Source of the DNA: Arenimonas maotaiensis
GTDB taxonomy: Bacteria; Pseudomonadota; Gammaproteobacteria; Xanthomonadales; Xanthomonadaceae
DNA: 64,000 nt
Assembly (NCBI RefSeq): GCF_014638745.1
Contig: NZ_BMFO01000002.1
Span: forward strand, 186,001-250,000
Direction of reading: 5' to 3'
Of the stretch, positions 1 through 64,000 are shown piece by piece; the first letter of the stretch is position 1, and every line of letters begins with the position of its first letter. A program made the position numbers and the translations under genes. Below the pieces are notes generated by a model, which was given only the letters and a program-made list of their open reading frames with translations, searched no databases and was not told where the DNA came from.

Positions 1-1935
1 GCGGCCGGTGCGGATGCCGCGCACGATCGAACTGAAGTCGTCATCGGTCAGCACCAGCGCCGCGGCCTCGCGCGCCACATCGGTGCCGCGCGCGCCCATC
101 GCCACGCCCACATGCGCGGCGCGCAGCGCCGGCGCGTCGTTGACGCCGTCGCCGGTCATCGCCACCACCTCGCCGGCGGCCTGCAACGCGCGCACGATGC
201 GCAGCTTCTGCTCGGGCGCGATGCGGGCGCAGACGTTCACCGTGCGCAGGCGTTCGCGCAGGGCGTCGTCGTCGAGCGCGTCCAGTTCGGCGCCGGTCAG
301 CACCCCGCCCTCGGGCAGGCCGGCTTGGGCCGCAATCACCCGCGCAGTCAGCGGATAGTCGCCGGTGATCAGGATCACCCGGATGCCGGCCGAACGGCAT
401 TCGGCCACCGCCGCCGGTACGCCGGCGCGCAGCGGATCGCTCAGCCCGATCAGGCCGTCCCAGACGAACTCGAACGCGTGCGGCGATTGCGGAAAGCCGT
501 CGCCGGCATGCCGGCCATGCGCCACGCCCAGCACGCGCAGGCCGCGCGCGGCCAAGGCCTCCACTTCGCGTAGCCAGACCGCCCGTTCGGGCTCGGGCAG
601 GTGGCAGAGATCCATCACCGCTTCCGGCGCGCCCTTGCTGGAAATCACGTGCTGCGCGTCTTCGCCTTTCCAGGCTTGGGTCACGGCTTTCAGGTCGGGC
701 GTCAGCGCGTAGCTGTGCGCCAGCCGCCAATCGCCGTGCAGGTGTTCGGTATCGCGCAGGTAGTCGTGACCGGTGCGGTGGAACGCCGCCTCCATCGGGT
801 CGAACGGCTGCGGCGCGCTGGCCAGGATGGCGTGTTCGATCAGGCCGTGGAAGGCGTCCGGCAACGGCGCGCCGTCGGCCAAGGGCCAATGCAGGACTTG
901 CGGCGCCTGCGCGGGACCGGTCACCAATGCGGTCACCTGCATGCGGTTTTCGGTCAGCGTGCCGGTCTTGTCGGTGCACAGCACGCCGGTGGCGCCCAGC
1001 GTCTCCAGCGCGTTGATCCGGCGCGTCAGCACGCCGTCGCGGGTCAGCCGGCGCGCGCCGAGCGCGGGGAACACGGTCAGCACCACCGGGTACTCCTCCG
1101 GCAGGATGGCCATGGCCAGCGCGATGCCGGACAGCACCGCCGGCAGCCACTGCCCGGAACGCACGCCGAGCACGGTGATCATCAACGCGCACAGGATCAG
1201 CGCCAAGCCGGCCAGCGCCTTCACCAGGCGCGCGGTCTGCGCCTGCAACGGCGTGCGCTGTTCGCCGAGCTGCGCCAGCGAGCGGCCGATGCGTCCGACC
1301 TGGCTGCGCGAGCCGGTGGCGGTGACGCGCAGCGTGCCGTGGCCGCGCACCACGAAGGTGCCGGCGTAGGCCCAGGGCCGGTAATCGCCGCCGGGTCCGT
1401 CGGCATCGTCGGTTTCCGGCGTCGAAGCATCGGCGCGCTTGTTGACCGGCAAGGACTCGCCGGTCAGCAGCGATTCGTCCACCTGCAAATCGTGCGCCGC
1501 CAGCACCCGGCCGTCGGCGGCGACGCGGTCGCCTTCGGCCAACAGCAGCAGATCGCCGGTCACCACCTCGCGCGCCGGGATGTCGCGGGCCGCGCCGTCG
1601 CGCAGCACGCGCGCATGGGTTTCGGTCAGTTCGCGCAGGGCCTCGATGGCGTTCTCGGTGCGGCCTTCCTGATAGAAGGTCAGGCCGATCACCGCCAGCA
1701 CGAACACCGCCAGGGTCAGGCCTTCGGTCAGATCGCCGAGCAGGGTGTACAACAGCGCCGCCGCCACCAGCAGCGCGAACATCGGCTGCTTGAGCAGATC
1801 CCAGAGCCGCTGCGCCAGCGTTCGCCGGCGGGCCTGTTCCAGCACGTTCGGGCCATCGGCGGCCAAGCGCCGCGCGGCTTCGGCTTGGCTGAGGCCGGCT
1901 ACTTCAGGCGTGGCATTGGCGTGGGTTTCGGGCAT
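1..1935 (-). CDS. Cation-transporting P-type ATPase, 3' end outside window
   Basis: About 645 residues of a P-type (E1-E2) ion pump are visible; the C-terminal membrane helices lie beyond the left edge. Read from an ATG at 1935 it has an N-terminal cation-ATPase segment, TGES of the actuator domain (residues 158-161), the fourth-helix motif LPEEYPVV before the P domain, the phosphorylation site DKTGTLTEN (Asp322) and the hinge TGDGVNDAP (594-602). These are all the catalytic landmarks of the HAD-type family, so the pump looks intact as far as it can be seen. The PEEYPVV motif is the type found in calcium/divalent-like (P2) pumps rather than heavy-metal P1B pumps; there is no N-terminal metal-binding CxxC domain. 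The ion is not decided. An in-frame GTG three codons upstream is an alternative start; neither has a strong Shine-Dalgarno. Confidence 0.9.
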   Translation of the reverse strand, partial: MPETHANATPEVAGLSQAEAARRLAADGPNVLEQARRRTLAQRLWDLLKQPMFALLVAAALLYTLLGDLTEGLTLAVFVLAVIGLTFYQEGRTENAIEALRELTETHARVLRDGAARDIPAREVVTGDLLLLAEGDRVAADGRVLAAHDLQVDESLLTGESLPVNKRADASTPETDDADGPGGDYRPWAYAGTFVVRGHGTLRVTATGSRSQVGRIGRSLAQLGEQRTPLQAQTARLVKALAGLALILCALMITVLGVRSGQWLPAVLSGIALAMAILPEEYPVVLTVFPALGARRLTRDGVLTRRINALETLGATGVLCTDKTGTLTENRMQVTALVTGPAQAPQVLHWPLADGAPLPDAFHGLIEHAILASAPQPFDPMEAAFHRTGHDYLRDTEHLHGDWRLAHSYALTPDLKAVTQAWKGEDAQHVISSKGAPEAVMDLCHLPEPERAVWLREVEALAARGLRVLGVAHGRHAGDGFPQSPHAFEFVWDGLIGLSDPLRAGVPAAVAECRSAGIRVILITGDYPLTARVIAAQAGLPEGGVLTGAELDALDDDALRERLRTVNVCARIAPEQKLRIVRALQAAGEVVAMTGDGVNDAPALRAAHVGVAMGARGTDVAREAAALVLTDDDFSSIVRGIRTGR

Positions 1936-1955
1936 TTTGCTCACGTCCGTGTAAT

Positions 1956-2000
1956 CAATCAGTCCGAAGGACTGCCTGATACACCAATCATGACTGATTG
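1956..2000. repeat. Nested inverted repeats between ATPase and small broken gene
   Basis: Three inverted repeats are nested here. CAATCAGT (1956-1963) pairs with ACTGATTG (1993-2000); CAGTCC-GAA-GGACTG forms a tight hairpin at 1960-1974; CAATCA-TGAC-TGATTG forms another at 1985-2000. There is no T-run on either side, so this is not a classic intrinsic terminator. It overlaps the end of the upstream minus-strand gene and sits just ahead of the ATPase start, so it could end the first transcript or be an operator for the pump. Function is inferred only from position. Confidence 0.45.
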
Positions 2001-2261
2001 AGTAACGAGGCTAAATTTTGGGCATCGTCTCTATTTCGAAACAGATACATCAGCACACAAGCACCGAATTCCTGTTCCAGCTCACGCATTCGTACAGGAT
2101 AGTTCCCAAACCGAAACTTGCGCGAGGTGGAAGCATTTTTCACGCGAAACACCCCATAAACTTCTGGGCGAAGTCAGCCCGCCCTCGATTCGCACATCCG
2201 ATGTATGTATGGCGCGTTCGATGATTTTGTTCATCTGACCATTGGCGTTTTTTTCCGTCAT
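1988..2261 (-). pseudogene. Frameshifted small conserved-looking gene
   Basis: From ATG at 2261 the frame reads MTEKNANGQMNKIIERAI and continues to a GG-L-T-S stretch near 2170. One base further on, another frame reads smoothly as PEVYGVFRVKNASTSRKF, then FGNYPVRMRELEQEFGA and so on to a TGA at 1988-1990. The span is 274 nt, one more than a multiple of three, so a single extra C in the run near 2167-2173 (minus strand GCCC) would explain the break. Corrected, it would encode about 90 residues. I do not recognise the family. It could be a true pseudogene, a sequencing error, or a short gene using an internal GTG in the second frame. Confidence 0.5.
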
Positions 2262-2315
2262 GCTTCTTGCCCCTGTGTATTGCGGTGATGGTTTTCGGCG
2301 GCTTCCATCCGCCGG

Positions 2316-2480
2316 TCACGCGTCAAAGAATTTCATGACCTGGACGCCCAGGTAAATGAATGCCGCAAGGAGCGCCATGCCGGCGAAACAGCCCATTTTC
2401 TGAGGATGTCCGCAATGCGGGCAGGCTTTCGCGCGATAGCTGATCTTGTTCTTGCATTCGCTGCATTCGGTGAGCGGCAT
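2316..2480 (-). CDS. 54-residue zinc-ribbon membrane protein
   Basis: A short gene reading MPLTECSECKNKISYRAKAC at its start. It has two CxxC knuckles (Cys6/Cys9 and Cys20/Cys23, the second as CPHCGH) typical of a rubredoxin-like zinc ribbon, followed by one hydrophobic stretch (about residues 30-48) that should be a membrane helix, and a short charged tail. Zinc-ribbon plus single-helix proteins of this size are widespread and mostly uncharacterised. It lies between the FAD-linked oxidase and the broken gene, all on minus, with 46 nt to the oxidase stop codon. No function can be assigned beyond metal binding at the membrane. Confidence 0.7.
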   Translation of the reverse strand: MPLTECSECKNKISYRAKACPHCGHPQKMGCFAGMALLAAFIYLGVQVMKFFDA

Positions 2481-2526
2481 CGAGGTTATCCCCGGGCTTG
2501 GTTTGTGCGATTAGATATGGGATTTT

Positions 2527-3900
2527 TCATTCCGGCAAGGTCTTGCACGGATTGAGGATGCCGTCCGGGTCGAACAGCTGTTTGATGCCGCGCATCATTG
2601 TCAGCGTCTCCGGCGTGAACGCCTGCGCCATGAACGGCCGCTTGGCCAGTCCGATGCCGTGTTCGCCGGACAGCGTTCCGCCCAAACGTAGCACTTCGGC
2701 GAACAGCTTCCCGGCGCAGGCTTCGGCCGTGGCGGTCTGGCCGGCGTCGGCCTTGTCGTACATCACGTTCACGTGCACGTTGCCGTTGCCGATGTGGCCG
2801 AAGCTGACGATGGTCAGGCCCGATTCGCACGCTAGCGCTTCCACGAAGCGCACCAGCGCCGGCACCTTGGAGACGGGCACCACCACGTCTTCGTTGATCT
2901 TGCCGCTGGCCAGGCTGCGTAGCGCCGGCGAGAGCGCCTTGCGCGCCGCCATCAGCTGCGCCTGCTCGGCCTCGCTGCCGGGAATGGTGATGTCGAGGCA
3001 ACCATCGCCTTGAGCGAAACCGGCGAGGCGGCGCAGCAGCTCCGGCAGTTGCGCCGGATCGCCGTCGCCTTCGATCATCAACAACGCGCCGGCGTCGGGG
3101 ATGTCGGCGCCGCCGACCTCGCGCGCCAGCCTCAGCGCGGTGGCGTCCATGAACTCCAGCATCGAGGGCGTATCGGGTTGCGCCATCAGCCGCGCCACCG
3201 CCTCGGCGGCGGATTCCATGTCGCGGTACAGCGCGCGCAGCATGGCGCGCGCCGCAGGTTTCGGGCTGAGTTTCAGCGTGGCTTCCACCACCAGCGCCAA
3301 GCCGCCTTCGGAGCCGATCAGCAGGCGCGAGAGATCGAAGCCGGCCGCGTTCTTGCTGGTGCGCGCGCCGAATTCGACCAGCTCGCCGGTGCCGGTGACC
3401 GCCTTCAGCGCCAGCACGTTGTCGCGCGTGGCGCCGTATTTCACCGCGCGCGGACCGCCGGCGTTGCAGGCGATGTTGCCGCCGATGCTGCAGAACGGCG
3501 CCGAGGTCGGGTCCGGCGGCCAGAACAGGCCATGCGGCGCCAAGGCCGCCTGCAGGTCGCCGTTCAACACGCCGGGCTGCACGCGGGCGGTCCGGTCGCC
3601 GGGCGCGATGTCCAGGATGGCGTCCATGCGCTCGAAGCCGATCACGATGCCGCGCTCGACCGGCACGCTGGCGCCGGTGGTGTTGGTGCCGCGGCCGCGT
3701 GCGGTCAGCGGCAGTTTGTATTCGCGCGCCAGCCGCACCGCGGCCTGCACCTGCTCGATGCGGGTGGGCAGCAGCACCATGGCCGGATTGGCGCGGTAGC
3801 TCGAGTTGTCGTAGCCGTAGGCCAGGCAGTCGTCGATGCCGGTCAGCACCGCCTCGGCGCCGAGCGCGCGTTCGAACGCGGCGATCAGACGGCGATCCAT
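2527..3900 (-). CDS. FAD-linked oxidase, D-lactate/glycolate dehydrogenase type
   Basis: A 457-residue flavoprotein of the GlcD/D-lactate dehydrogenase (cytochrome-linked) family. The N-terminal half is a PCMH-type FAD-binding domain with LTARGRGTNTTGAS (pyrophosphate-binding loop) and IGGNIACNAGG; the C-terminal half is the FAD-oxidase cap with GHIGNGNVHVNVMYD and GEHGIGLAKR, which carry the substrate and flavin contacts. It would oxidise a 2-hydroxy acid to the 2-oxo acid and pass electrons to the respiratory chain from the inner face of the membrane. The start is ATG at 3900, overlapping the TGA of yraN by one base (TGATG on minus), so an upstream extension of the same frame is not used. 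Substrate (D-lactate, glycolate or 2-hydroxyglutarate) is not resolved. Confidence 0.88.
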   Translation of the reverse strand: MDRRLIAAFERALGAEAVLTGIDDCLAYGYDNSSYRANPAMVLLPTRIEQVQAAVRLAREYKLPLTARGRGTNTTGASVPVERGIVIGFERMDAILDIAPGDRTARVQPGVLNGDLQAALAPHGLFWPPDPTSAPFCSIGGNIACNAGGPRAVKYGATRDNVLALKAVTGTGELVEFGARTSKNAAGFDLSRLLIGSEGGLALVVEATLKLSPKPAARAMLRALYRDMESAAEAVARLMAQPDTPSMLEFMDATALRLAREVGGADIPDAGALLMIEGDGDPAQLPELLRRLAGFAQGDGCLDITIPGSEAEQAQLMAARKALSPALRSLASGKINEDVVVPVSKVPALVRFVEALACESGLTIVSFGHIGNGNVHVNVMYDKADAGQTATAEACAGKLFAEVLRLGGTLSGEHGIGLAKRPFMAQAFTPETLTMMRGIKQLFDPDGILNPCKTLPE

Positions 3901-4286
3901 CAGAATACGTCCTCGAACACGAAGGCGCCTTGGATCCATTCGATGCGCCAGTCGTCCTCGGTGCCGGTCAGCAGTACGGCATCGAAGCGGCAGGAGGCGT
4001 CGGCAAAGCGCGGGTTGCGCTTCAGCCAGCATTGCGCGGCCAGCGCGCATTTGCGGCGTTTGCGCGCGTCGATCGACTGCGCGGCGCCGCCGAAGGCCTC
4101 GGATTTGCGTTGCCGCACTTCGGCGAACACCAGGGTGTCGCCGTGCAGCAGGATCAGATCGAGTTCGCCGACCGAAAAACGCGCGTTGCGTTCGAGCAGC
4201 GTAAGGCCACGCGCGGTGAGGAAGGCCAGGGCGGCGTCCTCCGCCATCCGGCCGCGGACTTGCCGGAAAGTTGGGCTAGCGGACAT
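3900..4286 (-). CDS. yraN: YraN family (UPF0102) endonuclease-like protein
   Basis: A 128-residue protein of the YraN/UPF0102 family, which has a restriction-endonuclease-like (PD-(D/E)XK-type) fold and no settled cellular role. The family signature is visible: an N-terminal AEDAALAFLTARG helix, LLERNARFSVGELDLIL with the conserved GELDLI, FAEVRQRKSEAFGG and a late CRFDAVLL strand. The chosen start at 4286 (MSASPTFRQ) overlaps the end of the lipoprotein gene by 11 nt. The order lpoA-yraN next to a divergent rsmI is the same as in many beta- and gammaproteobacteria, which supports all three assignments. Confidence 0.9.
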   Translation of the reverse strand: MSASPTFRQVRGRMAEDAALAFLTARGLTLLERNARFSVGELDLILLHGDTLVFAEVRQRKSEAFGGAAQSIDARKRRKCALAAQCWLKRNPRFADASCRFDAVLLTGTEDDWRIEWIQGAFVFEDVF

Positions 4287-5457
4287 CCGCCTGCGGCACG
4301 CCGCCGCGGAACACCGCCCACGGCAGGCGGCGTTCGATTTCGCCGTCCGGCTCCAGATGCAGCGTGCCGGTGGCGCCATTGATCGGTCCGTTCGGATTGT
4401 TCAGCCACAGATGCAGTCGGGTCGCGATCAGCCAGGCGTCGGCGCCGAAGGCGTTCAGGCGCGCACCGGCGCCGCGGGCGCTCGGCAGTTTGGCCACCGA
4501 GGCGGCCGACAGATTCAGCGCGTTGCCGCGGCCGCCCAGCCAGGGCAATTGCGGGAAGCGGATGCCGTCGAGCTGCGCGTTGCTCATTGGGTCGGCGTTG
4601 TCGGTGATGTCGCCGCCGGCGTACAGCGGCAGCTGGCCGGCGCCGTTTAGCGCCAACGCGGCCCGCGTCGGTTTGGCGGCGGTGCCCGACATCAGCAGCA
4701 GCACGCCGTTGGCGCGCGACAGCGAATCCGGCAACACCGGATTGACGGCGGCGCCGTTGGCGTCCTTGCCGAAGTGCGGCACCGGCGCCTTCGCCACCAC
4801 GAGGCCGCCGCCGAGGCGGTAGGCGTCTTCGAAGGCGCTGAAGCTGCGTTGCGCGGCATCGTCGCCTTCCACGAACACCGCGGCTTCCAGAATCCTGTCG
4901 GCCAGCAGGCGTTCGGCCAGCAGTTCGCCTTCGCGTTCGGGCGTCAGCGAGAAGTCGAGCAGGAAGCGGCTGCGCGGGCCGTCGATCTTGTTCAGCACCA
5001 GCACCGGGATGCCGTCGGCGAGCGCGGCCACGGCCGCCGCTTCGTCCTTGCCGATCGGGCCGATGACCATCTGCGCGCCGTCCTTGCGCGCGCGCGCGAA
5101 CGCGGCGCCGGCGCCGGCGGCGGTGCCTTGCGTGTCGTAGAAGCGGATGATCGGTTTGTTGCGGGTTTCGGCGTAGTAAGCGGCCAACAGGCCGTCGCGC
5201 ACGGCCGCGGCGGCGGCCGACAGATTGCCGCTCTGCGGCAACAGCACGGCCAGGCGTTGCGGCGCGCGGTAGTCGCCGACGGCGGCGGGGAAGGCGCCGG
5301 TCAGCGTCGGCTCCAGCCAATGCTGGTTGCGGGCACGGGCTTCGGCCAAGGCGTCGCGCGGCGCCGCCGGTTTGTCCTCGATCACCGGCGCACGCTTCGG
5401 CGCGCTGGTGCAGGCGGCCAGCAGGCAGACGGCGGCGACGGTAAGCAATGCACGCAT
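4276..5457 (-). CDS. LpoA-like penicillin-binding protein activator lipoprotein
   Basis: A 393-residue outer-membrane lipoprotein. It starts with a lipoprotein signal peptide and a clear lipobox (LLAAC, Cys at about 16), then a Pro/Ala-rich linker, then a periplasmic-binding-protein type I fold with QRLAVLLPQSGNLSAAAAAV, MVIGPIGKDEAAAVAAL, VPVLVLN-like strands and a C-terminal FGADAWLIATRLH segment. This is the LppC/LpoA C-terminal domain; E. coli LpoA uses it to stimulate PBP1a. The N-terminal TPR-like domain of the E. coli protein is absent, as in many shorter betaproteobacterial homologues. It diverges from rsmI across 59 nt that must hold both promoters. Confidence 0.82.
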   Translation of the reverse strand: MRALLTVAAVCLLAACTSAPKRAPVIEDKPAAPRDALAEARARNQHWLEPTLTGAFPAAVGDYRAPQRLAVLLPQSGNLSAAAAAVRDGLLAAYYAETRNKPIIRFYDTQGTAAGAGAAFARARKDGAQMVIGPIGKDEAAAVAALADGIPVLVLNKIDGPRSRFLLDFSLTPEREGELLAERLLADRILEAAVFVEGDDAAQRSFSAFEDAYRLGGGLVVAKAPVPHFGKDANGAAVNPVLPDSLSRANGVLLLMSGTAAKPTRAALALNGAGQLPLYAGGDITDNADPMSNAQLDGIRFPQLPWLGGRGNALNLSAASVAKLPSARGAGARLNAFGADAWLIATRLHLWLNNPNGPINGATGTLHLEPDGEIERRLPWAVFRGGVPQADVR

Positions 5458-5516
5458 AACCCAAAGTCCTTGTGCTTGACGCTATGATGGAAGCGGTTCC
5501 TGTCCGGATTTTACCA

Positions 5517-6347
5517 ATGTTCGAGCTGAAAAAGGGCGCTTTGTACGTGGTCGCCACGCCCATCGGCAATCTGGGCGATTTGAGCCCGCGCGCGCGCGAT
5601 GTGCTGGCCGGCGCCGACCGCATCTGCGCCGAAGACACCCGGCATACCCGGCAGATGCTGAACGCGCTCGGCCTGGAGCGGCCGTTGCTGGCCCTGCACG
5701 AACACAACGAGGACGCGCGCGTGGCGCAGGTGCTGTCGTATCTGCAGGCCGGCGAAAGCCTGGCGTTGGTGAGCGACGCCGGCACGCCGCTGATTTCCGA
5801 TCCCGGTTACCGGCTGGTGCGCGGCCTGCGCGCCGCCGGTGTCACCGTGTCGCCGGTGCCCGGTCCGTGCGCCGCCATCGCGGCGCTGTCGGTGGCCGGC
5901 ATCGCCTCCGACCGTTTCTGCTTCGAAGGCTTCCTGCCGAACAAGTCTACGGCGCGGCGCGAACGCCTGCAGGCGCTGGCTGCCGAGCCGCGCACGCTGG
6001 TGTTCTACGAGAGCGCGCACCGCATCGAGGAATGCCTGGCCGACATGCGCGCCGCGTTCGGCGACGCGCGCGAGGCGGTGCTGGCGCGCGAGATCACCAA
6101 GCTGTTCGAGACCGTGCTCGACGGCACGCTGGCGTCGATCGCCGAATCCGTCGGCGCCGACCCGAACCAGCGCAAGGGCGAGTTCGTGCTGGTGGTGGCC
6201 GGCGCGCCGGAGGACGCGGACGCCGCGTTGCGCGAAGGCAGGCGGCTGTACGCCAAGCTGGCCGAGGTGATGAAGCCGTCGCAGGCAGCCAAACTGGCGG
6301 CCGAACTCAGCGGCGCGCCGCGCAAGGCGTTGTACGGCGGCGAGTGA
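5517..6347 (+). CDS. rsmI: 16S rRNA 2'-O-ribose C1402 methyltransferase
   Basis: RsmI methylates the ribose of C1402 in 16S rRNA using S-adenosylmethionine. The 276-residue product has the tetrapyrrole-methylase fold: ALYVVATPIGNLGDLSPRA near the start, AEDTRHTRQML, the SDAGTPLISDPG loop and VSPVPGPCAAIAALSVAG. The C-terminal part (REITKLFE, RKGEFVLVV, then a KPSQAAKLAAELSG helix) is also typical. I chose ATG at 5517 because homology begins there; the same frame is open for 15 more codons upstream. It diverges from the lipoprotein gene and ends 6 nt from the convergent small periplasmic gene, with no obvious terminator between them. Confidence 0.95.
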   Translation: MFELKKGALYVVATPIGNLGDLSPRARDVLAGADRICAEDTRHTRQMLNALGLERPLLALHEHNEDARVAQVLSYLQAGESLALVSDAGTPLISDPGYRLVRGLRAAGVTVSPVPGPCAAIAALSVAGIASDRFCFEGFLPNKSTARRERLQALAAEPRTLVFYESAHRIEECLADMRAAFGDAREAVLAREITKLFETVLDGTLASIAESVGADPNQRKGEFVLVVAGAPEDADAALREGRRLYAKLAEVMKPSQAAKLAAELSGAPRKALYGGE

Positions 6348-6353
6348 GCGCGC

Positions 6354-6779
6354 TTATTCGCGCACGATCCTGATCTTCAGTCCGCGTACGTCGTTGCCGA
6401 CCAGTTGCAGGCTGGAGCGCCCTTCCCAGAACGCCAGCTTCACCAGCAGGTCCTCGCCATCGTCCACTTCGATGTTGAAATCGCGCGGGAAGGCTTTCTG
6501 CAGGGCGTCTTCGGCCAGGTCGGCGATGTTGTCGTCGTTGGTGCCGTCTTTCACCGTAATGCTGACCTGCACCGGTTCGCGGCCCTTCTGCGTCATGCGG
6601 AACACCAGCACGCCGTCGGATTTGGCTTCGCCGCGGAATTTGATCCGCCACTTGTTCGAGTATTTCAGCGGTGCTTCGGCGGCGGGCGCAGCGGCAGGTG
6701 CCGGTACGGCATCCTGCGCGAGGGCGGATGTGCCGAAGGCGAGCAGGGCGGCGGCGATCAGGTGCGATTTCATGGACAT
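6354..6779 (-). CDS. Small periplasmic protein, function unknown
   Basis: A 141-residue protein with a Sec signal peptide (MSMKSHLIAAALLAFGTSALA, cleavage near residue 20-22), then a Pro/Ala linker (PAPAAAPAAEAP) and a compact beta-rich domain of about 100 residues rich in acidic and hydrophobic strands (KWRIKFRGEAKSDGVLVFRM, DFNIEVDDGEDLLVKLAF). No cysteines are present in the mature part. I do not recognise the family. It is monocistronic, convergent with rsmI and divergent from rnpB. The start at 6779 is favoured by GAGA five bases upstream; ATG at 6773 is possible. Confidence 0.75.
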   Translation of the reverse strand: MSMKSHLIAAALLAFGTSALAQDAVPAPAAAPAAEAPLKYSNKWRIKFRGEAKSDGVLVFRMTQKGREPVQVSITVKDGTNDDNIADLAEDALQKAFPRDFNIEVDDGEDLLVKLAFWEGRSSLQLVGNDVRGLKIRIVRE

Positions 6780-6861
6780 GGGATTCTCGCGGTTCCGAGT
6801 GGACCATCAGTATGACTTGCGGCGCGGGCGCCGGCGAACCCGATGACGCGGCACGGAACCG

Positions 6862-6888
6862 TTGCGTTCAGCCGGACTGTGCGACAAT
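6862..6888 (+). promoter_or_regulatory. Probable sigma-70 promoter of rnpB
   Basis: TTGCGT at 6862-6867 and GACAAT at 6883-6888, spaced 15 nt, place the start site at about 6895, exactly where the terminal helix of RNase P RNA begins. The -35 has four of six and the -10 four of six consensus bases, and the spacing is short, so the hexamers are tentative although the position is well supported by the RNA 5' end. Confidence 0.45.
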
Positions 6889-6894
6889 GGCCTT

Positions 6895-7247
6895 GGCGGA
6901 GTTGGCCAGACAACCGCGTCGCGCAAGCGCCGAGGAAAGTCCGGGCTCCACAGAGCAGAGTGCCAGGTAACGCCTGGGCGGCGCAAGCCGACGGCCAGTG
7001 CAACAGAAAACATACCGCCGAACGGCCCGCGAGGGCGCGTGGTAAGGGCGAACCGGTGGGGTAAGAGCCCACCGCCTGCGGGGCTAACGCCGCAGGGCAC
7101 GGTAAACCCCACTCGGAGCAAGGCCAAATAGGGGTGCGATGGATTGGCTCGGTCCGCACCCGGGTGTGCTGCTTGAGCCTTGCGGTGACGCAAGGCCTAG
7201 AGGAATGGTTGTCCACGACAGAACCCGGCTTATCGGCCAACTCCGCC
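6895..7247 (+). ncRNA. rnpB: RNase P catalytic RNA (type A)
   Basis: The catalytic RNA that removes 5' leaders from tRNA precursors. Diagnostic conserved blocks are all present in order: GAGGAAAGTCCGGGCTCC near 6931 (CR-I), GTGCCAGGTAACGCCTGG, CAGTGCAACAGAAA, GGTAAACCCCACTCGGAGC, AAGGCCAAATAGGGG, and near the end CCACGACAGAACCCGGCTT followed by ATCGG (CR-V and P4 strand). The 5' end CGGAGTTGGCC (6897-6907) pairs perfectly with GGCCAACTCCG (7235-7245) as helix P1, and two further G:C pairs extend it, which fixes both ends to within a few bases. Length about 353 nt is normal for bacterial type A. Several short open frames across it are not genes. Confidence 0.98.
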
Positions 7248-7260
7248 CCTTTCCGGTTTC

Positions 7261-8088
7261 TTATGCCGGGTTCCGCAAGGCCTGTTCGATGCGCGCCTGC
7301 TCGAATCCGGCGGCGGTTTCGCCGCTGATCGCATAGCGGTACAGCACGGCGGTGTAAACGGCTGATACCGCCGATTTCACGATCACCAGCAAGACCATGG
7401 CGGCGGCGCACAGGCCGGCCACCGCGACCGCCAACGCCGGCGACGCGCGGAACGCGAAGAACACCGCGGCCACCGATGCCAACAGCAGGGCGCTGAACGC
7501 CGCCTTGTAGCCGGCCCAGATGCCCACGGTGCCGATCAGGTTCTCGCCCCAGGTGCGTTTCAGCAGCTTGCCGCTTTCCACGATAGCGTCGATCGGGCCG
7601 ATTTTCCGGCTGAGCAGCACCGGAATGACCAACAGCGTGGCCACTTGCCAGGCCATGCCGGCGGCGGCCGTCACCGCGTTCTCCAGGCCGCGGCGGCGGC
7701 GTTTGCCGCGGCGCAGCAACAGGCCCGCGGTGGCCGATATCGCGGCAAAGCCCAGAATCGGCAGCGCGTGCGCGTTGGCCAGGCGCAGGCCGTCGCCCAG
7801 CGTCGGATTACCGCCATCCAGGCGGATCTGCGCGGCGCCGACCAAGGCCGCGTTGAAATAGTGGATCACCATCGCCTGGCACAGGTAAAAGCCGAACACG
7901 AGCGCCATGTTGAACGGCGCGAGGCCATGTTCGAGCAGGCGGCCCAGCATCAGAGGCACGGCGAACACGGCGATGACCGCCAGCGACACCAAGCCCGACA
8001 GCGCCGGAAACAGCAGCAGCTCCTTGTCGTCGCGCAATACCCCGAAGCAGGCTTTCAGCAAATCCCAGCTGCGACCGAATTGTTCCAT
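7261..8088 (-). CDS. Multi-spanning membrane protein, DUF6159-like
   Basis: A 275-residue integral membrane protein beginning MEQFGRSWDLLKACFGVLRDD, a start typical of proteins annotated as DUF6159 family. After this amphipathic N-terminus come about six hydrophobic segments, a very basic loop (RRGKRRRRG, about 140-150) and a C-terminal cytosolic tail (RYAISGETAAGFEQARIEQAL). The start at 8088 has GAAGCGGA just upstream; the frame extends further but without homology. The family resembles glycerophosphodiester-type membrane domains but no activity is known. The stop codon is 13 nt from the convergent rnpB end, so the two transcripts probably overlap or share a termination region. Confidence 0.75.
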   Translation of the reverse strand: MEQFGRSWDLLKACFGVLRDDKELLLFPALSGLVSLAVIAVFAVPLMLGRLLEHGLAPFNMALVFGFYLCQAMVIHYFNAALVGAAQIRLDGGNPTLGDGLRLANAHALPILGFAAISATAGLLLRRGKRRRRGLENAVTAAAGMAWQVATLLVIPVLLSRKIGPIDAIVESGKLLKRTWGENLIGTVGIWAGYKAAFSALLLASVAAVFFAFRASPALAVAVAGLCAAAMVLLVIVKSAVSAVYTAVLYRYAISGETAAGFEQARIEQALRNPA

Positions 8089-8232
8089 TCCGCTTCTCTC
8101 CCCGAGTGAGCCGCCAGTGTGCCATGTCCGACCGGCGGCGCATCGGCCGGAAGTCATCCCTTACAGGGGATTTTTCGCTGGAAACGCGAATTTCGCTGCG
8201 CGTCAAGCGGGAAAAGCGGGGCTGGAAGTTCC

Positions 8233-8241
8233 TGTGGATAA
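8233..8241 (-). promoter_or_regulatory. Perfect DnaA-box match
   Basis: TGTGGATAA, the complement of the consensus TTATCCACA, lies in the 363-nt gap upstream of mraZ. A single box may occur by chance, but it is in an AT-rich non-coding stretch ahead of the division cluster. The rest of the gap (8089-8378) shows no gene; it becomes markedly AT-rich from about 8260 toward the mraZ promoter. Confidence 0.35.
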
Positions 8242-8378
8242 CTCCGTGGAAAAATCGCTGACAACGAGCGCGAAAATTAAAAATCAACGTAAACAAAGCG
8301 TATGAATCGCTTCTTAAAGTATTTTCTCAAGTTGATGCAAGCCATTGATTCCCCAAATGAAAACCATTGGAAAAGTGC

Positions 8379-8407
8379 TTGACTTTGACATTTCGGAAGT
8401 CTACTGT
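8379..8407 (+). promoter_or_regulatory. mraZ (dcw cluster) promoter
   Basis: TTGACT (8379-8384) and TACTGT (8402-8407) are separated by 17 nt, a good sigma-70 promoter, placing the start of transcription near 8414. It is the counterpart of the Pmra promoter that drives the E. coli dcw operon. The -10 hexamer overlaps the first repeat of the MraZ operator, so MraZ binding would block RNA polymerase. Confidence 0.75.
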
Positions 8408-8449
8408 GGGCAATCAGGGGGAATTCTGGTTTTTTGTGGGAAAAGGTGG
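8407..8449 (+). promoter_or_regulatory. MraZ operator, five repeats at 10-bp period
   Basis: TGGG/TGGG-like units start at 8407 (TGGGC), 8417 (GGGGG), 8427 (TGGTT), 8437 (TGGGA) and 8447 (TGG), exactly 10 bp apart. MraZ is known to bind TGGGN repeats with 5-bp spacers upstream of its own gene; three repeats suffice in E. coli. Here the first overlaps the -10 hexamer and the last overlaps the Shine-Dalgarno (AGGTGG) of mraZ. Repeats 1 and 4 are perfect TGGG, 2, 3 and 5 are degenerate. Confidence 0.8.
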
Positions 8450-8451
8450 AT

Positions 8452-8898
8452 ATGTTCCAGGGTGAAACCGCAATCAGCATTGACGACAAAGGGCGTTTGG
8501 CCATCCCCACGGCCTTCCGCGACCTGGTCGCGGGCGCGTGCAACAACCGCTTGGTGCTGACCTACAACCCCTACGAGCCGGGTTGCCTCTGGCTGTACCC
8601 TGAATCCGAATGGCAGAAAGTGCGTGACCAGGTCATCGCCCTGCCCAGCGCCAAGAAGGTCTATCGCAGTCTGCAGCTGAAGCTGGTCGGCGCCGCCACC
8701 TTCCTGGAGCCCGACAGCAGCGCCCGCATCTTGCTGCCGTCCAGCCACCGGCACGCCGCCGGCCTGGAAAAGCGCGCCGTGCTGGTCGGCATGGGCGTCA
8801 AGCTCGAGCTGTGGAGCGAACAGGCGCATCTGGCGCAGATCCGCCAGAGCATCGTCGAGGACGATGTCACCGACGCCATGCTGGACCTGAGGTTGTAA
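8452..8898 (+). CDS. mraZ: Transcriptional regulator MraZ
   Basis: A 148-residue DNA-binding protein that represses its own operon in E. coli. It has the two AbrB/SpoVT-like halves of the family, each with a DxxxR motif: [14 protein letters not shown] near residue 12 and [14 protein letters not shown] near residue 87. The ring-forming oligomer binds the tandem repeats lying directly upstream. ATG at 8452 is chosen because [14 protein letters not shown] is the standard family N-terminus and AGGTGG precedes it at the right distance; the same frame is open six codons further upstream. First gene of the dcw cluster, 3 nt before rsmH. Confidence 0.97.
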
Positions 8899-8901
8899 GC
8901 C

Positions 8902-9852
8902 ATGGCGAACGGGACCTCTGTGACGCAGCAGACTCCCCGCCACCTTCCCGTGATGTGGAAAGAGGTTATGGACGGCCTGCGAGTCAAATCCGACGGATGC
9001 TATCTCGACGGCACCTTCGGGCGCGGCGGGCATGCGCGCGGCATCCTCGACCGGCTCGGCCCGGACGGCCGCCTGCTGCTGATGGACAAGGATCCGGACG
9101 CCATCGCGCACGCCGAGGCGCACTTCACCGCCGACGCGCGGGTCAGCCTGCACCACGGCTCGTTCGCCGACATGGCGCACTGGCCGGCGGCGGGCGGCGG
9201 GCTGGACGGCGTGTTGCTCGACCTGGGCGTGTCTTCGCCGCAGCTGGACGTGGCCGAGCGCGGCTTCAGCTTCCGCCAGGACGGCCCGCTCGACATGCGC
9301 ATGGACACCAGCCGCGGCCAAAGCGCCGCCGAGTGGCTGGCGCAGGCCTCCGAAAAGGACATCGCCGACGTGCTGTGGCTGTACGGCGAGGAAAAGCTCA
9401 GCCGCCGCATCGCGCGCGTGCTGGTCGCCAAGCGCGCCGACACGCCGTTCACCCGCACCGCGCAGTTGGCCGAGTGCATCGCCGGCGTGGTCGGCCGCGG
9501 CGACGGCAAGATCCATCCGGCCACCCGCAGCTTCCAGGCCATCCGCATCTACATCAACCGCGAGTTGGCCGACCTCGAAGCCGGCCTGCAGGCCGCGCAC
9601 GACCTGCTCAAGCCCGGCGGCCGGCTGGCGGTGATCAGCTTCCATTCGCTGGAAGACCGCATCGTCAAGCAGTTCATCGCCAAATGCGCGAAGGCGCCGG
9701 CCGGCAACCGCCGCATGCCGGCGGCCGCGCCGTTCCGGCCGACCCTGCACGACGTCTCCGGCGCGCTCAAGGCCGGCGACGACGAGCTGGCCGAAAACCC
9801 GCGCGCGCGCAGCGCCGTGCTGCGCGTGGCCGAAAAGGCGGGTACGGCATGA
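8902..9852 (+). CDS. rsmH: 16S rRNA N4-cytosine C1402 methyltransferase
   Basis: RsmH (MraW) adds the N4 methyl group to C1402 of 16S rRNA; RsmI, encoded at 5.5 kb, adds the 2'-O-methyl on the same nucleotide, so both enzymes for this m4Cm are in the window. The 316-residue protein has the family start [13 protein letters not shown], the SAM-binding [16 protein letters not shown], the catalytic-region [26 protein letters not shown], and late [16 protein letters not shown]. The stop overlaps the ftsL start (ATGA). Confidence 0.97.
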
Positions 9853-10118
9853 GCCCGCGCCTGTTCGCCCTGGCCGCGTTGATCCTGGCCTGCATCGCCA
9901 GCGCCGTCGCCGTGGTGTATTCGCGCCATTCGCACCGCCAGGCCTACATCGAGCTGAGCCGCCTGCAGAAGCAGCGCGACGAATTCAACGTCGAGTTCCG
10001 CCGTCTGCAGACCGAGCAGGCCACCGTGTCGGAAAGCGCGCGCATCGTCGGCATCGCCACCGACAAGCTCGGCATGCGTTTCCCGGCCGAGAACGAGATC
10101 ACGGTGGTGCAGCCATGA
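9849..10118 (+). CDS. ftsL: Cell division protein FtsL
   Basis: An 89-residue bitopic membrane protein of the divisome; with FtsB and FtsQ it forms the FtsQLB complex that activates FtsWI. It has a short cytosolic N-terminus, one membrane helix (about residues 4-25, [20 protein letters not shown]) and a periplasmic coiled coil ([20 protein letters not shown], then [11 protein letters not shown]) ending in a DKLGMRFP motif. ATG at 9849 overlaps the rsmH stop. The same frame is open for hundreds of codons upstream inside rsmH, which is an antisense-free high-GC artefact, not coding. Confidence 0.93.
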
Positions 10119-11866
10119 GACCGATGCCGCGCGCCGGCCAGCCGCGGGCCCGTCTGGGCCTGATCGTCGGCATCCTGCTGTTCTGCGGCACGGTGGTGGT
10201 GGCGCGCGCCGCCTACATGCAGCTGATTGCCGACGACCGCCTGCAGGCCGCCGGCGACGAGCGCTTCCTGCGCGAGGTCACCATCGCCACCACCCGTGGC
10301 ATGATCACCGACCGCAACGGCGAGCCGTTGGCGGTGTCCAGTCCGGTCGAATCGCTGTGGGTCAATCCCAAGGAACTGCTGGTCGACGCCAAGCGCGTGC
10401 CCGAGCTGGCGCGCGCGGTCGGTCTGCCGGTGGACGAATTGACCCTGAAGCTGGCGCAGCGCAAGGACAAGCAGTTCATGTACCTGCGCCGGCACATGAA
10501 TCCGGACGCGGCCAAGGCCGTGCTCGATCTCGACATTCCCGGCGTGTACAGCAGCCGCGAATTCCGCCGCTTCTATCCGCACCGCGAGGTGATGGCGCAG
10601 GTGATCGGCTTCACCAACCTCGACGAGCACGGCATCGAGGGCATGGAGAAGGCTTTCGACGACTGGCTGACCGGCACGCCCGGCAAGCAGAAGATCATCC
10701 GCGACCGCCGCGGCCGCGTGGTCGAGAACGTCGACCTGATCCGTCCGGCCGAGAACGGCAAGGACCTGGTGCTGTCGATCGACCGCCGCATCCAGTACCT
10801 GGCCTACAGCGAGCTGAAGAAGACCGTGCTGCAGCATCAGGCGCGCTCCGGCACCGCGGTGGTGCTGGACGTGAAGACCGGCGAAGTGCTGGCGATGGTC
10901 AACTATCCGTCATACAACCCGAATTCGCGCGAGAACATCCCGCCTTCGCGCCGGCGCAACGCCGCCGTCACCGACGTGCTGGAGCCGGGTTCGACCATGA
11001 AGCCGTTCACCGTGGCCGCCGCGCTCGAGAACGGCATCGACCCCGACATCGTGATCCCGACCGGCCCGGGCAAGTACCGCATCGCCAACCGCTACATCTC
11101 CGACGTGCACGACTACGGCCCGGTGACCCTGCGCCGGCTGCTGGTGAAGTCGTCCAATATCGGCTCGGCCAAACTGGCCGCGACCATGAGCAACCAGCAC
11201 ATGTACGGCGTGTTCAGCCGCTTCGGCTTCGGCGAGAAGACCGAGTCCGGCTTCCCCGGCGAATCCTCGGCCGTGCTGTCGGCGCCGAACCGCTGGGGTC
11301 CGGTCGAGAAGGCCACCATCTCCTATGGCTACGGCCTGTCGGTGACGCCGCTGCAGATCGCGCAGGCCTACGCCACGCTGGCCAACGGCGGCGTGCGCGT
11401 CAGCCCGACCTTCATCAAGGGCGCCAAGACCCGGCGCGTGCGGGCGGTCGACGCGCACATCGCCAACGACGTGCTGCGTATGCTGGAGGGCGTGATCGAA
11501 CCCGGCGGCACCGCCACCCAAGCCGCGATCAAGGGCTACCGCGTGGCCGGCAAGACCGGCACCTCGCGCCGGGCCGTGGCCGGCGGCTACGAGCGACGCT
11601 ACATCTCGCTGTTCGCCGGCGTGGTGCCGATCGAGAATCCGCGTTTCGCGATGGCGGTGGTGGTGCATGAGCCCTCGGCCGGCGGTTACTACGGCGGCGT
11701 GATCTCGGCGCCGGTGTTCCACCACGTGATGGACGGTGCGCTGCGCCTGATGGACGTGCCGCCGGACAACATCGCGCAATGGTATGCCGATGCCGCGCCG
11801 GCTAAACCGGCCGCGCCTGTGGCGGCCGAAGAGGATGTGCCGCCGGTGCCGGAGGTGACGCCGTGA
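10115..11866 (+). CDS. ftsI: Septal peptidoglycan transpeptidase FtsI (PBP3)
   Basis: The class B penicillin-binding protein that cross-links septal peptidoglycan together with the FtsW polymerase. The 583-residue protein has a short basic cytosolic tail, one membrane helix (about 14-32), a PBP dimerisation domain, and a transpeptidase domain with all three catalytic motifs: STMK (293-296, nucleophile Ser293), SSN (346-348) and KTGT (480-483). The C-terminus ends with a Pro/Ala-rich tail. The start ATG overlaps ftsL by four bases and the stop overlaps the GTG of murE. Length and motifs are normal for PBP3. Confidence 0.97.
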   Translation: MRPMPRAGQPRARLGLIVGILLFCGTVVVARAAYMQLIADDRLQAAGDERFLREVTIATTRGMITDRNGEPLAVSSPVESLWVNPKELLVDAKRVPELARAVGLPVDELTLKLAQRKDKQFMYLRRHMNPDAAKAVLDLDIPGVYSSREFRRFYPHREVMAQVIGFTNLDEHGIEGMEKAFDDWLTGTPGKQKIIRDRRGRVVENVDLIRPAENGKDLVLSIDRRIQYLAYSELKKTVLQHQARSGTAVVLDVKTGEVLAMVNYPSYNPNSRENIPPSRRRNAAVTDVLEPGSTMKPFTVAAALENGIDPDIVIPTGPGKYRIANRYISDVHDYGPVTLRRLLVKSSNIGSAKLAATMSNQHMYGVFSRFGFGEKTESGFPGESSAVLSAPNRWGPVEKATISYGYGLSVTPLQIAQAYATLANGGVRVSPTFIKGAKTRRVRAVDAHIANDVLRMLEGVIEPGGTATQAAIKGYRVAGKTGTSRRAVAGGYERRYISLFAGVVPIENPRFAMAVVVHEPSAGGYYGGVISAPVFHHVMDGALRLMDVPPDNIAQWYADAAPAKPAAPVAAEEDVPPVPEVTP

Positions 11867-13341
11867 GCCGGAGTATGCGCCTGAGCGCGCTGGCCGACGG
11901 CCTGTTCGCCGTGCCGGCCGACGCCGACCGCGACATCCGCGGCCTGTGCGCCGATTCGCGCGCCGTCGCCGACGGCGATGCGTTCCTGGCCGTGCCCGGC
12001 CTGAGCGCACACGGCCTGAGCTATCTGAATGCCGAACAAGCGGCCAAGGCCGCCGTGGTGTTGTTCGAACCGCCGGCGCCGGCCGGCGCCGCGCCGCCGC
12101 CGAACGCGCTGCCGGTGCCGGAACTCAAGCGCCTGCAGGCCGCGCTCGCCGACCGTTTCTACGGCGCGCCGTCGAAAGCGATGACCGTGGTCGGCGTGAC
12201 CGGCACCAACGGCAAGACCTCCACCGTGCAACTGATCGCGCAGGCCTTCACGCTGCTCGGCCGCGTCGCCGGCACCATCGGTACGCTCGGCACCGGCCTG
12301 TACGGACGCCTGCAGGCCGGCGAGCGCACCACGCCGGACGTCATCGCGGTGCACCGCGCGCTCGGCGCCATGCGCGACGACGGCGCCACGCTGGTGGCGA
12401 TGGAAGTGTCCTCGCACGCGCTCGACCAAGGCCGCGTGGCCGAGGTCGTATTCGACACCGCGGTGTTCAGCAATTTGACCCAGGATCATCTGGATTACCA
12501 CGGCACCATGGCGGCCTATTTCGAGGCCAAGGCCACGCTGTTCGCCTGGCCCGGCCTGCGCCACGCGGTGATCAACATCGACGACGCCTACGGCCGTGAA
12601 TTGGCCGGCCGCCTGCCATCCGGCTTGGCCGTGATCCGCACCTCTTCCGCCGGCGCTGCCGTCGCCGACCTGCGCGCCGACGACGTGCGTCTGGGATTGG
12701 ACGGCATGCGTTTCCGTCTATGCGAAGCCGGCGCCGAAGTCGAGGTCGCTTCGCCCTTGCTCGGCCGCTTCAATGTCGACAACCTGTTGGCGGTGGCCGG
12801 CGTGCTGCGCGCCCAGGGCCTGCCCTTGGCCGACGTCGCCGCGCTGCTGGGCCGGCTGGATCCGGTCGGCGGCCGCATGAGCCGCTTGGGCGGCAGCGAC
12901 GGCAAGCCGCTGGTGGTGGTCGATTACGCGCACACGCCGGACGCCCTGGAACAGGCGCTGAAGACCCTGCGCGGCCACAGCCAAGCGCGGCTGATCTGCG
13001 TGTTCGGCTGCGGCGGCGACCGCGACCGCAGCAAACGGCCGCTGATGGCGGCCAGCGTCGAACAATGGGCCGATGCGGTCTGGGTCACCGACGACAATCC
13101 GCGCAGCGAGTCGGGCGACGCCATCGTGGCCGAGATCCGCGCCGGATTCCGCGCGCCGGAGCGAGTGTGCGTGCAGCGCGACCGCCGCCGCGCCATCGCC
13201 GAGGCCATCGCCGAAGCCGATGCCGGCGACATCGTGCTGATCGCCGGCAAGGGCCACGAGACCTATCAGGAAGTAAACGGCGTGAAGACCCCGTTCGACG
13301 ACCGTGCCGTGGCCGGCGAATGCCTGCAGGTGGCGGCATGA
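11863..13341 (+). CDS. murE: UDP-MurNAc-tripeptide synthetase MurE
   Basis: MurE adds the third residue to UDP-MurNAc-L-Ala-D-Glu. The 492-residue ligase has the Mur architecture: N-terminal UDP-binding domain (LCADSRAVADGDAF), central ATPase with GVTGTNGKTSTVQL, SSHALDQGR and NLTQDHLDYHG, and C-terminal domain with VVVDYAHTPDAL and DDNPRSE. The DNPR motif is the signature of enzymes that accept meso-diaminopimelate, so the cell wall is of the usual Gram-negative mDAP type. Translation starts at a GTG overlapping the ftsI stop (GTGA), and the stop overlaps murF. Confidence 0.96.
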   Translation: MSRSMRLSALADGLFAVPADADRDIRGLCADSRAVADGDAFLAVPGLSAHGLSYLNAEQAAKAAVVLFEPPAPAGAAPPPNALPVPELKRLQAALADRFYGAPSKAMTVVGVTGTNGKTSTVQLIAQAFTLLGRVAGTIGTLGTGLYGRLQAGERTTPDVIAVHRALGAMRDDGATLVAMEVSSHALDQGRVAEVVFDTAVFSNLTQDHLDYHGTMAAYFEAKATLFAWPGLRHAVINIDDAYGRELAGRLPSGLAVIRTSSAGAAVADLRADDVRLGLDGMRFRLCEAGAEVEVASPLLGRFNVDNLLAVAGVLRAQGLPLADVAALLGRLDPVGGRMSRLGGSDGKPLVVVDYAHTPDALEQALKTLRGHSQARLICVFGCGGDRDRSKRPLMAASVEQWADAVWVTDDNPRSESGDAIVAEIRAGFRAPERVCVQRDRRRAIAEAIAEADAGDIVLIAGKGHETYQEVNGVKTPFDDRAVAGECLQVAA

Positions 13342-14723
13342 GGACGCTGATGCTGTCGCAGATCGCGCAGTGGTGCGAAGGCCGCCTGGTCGGCGACGAC
13401 GTCCCCGTCGCGCGCGTCAGCACCGACAGCCGCGAAGACCTGGCCGGCGCGCTGTTCGTGGCGCTGCGCGGCGAACGCTTCGACGCGCACGAGTTCGCCG
13501 ATCAGGCCGCCGACAACGGCGCCGCCGCGCTGCTGCTACACAAGCCGGTGCCGACCGCGCTGCCGCACGTCCTGTGCGCCGACACCGAACAGGCGCTGGC
13601 CGACATCGCCGCCGGCATCGCCCGCGGCCGCCCGGCGGTGACGCTGGCGCTGACCGGCAGCAACGGCAAGACCTCGGTCAAGACCCTGCTGCACGCCATC
13701 CTGCGCGAAGCCGGCCGCGCCTACGTCAATCCCGGCAACCGCAACAACGAGATCGGCCTGCCGCTGGCGGTCATCGACGCGCCGGAAGACGCCGAGTTCG
13801 CCATCTACGAAATGGGCGCCGGTAAGCCGGGCGACATCGCCTACCTGTGCAGCGTGGTGACCCCGAACGTGGCGCTGGTCAACAACATCGCGCCGGCCCA
13901 CATCGAACGCATGGGCTCGCTGCTCGGCATCGCCGAGACCAAGGGCGCCATCTACGAGGCGCTGCCGGACGACGGCATGGCGGTGGTCAACGTCGACGAC
14001 GCCTTCGCGCCGTATTTCCTGGAGCGCATCGGCCGCCGCGGCGTGCTGCGCTTCGGGCTGGACAACAACGCCGACGTCGGTGCCCGCGCGTTGGCGCTGG
14101 ACGCCGACGGTTCGCGCTTCGAGCTGGTCAGTCCGGCCGGCCGCGCCGACATCCGCCTGCCGTTCCCCGGCCGGCACAACGTGCTGAACGCGTTGGCCGC
14201 CACGGCCATGGCGCTGGCCGCCGGCGCACCGTTCGAGGCCGTGGTCAAAGGCCTGCAGGCCGCGCGTCCGGTCGCCGGCCGGCAGGCCGTGCGCACGCTC
14301 GGCAACGGCGCAGTGCTGGTCGACGACAGCTACAACGCCAATCCCGGTTCGGTCGCCGCCGCCATCGCCTCCCTGCGCGAAGCCTGCGCCTTGGACGGCC
14401 GCACCGCGGTCTTGGTGCTGGGCGACATGGCCGAACTCGGCCCCGGCGCCGAAGACCTGCACGCCCAGACCGGCGCGTTGGCCAAACAGGCCGGCATCGG
14501 CCGCCTGCTGACCTGCGGCCGGCTGAGCGCCGCCGCCGCCGCCGCCTTCGGTGACGGCGCCACCCACTTCACCGACCGCGAGGCGCTGACTGCCGCGCTC
14601 GGCGACGGATTGCGGGCCGACCAGCGCGTGCTGGTCAAGGGCTCGCGTTCCAGCCGGATGGATCTCGTGGTCGACGCCCTGACGCAGCGCTTCGGCGCCA
14701 AGGAGACCCCGCATGTTGCTTGA
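13338..14723 (+). CDS. murF: UDP-MurNAc-pentapeptide synthetase MurF
   Basis: MurF attaches D-Ala-D-Ala to the UDP-MurNAc-tripeptide, using the dipeptide made by Ddl further along the cluster. The 461-residue protein has ISTDSRED-type N-terminal residues ([17 protein letters not shown]), the ATP site [41 protein letters not shown], and the C-terminal [16 protein letters not shown] and VLGDMAELG motifs. ATG at 13338 overlaps the murE stop; the last 11 nt overlap mraY and contain its AAGGAG Shine-Dalgarno. Confidence 0.96.
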
Positions 14724-15795
14724 ACTGGCCCGTTGGCTGCAGGAATTCGCCCGTCTGTTCGCGCTGTTCGACTACATCACCATGCGCGCCATCCTCGGCG
14801 CCCTGACCGCGCTGGCGCTGTCGCTGTGGCTGGGCCCGTCGGTGATCGCCCGGCTGTCGCGGCTGAAAGGCGGCCAGCCGATCCGCACCGACGGCCCGCA
14901 GTCGCACTTCTCCAAGGCCGGCACGCCGACCATGGGCGGCGCGCTGATCCTGATGACCATCACCCTGTCGACCCTGCTGTGGGCCGACCTGCGCAACCGC
15001 TACGTCTGGATCGTGCTGGCGGTGCTGGTCGCCTACGGCCTGATCGGCTGGCTGGACGACTGGATCAAGATCGTGCGGCGCGACCCGAACGGCCTGAAGT
15101 CGCGCCATAAATACGCGTTGCAGTCGGTGTTCGGCGCCATCGCCGCGGTGGTGCTGTTCGTCACCGCCGACGCGCCGTCCAACACCACGCTGTACCTGCC
15201 GTTGCTGAAGAACGTGGCGGTGCCGCTGGGCGCGCTGTTCATGGTGGTGGCGTATTTCTGGATCGTCGGCTTCTCCAACGCGGTCAACCTGACCGACGGC
15301 TTGGACGGCCTGGCCATCATGCCGACCGTGCTGGTCGCCGGCGGCCTGGGCATCTTCGCCTATGCTTCCGGCAACGCGGTGTTCTCCAACTACCTGCAGA
15401 TCCCGTCGGTGCCGGGCGCCGGCGAGCTGGCCATCGTCTGCGCCGCCATCGCCGGCGCCGGGCTGGGCTTTTTGTGGTTCAACACCTTCCCGGCCATGGT
15501 GTTCATGGGCGACATCGGCGCGCTGGCGCTGGGCGCGGCGCTCGGCGCCATCGCGGTGATCGTACGCCAGGAGCTGATCCTGGTGATCATGGGCGGCATC
15601 TTCGTGATCGAAACGCTGTCGGTGATGATCCAGGTCGCCTCGTTCAAGCTGACCGGCAAGCGCGTGTTCCGCATGGCGCCGATCCACCATCATTTCGAAC
15701 TCAAGGGCTGGCCGGAACCGCGCGTGATCGTGCGCTTCTGGATCATCTCGGTCATCCTCGTGCTGGTCGCGCTGGCGACCCTGAAGGTGCGCTGA
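14713..15795 (+). CDS. mraY: Phospho-MurNAc-pentapeptide transferase MraY
   Basis: MraY transfers phospho-MurNAc-pentapeptide to undecaprenyl phosphate, giving lipid I at the inner face of the membrane. The 360-residue protein has ten predicted helices and the family motifs: [21 protein letters not shown] (catalytic Asp pair), [24 protein letters not shown] and the HHHFELKG loop. The fourth motif reads GDIGALALG, where E. coli has GDVGSLALG; the Ala variant is common in betaproteobacteria. It begins inside the murF end and its TGA overlaps the ftsW ATG. In most proteobacterial dcw clusters murD follows here; it does not in this one. Confidence 0.97.
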
Positions 15796-17075
15796 TGGCG
15801 GCTCCGCAGGCCACCAAATACCAGGAACTCGGCGGCCGCGTCGACGTGCCGATGCTGTGCGCGATCGGCGTGCTGTTGGCGCTGGGCGTGGTGATGGTGG
15901 CCTCCAGCTCGATGTCGTACGCGGTGATGACCGGGCAGGGCGCGTTCTATTACATCAACCGCCATCTGCTGTTCCTGGCCGTCGGCCTGGGCTTGGCCGC
16001 GGTCGCGCTGCGTACCGAGATCAAGCAGGTCGAGAAATACGGCTACGTGTTCCTGGGCCTGTGCTTTCTGGCGCTGGTCAGCGTCTGGATTCCCGGCCTG
16101 GGCCATTCGGTCAACGGCGCACGCCGCTGGGTGCGCGTCGGCCCGCTCGGCTTCCAGGCGGTGGAGGCGGTCAAGTTGATGTTCATCGTCTGGCTGTCGA
16201 GCTACCTGGTGCGCTACCGCGACCAGATCGGCAGCAGCCTGAAGACCCTGCTGAAACCGCTCGGCATCGCCTGCGCGCTGGTGTTCCTGCTGTTGTTGCA
16301 GCCGGACTTCGGCTCGTCCGCGCTGCTGCTGGCGATCACCCTGTGCATGGTCTGGCTGGGCGGTGCCAACCAGCGCCACATCGTCGGCCCGGCCATCGTG
16401 ATGGGCGTCGCCATGGGCTTCATCGCCTGGATGGAGCCGTATCGCGTCAAGCGCCTGACCTCCTTCCTCGATCCGTGGGCCGACCAGTTCGATTCCGGCT
16501 TCCAGCTGGTGCAGGCGTTCATCGCCATCGGCCGCGGCGGTCTGGACGGCGTCGGCCTGGGCGGCAGCATCCTGAAACTGGATTACCTGCCGGAAGCGCA
16601 CACCGACTTCATCTTCTCGGTGTACGCCGAGGAGTTCGGCTTCATCGGCGTCTGCCTGCTGGTGCTGCTGTTCGGCATCCTGACCTGGCGCGCGTTCCGC
16701 ACCGGCCTGGGCTGTCTGGAGCTGAACCGTCCGTTCGCCGCCTACTGCGCGTTCGGCTTGGGCTTGTGGATCAGCATCCAGGCCACGGTCTCGGTCGGCG
16801 TCAACCTCGGCCTGCTGCCGACCAAGGGCCTGACCCTGCCGCTGATCTCCTCCGGCGGCTCCAGCTTGATGATGACCTGCACGGCCATGGGCCTGTTGCT
16901 ACGCATCAGCTATGAGCTTGACCGCGCCCGCCGCCAACGCGGCGAGCGCACCGATGCGCCGCGGAGCGACGACGCCGGTGTTGCCGCGCGCGACGAAAGC
17001 CGCCCGAGCGCCGCGCAAGCGGCCGCCCGCATCGGCGGCCGACGCATCGAACCGAAAGCGGGGGCGCCGGCATGA
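15795..17075 (+). CDS. ftsW: Septal peptidoglycan glycosyltransferase FtsW
   Basis: FtsW is the SEDS-family polymerase that makes septal glycan strands from lipid II in complex with FtsI. The 426-residue protein has about ten membrane helices, the essential-loop residues in FLDPWADQFDSGFQLVQA, FIAIGRGGLDGVGLG, LPEAHTDFIFSVYAEEFG and the C-terminal TVSVGVNLGLLPTKGLTLPL followed by ISSGGSS. A long hydrophilic, Arg/Ala-rich tail of roughly 55 residues follows the last helix. The start ATG at 15795 overlaps the mraY stop by one base (TGATG), leaving no room for murD. Confidence 0.96.
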   Translation: MAAPQATKYQELGGRVDVPMLCAIGVLLALGVVMVASSSMSYAVMTGQGAFYYINRHLLFLAVGLGLAAVALRTEIKQVEKYGYVFLGLCFLALVSVWIPGLGHSVNGARRWVRVGPLGFQAVEAVKLMFIVWLSSYLVRYRDQIGSSLKTLLKPLGIACALVFLLLLQPDFGSSALLLAITLCMVWLGGANQRHIVGPAIVMGVAMGFIAWMEPYRVKRLTSFLDPWADQFDSGFQLVQAFIAIGRGGLDGVGLGGSILKLDYLPEAHTDFIFSVYAEEFGFIGVCLLVLLFGILTWRAFRTGLGCLELNRPFAAYCAFGLGLWISIQATVSVGVNLGLLPTKGLTLPLISSGGSSLMMTCTAMGLLLRISYELDRARRQRGERTDAPRSDDAGVAARDESRPSAAQAAARIGGRRIEPKAGAPA

Positions 17076-18151
17076 GCGACGCCCCGCGCGCACCCGTGGT
17101 GATCATGGCCGGCGGCACCGGCGGCCACATCTTCCCCGGTCTGGCCGTGGCCGAGGCCCTGCGCGCCCGTGGCGAAACGGTGCTGTGGCTCGGCACCGAC
17201 GGCGGCATGGAGACGCGCTTGGTGCCGGCGCGCGGTTTCGCGATCGAGACCCTGGCGGTCAAAGGCCTGCGCGGCAAAGGCATCGCAGGCCTGCTGAAAG
17301 CGCCGTTGACGGTAGGCAAGGCGGTGCTGAAAGCGCGGTCCCTGATGATGGCGCATCGCCCGGCGGCGGTGATCAGCTTCGGCGGCTATGCCGCCGGCCC
17401 GGGCGGTGTGGCGGCTTGGCTATTGGGCCATCCGTTGCTGGTGCATGAGCAGAATTGCGCACCGGGCCTGACCAACCGCCTGCTCGCGCGTCTGGCCGAC
17501 AAGGTGCTAACCGGTTTCCCGAACAGCTTCGGCAAGGTACCGAACACCATCGTCGGCAATCCGGTGCGGCCGGAAATCAGCGCCTTGCCGCCGCCGGCGC
17601 AGCGCCGCCACGACGGCGAGGCGCTGCGGGTGCTGGTGCTCGGCGGCAGCCAGGGTGCACGCGCCTTGAATGCGGTGCTGCCGGCGGTATTCGCCGGGAT
17701 TCCGCGCCGGCTCGACATCCGCCACCAGTGCGGCGAGAAACTGCTGGACGAAACACGGCAGGCGTATGCGGCCGTCGGCGTCGACGCCTCGCTCGAACCG
17801 TTCATCCAGGACATGGCCGCGGCCTATGGCTGGGCCGACGTGGTCATCGGCCGCGCCGGCGCCTTGACCGTGGCCGAGATCTGCGCGGCCGGCGTCGCCG
17901 CCTTGCTGGTGCCGCTGCCGACCGCGGTCGACGACCATCAGGCCAAGAACGCCGAATTCCTCAAACAACACGGCGGCGGTCTGTGGTTCCGTCAAGGTCC
18001 CGACCTGCCGCAGCGACTCAAGGACGCACTCACGATGTTGGCATCCGATTCCGATAAACGCCTGGCGATGGCCAACGCGGCGCGCGCCGCGGCGTTTCCG
18101 CACGCGGCCGAGGACGTGGCCGAGCTGGTCCTGCGCGAGGTGAGGGCATGA
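17072..18151 (+). CDS. murG: Lipid II synthase MurG (GT28)
   Basis: MurG adds GlcNAc from UDP-GlcNAc to lipid I, completing lipid II. The 359-residue GT-B enzyme shows the glycine-rich loops [18 protein letters not shown] and [15 protein letters not shown], the [16 protein letters not shown] segment, [12 protein letters not shown] at the start of the second domain and [20 protein letters not shown] with a following [11 protein letters not shown], which bind the nucleotide sugar. Overlaps ftsW and murC by four bases on each side. Confidence 0.97.
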
Positions 18152-19581
18152 AGCGCCATCTGCTGAAAGAGGGCGATCTGGCCCGCGCCTTTCCGCGCGT
18201 GCATTTCATCGGCATCGGCGGCTCCGGCATGAGCGGCATCGCCGAGGTCATGGTCACGCTCGGCTACCAGGTCAGCGGTTCCGACCAAAGCGACAGCCAG
18301 GCCACGCGCCGGCTGCAGGCCATGGGCGCGACCGTGTTCAAGGGCCACGCCGCCGGCCACATCGAGGGCGCCGACGTGGTGGTGGTGTCCAGCGCCATCA
18401 AGGCCGACAATCCCGAGCGTGTGGCCGCGCGCGAAAAGCGCATCCCGATCGTGCCGCGCGCCGAGATGCTGGCCGAGCTGATGCGCTTCAAGCGCGGCAT
18501 CGCCATCGCCGGCACACACGGCAAGACCACCACCACCTCGCTGACCGCCAGCGTGCTGCGCGAGGGCGGCATGGACCCGACCTTCGTGATCGGCGGCCAG
18601 TTGCTGTCGGCCGGCGCCAACGCCCAGCTCGGCTCCGGCCAGTGGCTGGTGGCCGAGGCCGACGAAAGCGACGGCAGTTTCCTGCGCCTGAATCCGCTGG
18701 TGGCGGTGGTGACCAACATCGAAGCCGACCATCTGGAGAACTACGGCGGCGATTTCAACCGCGTGCGCCAGGCGTTCTCCGAATTCCTGCACCGCCTGCC
18801 GTTCTACGGACTGGCCGTGCTCTGCATCGAAGACGACGAAGTGCGCGCCCTGGCCGACGAGATGCCGCGCCACTGCCTGACCTACGGCTTCCGCGACGCC
18901 GCCGACGTGCGCGCCAGCGACGTGCGCCAGCGCGGCGGCCAGATGCATTTCACCCTGCACCTGCCGGACGGCGTGGCGCAGGACATCGCGCTGAACATGC
19001 CCGGCCGCCACAACGTGCTGAACGCGCTGGCGGCGGCGGCGGTGGCCTGGCAACTGGGCGTGGCGCCGGCCGCCATCGCCAAGGCCTTGGGCGAATTCCA
19101 GGGCGTCGGCCGTCGCTTCAACCTGAAAGGCGAGTTGGCGCTGAAGCAGGGCAGCGCGCTGCTGGTGGACGACTACGGCCACCACCCGAGCGAGCTGGCG
19201 GCGGTGTTCGCCGCCGCGCGCGGCGGTTGGCCCGAGCGCCGGCTGGTGGTGGCGTTCCAGCCGCACCGCTATTCGCGCACGCGCGACCTGTTCGACGAGT
19301 TCAGCGCCGTGCTGTCGGAAGCCGACGCCGTGGTGCTGACCGACGTGTACGCCGCCGGCGAAGCCCCGATCCTGGGCGCCGACGCCAAGTCGCTGGCGCG
19401 CGCCATCCGCGCGCGCGGCCGGCTGGATCCGGTGGTGGCCGGCCCGGCCAAGGCCCTGCCGCAGATCCTGGGCGACGTGCTGAAGGACGGCGATCTGCTG
19501 TTGATGATGGGCGCCGGCGATATCGGCGCGGTCGCGAATGAATTGGCCGCCAGCGGCCTGATGTCGGAGCACAAGGCATGA
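18148..19581 (+). CDS. murC: UDP-MurNAc:L-alanine ligase MurC
   Basis: MurC adds the first amino acid of the stem peptide. The 477-residue ligase has the N-terminal [18 protein letters not shown] and [14 protein letters not shown] motifs (UDP-MurNAc site), the P-loop [38 protein letters not shown] and the C-terminal [14 protein letters not shown] and [16 protein letters not shown]. All are standard. The stop overlaps ddl; murB, which sits between murC and ddl in some species, is not here. Confidence 0.97.
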
Positions 19582-20513
19582 AGACGGTACACGACCCCAA
19601 ACGTTTCGGCCGGGTGGCCGTGCTGATGGGCGGCAACAGCTCCGAGCGCGAGGTCTCGCTGGATTCGGGCCGCAACGTGTTGGCCGCGCTGCAGGCGCAG
19701 GGCGTCGAGGCCTTCGCGGTCGACGGCATCCCGGCGCTGGTCGAGGCCATCCGCGCCGGCGGCGTCGACCGCGTGTTCAACATCCTGCACGGCGGCGACG
19801 GCGAGAACGGCGTGCTGCAGGGCCTGCTGCAGGCGATGGACGTGCCGTACACCGGCCCGGGCGTGCTCGGTTCGGCGCTGACCCTGGACAAGATCCGCAC
19901 CAAGCAGGTGTGGATCGCGGCCGGCCTGCCGACCGCGCGTTTCGTGCGCATCCCGCCCGGCGGCGATCTGGCCGCCGCGGTGCGCGAGCTCGGCCTGCCG
20001 GTGTTCGTCAAGCCGTCCACCGAAGGCTCCAGCGTCGGCGTGTTCCGCATCGCCGAGGAATCCGATCTGGCGCCGGCCGTGGCCTTCGCCGCCGATTACG
20101 CCGGCGAGCTGCTGGCCGAGCAGATGCTGACCGGCGGCGAGTTCACCGTCGGCGTGCTGGGCGACACGGCGCTGCCGTCGGTGCGCATCGTGCCGGCCGG
20201 CGACTGGTACGACTACCACGCCAAGTACGTGGCCGACGACACCCAATACATCTGCCCCGGCCTGGACGGCGAAGACGAAGACGCGATCCGCGCGCTGGCG
20301 CTGGCCGGCTTCCGCGCCGCCGGCTGTGACGGCTGGGGCCGCGTCGACATCATGCGCCACGGCGACGGCCGGCTGATGCTGATGGAGGTCAACACCGCGC
20401 CCGGCATGACTTCGCATTCGTTGGTGCCGAAGGCCGCCGCGCAGATCGGCATCGACTTCCCGACCGTGTGCTGGCGGGTGCTCGAGTCCAGCCTGGAGGG
20501 CGCGCGCCGATGA
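19578..20513 (+). CDS. ddl: D-alanine:D-alanine ligase
   Basis: Makes the D-Ala-D-Ala dipeptide used by MurF. The 311-residue ATP-grasp enzyme is DdlB-sized. Visible motifs are [16 protein letters not shown] (substrate binding, Glu/Ser), [42 protein letters not shown] (ATP-grasp loop), [15 protein letters not shown] and [16 protein letters not shown] (Mg and ATP contacts). The Tyr of KYVADDT fits a ligase for D-Ala-D-Ala rather than D-Ala-D-Lac. It overlaps murC and ftsQ by four bases. Confidence 0.96.
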
Positions 20514-21250
20514 CCGCCTTCCGCCGCCTGCTGCTCGGACTGCTGGTGCTGGCCATCCTGGCCTCGCCGGTGGTGGCCGTGCTCGGCGGCTGGGTCGGCG
20601 GCCAGCATTGGCCGATGAAGCGCCTGCAGGTCTCGGCGCCGTTCGAGTTCGTCGGCCAGGCGCCGGTGCGCGCGGCGGTGGCGCGGCATGCGCGCGGCGG
20701 TTTTTTCGCGGTCGACCTGAAGGCCATCGAGCGCGAGCTGGAAGCGCTGCCCTGGGTCGAGCGGGTGGAGGTGCGCAAGCAGTGGCCGGATACCTTGGTG
20801 GTCAAGTTGCACGAATACCGGCCGCTGGCGGTCTGGAACGGCACGCAGCTGCTGGCCGAGCAGGGCTCGGTGTTCGCCCGGCCCAAGGCCGGATTGCCGG
20901 TCTTGCCGGCGTTCAACGGCCATGCCCTGCAGGCGCAGGACATGGTCGCGTTCTACCGCCGCGCGCAGCCGCTGTTCCAGTCGGTCGGGCTCGGCATCCG
21001 CGAACTGAGCATCAGCGAGCGCAACGCCTGGCGGATCGTGCTGTCGGACGGTCTGGTGCTCGATATCGGCCGCAACGACGCCGACGCGCGCCTGAACCGC
21101 TTCGTGGCGCTACTGCCGAAGATAAAACGCGAGGAGACGCGCCGGCTGGCGCACGCCGACCTGCGCTACACCAACGGCTTCGCCCTGACCTGGAAACCGG
21201 CGCCGGCACCGGCCGCCGCTTCGAACCCAACGGAAGACATCCGCATATGA
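20510..21250 (+). CDS. ftsQ: Cell division protein FtsQ
   Basis: A 246-residue bitopic divisome protein. It has a short cytosolic start, one membrane helix (about residues 6-27), a POTRA domain beginning around [20 protein letters not shown] with the family motif [40 protein letters not shown], and a beta domain ending in [21 protein letters not shown] at 20510 overlaps the ddl stop; the stop overlaps ftsA. The Pro/Ala-rich C-terminal tail is short. Confidence 0.94.
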
Positions 21251-22488
21251 CCCGCAAAAGCGACAAATCCCTGATCGTCGGCCTCGACATCGGCACCTCC
21301 AAGGTCACCGCCCTGGTCGGCGAGTACTCCCACGAGCTCGACGAGATCGAAGTCATCGGCCTCGGCACCCACGATTCGCGCGGCATGCGCCGCGGCGTGG
21401 TGGTCGACATCGAGTCGACCGTCGAGTCGATCAAGGGCGCCATCGAGGAGGCCGAGGTGATGGCCGGTTGCGAGATCCGCTCGGTGTACGCCTCGATCTC
21501 CGGATCGCATACCGAATGCCGGCGTTCGTCCGGCATCTCGCCGGTGGCCGGCGGCGAAGTGCAGTACCACGACCTCGACCAGGCGCTGCAGGCCGCCAAG
21601 GTGGTGGCGATCTCCTCCGACCAGCGCATCATCCACGCCATCCCGCAGGAATACATCCTCGACAACTTCCAGGAGGGCGTGCGCAATCCGGTCGGCATGT
21701 CGGCCGTGCGCCTGGAGCTGCACGCGCTGCTGATCACCGCCGCCACCTCGGCCGCCGCCAACATCGAGAAGTGCATCAGCCGCTGCGGCCTGCAGGTCGA
21801 CGGCCTGGTGCTGTCCTCGCTGGCGTCCTCGCACGCGGTGCTGAGCGCCGACGAGAAGGAGTCCGGCGTGGTGCTGGTCGACATGGGCGCCGGCACCACC
21901 GACATCGCGGTCTACGCCGGCGGCTACATCCGGCACACCGCCTCGCTGCCGATCGGTGGCGATCAGGTCACCAACGACATCGCGCACCTGCTGCGTACCT
22001 CCACGCCCGACGCCGAACAGCTGAAGGTCCGCTATGCCTGCGCGCTGGCGCAGCTGACCCGCGCCGACGAATCGATCCAGGTGCCGGGCGTGGGCGGCCG
22101 CGCGCCGCGCCGGATGACCCGCCAAAGCCTGGCCGAGGCGGTGCAGAGCCGCTACGAGGAGATCTTCGAGATGGTGCACGCCGAGCTGCGCCGTTCCGGT
22201 TTCGAGGAGTTCGTGCGCGCCGGGCTGGTGCTGACCGGCGGCGCCGCCCGCATGGAAGGCGTGGTCGAGCTGGCCGAGGAGATGCTGCACATGCCGGTGC
22301 GCGAGGGCGTGCCGCAGCACATCCAGGGCCTCGGCGAAGTGGTCGGCAATCCGACCTTCGCCACCGCGGTCGGCCTGATGCAGTGGGGCCGGCTGAACGA
22401 CAACCCGCGCCGTCCGGGCTTCCGCGGCGGCAATGCGGTCGGCGGTTGGCTGGGCAAGCTCGGCCGGATCATCAAAGGCGAATTGTAA
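21247..22488 (+). CDS. ftsA: Cell division protein FtsA
   Basis: The actin-like protein that tethers FtsZ to the membrane. The 413-residue product has the actin-fold phosphate loop VGLDIGTSKVTALVGE, the FtsA-specific 1C subdomain (GCEIRSVYASISGSHTECRR onwards), LVDMGAGTTDIAVYAGG, LPIGGDQVTNDIA and LVLTGGAARMEGVVELA. It ends with the amphipathic membrane-targeting helix GGWLGKLGRIIKGEL. Overlaps ftsQ by four bases; 77 nt separate it from ftsZ and may contain an ftsZ promoter. Confidence 0.96.
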   Translation: MTRKSDKSLIVGLDIGTSKVTALVGEYSHELDEIEVIGLGTHDSRGMRRGVVVDIESTVESIKGAIEEAEVMAGCEIRSVYASISGSHTECRRSSGISPVAGGEVQYHDLDQALQAAKVVAISSDQRIIHAIPQEYILDNFQEGVRNPVGMSAVRLELHALLITAATSAAANIEKCISRCGLQVDGLVLSSLASSHAVLSADEKESGVVLVDMGAGTTDIAVYAGGYIRHTASLPIGGDQVTNDIAHLLRTSTPDAEQLKVRYACALAQLTRADESIQVPGVGGRAPRRMTRQSLAEAVQSRYEEIFEMVHAELRRSGFEEFVRAGLVLTGGAARMEGVVELAEEMLHMPVREGVPQHIQGLGEVVGNPTFATAVGLMQWGRLNDNPRRPGFRGGNAVGGWLGKLGRIIKGEL

Positions 22489-22565
22489 GAGTGCGGTAAC
22501 AGGGCGGTAAACAGCGGTACAGGGCGTTTCCGGTTTTTCATACATAAAACAAAGAGGACAGAACC

Positions 22566-23789
<1,224 letters not shown>

Positions 23790-23845
23790 AGCGGCGACCG
23801 CGTCACTCCGGGGCCGTCGTCCTTGCGGTCCCGGACCGAACTTGG

Positions 23846-23874
23846 CCCGCCGGTCCGCCGGCGGGTCCTTCTTC
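23846..23874 (+). terminator. Possible terminator after ftsZ
   Basis: CCCGCCGG (23846-23853), loop TCCG, CCGGCGGG (23858-23865), then TCCTTCTTC. The stem is perfect and GC-only, the following tract is only partly T. It lies 57 nt after the ftsZ stop in the 197-nt gap before lpxC, which otherwise holds only the AT-richer lpxC leader (a TACAAT -10-like hexamer at 23896-23901). Confidence 0.5.
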
Positions 23875-23986
23875 GCCAACGCGGGGATTTTGCTTTACAA
23901 TGACCGACCGCCATAAGCGTAATGAATTCAAGCACAAGGCGGCTGCGTTTACATTCCATACACCGTCGGATGCGTAAAATCCCGTC

Positions 23987-24901
23987 ATGATCAAGCAACG
24001 CACATTGAAGAATGTCATCCGCGCCACCGGCGTGGGCTTGCATAGCGGCGAAAAGGTGTTCATGACCCTGCGTCCGGCCGCCGCCAACACCGGCATCGTG
24101 TTCCGCCGCATCGACCTGCCGACCCCGGTCGAGGTCAAGGCCCAGGCCCATCTGGTCGGCCAGACCCAGCTGTGCACCGTGCTGGTCGACGAAAACCAGG
24201 TCAAGATCAAGACCACCGAACACCTGTTGGCCGCCCTGGCCGGTCTCGGCGTCGACAACGCCTACATCGACCTGTCCTCGGAAGAAGTGCCGATCATGGA
24301 CGGCTCCGCCGGTCCGTTCGTGTTCCTGATCCAGTCGGCCGGCATCGAAGAGCAGAACGCGCCCAAGCGCTTCATCCGCATCAAGAAGACCCTGCAGGTC
24401 ACCGACGGCGACAAATGGGCCCGCTTCGAGCCCTACGAGGGCTTCAAGGTCGGCTTCACCATCGATTTCAAGCATCCGGCCTTCAAGAAATCGGCGTCCA
24501 ACGCCGAAATCGACTTCTCCACCACCTCCTTCGTCAAGGAAGTCAGCCGCGCCCGCACCTTCGGCTTCATGAAGGACATCGAGTACATGCGCGACCGCAA
24601 CCTGGCCCTGGGCGGCAGCCTGGACAACGCCATCGTGCTGGACGACTACCGGGTGGTGAACGAGGACGGCCTGCGTTTCGACGACGAGTTCGTCAAGCAC
24701 AAGATCCTGGACGCCATCGGCGACCTGTACCTGATGGGCCATAGCCTGATCGGGGCCTACTACGCCTATAAATCGGGCCATGGGCTGAACAACCAACTGC
24801 TCCGCGCCCTGATCGCCGACCGCGACGCCTGGGAAGAGGTGGTGTTCGAAGATCCGGCCGAAGCGCCCATCTCGTATGTGAACCCGGTCGCAGTTGCCTG
24901 A
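23987..24901 (+). CDS. lpxC: UDP-3-O-acyl-GlcNAc deacetylase LpxC
   Basis: LpxC removes the N-acetyl group in the committed step of lipid A synthesis. The 304-residue zinc enzyme has the family start [41 protein letters not shown] with the zinc-binding His of [22 protein letters not shown], and the second-domain zinc ligands in [20 protein letters not shown], followed by [14 protein letters not shown]. Its place after ftsZ is the conserved end of the dcw region in proteobacteria. No strong Shine-Dalgarno is seen before the ATG. Confidence 0.98.
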
Positions 24902-24961
24902 GTCCGGCTTTAAGAAATCATACGAAAAATCAGGCATTTAACCTGAATTTAACTACCCCTT

Positions 24962-24981
24962 AACCCTTTGTTTCGGGTTTT
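24962..24981. terminator. Weak hairpin between convergent lpxC and dciA
   Basis: AACCC (24962-24966), 8-nt loop, GGGTT (24975-24979) then TT and a C-run. A second weak hairpin (TCAGG/CCTGA, 24930-24946) precedes it. Both lie in the 97-nt AT-rich gap between the convergent genes; neither is a textbook terminator. Confidence 0.3.
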
Positions 24982-24998
24982 CCCCCACAATTGTCCGG

Positions 24999-25328
24999 TC
25001 ATCGATCGTCCCCCGGCTGAAAGGCCAGGTCGATCGTAATCCGGATTTCACGGGCAGGAAGCCCGAGGGCGTTGGCGTGGTCGAGGATTTCCCGGCTGTG
25101 CAGGCGCAATTTGTTCTTCCAGACCGGATTGGACACCTGAAAAACCAGCCTGCCTTCGCGCCATGCCCCCAAGCGGCACTGCTTGGCCAGGGCCTCGGGC
25201 AGGTTCCGACGCAGTAAACGGTCCAGCGACGCCAGTTCACCGGCGCGCGCGACCAAGGCCGCAAGGCCCGTCTGTTCCAGCGCTTGCAGCGCGGAACGCT
25301 CGGGTTTGAATGGCTTGTCTGCGCCCAT
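24999..25328 (-). CDS. dciA: DciA-family (DUF721) helicase loader
   Basis: A 109-residue protein of the DciA/DUF721 family. DciA is the ancestral bacterial loader of the replicative helicase DnaB and is expected where dnaC/dnaI are absent, as in most betaproteobacteria. Visible family features are the N-terminal helices (LASLDRLLRRNLPEALAKQC) and the KH-like C-terminal part with LVFQVSNPVWKNKLRLHSRE and ILDHANALGLPAREIRITID. The ATG at 25328 shares the tetranucleotide CATG with a possible plus-strand start, so this gene and the M23 peptidase gene diverge with only 19 nt between start codons. Any promoter for dciA must lie inside the peptidase coding region or its leader. Confidence 0.85.
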   Translation of the reverse strand: MGADKPFKPERSALQALEQTGLAALVARAGELASLDRLLRRNLPEALAKQCRLGAWREGRLVFQVSNPVWKNKLRLHSREILDHANALGLPAREIRITIDLAFQPGDDR

Positions 25329-25347
25329 GATTTCCAGAGATGGTTCG

Positions 25348-26271
25348 ATGCTCAACGTCATTCTAGTTTCAAAACACCTGAAAGCACCGAAAAAAATCAA
25401 TCTGGCCGAGCGCCGCACCGCGGCGACGTTCGCCGGCGCGGCCGTGCTCCTGCTGTCGGCCGTGTTCGGCCTGGGGTTCGCCGCCAACTCGGTGTTCGGC
25501 AACCTGCAGGTGGCGCAGCTGAAGAGCCGCGTGGCCGAGCAGGACCGGCTGATCGCCGAGCTGCGCGCCGACAACCAGCGCGACATGAACGCCATGGCCC
25601 TGCGCCTGGCCGAGCTGCAGGCCCAGGCCAACCGCCTGAACGCGCTTGGCATCCGCCTGACCCGCGACAGCAAGCTCAGCGGCGGCGAATTCAATTTCGA
25701 GCGTGTGCCCGGCGCCGGCGGCGATGAAACCGCCGAAGACGTCAGCGCGGCCGAGCTGAAGGCCTCGCTGAAGCAGGTCTCGGCCGAGTTCGAGGCCTCG
25801 TCCCAGCAGCTGTCGGTGCTGGAGTCGATGCTGTTCGAGCAGGAACTGGAGCTGAAATCGCAGCCGACCACCCGCCCGAGCGACGGTTTCGTGACCTCCG
25901 GCTTCGGGTATCGCATGCATCCGATCCTGGGCGGCCGCGCCCACCACAACGGCATCGACTTCGACGCCAACACCGGCGACCCGGTGCGCTCGGCCGGCAA
26001 CGGCTTGGTCAAATACGCCGGCTGGAAGAACGGCTTCGGCAACGTGGTCGAAATCGACCACCAGAACGGTTACGTCACCGTGTATGCCCACAACTCGGCG
26101 TTCACCGTGAAGGAAGGCGACGTGGTGCGCGCCGGCCAGATGGTGGCCAAGGCCGGCTCGACCGGCCGCTCGACCGGCCCGCACGTGCACTTCGAAGTCC
26201 ACAAGGACGGCCGCGCGGTCAATCCGCGCGCGTTTCTCGACGCCAGCGGCTGGGCCGACAGGGCCAAGTAA
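25348..26271 (+). CDS. M23 family peptidoglycan endopeptidase, membrane-anchored
   Basis: A 307-residue murein hydrolase-like protein of the LytM/M23 family. A basic cytosolic segment (KHLKAPKKINLAERR) precedes one membrane helix (about 22-45), then a periplasmic coiled coil of some 60 residues (LKSRVAEQDRLIAELRADN onwards), a linker, and a C-terminal M23 domain. The zinc site is intact: HHNGIDFD (His and Asp ligands) and HVHFEVHKDG (HxH). It may cleave cross-links or, like other coiled-coil M23 proteins, act with the divisome. ATG at 25348 has AGAGATGG upstream; an in-frame ATG at 25327 is an alternative. Next gene is secA after 130 nt. Confidence 0.88.
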   Translation: MLNVILVSKHLKAPKKINLAERRTAATFAGAAVLLLSAVFGLGFAANSVFGNLQVAQLKSRVAEQDRLIAELRADNQRDMNAMALRLAELQAQANRLNALGIRLTRDSKLSGGEFNFERVPGAGGDETAEDVSAAELKASLKQVSAEFEASSQQLSVLESMLFEQELELKSQPTTRPSDGFVTSGFGYRMHPILGGRAHHNGIDFDANTGDPVRSAGNGLVKYAGWKNGFGNVVEIDHQNGYVTVYAHNSAFTVKEGDVVRAGQMVAKAGSTGRSTGPHVHFEVHKDGRAVNPRAFLDASGWADRAK

Positions 26272-26401
26272 GCGGTCTTGATATCGGAAAATCCGCCCAC
26301 AGGTTAAAATACACGGCTATCCCCCCGGATGGCCGTTGTCATTTGCGGCCCCCGAGGCCCGAGTCCCGCCCGCGCGGGCCCCTCCTCCCACCGGTTCAAC
26401 C

Positions 26402-29110
26402 ATGCTCAATCAATTGCTTACCAAACTTTTCGGCAGCCGCAACGAGCGCGTCCTGCGCCAGTACCAGAAGAGCGTGCAGCGCATCAACCAGTTGGAAGAG
26501 GGGCTGAAGTCGCTCGATGACGAGTCCCTGAAAGCCAAGACCGCCGAATTCAAGCAGCGCGTCGCCGCCGGCGAGAGCTTGGACCAGATCCTGCCGGAGG
26601 CCTTCGCGGTCTGCCGCGAGGCCTCGGTGCGTGCGCTCGGCCTGCGCCACTACGACGTGCAGCTGATCGGCGGCATGGTGCTGCACTCGGGCCGCATCGC
26701 GGAAATGCGCACCGGCGAGGGCAAGACCCTGGTCGCCACCTTGGCGGTGTACCTGAACGCGCTGTCCGGCAAGGGCGTGCATGTGGTCACCGTCAACGAC
26801 TACCTGGCCCGCCGCGACGCCGCGGTGATGGGCAAGCTGTACAACTTCCTCGGCCTGAGCGTGGGCGTGGTGGTGCCGGGCATGCCGCACCACGACAAAA
26901 AGGCCGCCTACGCCGCCGACATCACCTACGGCACCAACAACGAATACGGCTTCGACTACCTGCGCGACAACATGGCCGGCCACAAGGACGAGCGCTTCCA
27001 GCGCGGCCTGAACTTCGCCATCGTCGACGAGGTAGACTCGATCCTGATCGACGAGGCGCGCACGCCGCTGATCATCTCCGGTCCCGCCGACGAGTCGCCG
27101 GAACTGTACCTCAAGGTCAACCGCATCGTGCCCAAGCTGGTCCGCCAGGAGAAAGAGGACGGCGAGGGCGACTATTGGGTCGACGAGAAATCCAAGCAGG
27201 TGCACCTGTCGGAAGCCGGCATGGAGCACGCCGAGGACATCCTGCGCGAAGCCGGCATCCTGGCCGAGGACGACGGCCTGTACTCCGGCCATAACCTGTC
27301 GGTGGTGCACCACCTGAACGCCGCCCTGCGCGCGCACGCGCTGTACCAGCGCGACGTCGACTACATCGTGCGCGACGGCGAAGTCATCATCGTCGACGAG
27401 TTCACCGGTCGCACCCTGGCCGGCCGTCGCTGGTCGGACGGCCTGCACCAGGCGGTGGAGGCCAAGGAAGGCGTGCCGATCCAGCGCGAGAACCAGACGC
27501 TGGCCAGCATCACCTTCCAGAATTATTTCCGCATGTACGGCAAGCTGGCCGGCATGACCGGCACCGCCGACACCGAAGCCTACGAGTTCCAGAACATCTA
27601 CGGCCTGGAAGTGGTGGTGATCCCGACCCACCGCCCGATGATCCGCAAGGACGATCCGGATCTGGTGTACCTGACCCGCGAAGCCAAGTTCAAGGCCGTG
27701 GTCAAGGACATCCAGCGCTGCTTCGACGCCGGCCAACCGGTGCTGGTCGGCACCACCTCGATCGAGACCTCCGAACTGCTGGCCGGCGAGCTGCGCAAGG
27801 CCGGCATCCCGCACGAGGTGCTGAACGCCAAACAGCACGAGCGCGAAGCGCACATCGTGGCCAACGCCGGCGCGCCGAAGGCGGTCACCATCGCCACCAA
27901 CATGGCCGGCCGCGGCACCGACATCGTGCTCGGCGGCAGTCTGGAGGCCGAATTGCAGGCGCTCGGCGAGGACGCCGACGAGGCCGCCAAGGCGGCGGCC
28001 AAGTCCGCCTGGCAGCAGCGCCACGAGCAGGTGCTGGCCTCCGGCGGCCTGCACATCATCGGCACCGAGCGCCACGAATCGCGCCGCATCGACAACCAGC
28101 TGCGCGGCCGCTCGGGCCGCCAGGGCGACCCGGGTTCCTCGCGCTTCTACCTGTCGCTGGAAGACAACCTGATGCGCATCTTCGCCGCCGATTGGGTGCA
28201 GACCGCGATGCGCCGCATGGGCATGAAGGAGGACGAGGTCATCGAGTCCGGCCTGGTCTCGCGCCAGATCCAGAACGCCCAGCGCAAGGTCGAGGCGCAC
28301 AACTTCGACATGCGCAAGAACCTGCTGGAGTACGACGACGTCGCCAACGACCAGCGCAAGGTCATCTACCAGCAGCGCAACGAGCTGCTGGAGGCCGACG
28401 ACGTGGCCGAGACCGTGGCCGCCATCCGCGAGGACGTCATCGAGGAGCAGGTGCGCAAGTTCGTGCCGCGCGATTCGATCGACGAACAGTGGGACCTGAC
28501 CGGCCTCGAGCGCGTCCTGCTCGAGCAGTTCTCGGTCGCCGTCGACCTGCGCGCGCTGGCCGCCGGCAGCGAGGAGCTGGACGACGCCGCGCTCGCCGCC
28601 GCGGTGCAGGAGCGCGTCGCCGCCCATTTCGCCGCCAAGGAAGCCGACATCGGCGCCGAGACCGCGCGCCAGATCGAGAAGCTGATCATGCTGAACGTGC
28701 TCGACCAGGCCTGGAAGGAGCATCTGGCGCGCATGGATTACCTGCGCCAGGGCATCCACCTGCGCGGCTACGCGCAGAAGCAGCCCAAGCAGGAATACAA
28801 GCGCGAGAGCTTCGAGCTGTTCAGCGAGATGCTGGACAAGGTCAAGTTCGACGTCACCTCGATGCTGGCGCGCGTGCGCGTGCGCGACGAGGACGATGCG
28901 GCCGCGATGGAGGCCGAAGACCGCCGCCGCCACGAGCAGCAGGCCAGCCAGATGGCGTTCCAGCATCCGGGCGTCGGCAACACCGGCCCGGACGAGGAGC
29001 TGGCCGACATGGGCGTGGTGCACGTGGACGGCCCCAAGGTCGGCCGTAACGACCCCTGTCCGTGCGGCAGCGGCAAGAAATTCAAACAATGTCACGGACG
29101 TTTAGGCTGA
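26402..29110 (+). CDS. secA: Protein translocase ATPase SecA
   Basis: The motor of the Sec export pathway, acting at SecYEG. The 902-residue protein has the standard start [19 protein letters not shown], Walker [31 protein letters not shown] (Walker B/DEAD-like), the preprotein cross-linking region, [17 protein letters not shown] and [20 protein letters not shown] of the second helicase half, and the C-terminal zinc-binding tail [20 protein letters not shown] that contacts SecB and lipids. The true start is ATG at 26402. A TAAAAT -10-like hexamer at 26305-26310 has no matching -35. The stop overlaps the next gene (TGATG). Confidence 0.98.
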
Positions 29111-30078
29111 TGCGCAGATCCCCCCTCGACACCCCCCGAATCGTTCCCGTCGCCGCCGGCGTGCTCACCGATGCCAGCGGCCGCGTATTGCTCGCCCGCC
29201 GCACCAGCGGACGCGATCTGGCCGGCGCCTGGGAGTTCCCGGGCGGCAAGGTCGAGCGCAACGAAAGCCCGGAAGCGGCGCTCAAGCGCGAACTGAAGGA
29301 AGAGCTCGGCATCGACGTGTTGGCCACCGAGCCGTTGATGTCGGTGCCGCAGCACCACGGCAGCAAGGCCATCAAACTCGACGTGTTCCGCGTCACCAAG
29401 TACGCCGGCCAGCCGCGCGGCATGGAGAACCAGGCCTTGGCCTGGGTGCCGAACGGCAAGCTGACCTCGTATCCGATGCCGCCGGCCGACCTGCCGGTGG
29501 TGGCGGCTTTGCAGAAACCGGCGCACTACCTGATCACCCCCGAGCCGACCACCGACACCACCCGCTTCCTGCGCGAGTTGGACGCGGCGCTCTCGCGCGG
29601 CCACCGTCTGGTGCAGCTGCGCGCCAAGACCTGGCAGGAGAAGCCGCTGAAGGCCCTGCTCACGCTCACCGTGGCGCTGTGCAAGAAGCACAAGGCGCAG
29701 CTGCTGATCAACGGCCAACTCGGCTTGGCGCACGATTTCGACGTCGGTCTGCATCTGACCAGCGAGCAGCTGATGGGCCTGCACGCCCGCCCGCTGGCGG
29801 CGCGCCTGCCGGTCTCGGCCTCCTGCCACAACCTCGAGCAGCTCAAGCACGCGCAGGCGCTCGGCCTGGATTTCGTGGTTTTGGGTTCGGTCAACAAGAC
29901 CGCCAGCCATCCCGATGTGGCACCGATGGGCTGGAAGGCCTGGCAGGAGATGCGCGCGGAAGTGTCCTTGCCGATCTTCGCCATCGGCGGCCTGGGGCCG
30001 GACGATGTGGCGACGGCCCGCCAACACGGCGCGCAGGGCGTGGCCGGCATCCGCGCGTTCTGGCCCAGTCTGGGCTGA
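29110..30078 (+). CDS. Nudix hydrolase fused to ThiE/TenI-like domain
   Basis: A 322-residue two-domain protein. The N-terminal half is a MutT-type Nudix hydrolase with the box GGKVERNESPEAALKREL-KEELGI (GX5EX7REUXEEXGU pattern complete), which would hydrolyse 8-oxo-dGTP or a related nucleotide. The C-terminal half resembles thiamine-phosphate synthase (ThiE/TenI, TIM barrel): LITPEPTTDTTRFLRELDAA, LVQLRAKTW, LLINGQLGLAHDFDVGLHLT, VSASCHNLEQLKHAQALG, VVLGSVNKTASHP and FAIGGLGPDDV. Such fusions are known in gamma- and betaproteobacteria; the ThiE half is divergent and may not make thiamine phosphate. ATG at 29110 overlaps the secA stop by one base, implying coupled translation. Confidence 0.9.
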   Translation: MRRSPLDTPRIVPVAAGVLTDASGRVLLARRTSGRDLAGAWEFPGGKVERNESPEAALKRELKEELGIDVLATEPLMSVPQHHGSKAIKLDVFRVTKYAGQPRGMENQALAWVPNGKLTSYPMPPADLPVVAALQKPAHYLITPEPTTDTTRFLRELDAALSRGHRLVQLRAKTWQEKPLKALLTLTVALCKKHKAQLLINGQLGLAHDFDVGLHLTSEQLMGLHARPLAARLPVSASCHNLEQLKHAQALGLDFVVLGSVNKTASHPDVAPMGWKAWQEMRAEVSLPIFAIGGLGPDDVATARQHGAQGVAGIRAFWPSLG

Positions 30079-30100
30079 GCCGCGGTTCTTGCCTTATCCG

Positions 30101-30126
30101 AAAAGGCGGCCGACAGCCGCCTTTTT
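30101..30126. terminator. Bidirectional terminator
   Basis: AAAAGGCGGC, loop CGACA, GCCGCCTTTTT. The stem has T-runs on the plus side and A-runs on the other, so it can stop both the Nudix-ThiE transcript and the convergent coaE transcript. Confidence 0.88.
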
Positions 30127-30145
30127 CATGCCCGGCTTCCGGAGA

Positions 30146-30757
30146 TCAGCGCGACGCGCTGCCCAAGGCCGCGTAGCGCGCATACAGCCGCCGCGACCAA
30201 TCGCGCAGGTCGGCCAGCGGTCCGTCGTTGATCAGCACGTCGTCGGCCATCGGCAGACGGCCGGTGCTGTCCAGCTGCGCCGACACCATGGCCTCGGCCA
30301 GCTCGCGGCCGGAGCCATCGCGCGCGGCGATGCGGGCGACCTGCGCCGCGCGCGGCGCTTCCACGATCAGTACGCGTTGCAGCCAGGCATAGGCGCCGGC
30401 GCGGCTGGCGGGCGTCAGCAGCGGGATGGCGACGGCGGTCACCGGTGCGGTGGATGCCTCGCACTGGCGGCGCAGCTCGGCCTGGATGCGCGGATGCAGG
30501 ATGGCTTCCAGCGCCGCTTTGGCATCGGCATCGGCGAATACGTGCGCGCGCAGGGCGGCGCGGTCCAGGCCGTCGGCGGAGACGAAGCGCGCGCCGAGCC
30601 GTTCGGCGATCTCGGCCAAGGCCGGTTGTCCGGGCCGTACCAGTTCGCGCGCCACCGCATCGGCGTCGATGATGTGCGCGCCGCACTCGGCCAATACCGC
30701 GCAGACCGCGGATTTGCCGGCCGCGATGCCGCCGCTGACCGCGAGCCGCAACGCCAT
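30146..30757 (-). CDS. coaE: Dephospho-CoA kinase
   Basis: CoaE phosphorylates dephospho-CoA in the last step of coenzyme A synthesis. The 203-residue kinase has a P-loop LAVSGGIAAGKSAV (GxxxxGKS), HIIDADAVARELV with the catalytic Asp, LEAILHPRIQAELRR and VAIPLLTPASRA in place of the common VPLLFE-type motif. ATG at 30757 overlaps the pilD stop by one base. coaE at the end of pilB-pilC-pilD is a conserved arrangement in beta- and gammaproteobacteria. Confidence 0.95.
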   Translation of the reverse strand: MALRLAVSGGIAAGKSAVCAVLAECGAHIIDADAVARELVRPGQPALAEIAERLGARFVSADGLDRAALRAHVFADADAKAALEAILHPRIQAELRRQCEASTAPVTAVAIPLLTPASRAGAYAWLQRVLIVEAPRAAQVARIAARDGSGRELAEAMVSAQLDSTGRLPMADDVLINDGPLADLRDWSRRLYARYAALGSASR

Positions 30758-31620
30758 CAGCGCCCCAGCGCCCAGCCTAGGTACAGGCCGAGCAGGTCGA
30801 CGCCGGAAATGAACTGCAGCCAGCCGGCGATGGCCAGGTATTGCCCGAACGGAATCTGGGTATCGCGGTGCTTGCCGGCGGTGGCCAGCCAAATCGAGCC
30901 GATGACGGCGCCGACCACCGACGAGATCAGGATGATCGGCAGTACGGCCTTGAACCCGCACCAGGCGCCGAGCGCGGCCAGTAGCTTGAAGTCGCCGGCG
31001 CCCATGCCGTCCTTGCCGGTCAGCAGCTTGAACAGCGCGGTCACCGACCACAGGCTGAGGTAGCCGGCGGCGGCGCCGAGGATGGCCGAGACCGGATCGA
31101 CGAACAGGGTGACCAGGCTGGCCAGCAGGCCGAGCCAGAGCAGGGGCAGCACGATCTGGTCGGGCAGCAGGGTGGTGCGCAGGTCGATGCCGGACAGCGC
31201 CACCAGCGCCGCGGTGAACGCCAGCGCGAAGCCGAGCTCGAGCGAGATGCCGAAGCGCCAGGCGCAGGCCGCGAACAGCAGGCCGGTGATCAGTTCGACC
31301 GCCGGGTATTGCCGCGAGATCGGGGCTTGGCAGGCGCGGCAGCGGCCGCGCAGCAGCAGAAAGCTGAGCAGCGGGATGTTTTCCCAGGCGGCCAAGGCAT
31401 GGCCGCAGTGCGGACAGGCCGAGCGGCTGACCACCAGGCCCGGCGGTTTGGGTTCGTAGGCTTCCGGCTGGCCGAGGATCTCGCGCGCTTCCTGGCGCCA
31501 GCTCCATTCCATGCGCGCCGGCAGACGCAGGATGACCACGTTCAGGAAACTGCCGACCAGCAGGCCGAAGACGGACACCAACCCGATGGCCAGGGCCGGA
31601 TGCTGGGCGAGGGCTTCCAT
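30757..31620 (-). CDS. pilD: Type IV prepilin peptidase / N-methyltransferase
   Basis: PilD cleaves the leader of prepilins and methylates the new N-terminus. The 287-residue inner-membrane protein has the N-terminal GLLVGSFLNVVILRLP, a cytosolic zinc-binding loop with two CxxC pairs (CPHCGHAL and CRACQAPI), SRQYPAVELITGLLFA, and the aspartyl-protease residues in SGIDLRTTLLPD and GMGAGDFKLLAALGAW. The first Asp motif is usually FIDLD; here it is GIDLR, the Asp itself being kept. Its substrate in this window is PilE. Confidence 0.94.
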   Translation of the reverse strand: MEALAQHPALAIGLVSVFGLLVGSFLNVVILRLPARMEWSWRQEAREILGQPEAYEPKPPGLVVSRSACPHCGHALAAWENIPLLSFLLLRGRCRACQAPISRQYPAVELITGLLFAACAWRFGISLELGFALAFTAALVALSGIDLRTTLLPDQIVLPLLWLGLLASLVTLFVDPVSAILGAAAGYLSLWSVTALFKLLTGKDGMGAGDFKLLAALGAWCGFKAVLPIILISSVVGAVIGSIWLATAGKHRDTQIPFGQYLAIAGWLQFISGVDLLGLYLGWALGR

Positions 31621-32882
31621 CAGATCGCGGCCGCGAGCTTGAATACCGGCAGGTACATGCCGATCACCATCGAGCCGACCACCAGGCCGATGACGATCAT
31701 CACCATCGGCTCGATCAGGCTGGACAGGGCGTCCACCGCGTTGTTCACTTCCTGCTCGTAGAAATCGGCGACCTTGTACAGCATGGTGTCGAGCGCGCCG
31801 GCCTCCTCGCCGATCGCGGTCATCTGCATCACCATGTGCGGGAACACGCCGACCTGCTTCATCGCCACGTTCAGCGGATAGCCGGTGGCGACGTCGTCCT
31901 TGATGCGCAGCACGGCGTTTTCGTACACGATGTTGCCGGTGGCGCCGGCCACGGTGGCCAGCGCGTCGACCAGCGGCACGCCGGCCTTGAAGGTCACCGC
32001 CAGGGTGCGCGAGAAGCGCGCGATGGCCGAGTTGTGCAGGATCTGGCCGATGACCGGCACCTTCAGCAGGGCGCGGTCGATGAATTCGGCGAAGGCGCGC
32101 GAGCGCTTCAGGCTGCTGACGAAGAAGAACGCGCCGCCGATGGCGATGCCCAGGATCACCCACCACCATTTGATCATGAAGTCGGAGGCGGCGATGATCA
32201 TCAGCGTGAACGCCGGCAGGTCGGCACCGAAGCCCTTGAACAGGTTCTGGAAGGTCGGCACCACGAAGATCAGCAGGATGGCCGAGACCAGGATGGCGAC
32301 CACGATGATCACCGCCGGGTAGAACAGCGCCTTCTTGATCTTGCCCTTCAGGGTCTCGATGTTCTCCTTGTAGCTGGCGATGGTGTCCAGCACGGTATCG
32401 AGCACGCCGGCGTTTTCGCCGGCGAACACCAGGTTCTGGTACAGCTTGTCGAAGTACAGCGGGTGCTTGGCCAGCGCCTCGGACAGCGCGGTGCCGCTGG
32501 CGATGTCGGCGCCGATCGACTCCAGCAGGTTCTGCATGCGGATGTTCTTCTGGCCGCCGGCCACGATGCCGAAAGCCTGAACCATCGGGATGCCGGACTG
32601 CATCATGGTGGCCAGCTGGCGCGAGAAGATGGCGATGTCCTGCGGCGTGATGGTCTTGCCGGCCTGTCCGAACAGCGGTTTGGCCACCGGCTTCACCGTC
32701 GGGTTGACGATGCCGCGCTTGCGCAGCTCCAGCCGCAGCGCGTTCTCGGACTTGGCGGATTCCTCGCCCTTCATCTTGATGCCGCGCTTGTCGACGCCGC
32801 TCCAGCTGAACTGCTTCAGGATGTCGTCGGCGCGGGCCGGGGCCTTGCTGCTTTTCGCGGTGGCGGAACGGGAGGCGGCCAT
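31620..32882 (-). CDS. pilC: Type IV pilus inner-membrane platform protein PilC
   Basis: PilC (PilG in Neisseria) is the platform that couples the PilB motor to pilin polymerisation. The 420-residue protein has two repeated GspF domains, each with a cytosolic helical bundle: IFSRQLATMMQSGIPMVQAF and RFSRTLAVTFKAGVPLVDAL, and three membrane helices (about 185-210, 235-260 and 390-415). An N-terminal Ser/Ala/Lys-rich segment precedes FSWSGVDKRGIKMKGEE. The stop overlaps the pilD start by one base; only 3 nt separate it from pilB. Confidence 0.95.
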   Translation of the reverse strand: MAASRSATAKSSKAPARADDILKQFSWSGVDKRGIKMKGEESAKSENALRLELRKRGIVNPTVKPVAKPLFGQAGKTITPQDIAIFSRQLATMMQSGIPMVQAFGIVAGGQKNIRMQNLLESIGADIASGTALSEALAKHPLYFDKLYQNLVFAGENAGVLDTVLDTIASYKENIETLKGKIKKALFYPAVIIVVAILVSAILLIFVVPTFQNLFKGFGADLPAFTLMIIAASDFMIKWWWVILGIAIGGAFFFVSSLKRSRAFAEFIDRALLKVPVIGQILHNSAIARFSRTLAVTFKAGVPLVDALATVAGATGNIVYENAVLRIKDDVATGYPLNVAMKQVGVFPHMVMQMTAIGEEAGALDTMLYKVADFYEQEVNNAVDALSSLIEPMVMIVIGLVVGSMVIGMYLPVFKLAAAI

Positions 32883-32885
32883 AAG

Positions 32886-34607
32886 TTAGTCCTTGGTGAC
32901 GCGGTTGATTTCGGCCAGGCTGGTGACCCCGGCCTTGGCTTTCAGCAGGGCGGAGCGGCGCAGGTCGTTGACGCCGGACTGTTCGGCGGCGCGGGCGATG
33001 TCGAGCGCGTTGCCGCCGTTCAGGATGATTTCCTGGATCGGCTCGCTCATCGGCATGACCTGATAGATGCCGACCCGGCCCTTGTAGCCCTCGGTGCATT
33101 CGTCGCAGCCGATCGGTTCGTACAGGGTGATGCCGGCGTCGATCTCGGCCTGGCTATAGCCTTCCTTGAGCAGGGCCTGCGGCGGCAGCGGATGCTTCAT
33201 CGGCTTCTTGCAGTCGTGCAGGCGGCGGGCCAGGCGCTGGGCGATCACCAGGGTGACCGAGGAGGTGATGTTGTACGGCGCGATGCCCATGTTCATCAGG
33301 CGCGCGATGGTCTGCGGCGCATCGTTGGTGTGCAGGGTGGACAGCACCAGGTGGCCGGTCTGCGCCGCTTTGATGGCGATCTCGGCGGTCTCCAGGTCGC
33401 GGATTTCGCCGACCATGATCACGTCCGGGTCCTGGCGCAGGAACGAGCGCAGCGCGGCGGCGAAGGTCATGCCCTTCTTGTTGCTGACCTGCACCTGGTT
33501 GATGCCCGGCACCCGGATTTCGACCGGATCCTCGGCGGTGGAGATGTTGCGCTCCGGCGTGTTCAGGATGTTCAGGCCCGAATACAGCGACACGGTCTTG
33601 CCCGAGCCGGTCGGGCCGGTGACCAGGATCATGCCGTACGGCTTGTTCAGCGCGTCCAGGTACTGCTTCATCTGCTCGTCTTCGTAGCCCAGCTTCTCGA
33701 TGCCGAGCTTGGCGGCCGAGCCGTCGAGCAGGCGCAGCACGATCTTCTCGCCGAACAGGGTCGGCAGGGTGCTGACGCGGAAGTCCATCTGCTTGGTCTT
33801 GCTCAGGTTCAGCTTGATGCGGCCGTCCTGCGGCACCCGGCGTTCGGCGATGTCCAGCGCCGCCATCACCTTCAGGCGCGCCGCGATGCGCGGATGCAGG
33901 CCGATCGGTGCCTTGGCCACCACGCGCAGGATGCCGTCGGTGCGGAAGCGCACGCGCGATTCGGTTTCGTAGGGCTCGAAATGGATGTCGGAGGCGCCGC
34001 GGCGGATGGCGTCGGTCAGCTGCTTGTTGACGAACTTCACCACCGGGGTGTCGTCGGCCTTGTTGTCGGCCTTGTCCTCGCCCAGTTCCTCGTCGCCGCC
34101 GATGGCCTCCAGGTTGACCAGCTCGTCGTCGCCCGAATCATCCAGGGTATCGGCCGGGTTGTTGTAGGCCAGCTCCAACGCGCGGCGCAGTGCGTCCTCG
34201 GCCACCACCACCGGTTCCACCAGCGAGTTGGTGGCGAACTTGACGGCGTCCAGCGCGGTGCTGTTGGTCGGGTCGGCGATGGCCACGAACACCTTGCCGG
34301 CGTGCTTCTGCAGCGGCAGCACCTGCTGCTTGTTGGCCAGTTCCTCGGGAATCAGGCTGGCCAGCGACTGGCTCAGGTCCATGCTCGACAGGTCGAACAG
34401 CGGCAGGCCGAACTCCAGCGAGAACGCGGCGGCCATCTGCTGGTGGTTGACCAGCTTCTTCTCCATCAGGTACTTCTGGATCGGACGCTTGTCCTTGGCG
34501 GCCTCGGCCTGGGCGGCGCGGGCGGCGGCTTCTTCCAGGGCGCCGTCCTGCACCAGGCGGCGGGTGATGCCGGTGATTCCCACGAGATTGGCGGCTGGTA
34601 CGCTCAT
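32886..34607 (-). CDS. pilB: Type IV pilus extension ATPase PilB
   Basis: PilB (PilF in Neisseria) is the hexameric motor for pilus extension. The 573-residue protein has an N-terminal MshE/T2SSE domain (RRLVQDGALEE, then PLFDLSSMDL), then the secretion ATPase core: IHFEPYETESRVRFRTDG, Walker A GPTGSGKTVSLYSG, Asp box ISTAEDPVEI, Walker B IMVGEIRDLETAEIA and His box LVLSTLHTND. The late zinc motif has CDEC on one side, while the first side reads LHDC instead of CxxC. It is transcribed away from the glycosyltransferase operon. Confidence 0.96.
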   Translation of the reverse strand: MSVPAANLVGITGITRRLVQDGALEEAAARAAQAEAAKDKRPIQKYLMEKKLVNHQQMAAAFSLEFGLPLFDLSSMDLSQSLASLIPEELANKQQVLPLQKHAGKVFVAIADPTNSTALDAVKFATNSLVEPVVVAEDALRRALELAYNNPADTLDDSGDDELVNLEAIGGDEELGEDKADNKADDTPVVKFVNKQLTDAIRRGASDIHFEPYETESRVRFRTDGILRVVAKAPIGLHPRIAARLKVMAALDIAERRVPQDGRIKLNLSKTKQMDFRVSTLPTLFGEKIVLRLLDGSAAKLGIEKLGYEDEQMKQYLDALNKPYGMILVTGPTGSGKTVSLYSGLNILNTPERNISTAEDPVEIRVPGINQVQVSNKKGMTFAAALRSFLRQDPDVIMVGEIRDLETAEIAIKAAQTGHLVLSTLHTNDAPQTIARLMNMGIAPYNITSSVTLVIAQRLARRLHDCKKPMKHPLPPQALLKEGYSQAEIDAGITLYEPIGCDECTEGYKGRVGIYQVMPMSEPIQEIILNGGNALDIARAAEQSGVNDLRRSALLKAKAGVTSLAEINRVTKD

Positions 34608-34750
34608 GCTTGCTCTTGTTCAGAATTCCCCATTCCGAAGCTTACCGCAAAAACCCGCATGGTAAAAGGGATTGGGCCCCGAATCCGGCCCCGGGCGTGC
34701 GCATCGGCGGCAACTCCGTTACCCTAATGCGGAACCGGAATCGAGCCGCC

Positions 34751-35605
34751 ATGACCCTATCCATCGTACTGCCCGCCAAGAACGAAGCCGAGGGGCTGCG
34801 CACCTTCCTGCCGGCCCTGCGCGCGGCCCATCCGCAGGCCGAGATCCTGGTGGTGGACGACGGCTCGACTGACGACACCGCCGCCGTGGCCCGTGAAGCC
34901 GGGGTGACCGTGCTGTCCAATCCATACCCGATGGGCAACGGCGCCAGCATCAAGCGCGGCGCCCGCGCCGCCGCCGGCGAGGTCATCGTGTTCATGGACG
35001 CCGACGGCCAGCACCGGCCCGAGGACGTGGACCGCCTGTTGGCCAAACTCGACGAAGGCCACGACATGGCGGTCGGCGCCCGCGGCAAGGGCGGCCAGGC
35101 CAACGTGGGGCGCGGCTTGGCCAACGCACTGTACAACCGCCTGGCCAGCTGGATGACCGGCCATCGCATCCTCGACCTGACCTCCGGTCTGCGCGCCGTG
35201 CGCGCCGACAAATTCCGCGAGTTCCTGCACCTGTTGCCGAACGGCTTCTCTTACCCCACCACCAGCACCATGGCATTCTTCCGCAGCGGCTACCCGGTGG
35301 CCTATGTGCCGGTGGACGTGCAGAAGCGCGTGGGCAACAACAGCCATATCCATCCGCTGAAGGACGGCATCCGCTTCCTGCTGATCATCTTCAAGATCGC
35401 CACGCTGTATTCGCCGGTCAAGCTGTTCGCGCCCACCGCCCTGCTGTTCTTCCTCACAGGTCTGGGCTACTACGCCTTCACCTTCATCACCGAAGGCCGA
35501 CTGACCAACATGAGCACCCTGCTGTTCAGCGCCTCGGTCATCATCTTCCTGATCGGCCTGGTGTCCGAGCAGATCACGGCCTTGATGTATAAGCAGCATG
35601 GCTGA
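34751..35605 (+). CDS. GT2 family glycosyltransferase with membrane tail
   Basis: A 284-residue GT-A enzyme similar to dolichol-/undecaprenyl-phosphate mannose or glucose synthases. Motifs are LSIVLPAKNEAEGLRTFL, VVDDGSTDDTAAVA, VIVFMDADGQHRPEDVDRL (DxD-like metal site), TSGLRAVRADKFREFLHLLP and QKRVGNNSHIHPLKDG. Two hydrophobic helices at the C-terminus (about 225-245 and 255-275) anchor it in the inner membrane. It would charge a polyprenyl phosphate or build a lipid-linked glycan. The start at 34751 fits the family; an in-frame ATG at 34727 is possible. Its end overlaps the next gene by 8 nt, so it is the first gene of a four-gene operon. Confidence 0.85.
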   Translation: MTLSIVLPAKNEAEGLRTFLPALRAAHPQAEILVVDDGSTDDTAAVAREAGVTVLSNPYPMGNGASIKRGARAAAGEVIVFMDADGQHRPEDVDRLLAKLDEGHDMAVGARGKGGQANVGRGLANALYNRLASWMTGHRILDLTSGLRAVRADKFREFLHLLPNGFSYPTTSTMAFFRSGYPVAYVPVDVQKRVGNNSHIHPLKDGIRFLLIIFKIATLYSPVKLFAPTALLFFLTGLGYYAFTFITEGRLTNMSTLLFSASVIIFLIGLVSEQITALMYKQHG

Positions 35606-36779
35606 GAAGAAGCGCCTGCTGGTTCTGGCATCCACCTATCCCCGTTGGCAGGACGACCCCGAACCCGGTTTCGTGCATGAGCTGAGCAAACGCCTGACCG
35701 ACGCTTTCGAGGTTACCGTGCTGTGTCCGCATGCCGCCGGCGCCAAGATCAATGAGCGGATGGACGGCGTGGATGTGCGCCGCTACCGCTACGCGCCGAC
35801 TGCGCTGGAGACGCTGGTCAATAACGGCGGCATCAACGGCAACCTGAAGAAATCGCGGTGGAAGTGGCTGTTGGTGCCGGGCTTCCTGCTGTCACAGTGT
35901 TGGCACACGTTGCGGATAATTCGGCGTTTGAAACCGGATGTGGTGCATGCGCATTGGATCATCCCGCAGGGCTTGGTGCTCTGCATGGCCCGCCTGTTCA
36001 CGGCGAAAGCGCCTTTCGTGTTGACGTCCCATGGTGCCGACCTGTTCACCTTGAAGGGTAGCTTGATGGCTGGTTTGAAAGCCAACATCCTGAGCCGGGC
36101 GGCATTCGTCACCGTGGTCAGCGAGCCGATGCGACAGCAGGCTTTGCGCTTGGGCGTTCAGGAAGACCGCGTGGCGGTGATGCCGATGGGCGTGGATTTC
36201 GAGAAGTTCACGCCTTCGGCCGATGTGGCAAGAAACCCGAATGAAATCCTGTTCGTCGGTCGTTTGGTGGAGAAGAAAGGCCTGTCCTATCTGGTCCGGG
36301 CGCTTGAGCGTGTCCGCCACGAGATCCCGGATGTCCGCTTGACGGTCATCGGCTTCGGCCCGGAAGAGCCCGCACTCCGCAAGTTGTCAACCGAACTCGG
36401 TTTGGATGCGCATATCGACTTCATCGGACCCAAGCCGCATGCCGAACTGATTGCCCATTACCGACGTGCGGCCCTGTTCGTGGCGCCGTTCATAGAGGCG
36501 GCGGATGGCGACCAGGAAGGGCTTGGTTTGGTCACGATTGAGGCGATTGCCTGTGGCTGTCCGGTTCTGGTAGGCGATGTTCAGGCCGTAAATGATGTGC
36601 CAATCAATCGGGTTGATTGCAGGGATGTCGATAGACTGTCTTCGGCTGTTCTCCGATGCCTGAGAATTCCAGGAAACACATCTGACGATACGCTAAGAGA
36701 ATTCATCGAGCACCGTTTTTCATGGAATTACAGCGCAAAGCGCTACATTGGCGTCCTTGGCTCGAGCTGCTTGCCGTGA
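35598..36779 (+). CDS. GT4 family glycosyltransferase
   Basis: A 393-residue GT-B retaining glycosyltransferase. It has the N-terminal LVLASTYPRWQDDPEPGFV start typical of WcaL/EpsF-like enzymes, HAHWIIPQGLV, LTSHGADLF, EILFVGRLVEKKGLSYLVRA, and the E-x7-E motif in QEGLGLVTIEAIACGCPVLV. The first 300 codons have the GC-rich codon use of the neighbourhood; from about 36540 the sequence turns AT-rich and the last 70 residues (DRLSSAVLRCLRIPGNTSDD) look less like the family. This may be a recombination joint inside the gene. Overlaps its neighbours by 8 and 4 nt. Confidence 0.85.
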   Translation: MAEKKRLLVLASTYPRWQDDPEPGFVHELSKRLTDAFEVTVLCPHAAGAKINERMDGVDVRRYRYAPTALETLVNNGGINGNLKKSRWKWLLVPGFLLSQCWHTLRIIRRLKPDVVHAHWIIPQGLVLCMARLFTAKAPFVLTSHGADLFTLKGSLMAGLKANILSRAAFVTVVSEPMRQQALRLGVQEDRVAVMPMGVDFEKFTPSADVARNPNEILFVGRLVEKKGLSYLVRALERVRHEIPDVRLTVIGFGPEEPALRKLSTELGLDAHIDFIGPKPHAELIAHYRRAALFVAPFIEAADGDQEGLGLVTIEAIACGCPVLVGDVQAVNDVPINRVDCRDVDRLSSAVLRCLRIPGNTSDDTLREFIEHRFSWNYSAKRYIGVLGSSCLP

Positions 36780-37894
36780 AAAAGTCACGCATATTTTTTG
36801 TAGGTAAACGTTACTACACGAATCGTGATGCGTTACGCGAGAAGTTCGGCCGGATTTACCAATTGCCAAGTCGCTGGGCCGACTCGGGCGAGGATGTTTC
36901 CCTCTGGCTAATGGATTACCATGGCGTAGAGTGTCGTGACCAATCGGTGGGTGGCTTGAAGATAGTTTCCCTGCCGCTAAGACGCATTCAAGGCTGGCTT
37001 GGTCTATTGTCTTTGACTTCAAAGGTGATGTTCCGACGACCCGCAGTTGCTGTAGCCAGTGGTGATTGCTATATCGGGCTGATGGTATGGCTTTTCGCGC
37101 GGATATCCGGCAGCAAGTTCATCTTTGACGTTTATGATAAATACGATGAGTTTCCGGGATATCGGCGGATTCTCGGCTTCGACTTGTTCGCATTCCTGCT
37201 CAGGCACGCTGATCAAGTCTTGTTCGCCAGCCAAACCTTGCTGTCGGCGCTCGGAATGCCGGCGCGCGGCGATTTCGTGGTTCCGAACGGTATCGAACTT
37301 GAGCGCTTCCGCCCTATGGATAAGCGGCTCGCCAGAGACGTCGTCGGCTTGCCACGAGAACGGATTTTCGTCGGTTACTTCGGAAGCATGGAATTGGACC
37401 GAGGAGTTGACGATCTTATTCAGGCGATTGGCATATTGAGGGCAAAGGGCGAAGAGGTTTTTCTACTCCTGGCGGGCAAGCTGAGAGATGGATTAAAGGT
37501 TGATTCCGATGGCGTGATGTATCTCGGAAATGTGCCTTACGAGAAAATTCCATTTTATCTTTCAAGTTGCGATGTTTTGGCAATTCCATATCGCCGTTCG
37601 GAATTCATGGACGCAGGGTCTTCCAATAAAATCGCTGAATCCATAGCGGCCGGAAGGCCGATAGTCGTTACGCGAACGCCGAACTTCCTCGCGAACTTCC
37701 CTGGCCTGGACGGACGGCTTGGATCCGCTTTGTGTGAGTGTGGCAGCCCGCAAGGTCTTGCCGACGCATTGCGTCGCCAACTCAGGGATCCGGTTTTGGT
37801 GGGTTTGCCGGAAGGCATGGATTGGGAATCAATCGCAAGCCGTTCACTCGGAAACATCATCGAAAATTTCAGGCAAGGAAAAATAGCTCAATGA
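36776..37894 (+). CDS. GT4-like glycosyltransferase, AT-rich
   Basis: A 372-residue GT-B enzyme. Recognisable parts are the N-terminal KSRIFFVGKRYYTNRD, FIFDVYDKYDEFPGYRRILG, VVPNGIELERFRPMDK, FVGYFGSMELDRGVDDLIQA, VPYEKIPFYLSSCDVLAIPY and GSSNKIAESIAAGRPIVVT, which follow the GT4 pattern. A GTG at 36776 that overlaps the previous TGA (GTGA) is the likely start; reading from the upstream ATG at 36722 would give a 54-nt overlap. Codon usage is clearly less GC-biased than in the dcw or pil genes. Sugar and acceptor are unknown. Confidence 0.8.
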   Translation: MKKSRIFFVGKRYYTNRDALREKFGRIYQLPSRWADSGEDVSLWLMDYHGVECRDQSVGGLKIVSLPLRRIQGWLGLLSLTSKVMFRRPAVAVASGDCYIGLMVWLFARISGSKFIFDVYDKYDEFPGYRRILGFDLFAFLLRHADQVLFASQTLLSALGMPARGDFVVPNGIELERFRPMDKRLARDVVGLPRERIFVGYFGSMELDRGVDDLIQAIGILRAKGEEVFLLLAGKLRDGLKVDSDGVMYLGNVPYEKIPFYLSSCDVLAIPYRRSEFMDAGSSNKIAESIAAGRPIVVTRTPNFLANFPGLDGRLGSALCECGSPQGLADALRRQLRDPVLVGLPEGMDWESIASRSLGNIIENFRQGKIAQ

Positions 37895-38979
37895 CTTCCG
37901 ATAAAGTCGTCGCATGCATCATCGGGACTCGGCCAGAAGCCATCAAAATGGCGCCGGTCATTTCCGCCATGAAAGAATCAAGCGCCTTCAGGTGCGTGGT
38001 GGTCACCACCGGGCAACACCGTGAGCTGCTGAACCAAATGCTCGAAAAGCTGGACATCCAGCCGGATCATCATTTGGACTTAATGACCGAAGGTCAAGGG
38101 CTCTCGGATCTGTTTGCCAGGATGCTGCCTGGCCTGGAAACCGTCTTTGCCAAGGAGCGAGTCGATGTGGTTTTGGCACAAGGAGATACCGCAACCACAT
38201 TCTGCGCCGCATTGGCGGCTTTTCACCAAAAAATCCCATTTGGCCACATCGAAGCCGGGCTCCGAACCAACGATTTGCTGAACCCGTTTCCGGAGGAAGG
38301 GTACAGGCAAATGGTTTCAAGAATCTCGCGTTGGAATTTTGCGCCGACCAAGTCGGCGGCGGATAACCTGATTTCGGAAGGCGTTGCTCCGGATCGGATT
38401 CATGTGACTGGCAATACCGGAATCGACTCGTTGCTTAAATATGCCGGAAAGTCGCCGGCCAAATCACTGTCAGGAAAGCGGATGATCCTGCTCACCGCGC
38501 ATCGGCGCGAAAATTTCGGAGAGCCGATCAAGGCGATTTTCAGGGCAGTCAAGCGGGTTGTCGAGCGCTTCGATGACGTGGAAGTCATCTACCCCGTACA
38601 TCCAAACCCGAATGTTCGCGAGCTGGCTAAAGAAATGTTGGGAAATCACCCAAGAATTTCCCTTTTGGCTCCTCTGGACTATTTCCAATTCATCGGCGCG
38701 ATGAAAGAATCAACGCTAATCCTTACCGATAGCGGCGGAATTCAGGAAGAGGCTCCGGCGCTTGGGAAACCTGTATTGGTGATGCGTGAAACTACCGAGC
38801 GGCCGGAGGCCGTGCAAGGCGGGCATGCGCTGCTTGTCGGCATGGCTGAATCGTCAATTTTCTATGCGACAGAAAATCTGCTTACCAATCATAAGCTGCT
38901 CTCGGCTATGAGTAGGTCGGGATTTCCGTTTGGTGACGGGAATGCGTCGGGGAGGATTCTCGGGGTTTTGCTGGATTAG
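37891..38979 (+). CDS. wecB: UDP-GlcNAc 2-epimerase (non-hydrolysing)
   Basis: Converts UDP-GlcNAc to UDP-ManNAc, a precursor of ManNAc-containing surface glycans. The 362-residue protein shows the family in order: IGTRPEAIKMAPVI, VVTTGQHRELLNQML, VLAQGDTATTFCAALAAF, HIEAGLRTND, PEEGYRQMVSRIS (commonly PEE-NR), TGNTGIDSL, LLTAHRRENFG, VYPVHPNPNV-like strand and LILTDSGGIQEEAPALG with RETTERPEA. ATG overlaps the preceding stop (ATGA). It is the last gene of the plus-strand glycan operon and faces the minus-strand operon 32 nt away. WecB is used as a family name; wecC is not in the window. Confidence 0.9.
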   Translation: MTSDKVVACIIGTRPEAIKMAPVISAMKESSAFRCVVVTTGQHRELLNQMLEKLDIQPDHHLDLMTEGQGLSDLFARMLPGLETVFAKERVDVVLAQGDTATTFCAALAAFHQKIPFGHIEAGLRTNDLLNPFPEEGYRQMVSRISRWNFAPTKSAADNLISEGVAPDRIHVTGNTGIDSLLKYAGKSPAKSLSGKRMILLTAHRRENFGEPIKAIFRAVKRVVERFDDVEVIYPVHPNPNVRELAKEMLGNHPRISLLAPLDYFQFIGAMKESTLILTDSGGIQEEAPALGKPVLVMRETTERPEAVQGGHALLVGMAESSIFYATENLLTNHKLLSAMSRSGFPFGDGNASGRILGVLLD

Positions 38980-39011
38980 GCCTGTTACGGCTCGTCTTCC
39001 GCCAGTGGATT

Positions 39012-40208
39012 TCAAGTATGGCTATTTAAGATGATTTCATTGTAGTTTTTCACCACGCCATCCGGACTGAAATGACTGTTGAGCTGCGGGCTTACTTGGA
39101 GGCTGCTTTTCTCGATTGAAGTCAGTGCGTTTAATATGCTGTCTGAGTCATGTCCGCATACGATTCCGCCATTGGATTCCGATATAAGCTTCGCGGAAGG
39201 GCTCTGCTTTCCGGTTATAGCCAAAATCGGAAGTGTTATGGAGCTGTAATCGGCAAGCTTGCTTGGCAGGAACGGGTATTCTTCCATCTCCGCCTCAATC
39301 AGCAAAAGCGCATTGCCCTCTGATGACTTCTTCATGGCTTCCTCTTTAGCCAGCAATCCTGTATACCGGACACGGCTTGAAGCGCCGCTCCGTTCAAACG
39401 CATGCCGCATCTCGTCATTTACATTCCCTATGAAGTTAATGACAACGGCGCTTTGTTCCGGAAGCCTCGACAAGGCGGACGCTAGACTAAGGCATACCCT
39501 TTCGCGTGACAAAGACCCGCAGTGGCTAATGACGAACTCGCCGGTTCTTTTCTGGCTTCCTTCTAATATGCCAGGCGCTATATGTGGGATGATGGATGAT
39601 TTCGATTCCGAAACGGATTGATAGTACTTTTTCATGAAATCAAGCTGATCCCTGCAGGTAAAAACCAGGTGGTCCGCAGACTGCAAAATGTCGCCAACCA
39701 CTTTTTTCTGCGCATGGGAAAGAAAAGGGATTGAGAAGTCGGAATACGGCTTTGGCAAAATTGACTCGGGCCATGGGTCGCTCATGCACGCGATCCACTG
39801 CCGCGGCCGGACTTTGGCGTTAAGCACCGCCAAATGCGACTCCATCGGCAAGGCGATTGAAATGACGGCGGAATAATCATTCGTAGCGCTGAGTTTCGAT
39901 ATTCTGCGGGCGGCATTCAATGACCATTTGCTTTGGATAATGGAGACTAGGCTGCGATACAGTTTTCTATGTATTTTTCGGATCAGGGATTTTCCGTCAG
40001 AATGCCAGCTGGCCGGTAGCGCGAAGAGCCTTGCGTTCTGAGGGATTTTTACTCCATCTAATTGGCCGGTCCGGCTATCCGCAGTGACGATGTCCAAATA
40101 ATATCCGGAGTCGCATAATGCATTTACTAGGGCAAATGACTGCTGTGACTGGGCATCTGACATGTCCAGAAGATTTTTTGTAACTAGAAGAACTCTTTTC
40201 TCATTCAT
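39012..40208 (-). CDS. Glycosyltransferase (GT4-like), AT-rich
   Basis: A 398-residue GT-B-like protein. The N-terminal domain begins RVLLVTKNLLDMSDAQSQQS; the C-terminal nucleotide-binding domain has FVISHCGSLSRERVCLSLAS, VINFIGNVNDEMRHAF, VRYTGLLAKEEAMKKSSEGN and EEYPFLPSKLADYSSITLPI. The pattern PSKLADY...PI matches the donor-binding motif of GT4 enzymes that act on surface polysaccharides. It is last in a three-gene operon and overlaps the flippase by 8 nt. AT-rich codons (AGA, ATA, CTA) are frequent. Confidence in the exact family is moderate. Confidence 0.72.
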   Translation of the reverse strand: MNEKRVLLVTKNLLDMSDAQSQQSFALVNALCDSGYYLDIVTADSRTGQLDGVKIPQNARLFALPASWHSDGKSLIRKIHRKLYRSLVSIIQSKWSLNAARRISKLSATNDYSAVISIALPMESHLAVLNAKVRPRQWIACMSDPWPESILPKPYSDFSIPFLSHAQKKVVGDILQSADHLVFTCRDQLDFMKKYYQSVSESKSSIIPHIAPGILEGSQKRTGEFVISHCGSLSRERVCLSLASALSRLPEQSAVVINFIGNVNDEMRHAFERSGASSRVRYTGLLAKEEAMKKSSEGNALLLIEAEMEEYPFLPSKLADYSSITLPILAITGKQSPSAKLISESNGGIVCGHDSDSILNALTSIEKSSLQVSPQLNSHFSPDGVVKNYNEIILNSHT

Positions 40209-41472
40209 TCTTGGATCTCATGATCAGTGTAATCCATGCTATAGCAGCCATGGTTGTTTCCGATGCAGTGACAGCGATGCATAGACCCATCACGCCGTGC
40301 TTAGGAAGTAAAGTAACTGCCAATAGAATCAGTAGAGTCACGCCAATGCCTTCGATTGCTGATCTGTAAAGCGGCATGGATTGCGTAGTTAGGATTGTCG
40401 TTCCCGATATCCTCAATGAAAGCGAGATGGAAAAAACAGATAGATACGGCAGGATTTCGGATAAATAGGCATACTCACTTCCAAAAGCAAGACTTAACAG
40501 TGGCGCGGCATGCCAGGTCGTGGCCGCCAAGAGCAGTCCATACAGCCCCGAAGCCGTGAATATTGCAAGCGTTTTCTGTTTCGCGGCGGAACGATCTTTT
40601 TCTCCGAACAGGGAGGGCATCACAGAAATCATCAGTGCCATTACCGGAAGCGTGGCGGCACTAATCAGCCTGGCCGAAAGTGAGTAGTGGCCTGCTATGT
40701 CGGCAGTCAGAAGCTTGGCGGCGACTGTCTTGTCCGCCTCGGATGGACCTATTGTGGTAGCGCTCTGCACAGCAAAGCCTGATGCGGATTTCACTTCTGC
40801 CATGGTCGGTCTCCGCCAGTATTTAGGTCCTGGCCATTTGCCTGGCTGCAGCTTAATTGCTACGAATAGGCTTATTACTGATGATGCCAGGTACAATCCG
40901 GCATAAGTTGACTCAACGTTCTCGTTTGGCCAAGCGGCAAGGAAAAAGACAGAAGCACACCGCAGGGCAATTGGCAGGGTGAGGATTATCTGAGATCGGG
41001 CTATCTGATTCCTTGCTTGGTACTCCATGCAAGACAGTAGAATAAATGGCTGTATGACGGTTTCTGCTATTCCCAAGGCTATGACCGTATGCAAGTTCGC
41101 GCCCAAGTTTATTAAACTCAACGCAAACAGATACAGAAGAAGCATTAAGATTCCGGCCACGAGCGTTGTCCAGAGAGCATATTCAGCTACTATGCTTCTG
41201 CTCTTGCCTTGATCCCCTGCCGATGCTTTCAGGATAATGAAATGCATGCCAAGCGTTGATAGTGAACCGGAAAGCACTGCCGCCGCGGAAAGTCCGGCAA
41301 AAATGCCGAAACTTGAGGCTCCCAGAGTCTTGGCAAGAACAATCAGCGTTGAGGCCTGAAGGAAAAGTCTGAGCAGGAGTACGTTGCTAGTCAGTAGCGT
41401 GTTTCTGGCAACTGATCCCTGGCTAAAATGCTTTTTCATGAATGGCATCATGATTCGTAATTTTTTGATCAT
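40201..41472 (-). CDS. Wzx-like oligosaccharide flippase
   Basis: A 423-residue membrane protein with about 12 hydrophobic segments, of the polysaccharide-synthesis/MATE-like superfamily. The start is LLLRLFLQASTLIVLAKTLG with ASSFGIFAGLSAAAVLSG, the usual first helices of Wzx proteins; HYSLSARLISAATLPVMALM and PYLSVFSISLSLRISGTTIL are in the second half. It would move a lipid-linked oligosaccharide across the inner membrane. Its ATG overlaps the stop of the GT-C gene (ATGA), so the two are translated together; ATGs at residues 8, 9 and 12 are alternative starts. No Wzy or ligase for O-antigen is nearby, which fits a flippase serving pilin or another protein target. Confidence 0.82.
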   Translation of the reverse strand: MIKKLRIMMPFMKKHFSQGSVARNTLLTSNVLLLRLFLQASTLIVLAKTLGASSFGIFAGLSAAAVLSGSLSTLGMHFIILKASAGDQGKSRSIVAEYALWTTLVAGILMLLLYLFALSLINLGANLHTVIALGIAETVIQPFILLSCMEYQARNQIARSQIILTLPIALRCASVFFLAAWPNENVESTYAGLYLASSVISLFVAIKLQPGKWPGPKYWRRPTMAEVKSASGFAVQSATTIGPSEADKTVAAKLLTADIAGHYSLSARLISAATLPVMALMISVMPSLFGEKDRSAAKQKTLAIFTASGLYGLLLAATTWHAAPLLSLAFGSEYAYLSEILPYLSVFSISLSLRISGTTILTTQSMPLYRSAIEGIGVTLLILLAVTLLPKHGVMGLCIAVTASETTMAAIAWITLIMRSKNE

Positions 41473-43391
41473 TCAGGTGGTGGAGCTATTTGGGATTGGC
41501 TCATTTTGGCTATTTCAATAGCCTTCAGCCATTTGCGGGACTGATCTTTTGGATCGTACATCAGCGTGTCGAAAAAAGGCTGTTTGATTTCCAGGCCTTT
41601 TTTAAGCCATTGCTCCGCGTCATCCACTAGGCCGGCACTAAGCAGCACTTCAGCGATTTTCTGGGTCAATTCCACCGATGGCCCGACTGTATATGCCCTC
41701 TCAAGTTCGGTCATGGTCAGGTCGAGATCGCGTCGGTGAATAAACAGCTTGGCGCGCTCCACACGGATGTGCTGTTCCGACACGGCGCGGAATTTGGGGT
41801 TGGCGAGCAGGGCATCCGTCAATGTAAGCCATTGCGTCTGATCGATGGCGTCCGGACAAGCGTTTTCCTGCACGGCCTGGCGAAGCAGCAACAGGCTGCT
41901 CAAGACGCTGTTCGAATAGCTGCTGACCCCAATTGCCTGAGTACTGTCTTGGTATAGGTCACGGCTTGTCTGAACAGTGGGATTCCAGCATTTCACCAGC
42001 AGAGCCGCCATCGGCAGGTCGGCCTGCCGGATGCCGCCGTCGTAGGCCTGCATCAGGCCATCCAGCGCCTCTTGCGGCTGTCCGCTATCGTAACGGTACT
42101 TGGCGACGTCTTGCGCGGCGCGAAGGGACAGCGGCCGCTCCTTGACCCAAAGCGCCGTCATCAGCTCCGCGTTGCCCCACACCGGTGCCTGCAATGCGGT
42201 AATTATCGCCAACAATGCAAGCCATAGTGAAAACAGTGCGGTAGCTAGGCGTTGACGCTCGCCCAATAGAAAAGGCAGTGCTGACAGCGCCAAGACCGGG
42301 CCGAGCAGGGGCAGGTAGTTGCGGTGCTCGAAGAACAGTTCCAGGTCCAGGATGCTGGACTCCATGGCATGGCCGGCGAAAAACCAGAGAATGGCGAAAC
42401 TCAGTATTGGGAAACGCTTCCGTTTGGCGATAGCGAACAGCAGACTTGCCGCGAATCCTATCGCCAGAAGTAGGGTGCTGACCGGCTGAGTCCAGGAGCG
42501 GGTCACCGGATAGTCGTCAAAGTAGATGCCGCTACCGGACAGGCGAGGCATGAAAATATGGCGTAGATAGTCGGCCAGTACATGCATTTGCGTCATCAGC
42601 CGCTCCGGCATGTTGAAGTCGCGGCTGGAAAATGTACCAGGGCGTGTAGCCATGTACAGTATGGCGGCAAATACGGCCAAGGACGGCAAGATGCACGCCC
42701 ATTGGATAAAGCGGCGAATGGCTAATGGTTTACCTGCTAGCGTTTCGCGAAGCAGGGTGGCATTCAATACCAAAGCAAATAGTGGCAACAGCGCGCCGTT
42801 TTCCTTGCTCAAGGAGGCCAGAATGGTACAGATGCCGAGCACGCTGAGCGCGGCGAATGCGCTCAGTACCGATTTGGCGCGTTGCAGCAGGGCGATATAG
42901 CCCCACAAGCCGATGAAGCAAAAGGCGGCGGACAGCAAGGTCATCCGTTGTACTACCAGCATCTGCGCCGAGAGCTGGAGCGGGTGAAACAGCCAGGCGG
43001 CCATGGCCAGCAAGGGCCAGAACGGGCTTTGTGGCAGGGATGGGTTGGCCTTGGCCAGTTGCCGTAGCAAGCCGAACAGCAGCACGCCGTTCAGCAGATG
43101 GATCATCAGGTTGGTGTATTTGAAGCTGAATGGATCGCTGGGCCAGGCGCTGTCGTTGATCAGGAAGCTAAGCGCCGAAATCGGTCGGCCGGGGCTTCCA
43201 ATGAAAGACGTCAAATAACGGCCTAGATTGTCCCCTGCATTGCCGCTGAGTAACTCCAGGTTCTGCAGATTAGGGAAATCGTCGAACACGAATGGCCCGC
43301 TGAGCGCCGGCCAACCCAACCCGGCATAGACCACCAATAACAGCAGTAAAGTAGCAGATGGAATCAATGCATGTTTGCGGGTCAGAATCAT
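41469..43391 (-). CDS. GT-C membrane protein with C-terminal TPR-like domain, candidate pilin glycosyltransferase
   Basis: A 640-residue protein with about 10-12 membrane helices followed by a soluble helical domain (about 430-640) that ends with TPR-like repeats (LTMTELERAYTVGPSVELTQ, then LSAGLVDDAEQWLKKGLEIK). The first periplasmic loop begins PFVFDDFPNLQN: an acidic pair (Asp37-Asp38) after helix 1 is the expected catalytic site of GT-C glycosyltransferases. GRPISALSFLINDS and LMIHLLNGVLLFGLLRQLA resemble TMTC-like O-glycosyltransferases. It lies directly after pilE, 84 nt away and past a terminator, and is coupled to a flippase and a glycosyltransferase. This context suggests it glycosylates the pilin, but it is not a PglL/TfpO (no Wzy_C motif seen). 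Confidence 0.7.
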   Translation of the reverse strand: MILTRKHALIPSATLLLLLVVYAGLGWPALSGPFVFDDFPNLQNLELLSGNAGDNLGRYLTSFIGSPGRPISALSFLINDSAWPSDPFSFKYTNLMIHLLNGVLLFGLLRQLAKANPSLPQSPFWPLLAMAAWLFHPLQLSAQMLVVQRMTLLSAAFCFIGLWGYIALLQRAKSVLSAFAALSVLGICTILASLSKENGALLPLFALVLNATLLRETLAGKPLAIRRFIQWACILPSLAVFAAILYMATRPGTFSSRDFNMPERLMTQMHVLADYLRHIFMPRLSGSGIYFDDYPVTRSWTQPVSTLLLAIGFAASLLFAIAKRKRFPILSFAILWFFAGHAMESSILDLELFFEHRNYLPLLGPVLALSALPFLLGERQRLATALFSLWLALLAIITALQAPVWGNAELMTALWVKERPLSLRAAQDVAKYRYDSGQPQEALDGLMQAYDGGIRQADLPMAALLVKCWNPTVQTSRDLYQDSTQAIGVSSYSNSVLSSLLLLRQAVQENACPDAIDQTQWLTLTDALLANPKFRAVSEQHIRVERAKLFIHRRDLDLTMTELERAYTVGPSVELTQKIAEVLLSAGLVDDAEQWLKKGLEIKQPFFDTLMYDPKDQSRKWLKAIEIAKMSQSQIAPPPE

Positions 43392-43428
43392 GATGTGCTC
43401 AAAAGTCGGGACCGAACCAATGTGGCAT

Positions 43429-43454
43429 AAAAAAGCCCCCTTGCGGGGGCTTTT
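43429..43454 (-). terminator. Terminator of pilE
   Basis: On minus: GCCCCC, loop GCAA, GGGGGC followed by six T. It starts 22 nt after the pilE stop and would end most pilin transcripts before the GT-C gene. A T-run of four on the other strand gives weak bidirectionality. Confidence 0.88.
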
Positions 43455-43475
43455 ACATCTTCGATAATTCGAAAA

Positions 43476-43904
43476 TTAACGGCAGTTAGACGGACGATAC
43501 TTGTCATCCACGCTACCGCCGGTTTTGCAGTCCCAAGTGACCGAGCCACCGGCAGCGGCCGGGGTCAGCACCAGAGTGTCATTATCAATGTTGGTGTCGG
43601 TCGAGGAATAGGTAATGGTGATGATACCGCTGTTACCCACGGCAACTGAACCCACGTCATTACCTTTGATGGAGCCAGAGGCCGGCAGGCCAGCGGAGGC
43701 GTTATTAGTCGGGAACGCGCCAGTGGACGACTTGGTTTCAGCCACAGCCAGCTTGGCGGCGCCGGCGAGGTTCATGCCTTCCGAGACCTTCGAGCGGGTG
43801 GTGTAGTCTTGGTAAGCCGGGATGGCGATGGCCATCAGGATGCCGAGGATCGCGATCACGATCATCAGTTCGATCAGCGTAAAACCTTTTTGAATAGCTT
43901 TCAT
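43476..43904 (-). CDS. pilE: Major type IV pilin PilE/PilA
   Basis: A 142-residue type IVa prepilin. The leader MKAIQKG is cleaved by PilD before Phe, and the hydrophobic N-terminus FTLIELMIVIAILGILMAIA with Glu5 is diagnostic. The globular part is short; the C-terminal disulphide loop is Cys126-Cys141 (14 residues between), and the protein ends SNCR. The mature domain is rich in Thr, Ser, Asn and Gly, a suitable surface for O-glycosylation. ATG at 43904 has GGGAG eight bases upstream; the open frame extends 59 codons further without pilin features. Flanked by pilR/pilS upstream and a candidate glycosylation operon downstream. Confidence 0.96.
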   Translation of the reverse strand: MKAIQKGFTLIELMIVIAILGILMAIAIPAYQDYTTRSKVSEGMNLAGAAKLAVAETKSSTGAFPTNNASAGLPASGSIKGNDVGSVAVGNSGIITITYSSTDTNIDNDTLVLTPAAAGGSVTWDCKTGGSVDDKYRPSNCR

Positions 43905-43973
43905 GGTGGAACTCCCTGAGAGGTAAATGGACTCGCACTGCGGCAGCGGTTCAATGCAGCCGCCGTGGGGTGC

Positions 43974-43990
43974 GCTATCAAGATGCCCCA
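43974..43990 (-). promoter_or_regulatory. Sigma-54-like promoter of pilE
   Basis: On minus, TGGGGCATCTTGATAGCG carries GG and GC exactly 10 nt apart (43987-43986 and 43975-43974); the surrounding bases match the -24/-12 consensus at GGCA and T-GC. Transcription would begin near 43962, about 58 nt before the pilE ATG. Pilin genes in Pseudomonas are RpoN-dependent and activated by PilR; in Neisseria gonorrhoeae a sigma-54 pilE promoter survives as a relic. A conventional sigma-70 alternative is not obvious, but the degenerate PilR leaves use of this site in doubt. Confidence 0.45.
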
Positions 43991-44018
43991 ATTCAAGGCC
44001 GTATGCAAGTTTTTTTTG

Positions 44019-44040
44019 ATTTGCCCCAGTCCGGGCAAAT
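44019..44040. promoter_or_regulatory. 8-bp inverted repeat upstream of pilE
   Basis: ATTTGCCC (44019-44026), CAGTCC spacer, GGGCAAAT (44033-44040), perfect dyad with 22-bp overall length. It centres about 68 bp upstream of the proposed pilE start and is next to an eight-base A/T run (44010-44017). It is not a terminator because T-runs are on the wrong side. A dimeric regulator, most simply the PilR-like protein next door, is the likely ligand. Confidence 0.5.
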
Positions 44041-44104
44041 GTGAAAGAAATGAGGCGCTTAAAGCCGGAAAAACGGCCCAAAAACCGGCCCTGAGGGGCA
44101 GAAT

Positions 44105-44121
44105 GTGACGCTGTGCGTCAC
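44105..44121. promoter_or_regulatory. 7-bp inverted repeat at the pilR end
   Basis: GTGACGC-TGT-GCGTCAC, perfect, just after the pilR stop codon. No T-run follows on minus. It may be a distal activator site for pilE (about 150 bp from the proposed start) or a transcript-end hairpin of pilR. Confidence 0.4.
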
Positions 44122-44122
44122 C

Positions 44123-45397
44123 TCATTCCATGCCCAGTTTTTCCATCTTGTAGCGCAGTGCGCGGAAGGTGATGCCTAGGTGCGCGGCGGCCTTGGTCTT
44201 GTTGAAGCGGCAGGCTTCCAAGGCGGCCTGGATCTGGGCGCGCTCCAATTGCTCCACCGCTTCGGGCAGGGCTTTGGCCGTGGCTGCGGCCGGTGCGGCC
44301 GGCTCCGGACGGCTGAAACGCAGGTCGCCGGCGTCGATCAGGTTGCCGTCGGCCAAGGCCGCGGCGCGTTCCAGTACGCTTTCCAGCTCGGGCACGTTGC
44401 CCGGGAACGGATGCGCCAACAGGGTCTGTTCGGCGGCCGAGGTCAGGCTCAGGGCGTGGCCGTCGCCGCCGATTTCCTCGAGGAAGGCGTGCGCCAGCGG
44501 CAGGATGTCCTCGGGCCGTTCGCGCAGCGGCGGCACCGGCAGCTCGATGACGTTGATGCGGTACAGCAGGTCGTGCCGGAAGCGTTGGGCGGCGGCTTCG
44601 CGCACCAGGTCCTTGCGGGTGGTGGACAGGATGCGCACGTCGATGGCGGTGTCGGCGAAAGCGCCGATGGCGCGGATGGCCTTGTCCTGAATGGCTTTGT
44701 GCAGCTTGATCTGCACCGGCAGGGCCAACAGATCGACATCGTGCAGCAGCAGGCTGCCGCCTTGGGCGGCCAACATGGCGCCGGCCTTGCCGAACAGCGA
44801 GGCTTCCTGCTGGTCGGGCGCGATGGCGGCGCATTCGAACTCGATGAAAGGCGCCGGCGCGCGCGGACCTTGGCGGTGGATCTGCTTGGCCACCAGGCAT
44901 TTGCCCACGCCCGCCTCGCCGGTGATCAGCACCGGCGCCTGGCTGCGGGCCAGGCGCCCGATCTGCTCGCGCAGGCTCTGCAGGCCGGCCGACTCGCCGA
45001 CCAGGGTCTCGCCGGTATCGGTCTGCCGCTCGCGCAGGGCCAAGGCCTGCTGCACCAGCTGGCGCAGGGTGCCCAGGTCGACCGGTTTGCTGACGAAGTC
45101 GAAGGCGCCGGCCTTCAGCGCGTTGACCGCCGACTGCACGTCGCCGTAGGCGGTGATCATCGCGATCGGCATCGCCCGGTGGTGTTCCGCCACGTGCGCG
45201 ATCAGGTCCAGGCCGCTGCCGTCGGGCAGGCGCATGTCGGTCAGGCACAAATCGAAGCGCCGGGCCAGCAGATGCTCCTTGGCCCGGGTCACGGTTTCGG
45301 CGGTCTCGACCGCCAATCCCATGCGCGACAGCGCCAGGCTCAGCAGGTCGCGGATGTCTTGTTCGTCGTCGACGATCAGGGCGGAGGCGTTGGGCAT
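44123..45397 (-). CDS. pilR: PilR-like response regulator with degenerate AAA+ domain
   Basis: A 424-residue NtrC-type regulator. The receiver is intact (acidic pair Asp10-Asp11, phospho-acceptor Asp54 in CLTDMRLPDGSG, Lys104). The AAA+ domain keeps a Walker A core (GEAGVGK, 160-166, followed by Cys) and both arginine-finger residues in FRHDLLYRINV. But the segment between CAAIAPDQQEASLFG and GGSLLLHD is about 20 residues shorter than in normal family members, so the GAFTGA loop that contacts sigma-54 is absent; the Walker B reads LLLHD where LFLDE is expected; and the sensor II motif is GNVPELE in place of GNVRELE. The Fis-type HTH (LERAQIQAALEACRFNKTKA) is normal. It probably binds DNA but cannot remodel sigma-54 holoenzyme. 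Confidence 0.85.
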   Translation of the reverse strand: MPNASALIVDDEQDIRDLLSLALSRMGLAVETAETVTRAKEHLLARRFDLCLTDMRLPDGSGLDLIAHVAEHHRAMPIAMITAYGDVQSAVNALKAGAFDFVSKPVDLGTLRQLVQQALALRERQTDTGETLVGESAGLQSLREQIGRLARSQAPVLITGEAGVGKCLVAKQIHRQGPRAPAPFIEFECAAIAPDQQEASLFGKAGAMLAAQGGSLLLHDVDLLALPVQIKLHKAIQDKAIRAIGAFADTAIDVRILSTTRKDLVREAAAQRFRHDLLYRINVIELPVPPLRERPEDILPLAHAFLEEIGGDGHALSLTSAAEQTLLAHPFPGNVPELESVLERAAALADGNLIDAGDLRFSRPEPAAPAAATAKALPEAVEQLERAQIQAALEACRFNKTKAAAHLGITFRALRYKMEKLGME

Positions 45398-45444
45398 GGG
45401 CTCAGTATAGGTCAGTGTCGGGGAATCGGCGGGCGCTCATCGGA

Positions 45445-47040
45445 TCAGCCCGGCTTGCCGAGCAGGTCGCGGCCGCCGGCCAGGCGCAGCAGGAAGCGGC
45501 TGCCGCCGCCGAGCATCGGCTCGAAGCGCAGTTGCGCCTGGTTGGCGTCGCTCAGCTGTTTGGCGATGTACAGGCCGAGGCCGGTGCCGTGTTCGCTGGT
45601 GGTGTGGAACGGGCTGAACAGATGCTCGCGCATCGGCTCGGGGATGCCCGGGCCGCGGTCGGACACGTCCAGCACCGGCTGCCGGCCGTCCAGGCGCACG
45701 CTGAGCGTGACCTGCGGCGCCTCGTGCGGATGGTGACCGTAGTGCAGGGCGTTGGTCAGCAGCACGGTCAGCACCTGGTGCAGGTGCGAGCGGTCGAACA
45801 GGCCATGCAGGGCGGTGGCGTAAGGGGCCAGGCGGATGTTGGCGCGGTCCTGCGGGTGGGTGCTGAGGTGTTCGTCGAGGAAGGCCTGCACGAAGTCGTT
45901 GAGTTCGATGTCCTGCGGGCTGGCGGTCTCGCGCCGGGCCAGGCTCAGGATGTTTTCGATGATGCCGTTCAAACGCTGCGCCTGCTTGCCGATGATGTCG
46001 AGCAGCTTGCGGTCGCCCTCGGACAGCTCGGGCGAGTCGGCCATCAGCTGCTGGGCGTAGCTGATGGCGGCCAACGGGTTGCGGATCTCGTGCGCGATGC
46101 TGGCCGACAGCCGGCCCAGGTTGGCCAGCTGCAGCTCGTCGGCGCGGCCGGAGAACACCCGGCTGTCCTCCAGGAACACCAGGTAATGCAGGTCGTGCAG
46201 CGGAATGCCGACGAAGCGCGGAATCACCACCGGGCCGCCGACGTACAGGGACAGCGCCTCCGGCCTCTGGTCGGGCTGCCGGCGCCAGGCGATCAGCCGG
46301 CGGTCCAGCTCGGGCAGCGAGGCGCGCAGGGCCGTGCCGCGCTCCAGCGTCTTCTGGCTGAGTTGGTCGGCGGCTTCGTTGTGCAGCACCAGCCGGTGGT
46401 GCTTGTCGAGCAGGATCACGCCGGTGCGCATGCGCTTGATGATCAGCTCGTTCATCTGCGCCATCTCGGCCAAGTGCTGGCCGCGCTCGTCGGCCAGGTC
46501 CTGGCTCAGCCGGGCCTGCGCTGCCAGCATCTGGCAGAACGCCACGGTGGCCGCGTAGCAGGCCGCGAACATCAGCGCCTGCACCAAGTCGCCGCCGCTG
46601 CCGCCCTGCAGGCGGGCGCCCAGATAATGGCCGAGCACCACCAGCATCGCCGCCGCGGTGATCGCGGCGCTGGCGCGCCGGCCCAGCAGCACGCCGCCGG
46701 CCGCCAGGTTGACCAGCATGATCAACGCCACGCTGTAGAAGCCGGCCGGCAGCAGCCAGGCCAAGCCGGCGAACACCGCCAGATCGAGCGACAGGCCGGA
46801 CAGCGTATGGTTCGGGTTCGGCCCCATGCGGTTGAGCAGCAAAATCAGCGCCGAGCCGATCAGGTAGGCGGCGCTCAGGCCTTGCAGCAGGCCATTGGCG
46901 GTCTGTTCGCGGATCGGACCGTAGGGCGAGAACACCCACAGCGCCAGGATGGCGGCCTCCAGGCAGCGGAACAGCGCGAAGAAATACATCTCGCGTTGGC
47001 GCAGGCTGTCGGAACTGGCGGCTTTCAGGGCTAAGGCCAT
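45445..47040 (-). CDS. pilS: PilS-type sensor histidine kinase
   Basis: A 531-residue membrane kinase paired with the regulator 47 nt downstream. The N-terminal third has six hydrophobic segments (about 20-165), as in Pseudomonas PilS, which senses pilin in the membrane. A PAS-like linker (residues about 195-290) follows, then the dimerisation/phosphorylation domain with [20 protein letters not shown] (His317) and the ATP-binding domain with [16 protein letters not shown] (N box), [10 protein letters not shown] (G1) and [13 protein letters not shown] (G2). All kinase motifs are complete, unlike those of its partner. I chose ATG at 47040, since the upstream 54 codons overlap the sucC promoter region. 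Confidence 0.9.
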
Positions 47041-47107
47041 TGATTTCGCAAGGGTTCGGGCGGGCCGGTTGTCTTGGAGTATACGGGGGAATTCCCGGTT
47101 TTTGCCT

Positions 47108-47134
47108 TTGACCGCGCAAAAATGCGACAATAAT
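47108..47134 (+). promoter_or_regulatory. Possible sucC promoter
   Basis: TTGACC (47108-47113) followed 15 nt later by AATAAT (47129-47134) in the 136-nt divergent gap between pilS and sucC. Sequence of both hexamers is good, the spacing is short. Confidence 0.38.
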
Positions 47135-47176
47135 GGCCCTTTTCCGGGTCCTGCGCCCGTTCCCACAAGGTGTCGA

Positions 47177-48340
<1,164 letters not shown>

Positions 48341-48357
48341 TTGAAGGAATCGAAAGC

Positions 48358-49233
<876 letters not shown>

Positions 49234-49257
49234 TCCCGCGCGCAAAACGTGCGGTAG

Positions 49258-49287
49258 GGGCGGCCCGATGCGGCCGCCCTTTTTTTT
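49258..49287 (+). terminator. Terminator after sucD
   Basis: GGGCGGCC (49258-49265), loop CGATGC, GGCCGCCC, then eight T. The hairpin is preceded by GTA, so the unit reads GTAGGGGCG... as does the repeat at 61801. Confidence 0.93.
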
Positions 49288-49310
49288 GCCGTCGACCGTA
49301 CAATACGCCG

Positions 49311-50960
49311 ATGGAAAGCACCCTCCGCCTCGCGCTCGCGCAATACGATTTTCCGGTCGGCGCGTTGGCGCGCAACGCCGACACCATCCTCGGCCTGATC
49401 GCGCGCGCCAAGGCGGCCGGCGCCGACCTCATCCTGTTCCCCGAGCTGGCGCTCAGCGGCTATCCGCCGGAAGACCTGCTGCTGCGCCCCTCGTTCCTGG
49501 CCGATTGCGAGGCCGTGCTGGCCGGCATCGCCGCCCAAGTCCGCGGCATCACCGTGGTGCTGCCGTCGCCGCGCGCCATCGGCTCGGTGGTGTTCAATTC
49601 CGCCAACATCCTGCGCGATAGCCGCATCGAGGCGGTCTACCACAAGCAGGAGCTGCCGAATTACGCGGTGTTCGACGAGCGCCGCTACTTCGCGCCCGAC
49701 CGCGACGCCTGCACCTTCACGGTCAACGGCGTCAGCGTCGGCGTGATCATCTGCGAGGACGTCTGGTTCGCCGAGCCGATCGCCCAATGCGTGGCCGCCG
49801 GCGCGCGCCTGGTGCTGGTGCCGAACGCCTCGCCGTTCGAGCACGGCAAGACCGCCCAGCGCGACGCATTGCTGGACCAGCGCGTGCGCGAGACCGGTGC
49901 CGCCATCGCCTATCTGAACGCCGTCGGCGGCCAGGACGAGGTGGTGTTCGACGGCTCCAGCGTGCTGGCCGACGCCGACGGCCGCATCCACGCCAATGCC
50001 GCCTGTTTCGAAGACCATCTGCTGTTGGCCGATTTCGACGCCGCCGCCGGCACGTTCCGCAAGGTCGAGTGGACCGACGAACGCGACGAGTGCGAGGAGT
50101 CGCTGGCCTACCGCGCCATGGTGCGCGGTATCCGCGACTACTGCGGCAAAAACGGCTTCGACAAGGTCCTGCTCGGCTTGTCCGGCGGCATCGATTCCGC
50201 CCTGGTGTTGGCGTTGGCGGTGGACGCCCTGGGCGCCGAGCGGGTGACCGCCGTGCGTCTGCCGTCGCGTTACACCTCGGAGGCCAGCAACGATTTGGCC
50301 GCCGAGCAGGCCGCGCGCCTGGGCGTGGCGCTGGAGACGGTCGCCATCGAAGCGCCGTTCCGCGGCTTCCTCGATGCGCTGTCGGCCTCGTTCGCCGGCT
50401 TGCCGGCGGACGTCACCGAAGAGAACCTGCAATCGCGCTGCCGCGGCGCGTTGCTGATGGCGCTGGCCAACAAGAAGGGCGGCTTGGTGCTGACCACCGG
50501 CAACAAAAGCGAATACGCGGTCGGTTACGCCACCATCTACGGCGACATGTGCGGCGGCTACGCGCCGATCAAGGATCTGTACAAGACCGAGGTGTACGCG
50601 GTATGCGACTGGCGCAACCGCCAACCCGGCGGCGAAGTCATCCCGCATGCGGTGATCGAGCGTGCGCCCTCGGCCGAATTGCGCGAGAACCAGGTCGACC
50701 AGGATTCGCTGCCGCCGTACGCGCTGCTGGACGCCATCCTGCGCGCCAGCATCGACCATGAAACGCCGGCGGCGGACATCGTCATGGCCTTGCAGGCGGA
50801 CTGGCCCGGCCACGATGTGGCCGCCGAAACCGCGCGCGTGCTGCGCCTGGTGAAGATCTCCGAATGGAAACGGCGCCAAGCGGCGCCGGGTCCGAAATTG
50901 TCGCGGCGCGCGTTCGGCCGCGAACGCCGGTACCCGATCAGCTCGGGGTATACCGGCTGA
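49311..50960 (+). CDS. nadE: NAD+ synthetase, glutamine-hydrolysing type
   Basis: Makes NAD+ from deamido-NAD+. The 549-residue protein is the two-domain form: an N-terminal nitrilase-type glutaminase with the triad Glu (ILFPELALSGYPPEDLL), Lys (YHKQELPNYAVFDE) and Cys (VGVIICEDVWF), and a C-terminal adenine-nucleotide alpha-hydrolase domain with LLGLSGGIDSALVLALAVDA (PP-loop), VRLPSRYTSEASNDLA and TTGNKSEYAVGYATIYGDM. It can thus use glutamine as nitrogen donor. Its TGA abuts the convergent bamD stop with no intervening base and no terminator. Confidence 0.97.
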   Translation: MESTLRLALAQYDFPVGALARNADTILGLIARAKAAGADLILFPELALSGYPPEDLLLRPSFLADCEAVLAGIAAQVRGITVVLPSPRAIGSVVFNSANILRDSRIEAVYHKQELPNYAVFDERRYFAPDRDACTFTVNGVSVGVIICEDVWFAEPIAQCVAAGARLVLVPNASPFEHGKTAQRDALLDQRVRETGAAIAYLNAVGGQDEVVFDGSSVLADADGRIHANAACFEDHLLLADFDAAAGTFRKVEWTDERDECEESLAYRAMVRGIRDYCGKNGFDKVLLGLSGGIDSALVLALAVDALGAERVTAVRLPSRYTSEASNDLAAEQAARLGVALETVAIEAPFRGFLDALSASFAGLPADVTEENLQSRCRGALLMALANKKGGLVLTTGNKSEYAVGYATIYGDMCGGYAPIKDLYKTEVYAVCDWRNRQPGGEVIPHAVIERAPSAELRENQVDQDSLPPYALLDAILRASIDHETPAADIVMALQADWPGHDVAAETARVLRLVKISEWKRRQAAPGPKLSRRAFGRERRYPISSGYTG

Positions 50961-51821
50961 TCAGCGCCGGACTTCGCCGGCGAACGGATTGAGCTGGCTC
51001 CAGCGCGAACGGCGCTCCGGCCAGCCTTTGCCCAGATACGGGTGTTCCGGGTAGTTGCTTTCCAGCACGCGCTTGGCGTCGGCGGCCAGCGCGTCCTGGC
51101 CGAGCTTGGCGTAGGACGCGGCCAGCAGGGCCACGGCATCGGCGTCATAAGCCGATTGCGGGTAGGTCTCCACGATGTAGCGGGCGCGGCCGGCGGCCGA
51201 AACATAGGCCTCGCGCTGGTAGTAGTACAGCCCGACGTTGAGGTCGTGCAGGGCCAGACGGTTGCGCAGGTAGATCATGCGCTGGCGCGCCTCTTCGGCG
51301 TACTGGCTGGTCGGGAAGCGGCGGATCACTTCGTTGAAGTCGTTGTAGCTTTGCGTGGCCGCGCCCAAATCGCGGGCCGAGACGTCAAGCCGGGCGATTT
51401 TGGCCAGCCAGCGGTTCTCGCGGTCGAAGTTGACCAGCGCCTTCAGATAGTAGGCGTAGTCGATCTGCGGATTGGTGGGATAGGTCTTGATGAAGCGGGT
51501 CAGGGTCGAGACCGATTCTTCCGGCTTGGACAGCTTGTACTGCGCGAAGGCCAAGTCGATCTGCGCCTTCTCCGACAATTCGCCGTACGGGAAACGGGCC
51601 ACCAGGCGGGTGAACACGCGCTCGGCCTTGTCGTAGTTCTCGTCGTCCATCGCCTCTTTGCCCAGCGCGTACAGCGGCTCGACCTCGAGCGTTTCGATCT
51701 TGTCTTTGGTCGAATCGCCGATGTTGAACAGGTTCTTGGTGGTCTGGCAGGCGCCCAGCGAGGCGAGCAGCATCAGGATGGCAAGCAGGCGGACAGGGCG
51801 GGACAGCGTCATAGTGGTCAT
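50961..51821 (-). CDS. bamD: Outer-membrane assembly lipoprotein BamD (ComL)
   Basis: BamD is an essential lipoprotein of the BAM complex that inserts beta-barrel proteins. The product (286 residues from 51821) has a signal peptide and lipobox (LASLGAC), then TPR repeats: VEPLYALGKEAMDDENYDKA, VFTRLVARFPYGELSEKAQI, IKTYPTNPQIDYAYYLKAL and YYYQREAYVSAAGRARYIVE. The C-terminus is slightly longer than in E. coli. The start is uncertain between 51821 and 51812 since neither has a clear Shine-Dalgarno; a GTG at 51881 would put the promoter inside the gene. Divergent from rluD, the usual neighbour in Neisseriales and other betaproteobacteria. Confidence 0.94.
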   Translation of the reverse strand: MTTMTLSRPVRLLAILMLLASLGACQTTKNLFNIGDSTKDKIETLEVEPLYALGKEAMDDENYDKAERVFTRLVARFPYGELSEKAQIDLAFAQYKLSKPEESVSTLTRFIKTYPTNPQIDYAYYLKALVNFDRENRWLAKIARLDVSARDLGAATQSYNDFNEVIRRFPTSQYAEEARQRMIYLRNRLALHDLNVGLYYYQREAYVSAAGRARYIVETYPQSAYDADAVALLAASYAKLGQDALAADAKRVLESNYPEHPYLGKGWPERRSRWSQLNPFAGEVRR

Positions 51822-51851
51822 ATTGGCAAGCGCCGTATCGGCAATTAGTGG

Positions 51852-51880
51852 ATAATACCCCAAGCCCGATACGAGCTCCA
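51852..51880 (-). promoter_or_regulatory. Possible bamD promoter
   Basis: On minus, TATTAT (51857-51852) is a good -10; TGGAGC 17 nt upstream is a poor -35. Transcription would start about 24 nt before the chosen bamD ATG. The gap to rluD is 97 nt. Confidence 0.35.
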
Positions 51881-51918
51881 CGGTTATTTCCCGCGCGCCG
51901 CGCTAAGCCCTTGATTCC

Positions 51919-52920
51919 ATGAACCCGACCGCGCCACACGCCACCGAAGAGAACGACATCGAACCGATCGAAGCCACGGTGCCCGAGCACCTGGCTGGCA
52001 AGCGTTTCGACCAGGCCTTGGCGGAAATGTTCCCCGAGTTCTCGCGTTCGCGGTTGACCGAGTGGATCAAATCCGGCGACGCCCTGCTCAACGGCGAACT
52101 GAGTAAGCCGAAGATCGCCGTCAACGGCGGCGAAACCGTCACCCTGGCGGCCAAGCAACAGGTCGAGACCGATGCCGTGGCCGAGGACATCCCGTTGACC
52201 GTGGTTTACGCCGACGCCGACGTGCTGGTGGTCGACAAGCCGGCCGGCCTGGTGGTGCACCCGGGCGCCGGCAATCCGCGCGGCACCCTGGTCAACGCCC
52301 TGCTGCATTACGATGCGTCCCTGGCCAACCTGCCGCGCGCCGGCATCGTGCACCGGCTCGACAAGGACACCTCCGGCCTGATGGTGGTGGCGCGCTCGTT
52401 GCGCGCGCACGCCAGCCTGATCGAGCAGCTGTCCTCGCGCGCGGTGCACCGCCAGTACGTGGCGGTGGTGCAGGGTCCGATGGTGGCCGGCAATACCGTC
52501 GACGCCCCGATCGACCGCCATCCGCGCGACCGCATCCGCATGGCGGTGGCCAAGGAAGGCGCGGGCCGCGAGGCCATCACCCATTACCGCGTACGCGAGA
52601 AGTTCCGCGCCCATACCTTGGTCGAGTGCCGTCTGGAAACCGGCCGCACGCACCAGATCCGCGTGCACATGGCCTACGTCAAGCACCCGTTGATCGGCGA
52701 TCCGCTGTACGGCGGATCGTTCAAGCTGCCGAAGGCCGCCACCGAGGCGCTGGTGGCCGCGTTGCGCGGCTTCCGCCGCCAGGCCCTGCATGCCGAGAAG
52801 CTGTCGTTCGTGCATCCGGTCAGCGGCGAAACCCTCAGCTTCGAATCGCCGTTGCCGGCCGACATGGTCGCCCTGATCGACACCCTGCGCGACGATACCC
52901 GCCAATTCAACGCGGCATGA
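51919..52920 (+). CDS. rluD: 23S rRNA pseudouridine synthase RluD
   Basis: RluD makes pseudouridines in helix 69 of 23S rRNA. The 333-residue protein has an N-terminal S4 domain ([20 protein letters not shown], then [11 protein letters not shown]), the catalytic domain with [36 protein letters not shown] (catalytic Asp of RLDKDTSG) and [21 protein letters not shown] short acidic N-terminal extension precedes the S4 domain. The stop overlaps pgeF (ATGA); the rluD-pgeF pair is conserved in proteobacteria. Confidence 0.97.
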
Positions 52921-53648
52921 GCGACATCATCCAGCCCGACTGGCCGGCGCCGGCGAACGTGCATGCGTTCACCACCACCCGCAACGGTCCGGGCGCTTCC
53001 CAGTTGCCGTATTACCGCTTCAACCTCGGTGCCCGCTGCGGCGACGATCCGGCCGCGGTGGCGCGTAACCGCGACACCCTGCGCGCACACTATGCATTGC
53101 CCGGCGAACCGCTGTGGCTGCACCAGGTGCACGGCATCGATGTGGTCCGCGACGACGGCCGGCGCGACGAGCCGATGGCCGACGCCTCGGTCACCGCGGA
53201 AACCGGTTCGGTGCTGGCGGTGCTGACCGCCGATTGCCTGCCGGTACTGTTCTGCAACCAAGCCGGCACCGAAGTCGCGGCCGCGCACGCCGGCTGGCGC
53301 GGCTTGGCCGCCGGCGTGTTGGAGGAAACCGTGGCCGCGATGCGGTCGCCCGCTACAGAGTTGATGGCCTGGCTCGGTCCGGCCGCCGGCGCGGCCCGTT
53401 ACGAAATCGGCGAGGACGTCCGTCAAGCCTTCCTGCGTCACGATGCCGGCAGTGAGGCCGCATTCACGCCCACCCGCCCGGGCCATTACCTGATCGACCT
53501 GCCGGCCATCGCGCGCCGGCGGCTGGCTGCGGTCGGCGTCAGCCGCGTGTACGGCGGCGAATTCTGCACCCTGGCCGACATCCGCTTCTACTCGCATCGG
53601 CGCGAACAGCGTACCGGGCGCATGGCCAGCCTGATCTGGCTGGCATGA
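52917..53648 (+). CDS. pgeF: Purine nucleoside phosphorylase / peptidoglycan editing factor PgeF
   Basis: A 243-residue protein of the multi-copper polyphenol oxidase-like (YfiH/DUF152) family, shown to be a purine nucleoside phosphorylase/adenosine deaminase and to keep the wrong amino acid out of position one of the stem peptide. Family motifs are visible: [43 protein letters not shown] (Cys), [19 protein letters not shown] and a late [18 protein letters not shown]. His of HQVHG, Cys and His of AHAGWRG form the metal site. Translationally coupled to rluD and followed by a strong terminator. Confidence 0.95.
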
Positions 53649-53674
53649 AAAAACCGGCTTGCGCCGGTTTTTTC
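53647..53674. terminator. Bidirectional terminator
   Basis: GAAAAAACCGGC, loop TTGC, GCCGGTTTTTTC. It separates the convergent pgeF and TonB receptor genes and has six-base A and T runs on both sides. Confidence 0.93.
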
Positions 53675-53693
53675 ATGCCGCTTGCCGCGGCAA

Positions 53694-56123
53694 TCAGAAC
53701 GTGAAATCCAGACGCGCGTAGTAGTACGCGCCGTTCATGCCGATCGGCGACAGGAAGTCGTACGGGAAGTTGCCGAAGTAGTTGATGTCGGCGCTCGACA
53801 GGTCCGGATAGTTGTCGAGCAGGTTGCTGCCGCCCACGGCCACGGCCACGGCCGGATTGAAACGGTAGGCCACTTCCGCGTCCAGCTGCCATTCGGCGCC
53901 GTAGGTCTGCTGCGGCTCGAAGCCGCCGCCGAAGTTGAACACGCGCGTGGCCGAGCCGTGCCGCGTGGCGCGGCCGAGCCAGGACCAGGCCGCGCCCTGC
54001 CATTGCGCGCTCAGCACGGTGCGGTTGGTCGGCGCGGCGGTGGTCAGCGTGTTGCGTTCCTCCACGCCCACCAGCACGTAGTCCGGATCGATCGCCAGCA
54101 GTTCGGCCGGCGTGGCCTGCAGCGAGCGGATGCGGGTTTCGGCATAGCTGTAGGCGCCGGTCAGGTTGAGCCGGCCGTTCCAAGCTTCGGTGCCGTAATC
54201 CACCACCAGTTCGGCGCCCTTGGTGCGGGTGTCCACGGCGTTGGTGAAGAAGTTCACCGAAGCGATGTCGGTGATGCCGAACTCGTCGGCCAGGAACGCC
54301 GCCAGCGCGTCGCCGCCGATGCGTTCGGACACGGTGACGCGGTCGTCGACGTCGATGCGGAAGGCGTCGAGCGAGATGCTCAGGCCGTCCAGCGGGCGGG
54401 CGGTCAGGCCGAGGCTGATGTTGCGCGAGGTCTCGGCCTCCAGCGGCTTGGCGCCGAGCGCGCGCGCCACCGGATCGTCGACGCCGAGCAGGCGCACCTG
54501 CGACAGCGCGCCGCCGTCGCCGAAGTTGGTGACGGTGAAGCGGTAGCCGGTCTGGCTCAGGGACGGCGCGCGGTAGTTGGTGGACAGCGCGCCGCGCAGG
54601 GCGACGGCCTCGGTCAGCGCGAAACGGCCGGCCAGCTTGCCGGTCAGCGCGCCGCCGAAGTCGTTGTAGTCTTCGTAGCGGACCGAGGCGCTGCCGAACA
54701 CGCGTTCGCTGACATCGCCGCTGAGTTCGGCATAGGCGCCGAACACGTCGCGCGACAAATCGACGGCATCGGCCGGCGACAGGCCGGGACCGGCCTGGGC
54801 GCCCGGCGGGCTGCCGGTGTTCGGACCGGCCGCGTACGAGGCCGGATCGCCGGCACGGGTTTCGTAGGATTCGCGGCGGTATTCGGCGCCGGTGGCGAAG
54901 GTCAGGTCCTTGCCGCCGAGGGTGACCGCGCGATTGGCGTCGACATTCAGGCTCAACTGGCCGAACGTGTAGCGGGCCAGGTCGAAAGCGGTCGGGCTGG
55001 CTGCGCCGAGCGAGGGGTTCAGCGATTCGCGCAGGCCGAGGTCGAAGCGGTTCTGGCCCCAGGTCAGGCTGCCGTCCACGTTCCATTCGCCGGCGCGGCC
55101 GCGCAGGCCGGTGCTCAGCGAAACGTCGCGGTTGTCACCCAGGGTATCCGGACGGTAGCCGTCCGGGTAGACCGACGGCACGTTGGCGCTGCTGTCGGGG
55201 TAGCGGTAGAACGCGGCGCCCACCGAGTCGCGCTGGTTGTAGGTGGCGAAGCCGTACCAGGACAGGTTCTCGCTCACGTCCACCGCGCTGTTGAGCCACA
55301 GGTTCAGGTCTTCGGTCTTCGGGTCGCCGGGGTGGTAGTTGCGGCGGCCGATGGTGGCCAGGTTCTCCGGCGATGGGTTCTCGAAGAACGGCAGCTGGTC
55401 CAGACCGGCGCGGTTGGTGGCGTTGCGGTCCTTGTATTCGACGCCGAAACGTACGGAGCCGGCGTCGCCGATGGCGTTGCCGACGCTGGCGCTGGCGGTC
55501 AGGCTCTGGCCGTCGATCAGGGTTTCGTCGCTGGGCTTGAAATCGGTGCGGTGCGCGCCGTAGCTGATGCTGGCCGAAGCGCCCTCGGCGCGGTCGTCGA
55601 GGATTACGTTGATAACGCCGGCGATGGCGTCCGAACCGTACTGGGCGCCGGCGCCGTCACGCAGCACCTCGATGCGCGCGATGGCGCTGACCGGGATGGA
55701 GTTGAAATCGACCGGGTTGGTGCCCTTGCCGGTCTTGGCTTCCAGATTGACGATGGCCGAGGTGTGGCGGCGCTTGCCGTTCACCAGCACCAGCGCCTGG
55801 TCCGGGCTCAGGCCGCGCAACTGGGCGGCGCGCACGTGGTCGGCGCCGGTGGCGTTGGATTGGCGCGGGAAGTTCAGCGCCGGCAGCAGCACCTGCAGGG
55901 CTTGGCCGAGTTCGCCGTTCAATACGCCGGCCTTGGCCAGGTCCTGGCGGTCGAGCACGTCGATCGGCGACGCCGATTCCAGCGCGGTGCGTTCCTGGCC
56001 GCGTACGCCGGTGACCACGACGTTGTCCAGGGTCTTGGCTTCGGGCGCGGATTGCGCGGCGGCGGTGGCGCTGAGCGCGCCGAGGATGGCGGTGGCCAGC
56101 AGGGTATAGGCGGGGTTGTTCAT
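53694..56123 (-). CDS. TonB-dependent outer-membrane receptor
   Basis: An 809-residue ligand-gated channel. It has a signal peptide (ending SATAAAQS), a TonB box-like DNVVVTG at about 32-38, a plug domain with LRGLSPDQALVLVNGKRRHT and IARIEVLRDGAGAQYGSDAI then AGVINVIL, and a long beta-barrel ending in the terminal aromatic motif ARLDFTF. This plug variant, with NGKRRHTSA and VDFNSIPVSAI, belongs to a group common in proteobacteria whose substrates are mostly unknown. It diverges from an APC permease across 209 nt that contain a palindrome. The open frame goes 36 codons further upstream but the signal peptide fixes the start at 56123. Confidence 0.93.
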   Translation of the reverse strand: MNNPAYTLLATAILGALSATAAAQSAPEAKTLDNVVVTGVRGQERTALESASPIDVLDRQDLAKAGVLNGELGQALQVLLPALNFPRQSNATGADHVRAAQLRGLSPDQALVLVNGKRRHTSAIVNLEAKTGKGTNPVDFNSIPVSAIARIEVLRDGAGAQYGSDAIAGVINVILDDRAEGASASISYGAHRTDFKPSDETLIDGQSLTASASVGNAIGDAGSVRFGVEYKDRNATNRAGLDQLPFFENPSPENLATIGRRNYHPGDPKTEDLNLWLNSAVDVSENLSWYGFATYNQRDSVGAAFYRYPDSSANVPSVYPDGYRPDTLGDNRDVSLSTGLRGRAGEWNVDGSLTWGQNRFDLGLRESLNPSLGAASPTAFDLARYTFGQLSLNVDANRAVTLGGKDLTFATGAEYRRESYETRAGDPASYAAGPNTGSPPGAQAGPGLSPADAVDLSRDVFGAYAELSGDVSERVFGSASVRYEDYNDFGGALTGKLAGRFALTEAVALRGALSTNYRAPSLSQTGYRFTVTNFGDGGALSQVRLLGVDDPVARALGAKPLEAETSRNISLGLTARPLDGLSISLDAFRIDVDDRVTVSERIGGDALAAFLADEFGITDIASVNFFTNAVDTRTKGAELVVDYGTEAWNGRLNLTGAYSYAETRIRSLQATPAELLAIDPDYVLVGVEERNTLTTAAPTNRTVLSAQWQGAAWSWLGRATRHGSATRVFNFGGGFEPQQTYGAEWQLDAEVAYRFNPAVAVAVGGSNLLDNYPDLSSADINYFGNFPYDFLSPIGMNGAYYYARLDFTF

Positions 56124-56260
56124 CGTTCTCACTCGCAAGGGCAGGGGGAATCGGGCGGCGGCCGGCGGAAACCGGCAGCCGGGCCCCTCATTGAGACACA
56201 GTTTTTCCGAACTGTAAACATCCATCCGCATGAAGAGATATATTTTTTAGGCATGGCTTC

Positions 56261-56276
56261 ATATCCGAATGGATAT
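56261..56276. promoter_or_regulatory. Palindrome between TonB receptor and permease
   Basis: ATATCC-GAAT-GGATAT, perfect 6+4+6, lies midway in the AT-rich divergent region (56215-56285). It is the only strong dyad there and could be the operator of a shared regulator. No regulator gene is next to it. Confidence 0.45.
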
Positions 56277-56332
56277 ATGGCAATACGCCGCGCCTGCGCT
56301 ACCCTGTGCCATTGCCCTTCGCCCGCCGAACC

Positions 56333-57682
56333 ATGACCGACTCCCGCACCGACGCCAGCCAACCCCGCCGCCAACTCCATGTCGGGCATGCCGCCGCGGT
56401 CTGCGTCGGCATGGTGATCGGCGCCGGGATCTTCCGCACCTCGCCGGAGGTCGCCGCCCATCTCGACGGCCCCGGCACCCTGATGCTGGCCTGGGCCATC
56501 GGCGGCGTGCTGTCCTTGGTCGGCGCCCTGTGTTTCGCCGAAATGGCCGCGGCCTTCCCGGATACCGGCGGCGATTACCACTTCCTGCGCCTGGCGTACG
56601 GCCAGCGCATGGCCGTGCTGTTCGCCTGGTCGCGCTTCGCGGTGATCCATACCGGTTCGATCGCCCTGCTGGCTTTCGTGTTCGGCGACTACCTCAACCA
56701 GCTGGTGCCGCTCGGCCCGTACGGCAGTCCGGTGTTCGGCAGCCTGCTGATCCTGGCCTTGGTCGCGCTCAACCTGCGCGGGGTCTCGGTCGGCGTCGGC
56801 GCGCAGTTTCTGCTGATGTTGCTGGTGCTGGCCGGCCTGGTGGTGGTCGGCCTGGCCGGCGTGCGGCTAGCCGCGTCCGGTTTCGTGCCGCCGTCCGCCG
56901 CGGCGCCGGCCGCCGTGAGCCTGGCCGGCTTCGGCCAGGCCATGGTGTTCGTGCTGCTGGCCTACGGCGGCTGGAGCGATGCGGCCACGCTGTCGGCCGA
57001 AATGCGCGATCCGCGGCGCGGCATGCCGCTGGCCTTGGCCGGCGGCTTGGCCACGGTGTTCGCGCTGTATCTCTGGGTCAATTGGGCGTATCTGCAGGGC
57101 TTGGGATTCGCCGGCTTGGCCGCAAGCAACGCGCCGGCTGCCGACCTGATGCGGGTCGCCTTCGGCCGGCCCGGCGAAGTGCTGATCGTCGGCATCGTCG
57201 CCGTCACCTCGATCAGCGTGATGAACGCGCTGCTATTGGCCGGCTCGCGCACCACCTACGCCACCGCCCGCGACCTGCAGGCGCTCGGCGGCATCGGCCG
57301 CTGGGACGGCGAGAAGGGCGTGCCGCGCGGCGCGCTGCTGGCGATGGCCGCGGTTTCCATCGGTCTGGTCGGCTTCGGCACGCTGACCCGCGGCGGCTTC
57401 TCGACCATGGTCGATTACCTGTCGCCGGTGTACTGGTTCTTCCTGATGCTCAGCGCGGTGGCGGTGATCGTGCTGCGCCGGCGCTTCCCGGATGCGCCGC
57501 GGCCGTTCGTGGTGCCCTGGTATCCGCTGCTGCCGCTGCTGTTCGCGGCTTCCTGCGCGTATCTGTTCTATTCCAGCCTGGCCTATGTCAAATCCGGCGC
57601 CGTGGCCGGCGTCGCGGTGATCGTGCTCGGCGCGGTGCTGCTCTGGCCGCTGATGCACTGGCATCGCCGACGCCGGGCATAG
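56333..57682 (+). CDS. APC superfamily amino acid permease
   Basis: A 449-residue transporter with 12 predicted helices. The unwound first helix GMVIGAGIFRTSPEVAAHLD with GPGTLMLAWAIGGVLSLVGA, and AEMAAAFPDTGGDYHFLRLA are the APC/LAT-type amino acid-polyamine-organocation signature; helices 6-8 contain VFVLLAYGGWSDAATLSAEM and SVMNALLLAGSRTTYATARD. A short basic tail ends the protein. ATG at 56333 is preferred; an in-frame GTG lies 27 nt upstream and no Shine-Dalgarno is clear. Divergent from a TonB receptor, so the two may take up the same compound across both membranes, which is an inference from gene order. Confidence 0.88.
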   Translation: MTDSRTDASQPRRQLHVGHAAAVCVGMVIGAGIFRTSPEVAAHLDGPGTLMLAWAIGGVLSLVGALCFAEMAAAFPDTGGDYHFLRLAYGQRMAVLFAWSRFAVIHTGSIALLAFVFGDYLNQLVPLGPYGSPVFGSLLILALVALNLRGVSVGVGAQFLLMLLVLAGLVVVGLAGVRLAASGFVPPSAAAPAAVSLAGFGQAMVFVLLAYGGWSDAATLSAEMRDPRRGMPLALAGGLATVFALYLWVNWAYLQGLGFAGLAASNAPAADLMRVAFGRPGEVLIVGIVAVTSISVMNALLLAGSRTTYATARDLQALGGIGRWDGEKGVPRGALLAMAAVSIGLVGFGTLTRGGFSTMVDYLSPVYWFFLMLSAVAVIVLRRRFPDAPRPFVVPWYPLLPLLFAASCAYLFYSSLAYVKSGAVAGVAVIVLGAVLLWPLMHWHRRRRA

Positions 57683-57707
57683 GCTGTCCGGGCGCTGAAC
57701 ACGGCCG

Positions 57708-57735
57708 CTTGAACGCGCGGCCGGTCGCCCTCACT
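57708..57735 (+). promoter_or_regulatory. Possible sigma-32 promoter of clpB
   Basis: CTTGAA (57708-57713), 14-nt spacer, CCCTCACT (57728-57735), close to the heat-shock consensus CTTGAAA and CCCCATNT. It lies 47 nt before the clpB ATG in the 99-nt gap, and clpB is a standard RpoH target. Confidence 0.5.
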
Positions 57736-57781
57736 TAGGAAGCAGGCGCCCAGCGCGCACTCACCGAACGGGGGTTAGATC

Positions 57782-60373
<2,592 letters not shown>

Positions 60374-60398
60374 TTGCGCGCCGCCGACGGGGCCGGGC

Positions 60399-60428
60399 TT
60401 GTCGCCGGCCCCGGTTTTCCGCCACAAT
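60399..60428 (+). promoter_or_regulatory. Possible promoter of the DAACS transporter gene
   Basis: TTGTCG (60399-60404) and CACAAT (60423-60428), spacer 18 nt, in the 97-nt gap after clpB. Both hexamers match at four or five positions. Confidence 0.35.
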
Positions 60429-60470
60429 GGCCCGATTGGGCGCAGTTGCCCGGAATTTGCGGAGAATCGG

Positions 60471-61796
60471 ATGTCGGCATTGAACAGCAAACGCGGCGCG
60501 GAGAAGCTCGCCGTCTACATCGTGCTCGGCATGATCCTCGGCGTCGCCTTCGGCTGGATGGTCAACACCGGCCTGATCGCGGTCGACATGTCCTACATCT
60601 CGGTGCTGTCGACCCTGTTCCTGCGCGCGATCAAGATGATCATCGCGCCGCTGGTGTTCTCCACGTTGGTCATCGGCATCGCGCACATGGGCAACACCGG
60701 CGGCATCGGCCGGGTCGGGGTCAAGGCCCTGGGCTGGTTTGTGATCGCCTCGGTGGTTTCGCTGCTGCTCGGCCTGCTGTTCGCCAACCTGCTGCATCCG
60801 GGCACCGGCGCCGGCCTGTCGCCGCCGGACGCGGCCCAGATCGCCGCCGCGCGCGCCAAGCTGGAGGCGTTCCAGACCGGCGTGCACGATTCCGGCTTCG
60901 TCGCCTTCGTCACCAACCAGCTGGTGCCGACCTCGATCATCAACGCCGCCGGCGGCAACGCGCTGGGCGAGAACCGGCTGCTGCAGATCGTGGTGTTCTC
61001 GCTGTTCTTCGGCGTCGCCCTGGGTTCGCTCGGCAAGGCCGGCCAGACCCTGCAGGACATGATCGAGCAGCTCTCGCACGTGATGATCAAGATCACCGGC
61101 TACGTGATGCTGTTCGCGCCGTTCGCGGTGTTCGCGGCCATGGCCAGCGCGGTCGCCAGCCAGGGCATCGGCATCCTGTACACCTACCTGAAGTTCATGG
61201 GCAGCTTCTACGCCGCGCTGGTGGTGCTGTGGGCGGCGCTGGTCGCGGTCGGCTGGTATTTCCTCGGCCACCGCATCAAGCGCCTGCTGCACGAGATCAA
61301 GGAGGCGTTCTTCCTGTCGTTCGCCACCGCGTCCTCGGAGGCGGCCTACCCGAAAATCCTGGACGCGCTCGACCGCTTCGGCGTCAGCCGCAAGATCTCC
61401 AGTTTCGTGATGCCGCTGGGCTACTCGTTCAACCTCGACGGCTCGATGATGTACTGCGCCTTCGCCTCGATCTTCATCGCCCAGGTGTACGGCATCGACA
61501 TGCCGCTCGGCACCCAGATCGCGATGCTGCTGACGCTGATGGTGACCTCCAAGGGCATGGCCGGCATCCCGTCGGCCTCGCTGGTGGTGATCGCCGGCAC
61601 CCTGGCGCAGTTCGACCTGCCGGTCGAGGGCATGGTGCTGATTCTGGGCATCGACCGCTTCCTGGACATGGGCCGTTCGGCCACCAACGCCGTCGGCAAC
61701 TCCATCGCCTCGGCGGTCATCGGCAAGTGGGAGGGCGAACTGCTGACCGAAGAGGACGCCGAGCGCCGGCATCGGGCCGCCACGCCGGCCGCGTGA
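60471..61796 (+). CDS. Dicarboxylate/amino acid:cation symporter (DAACS)
   Basis: A 441-residue transporter of the GltP/DctA (Na+ or H+ coupled dicarboxylate and acidic amino acid) family. Features are the start KLAVYIVLGMILGVAFGW, FLRAIKMIIAPLVFSTLVIG, the first hairpin TASSEAAYPKILDALDRFGV, FVMPLGYSFNLDGSMMYCAF, SKGMAGIPSASLVVIAGTLA and DRFLDMGRSATNAVGNSIAS, which hold the substrate- and ion-binding residues. ATG at 60471 follows GGAGAATCGG; the frame is open 24 codons upstream. The cation and preferred substrate cannot be told from sequence alone. Confidence 0.93.
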   Translation: MSALNSKRGAEKLAVYIVLGMILGVAFGWMVNTGLIAVDMSYISVLSTLFLRAIKMIIAPLVFSTLVIGIAHMGNTGGIGRVGVKALGWFVIASVVSLLLGLLFANLLHPGTGAGLSPPDAAQIAAARAKLEAFQTGVHDSGFVAFVTNQLVPTSIINAAGGNALGENRLLQIVVFSLFFGVALGSLGKAGQTLQDMIEQLSHVMIKITGYVMLFAPFAVFAAMASAVASQGIGILYTYLKFMGSFYAALVVLWAALVAVGWYFLGHRIKRLLHEIKEAFFLSFATASSEAAYPKILDALDRFGVSRKISSFVMPLGYSFNLDGSMMYCAFASIFIAQVYGIDMPLGTQIAMLLTLMVTSKGMAGIPSASLVVIAGTLAQFDLPVEGMVLILGIDRFLDMGRSATNAVGNSIASAVIGKWEGELLTEEDAERRHRAATPAA

Positions 61797-61800
61797 TTCC

Positions 61801-61872
61801 GTAGGGGCGAACCTTGTGTTCGCCCTTTTTTACGGGTGGTGTAATTCGGGCGAACACAAGGTTCGCCCCTAC
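61801..61872. repeat. 25-bp perfect inverted repeat; first arm is a terminator
   Basis: Arm 1 (61801-61825) begins GTAGGGGCGAACC and ends TTCGCCC; arm 2 (61848-61872) is its exact reverse complement; 22 nt lie between them. Each arm is itself a hairpin (GGGCGAAC, loop, GTTCGCCC). Arm 1 is followed by six T, so it is a rho-independent terminator of the transporter gene. Arm 2 ends 3 nt from the hemE stop on minus, where no T-run follows. Dispersed palindromes with this GTAGGGGCGAAC core occur in many unrelated genomes; here it is one full copy. Confidence 0.85.
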
Positions 61873-61874
61873 GT

Positions 61875-62930
61875 TCAGGCGTGGTACGGGCGGCTCAGTT
61901 CGTGCACCGCATCGACCAGCACTTTCACATGTTCCGGATTCATGTCGGGCGACATGCCGTGGCCGAGGTTGAACACATGGCCGCTGCCGTGGCCATAGCT
62001 GGCCAGCACGCGCGCCACTTCGGCGCGGATGGTGTCCGGCTCGGCATACAGCGTGACCGGGTCGAGGTTGCCCTGTAGCGCGACCTTGCCGCCGGTACGC
62101 CGGCGCGCCTCTTCCAGCGACACCAGCCAATCCACGCCGAGGCCTTCGGCGCCGCTGGCGGCCAGCTCTTCCAGATATGGGGCGTTGCCCTTGCCGAATA
62201 GGATCAGCGGGGTGTTGGCCTCGCCGTCGCCGCGCGGCAGTTCGGCCGCGATGCGCTGCAGATAGCGCAGCGAGAACTCGCGGTAGGTGTGCGGGGCCAG
62301 CACGCCGCCCCAGGTGTCGAACACCATCAGCGCCTGCGCGCCGGCGGCGCGTTGCGCGGCCAGATAGGCGATGACCGAATCGGTGACGACTTCCAGCAGC
62401 CGGTGCATCAATTTCGGTTCGTTCAGCGCCAGCGATTTGATGCGGGCGAAGTTGTCCGAGCCGCCGCCCTCGACCATGTAGCAGGCCAGGGTCCATGGGC
62501 TGCCGGAGAAGCCGATCAGCGGCACGCGGCCGTCGAGCTCGCGGCGGATCAGACTGACCGCGTCGGTGACGTAGCGCAGCTCGCTGCCGATGTCCGGTAC
62601 CGCCAGCTTGGCGATGTCGGCGGCGGTGCGCACCGGGCGCGCGAAACGCGGGCCTTCGCCCTCGGCGAAGCTCAGGCCGAGGCCCATGGCGTCGGGCACG
62701 GTCAGGATGTCGGAGAACAGGATGGCGGCGTCCAGGTCGTAGCGGTCCAGCGGCTGCAGAGTCACTTCGCAGGCCAGTTCCGGATTCGTGGCCAAGCCCA
62801 TGAAGCTGCCGGCCTTGGCGCGGGTGGCGCGGTATTCCGGCAGATAGCGTCCGGCCTGGCGCATCAGCCAGACCGGCGTGGCGTCGACCGGCTTGCCGGC
62901 GATGGTGTCGAGGAAACGGGTGTTTTTCAT
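61875..62930 (-). CDS. hemE: Uroporphyrinogen decarboxylase
   Basis: HemE converts uroporphyrinogen III to coproporphyrinogen III in haem synthesis. The 351-residue enzyme has [20 protein letters not shown] (substrate arginine residues), [19 protein letters not shown] (catalytic Asp), [20 protein letters not shown] and the late [20 protein letters not shown] with the conserved His. Standard length. The ATG overlaps the stop of the small WGR-like gene (ATGA), so the two are co-translated. Confidence 0.98.
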
Positions 62931-63184
62931 GGTTTGGGTTCCGCCGCGCCCTGCACGAACATGACCTGGAAGCCTTTCTTGAGCTGGGCGGCGCGCGCCT
63001 TCTCGAAGGCCGCCAGCGCGGGTTCGGTGTCGAGGAATTGTTCGCGTTTGAGTTGGGATTTACCGCCGATTTGGCCGGATTCGCGCATCAGCGTCCAGCC
63101 GCCCAGCAGATCCTGCTGCAGGCTGATGCTGACGTAACGGGGGGCTTCGGAGCCTTGGGGCGGTTGTTGCAGGAGGACGCGCAT
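62927..63184 (-). CDS. WGR-like small protein
   Basis: An 85-residue protein. Residues 15-75 fit a WGR-type beta domain: [20 protein letters not shown], then [16 protein letters not shown] (usual GRIG is GQIG here) and [23 protein letters not shown] domains occur in DNA-repair and polyA-polymerase-type proteins, but stand-alone bacterial copies are uncharacterised. It sits upstream of hemE and overlaps it, so both share a transcript. No signal peptide or membrane helix. Assignment rests on pattern only. Confidence 0.68.
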
Positions 63185-63236
63185 AAGCCGTCATTGTATC
63201 GCGAATCCGTGCGCGCCCGCCCCTGGCCCGGCGCGT

Positions 63237-63422
63237 TCAACCGCGTTTGCAGGTGGAGATGCCGAACGGCAGGTAGGCCGGGCACCAGCGCAGGAAGGCG
63301 GTGGCCAGCGGCACCAGGCCGATGGCGCCGAGCCAATTCTGGCTCATGGCGCCCCAGGCGATGATGGCCAGGCCGAGGACGATGCGGATGACGCGGTCGG
63401 TGTTGCCGATGTTGGCTTTCAT
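63237..63422 (-). CDS. DUF2892 small membrane protein
   Basis: A 61-residue protein starting MKANIGNTDRVIRIVLGLAI, the usual start of DUF2892 (YgaP-type transmembrane) proteins. Two helices (about 11-30 and 32-50) follow, then a short tail with a Cys in RWCPAYLPFG and another near the end (STCKRG). ATG at 63422 is chosen because GGAG lies 7 nt upstream, whereas an ATG at 63428 would be only 1 nt from it. In other proteins this domain carries rhodanese or sulphur-transfer partners; here it stands alone. 66 nt separate it from the aroB stop. Confidence 0.85.
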   Translation of the reverse strand: MKANIGNTDRVIRIVLGLAIIAWGAMSQNWLGAIGLVPLATAFLRWCPAYLPFGISTCKRG

Positions 63423-63488
63423 GGACATGCTCCGGTGGCGGGTGTGGCTACAGGGTAATCCAATCCGCCCGGCGCGGCGTGATTGCGG

Positions 63489-64000
63489 TCAATTACCGGC
63501 CGATTGCGCGGCCAGGAAGGCGGTCAACGCCCCGGCATCGACGTCCCCGGCGATGAAGGCCTTGCCCACGCCGCGCCAGAGGATCAGCCGCAACCGGCCG
63601 GCGGCGGCTTTTTTGTCCAGACGCATCTTGGCCACCACGGCGTCGGCGCCGAGTCCCGTCGGCAACGCCGTCGGCAAGCCGAAACGGTTCAGCAGGGCGC
63701 GTAGGCGCTGGCTGTCGCCGATATCGGCATGGCCGAGTTCGACCGAGAAATCGGCCGCCAGCTGCATGCCGATCGCCACCGCTTCGCCGTGCAGCAGGGT
63801 GCCGTAGTCCAACAGCACTTCCAGCGCATGGCCGAAGGTGTGGCCGAAGTTCAGCAGCGCACGGTCGCCCTGTTCCGTCTCGTCACGCGCCACGATGTCG
63901 GCCTTGTGCCGGCAGCTGAGCAGGATGGCGCCTTCCAGCTCCGCGGCATCGCGCGCCAGCAGGGCCTCGGCGTTGTCTTCCAGCCAGCCGAAGAAACGCG
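63489..64000 (-). CDS. aroB: 3-dehydroquinate synthase, 3' part
   Basis: The C-terminal 170 residues of AroB, which makes 3-dehydroquinate from DAHP in the shikimate pathway. The end reads SCRHKADIVARDETEQGDRA (conserved Lys and Asp near the active site), LLNFGHTFGHALEVLLDYGT (zinc-binding His of GHTFGHA) and LLHGEAVAIGMQLAADFSVE (His of HGEAVAIG). The last 60 residues (FGLPTALPTG, MRLDKKAAAGRLRLILWRGV) are typical. The 5' part, with the NAD-binding domain, lies beyond the right edge. Confidence 0.96.
   Translation of the reverse strand, partial: RFFGWLEDNAEALLARDAAELEGAILLSCRHKADIVARDETEQGDRALLNFGHTFGHALEVLLDYGTLLHGEAVAIGMQLAADFSVELGHADIGDSQRLRALLNRFGLPTALPTGLGADAVVAKMRLDKKAAAGRLRLILWRGVGKAFIAGDVDAGALTAFLAAQSAGN

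Follow-up and report, generated by a model that had tools for sequence, protein, structure and literature searches.

Paired loss of the GAFTGA loop of PilR and the sigma-54 site of the pilin promoter in a small-genome Arenimonas-like lineage

The pilS-pilR-pilin locus and the altered PilR

The stretch of DNA analyzed here (the window) comprises 64,000 nucleotides of the genome of Arenimonas maotaiensis (G000), which is 2.16 Mb in size, consists of 16 contigs, and is rated 100% complete. Arenimonas belongs to the Lysobacteraceae. The minus strand of the window carries pilS, pilR, and a type IV pilin gene, and sucC-sucD adjoin on the opposite strand (Table 1). The order sucD-sucC, kinase, and PilR is found in all 12 loci that were read, with the pilin gene following within the stretch in 11 of the 12. 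Directly after the pilin gene, at 41469-43391, is a gene for a 640-aa protein that has a hydrophobic N-terminal part and no Pfam match. A gene that resembles it by eye also follows the pilin in locus L045, and the encoded protein is perhaps a pilin-modifying membrane enzyme. An Rfam scan of positions 43000-48000 gave no match.

Table 1. Position, strand, and basis of the features at the pilS-pilR-pilin locus (window coordinates).
Feature	Position	Strand	Basis
pilA-like main pilin, 142 aa	43476..43904	-	ORF, Pfam
TTGCAT-N17-CATCTT block, candidate new pilin promoter; common to four reduced genomes; weak match to the sigma-70 consensus	43980..44008	-	promoter comparison
Palindrome GTGACGCACAGCGTCAC, candidate PilR site	44105..44121	-	promoter comparison
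pilR variant, 424 aa: receiver, AAA+ without loop and catalytic residues, Fis HTH	44123..45397	-	ORF, Pfam, alignment
Fis-type HTH, residues 377-424; highest mean identity within the deleted type	44126..44269	-	Pfam, alignment
Codon 336, Pro for sensor II Arg; in 2 of 68 deleted-type proteins	44390..44392	-	alignment
Walker B site His219-Asp220; Asp-Glu in canonical PilR	44738..44743	-	alignment
Junction Gly203-Lys204, place of the missing 12-residue loop with GSFTGA	44786..44791	-	alignment
Codon 188, Glu for switch Asn; Asn in 48 of 48 canonical and 0 of 68 deleted-type proteins	44834..44836	-	alignment
Walker A GEAGVGKC, residues 160-167; Lys166 invariant in 68 of 68	44897..44920	-	alignment
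Receiver phospho-acceptor Asp54 codon; invariant in 68 of 68	45236..45238	-	alignment
pilS histidine kinase, HisKA and HATPase_c above Pfam cut-off; coordinates from the first ORF start	45445..47202	-	ORF, Pfam

The window PilR has Pfam matches above cut-off to a receiver, a Sigma54_activat AAA+ domain, an AAA+ lid, and a Fis-type HTH. The receiver Asp, AAA+ domain, and Fis HTH, together with the adjoining PilS and a place among congeneric PilRs in the tree, identify the protein as PilR-type. An earlier sequence-only reading had described it as a PilR-like regulator that lacks the GAFTGA loop, and a motif check of the whole 424-aa ORF for G[AS]F[TS]GA found no match. The loss is smaller than the approximately 20 residues suggested at that time, as alignment with relatives indicates that exactly 12 residues are gone between LFG and KAG. 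The remaining residue assignments of that reading agree with the alignment and Pfam results. Specifically, His219-Asp220 stands where relatives have Asp-Glu in Walker B, Pro336 replaces the sensor II Arg, and D54, the Walker A core with K166, and the arginine fingers (R274 and R280) are retained along with the Fis HTH; T82 and K104 are retained as well. The partner kinase PilS, which that reading described as intact, has both the HisKA and the HATPase_c match above cut-off. The role names used for these PilR residues, including the arginine-finger assignment, are those that we presume to apply. An additional change that the earlier reading did not contain is the replacement of the switch Asn by Glu at position 188. 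In the glutamate-switch model of PspF, the switch Asn is coupled to the Walker B Glu (from an excerpt of PMC7175178). Of the features of bEBPs, the window PilR has the arginine fingers and lacks GAFTGA, the Walker B Asp-Glu, the switch Asn, and a -24/-12 target promoter.

The structure of PilR was modeled with AlphaFold2 using an alignment of 66 rows, giving a mean pLDDT of 83.4, a pTM of 0.69, and block means of 79-94 over residues 131-300. The place of the loop is modeled as a short stretch between helices 194-202 and 207-210. The best PDB matches identified by Foldseek are structures of Brucella NtrX (32-33% identity), some of them complexes with ATP or ADP; for the AAA+ part, the match to active NtrC1 has a TM score of 0.88 by target length. 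As modeled, the AAA+ fold is predicted to be intact, with the sigma-54 tool and the catalytic residues gone.

Distribution and phylogeny of the loop-less PilR

The genus sample consisted of 27 congeneric genomes, including that of the window. PilR was found at E 1e-80 in 20 of these genomes, and 18 of the 20 proteins contain GSFTGA; the two without it are those of G000 and G141. No PilR was found at this threshold in the other seven genomes, most of which are incomplete or fragmented MAGs, and neither PilR nor a pilin was found in G129 and G138. In addition, 29 PilR loci (three of them congeneric) were read from among 118 other genomes with a match, and all 29 have GSFTGA, or GSFSGA in two cases. 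These results rule out a loss of the loop throughout the genus or throughout the family, and they answer in the negative the question of whether all relatives in the genus share the loss, which the sequence-only reading had proposed as a check. The four reduced genomes (G000, G141, G132, and G134) appear to form a single lineage, so that the change counts once and not four times. The placement of G132 and G134 with the other two follows their small genomes, their pilin promoters, and the similarity of their RpoN sequences in place of a genome tree; the contig of G134 holds only a C-terminal part of PilR, which resembles P0020, and the PilR of G132 is not on the contig.

Homologues of the window PilR were collected as the best 120 of a set of scored candidates that was capped at 8000, all under the set threshold, and were aligned with the window protein. 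The alignment contains 68 full-length proteins with the exact deletion (many of which are near-copies), 48 canonical proteins, and five proteins of partial or other form that were left out of the 68 (P0068, P0070, and P0090 are partial, and P0069 and P0072 have other forms). The Walker B Glu is absent from all 68 deleted-type proteins, in which the aligned position 220 is occupied by His (54), Asp (10), Arg (2), or Asn (2), and the Walker B Asp is present in 42. The switch Asn is also absent from all 68. Lys166, Asp54, T82, and K104 are each present in 68 of 68, and the arginine fingers are similarly conserved (R280 in 68, R274 in 66). The sensor II residue is Arg in 65 proteins, His in one, and Pro in two (the window protein and P0001); Pro is also found in P0069, P0072, and the partial P0070, all outside the 68. 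Overall, 154 of the 424 positions are invariant across the deleted type. Mean pairwise identities within the 68 are 0.95 for the HTH, 0.88 for the receiver, 0.82 for the AAA+ core, and 0.78 for the lid, as compared to 0.88, 0.87, 0.88, and 0.67, respectively, within the 48 canonical proteins; deleted-type proteins are thus somewhat less conserved than canonical ones in the AAA+ core and more conserved in the HTH.

In a tree of 74 rows, 42 loop-less sequences form one clade with support of 100/100 and a long stem branch (1.37), and this clade is placed among the GSFTGA PilRs of Arenimonas-like bacteria with support of 93/83. Four main groups are apparent: the window protein with P0001, the P0023 group, P0020 with P0067, and a large group that includes P0002 and L037. 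P0069 and P0072 are sister to the other loop-less sequences; in both, part of the loop remains and the switch Asn is kept, and the Walker B Glu is lost. Comparison of pilR between G000 and G141 gives a dN of 0.22 and a dS of 1.03, for a dN/dS of about 0.2 as a crude estimate. A PilR without GAFTGA was also observed in an Oceanospirillaceae MAG (L044:4974-6326), with Asn-Asn at Walker B. This protein has a very long branch in the tree and represents a second, separate loss of the loop; its gene is located near an intact kinase gene and pilin-related genes, and rpoN is present in the same genome.

The pilin promoter and the remaining sigma-54 components

Sigma-54 sites were scored out of 15 points using weights and a -24/-12 geometry that we assume to be suitable, with p values from mononucleotide shuffles (300 in the first run and 200 in the second). 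Only the main pilin (MKxIQKGFTLIELM or similar) was counted, leaving aside two further pilin-like genes of G000. In sixteen congeneric genomes the GSFTGA PilR is verified and a main pilin nearby can be read; 15 of them have a -24/-12 site of at least 13 points 104-115 bp before this pilin. The shuffle p of the 15 sites is at most 0.005, and at most 0.013 for the nine that were also scored in the other run. The exception is G136, which has a GSFTGA PilR, the palindrome, and the third half-site described below, and a score of 11/15 (p 0.355) at its nearby pilin. Outside this comparison are G137 and G140 (GSFTGA PilR, nearby main pilin off the contig), G135 (only another pilin read), G131 and G128 (sigma-54 site present, PilR partial), and G018 (another genus, no pilin in the stretch). 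Further pilins have a sigma-54 site in G076, G124, and G127 and have no good site in G103, G119, G120, G121, G125, G128, G133, and G139. No sigma-54 site was found at the six pilins scored in the reduced genomes, where the best scores are 11/15 in G000 (shuffle p 0.43 and 0.375 in the two runs), 10 and 10.5 for the two pilins scored in G141, 10.5 in G134, and 10 and 10.5 for the two pilins scored in G132. With the reduced genomes as one apparent lineage, the pairing of PilR type with promoter type looks like one event, with G136 as one partial exception.

The reduced genomes contain a different element in this place. Among the six pilin promoters read at the pilR locus in G000, G141, G134, and G132, five have TTGC-N19-CATCTT (TTGCNN and CATCTT with 17 bp between them) at -104 to -119, a descriptive count in that the block was read off the same sequences; none of the other pilin promoters compared matches more than 8 of its 10 letters. 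In G141, the pilin that immediately follows pilR lacks a sigma-54 site, the palindrome, and the block, and the latter two are instead found before the second pilin. A scan of positions 43850-44200 with the sigma-70 consensus identified no promoter, and CTTGC-N19-CATCTT occurs at chance frequency in the genome (2 matches versus 3 for the control), so it is the shared position that argues for the candidate block. Just upstream of this candidate promoter, at 44019-44040, is an inverted repeat (ATTTGCCC-N6-GGGCAAAT) that is private to the window, being absent from the other reduced promoters aligned.

The second element of the reduced promoters is a perfect 17-bp palindrome, GTGACGC-N3-GCGTCAC, which is present in four of the five block-bearing promoters, each from a different genome; in the remaining one, that of the second pilin of G132, GTGAC-N7-GTCAC is matched at 9 of its 10 letters. 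In 16 of the 17 main-pilin promoters of the canonical type this shorter form is recognizable (shuffle p of 0.02 or less), and it is weaker in G133 (p 0.12). The center of the palindrome is located at -136 to -146 from the start inferred via the sigma-54 site in 16 canonical promoters, and at -131 to -142 from the start inferred via CATCTT in the five reduced promoters. Both the enhancer distance and the place of the promoter are therefore nearly kept, suggesting replacement in place. In contrast, a third half-site (TGAC) is present in 18 of 18 canonical promoters versus none of the five reduced promoters, a count that is likewise descriptive, having been read off the sequences in which the half-site was recognized. 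Counted over whole genomes, the strict palindrome has 5 matches in the four reduced genomes versus 0 for the control, and 4 of the 5 are at a pilin; the other congeners have 11 forward matches versus 11 for the control. The palindrome is probably the site bound by PilR. A role as the pilR terminator is ruled out, as the palindrome stands before the pilin in congeners where the pilin is kilobases from pilR.

At 44074-44087, between the palindrome and the pilin promoter, is a hairpin with a T tail that resembles a terminator (1 versus a shuffle mean of 0.4) and possibly ends pilR. The only other strict GTGACGC-N3-GCGTCAC in G000 (C1:723050-723066, L230:1501-1517) is flanked by ETF-alpha-like and NAD-dependent epimerase-like genes and is possibly a second PilR target; no second strict palindrome was found in the G141 genome.

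The genes for sigma-54 function have been retained. The rpoN gene is present in 26 of the 27 congeneric genomes (one match is in two pieces), and the single miss is a 74%-complete genome. With regard to a functional rpoN, another check proposed with the sequence-only reading, G000 has a full-length RpoN that ends in ARRTVAKYRD, which we take to be the RpoN box; its last residue is Asp, compared to Glu in relatives. The RpoN proteins of the small genomes (L001, L153-L156) match Pfam Sigma54_DBD with 174-189 bits, lower than the 222-233 bits of the congeners with an unbroken match. The true bEBPs of G000, counted without three weak matches of 25-29 bits, are two: the deleted PilR and an NtrC-like GAFTGA protein beside an NtrB-like kinase. 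Similarly, the small genomes G129, G132, G134, and G138 have one GAFTGA NtrC-like bEBP each. In G141, the deleted PilR is the only bEBP match at E 1e-15; this genome (L155, L184) is a 2.1-Mb MAG in which rpoN is present, and the lone loop-less PilR may reflect an incomplete MAG or a sigma-54 that has no activator to work with. A TGGCAC-N5-TTGCA site is located directly before glnA in G000. The glnA-type pattern has 2 true matches in this genome versus 3 for the reversed control, so it is the position of the site that argues for it. The presence of rpoN, a GAFTGA NtrC, and the glnA site suggests that sigma-54 is probably kept for nitrogen and not for pili, and the same three observations rule out a genome-wide loss of sigma-54 as the cause of the changes in PilR.

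A proposed change in the mode of action of PilR

Taken together, these results make it likely that PilR is no longer a sigma-54 activator and that the activator and the pilin promoter changed together in a small-genome Arenimonas-like lineage. The broader claim, that PilR acts outside of sigma-54 and that the pilin is on a sigma-54-independent promoter, is probably correct. The proposal of the sequence-only reading that a pilin regulator had left the sigma-54 mode is supported and strengthened to this extent, as the sigma-54 site was lost with the loop, the palindrome was kept, and the change is fixed across the clade. Its description of the product as an ordinary phospho-dependent DNA-binding protein fits less well with the invariant P-loop Lys and R280 and with a palindrome at enhancer distance, unlike the position expected of a classical proximal activator.

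The mechanism that we propose is modeled on NtrC of Rhodobacter capsulatus. This protein, in which the loop is deleted, requires phosphorylation and the binding, not the hydrolysis, of ATP, and functions with the sigma-70 polymerase (excerpt of PMC10274813). The window PilR has the corresponding features of a lost loop and a kept P-loop, and a P-loop Lys that never varies, combined with the absence of the catalytic Glu, is what a protein of this kind would be expected to show. Since all 68 proteins have the P-loop Lys and R280, nucleotide binding is probably still of importance. In the proposed mechanism, PilR would act without its GAFTGA loop, catalytic Walker B Glu, and switch Asn on a pilin gene without its -24/-12 site and third half-site, and transcription of the pilin now seems to be carried out by a sigma-70-type polymerase, with a new start at about the position of the old one. 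The retained parts of the circuit would be PilS, three features of PilR (the phospho-acceptor Asp, the P-loop Lys, and the HTH), and a single strict palindrome approximately 140 bp upstream of the predicted start. PilS would phosphorylate PilR, which would bind the palindrome in a dimeric or small oligomeric form, carrying ATP that it does not hydrolyze. From this distant site, PilR would then raise the level of transcription by the housekeeping polymerase, in the way reported for R. capsulatus NtrC. By analogy with that system, the chance that PilR is an ATP-binding, enhancer-bound activator of the housekeeping polymerase is put at just short of even.

The alternative that survives best is that PilR is a repressor or gate, in which a dimer on the palindrome would lower a constitutive sigma-70 pilin promoter. 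Both explanations drop the sigma-54 mode and differ in the sign of regulation. Simple dimer binding would fit the absence of the catalytic residues and the third half-site, and the GAFTGA-less NtrC of Caulobacter activates glnBA and represses other genes (excerpt of PMC10274813). However, a repressor site approximately 131-142 bp upstream of the predicted start would be unusual without looping, and the candidate promoter is poor relative to the sigma-70 consensus, as expected where help is needed. Repression is consequently thought unlikely, with activation judged about twice as likely. It is improbable that PilR is instead a decaying remnant beside a constitutive pilin. The lost catalytic residues, the variety of letters at position 220, and the seven congeneric genomes without PilR, including two also without a pilin, would be compatible with decay, but the 68 full-length proteins with their invariant positions, the retained receiver site and HTH, the dN/dS of about 0.2, and the perfect 17-bp palindrome before the pilin in four genomes all argue against it. 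Given that the genome encodes RpoN and a GAFTGA NtrC, PilR could in principle still function with sigma-54 without a loop of its own, for example in mixed rings with NtrC; the pilin promoter lacks the sigma-54 site that glnA has, and G141 has no other bEBP match at E 1e-15, making such an arrangement very improbable. Finally, a sequencing or assembly error, including the base-call problem that the sequence-only reading had allowed for, can be set aside in view of the identical in-frame 12-residue deletion in all 68 proteins and in the separately assembled G141 (L037).

Comparison with characterized systems places the change from the sigma-54 mode proposed for PilR in context. Similar to PilR of the Pseudomonas aeruginosa PilSR system, the window protein has an adjoining kinase, a receiver-AAA+-Fis layout, and a pilin gene as its evident target. 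P. aeruginosa PilR binds with sigma-54 at pilA (excerpt of PMC6058289), and the window protein differs from it in the absence of GAFTGA, the Walker B Glu, and the switch Asn, and in a pilin without a sigma-54 site. The loop deletion resembles that of the GAFTGA-less NtrC proteins of R. capsulatus and Caulobacter. In contrast to these, the regulon here is pilin and not nitrogen, the origin is separate and within Lysobacteraceae PilR, and the ancestral sigma-54 promoter is still visible in congeners. NtrX is part of the NtrY-NtrX system, which distinguishes it from PilR, and the identity of the PilR model to Brucella NtrX is limited to 32-33%; the likeness is that this best structural match also lacks GAFTGA in the alignment, as does Caulobacter NtrX (excerpt of PMC10274813). 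VpsR of Vibrio cholerae is also among the structural matches and is a GAFTGA-less bEBP said to regulate sigma-70 promoters (the same excerpt, where it is spelled VspR). VpsR is not a PilR, and the title of its PDB entry names c-di-GMP binding. A precedent in cis is provided by the Neisseria pilE promoter, which is RpoN/Npa-dependent in commensals and RpoD-dependent in pathogens (excerpt of PMC6528607). The same excerpt describes no converted activator for the RpoD form, whereas in the present case the activator and its site are kept in altered form and rpoN is retained.

Among the matches listed in searches of an open-licence literature library, there was no report of a loop-less PilR or of PilR together with Arenimonas. 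The label "sigma-54-dependent transcriptional regulator" that NCBI gives to some members of the clade is misleading. The case bears on how a regulator can leave the sigma-54 mode, with its ATP-driven ring and special promoter, without breaking the circuit; to our knowledge, most work on GAFTGA-less regulators concerns proteins in which this step is already complete. The fullest version of the present proposal is more tentative than its parts: an ATP-binding, non-hydrolyzing PilR would drive the sigma-70 polymerase from the same site near -140, the promoter, half-site array, and AAA+ motor would have decayed in step as rpoN stayed for nitrogen, and P0069 and P0072 would be steps on this path, intermediates that are still alive. 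In this genus the ancestral arrangement is found beside the new one, which is fixed in its clade, the presumed enhancer has not moved, and partial forms exist. Because ancestral, fixed, and partial forms coexist, it can be tested directly in which order the changes occurred and which parts an enhancer-bound sigma-70 regulator needs at a minimum.
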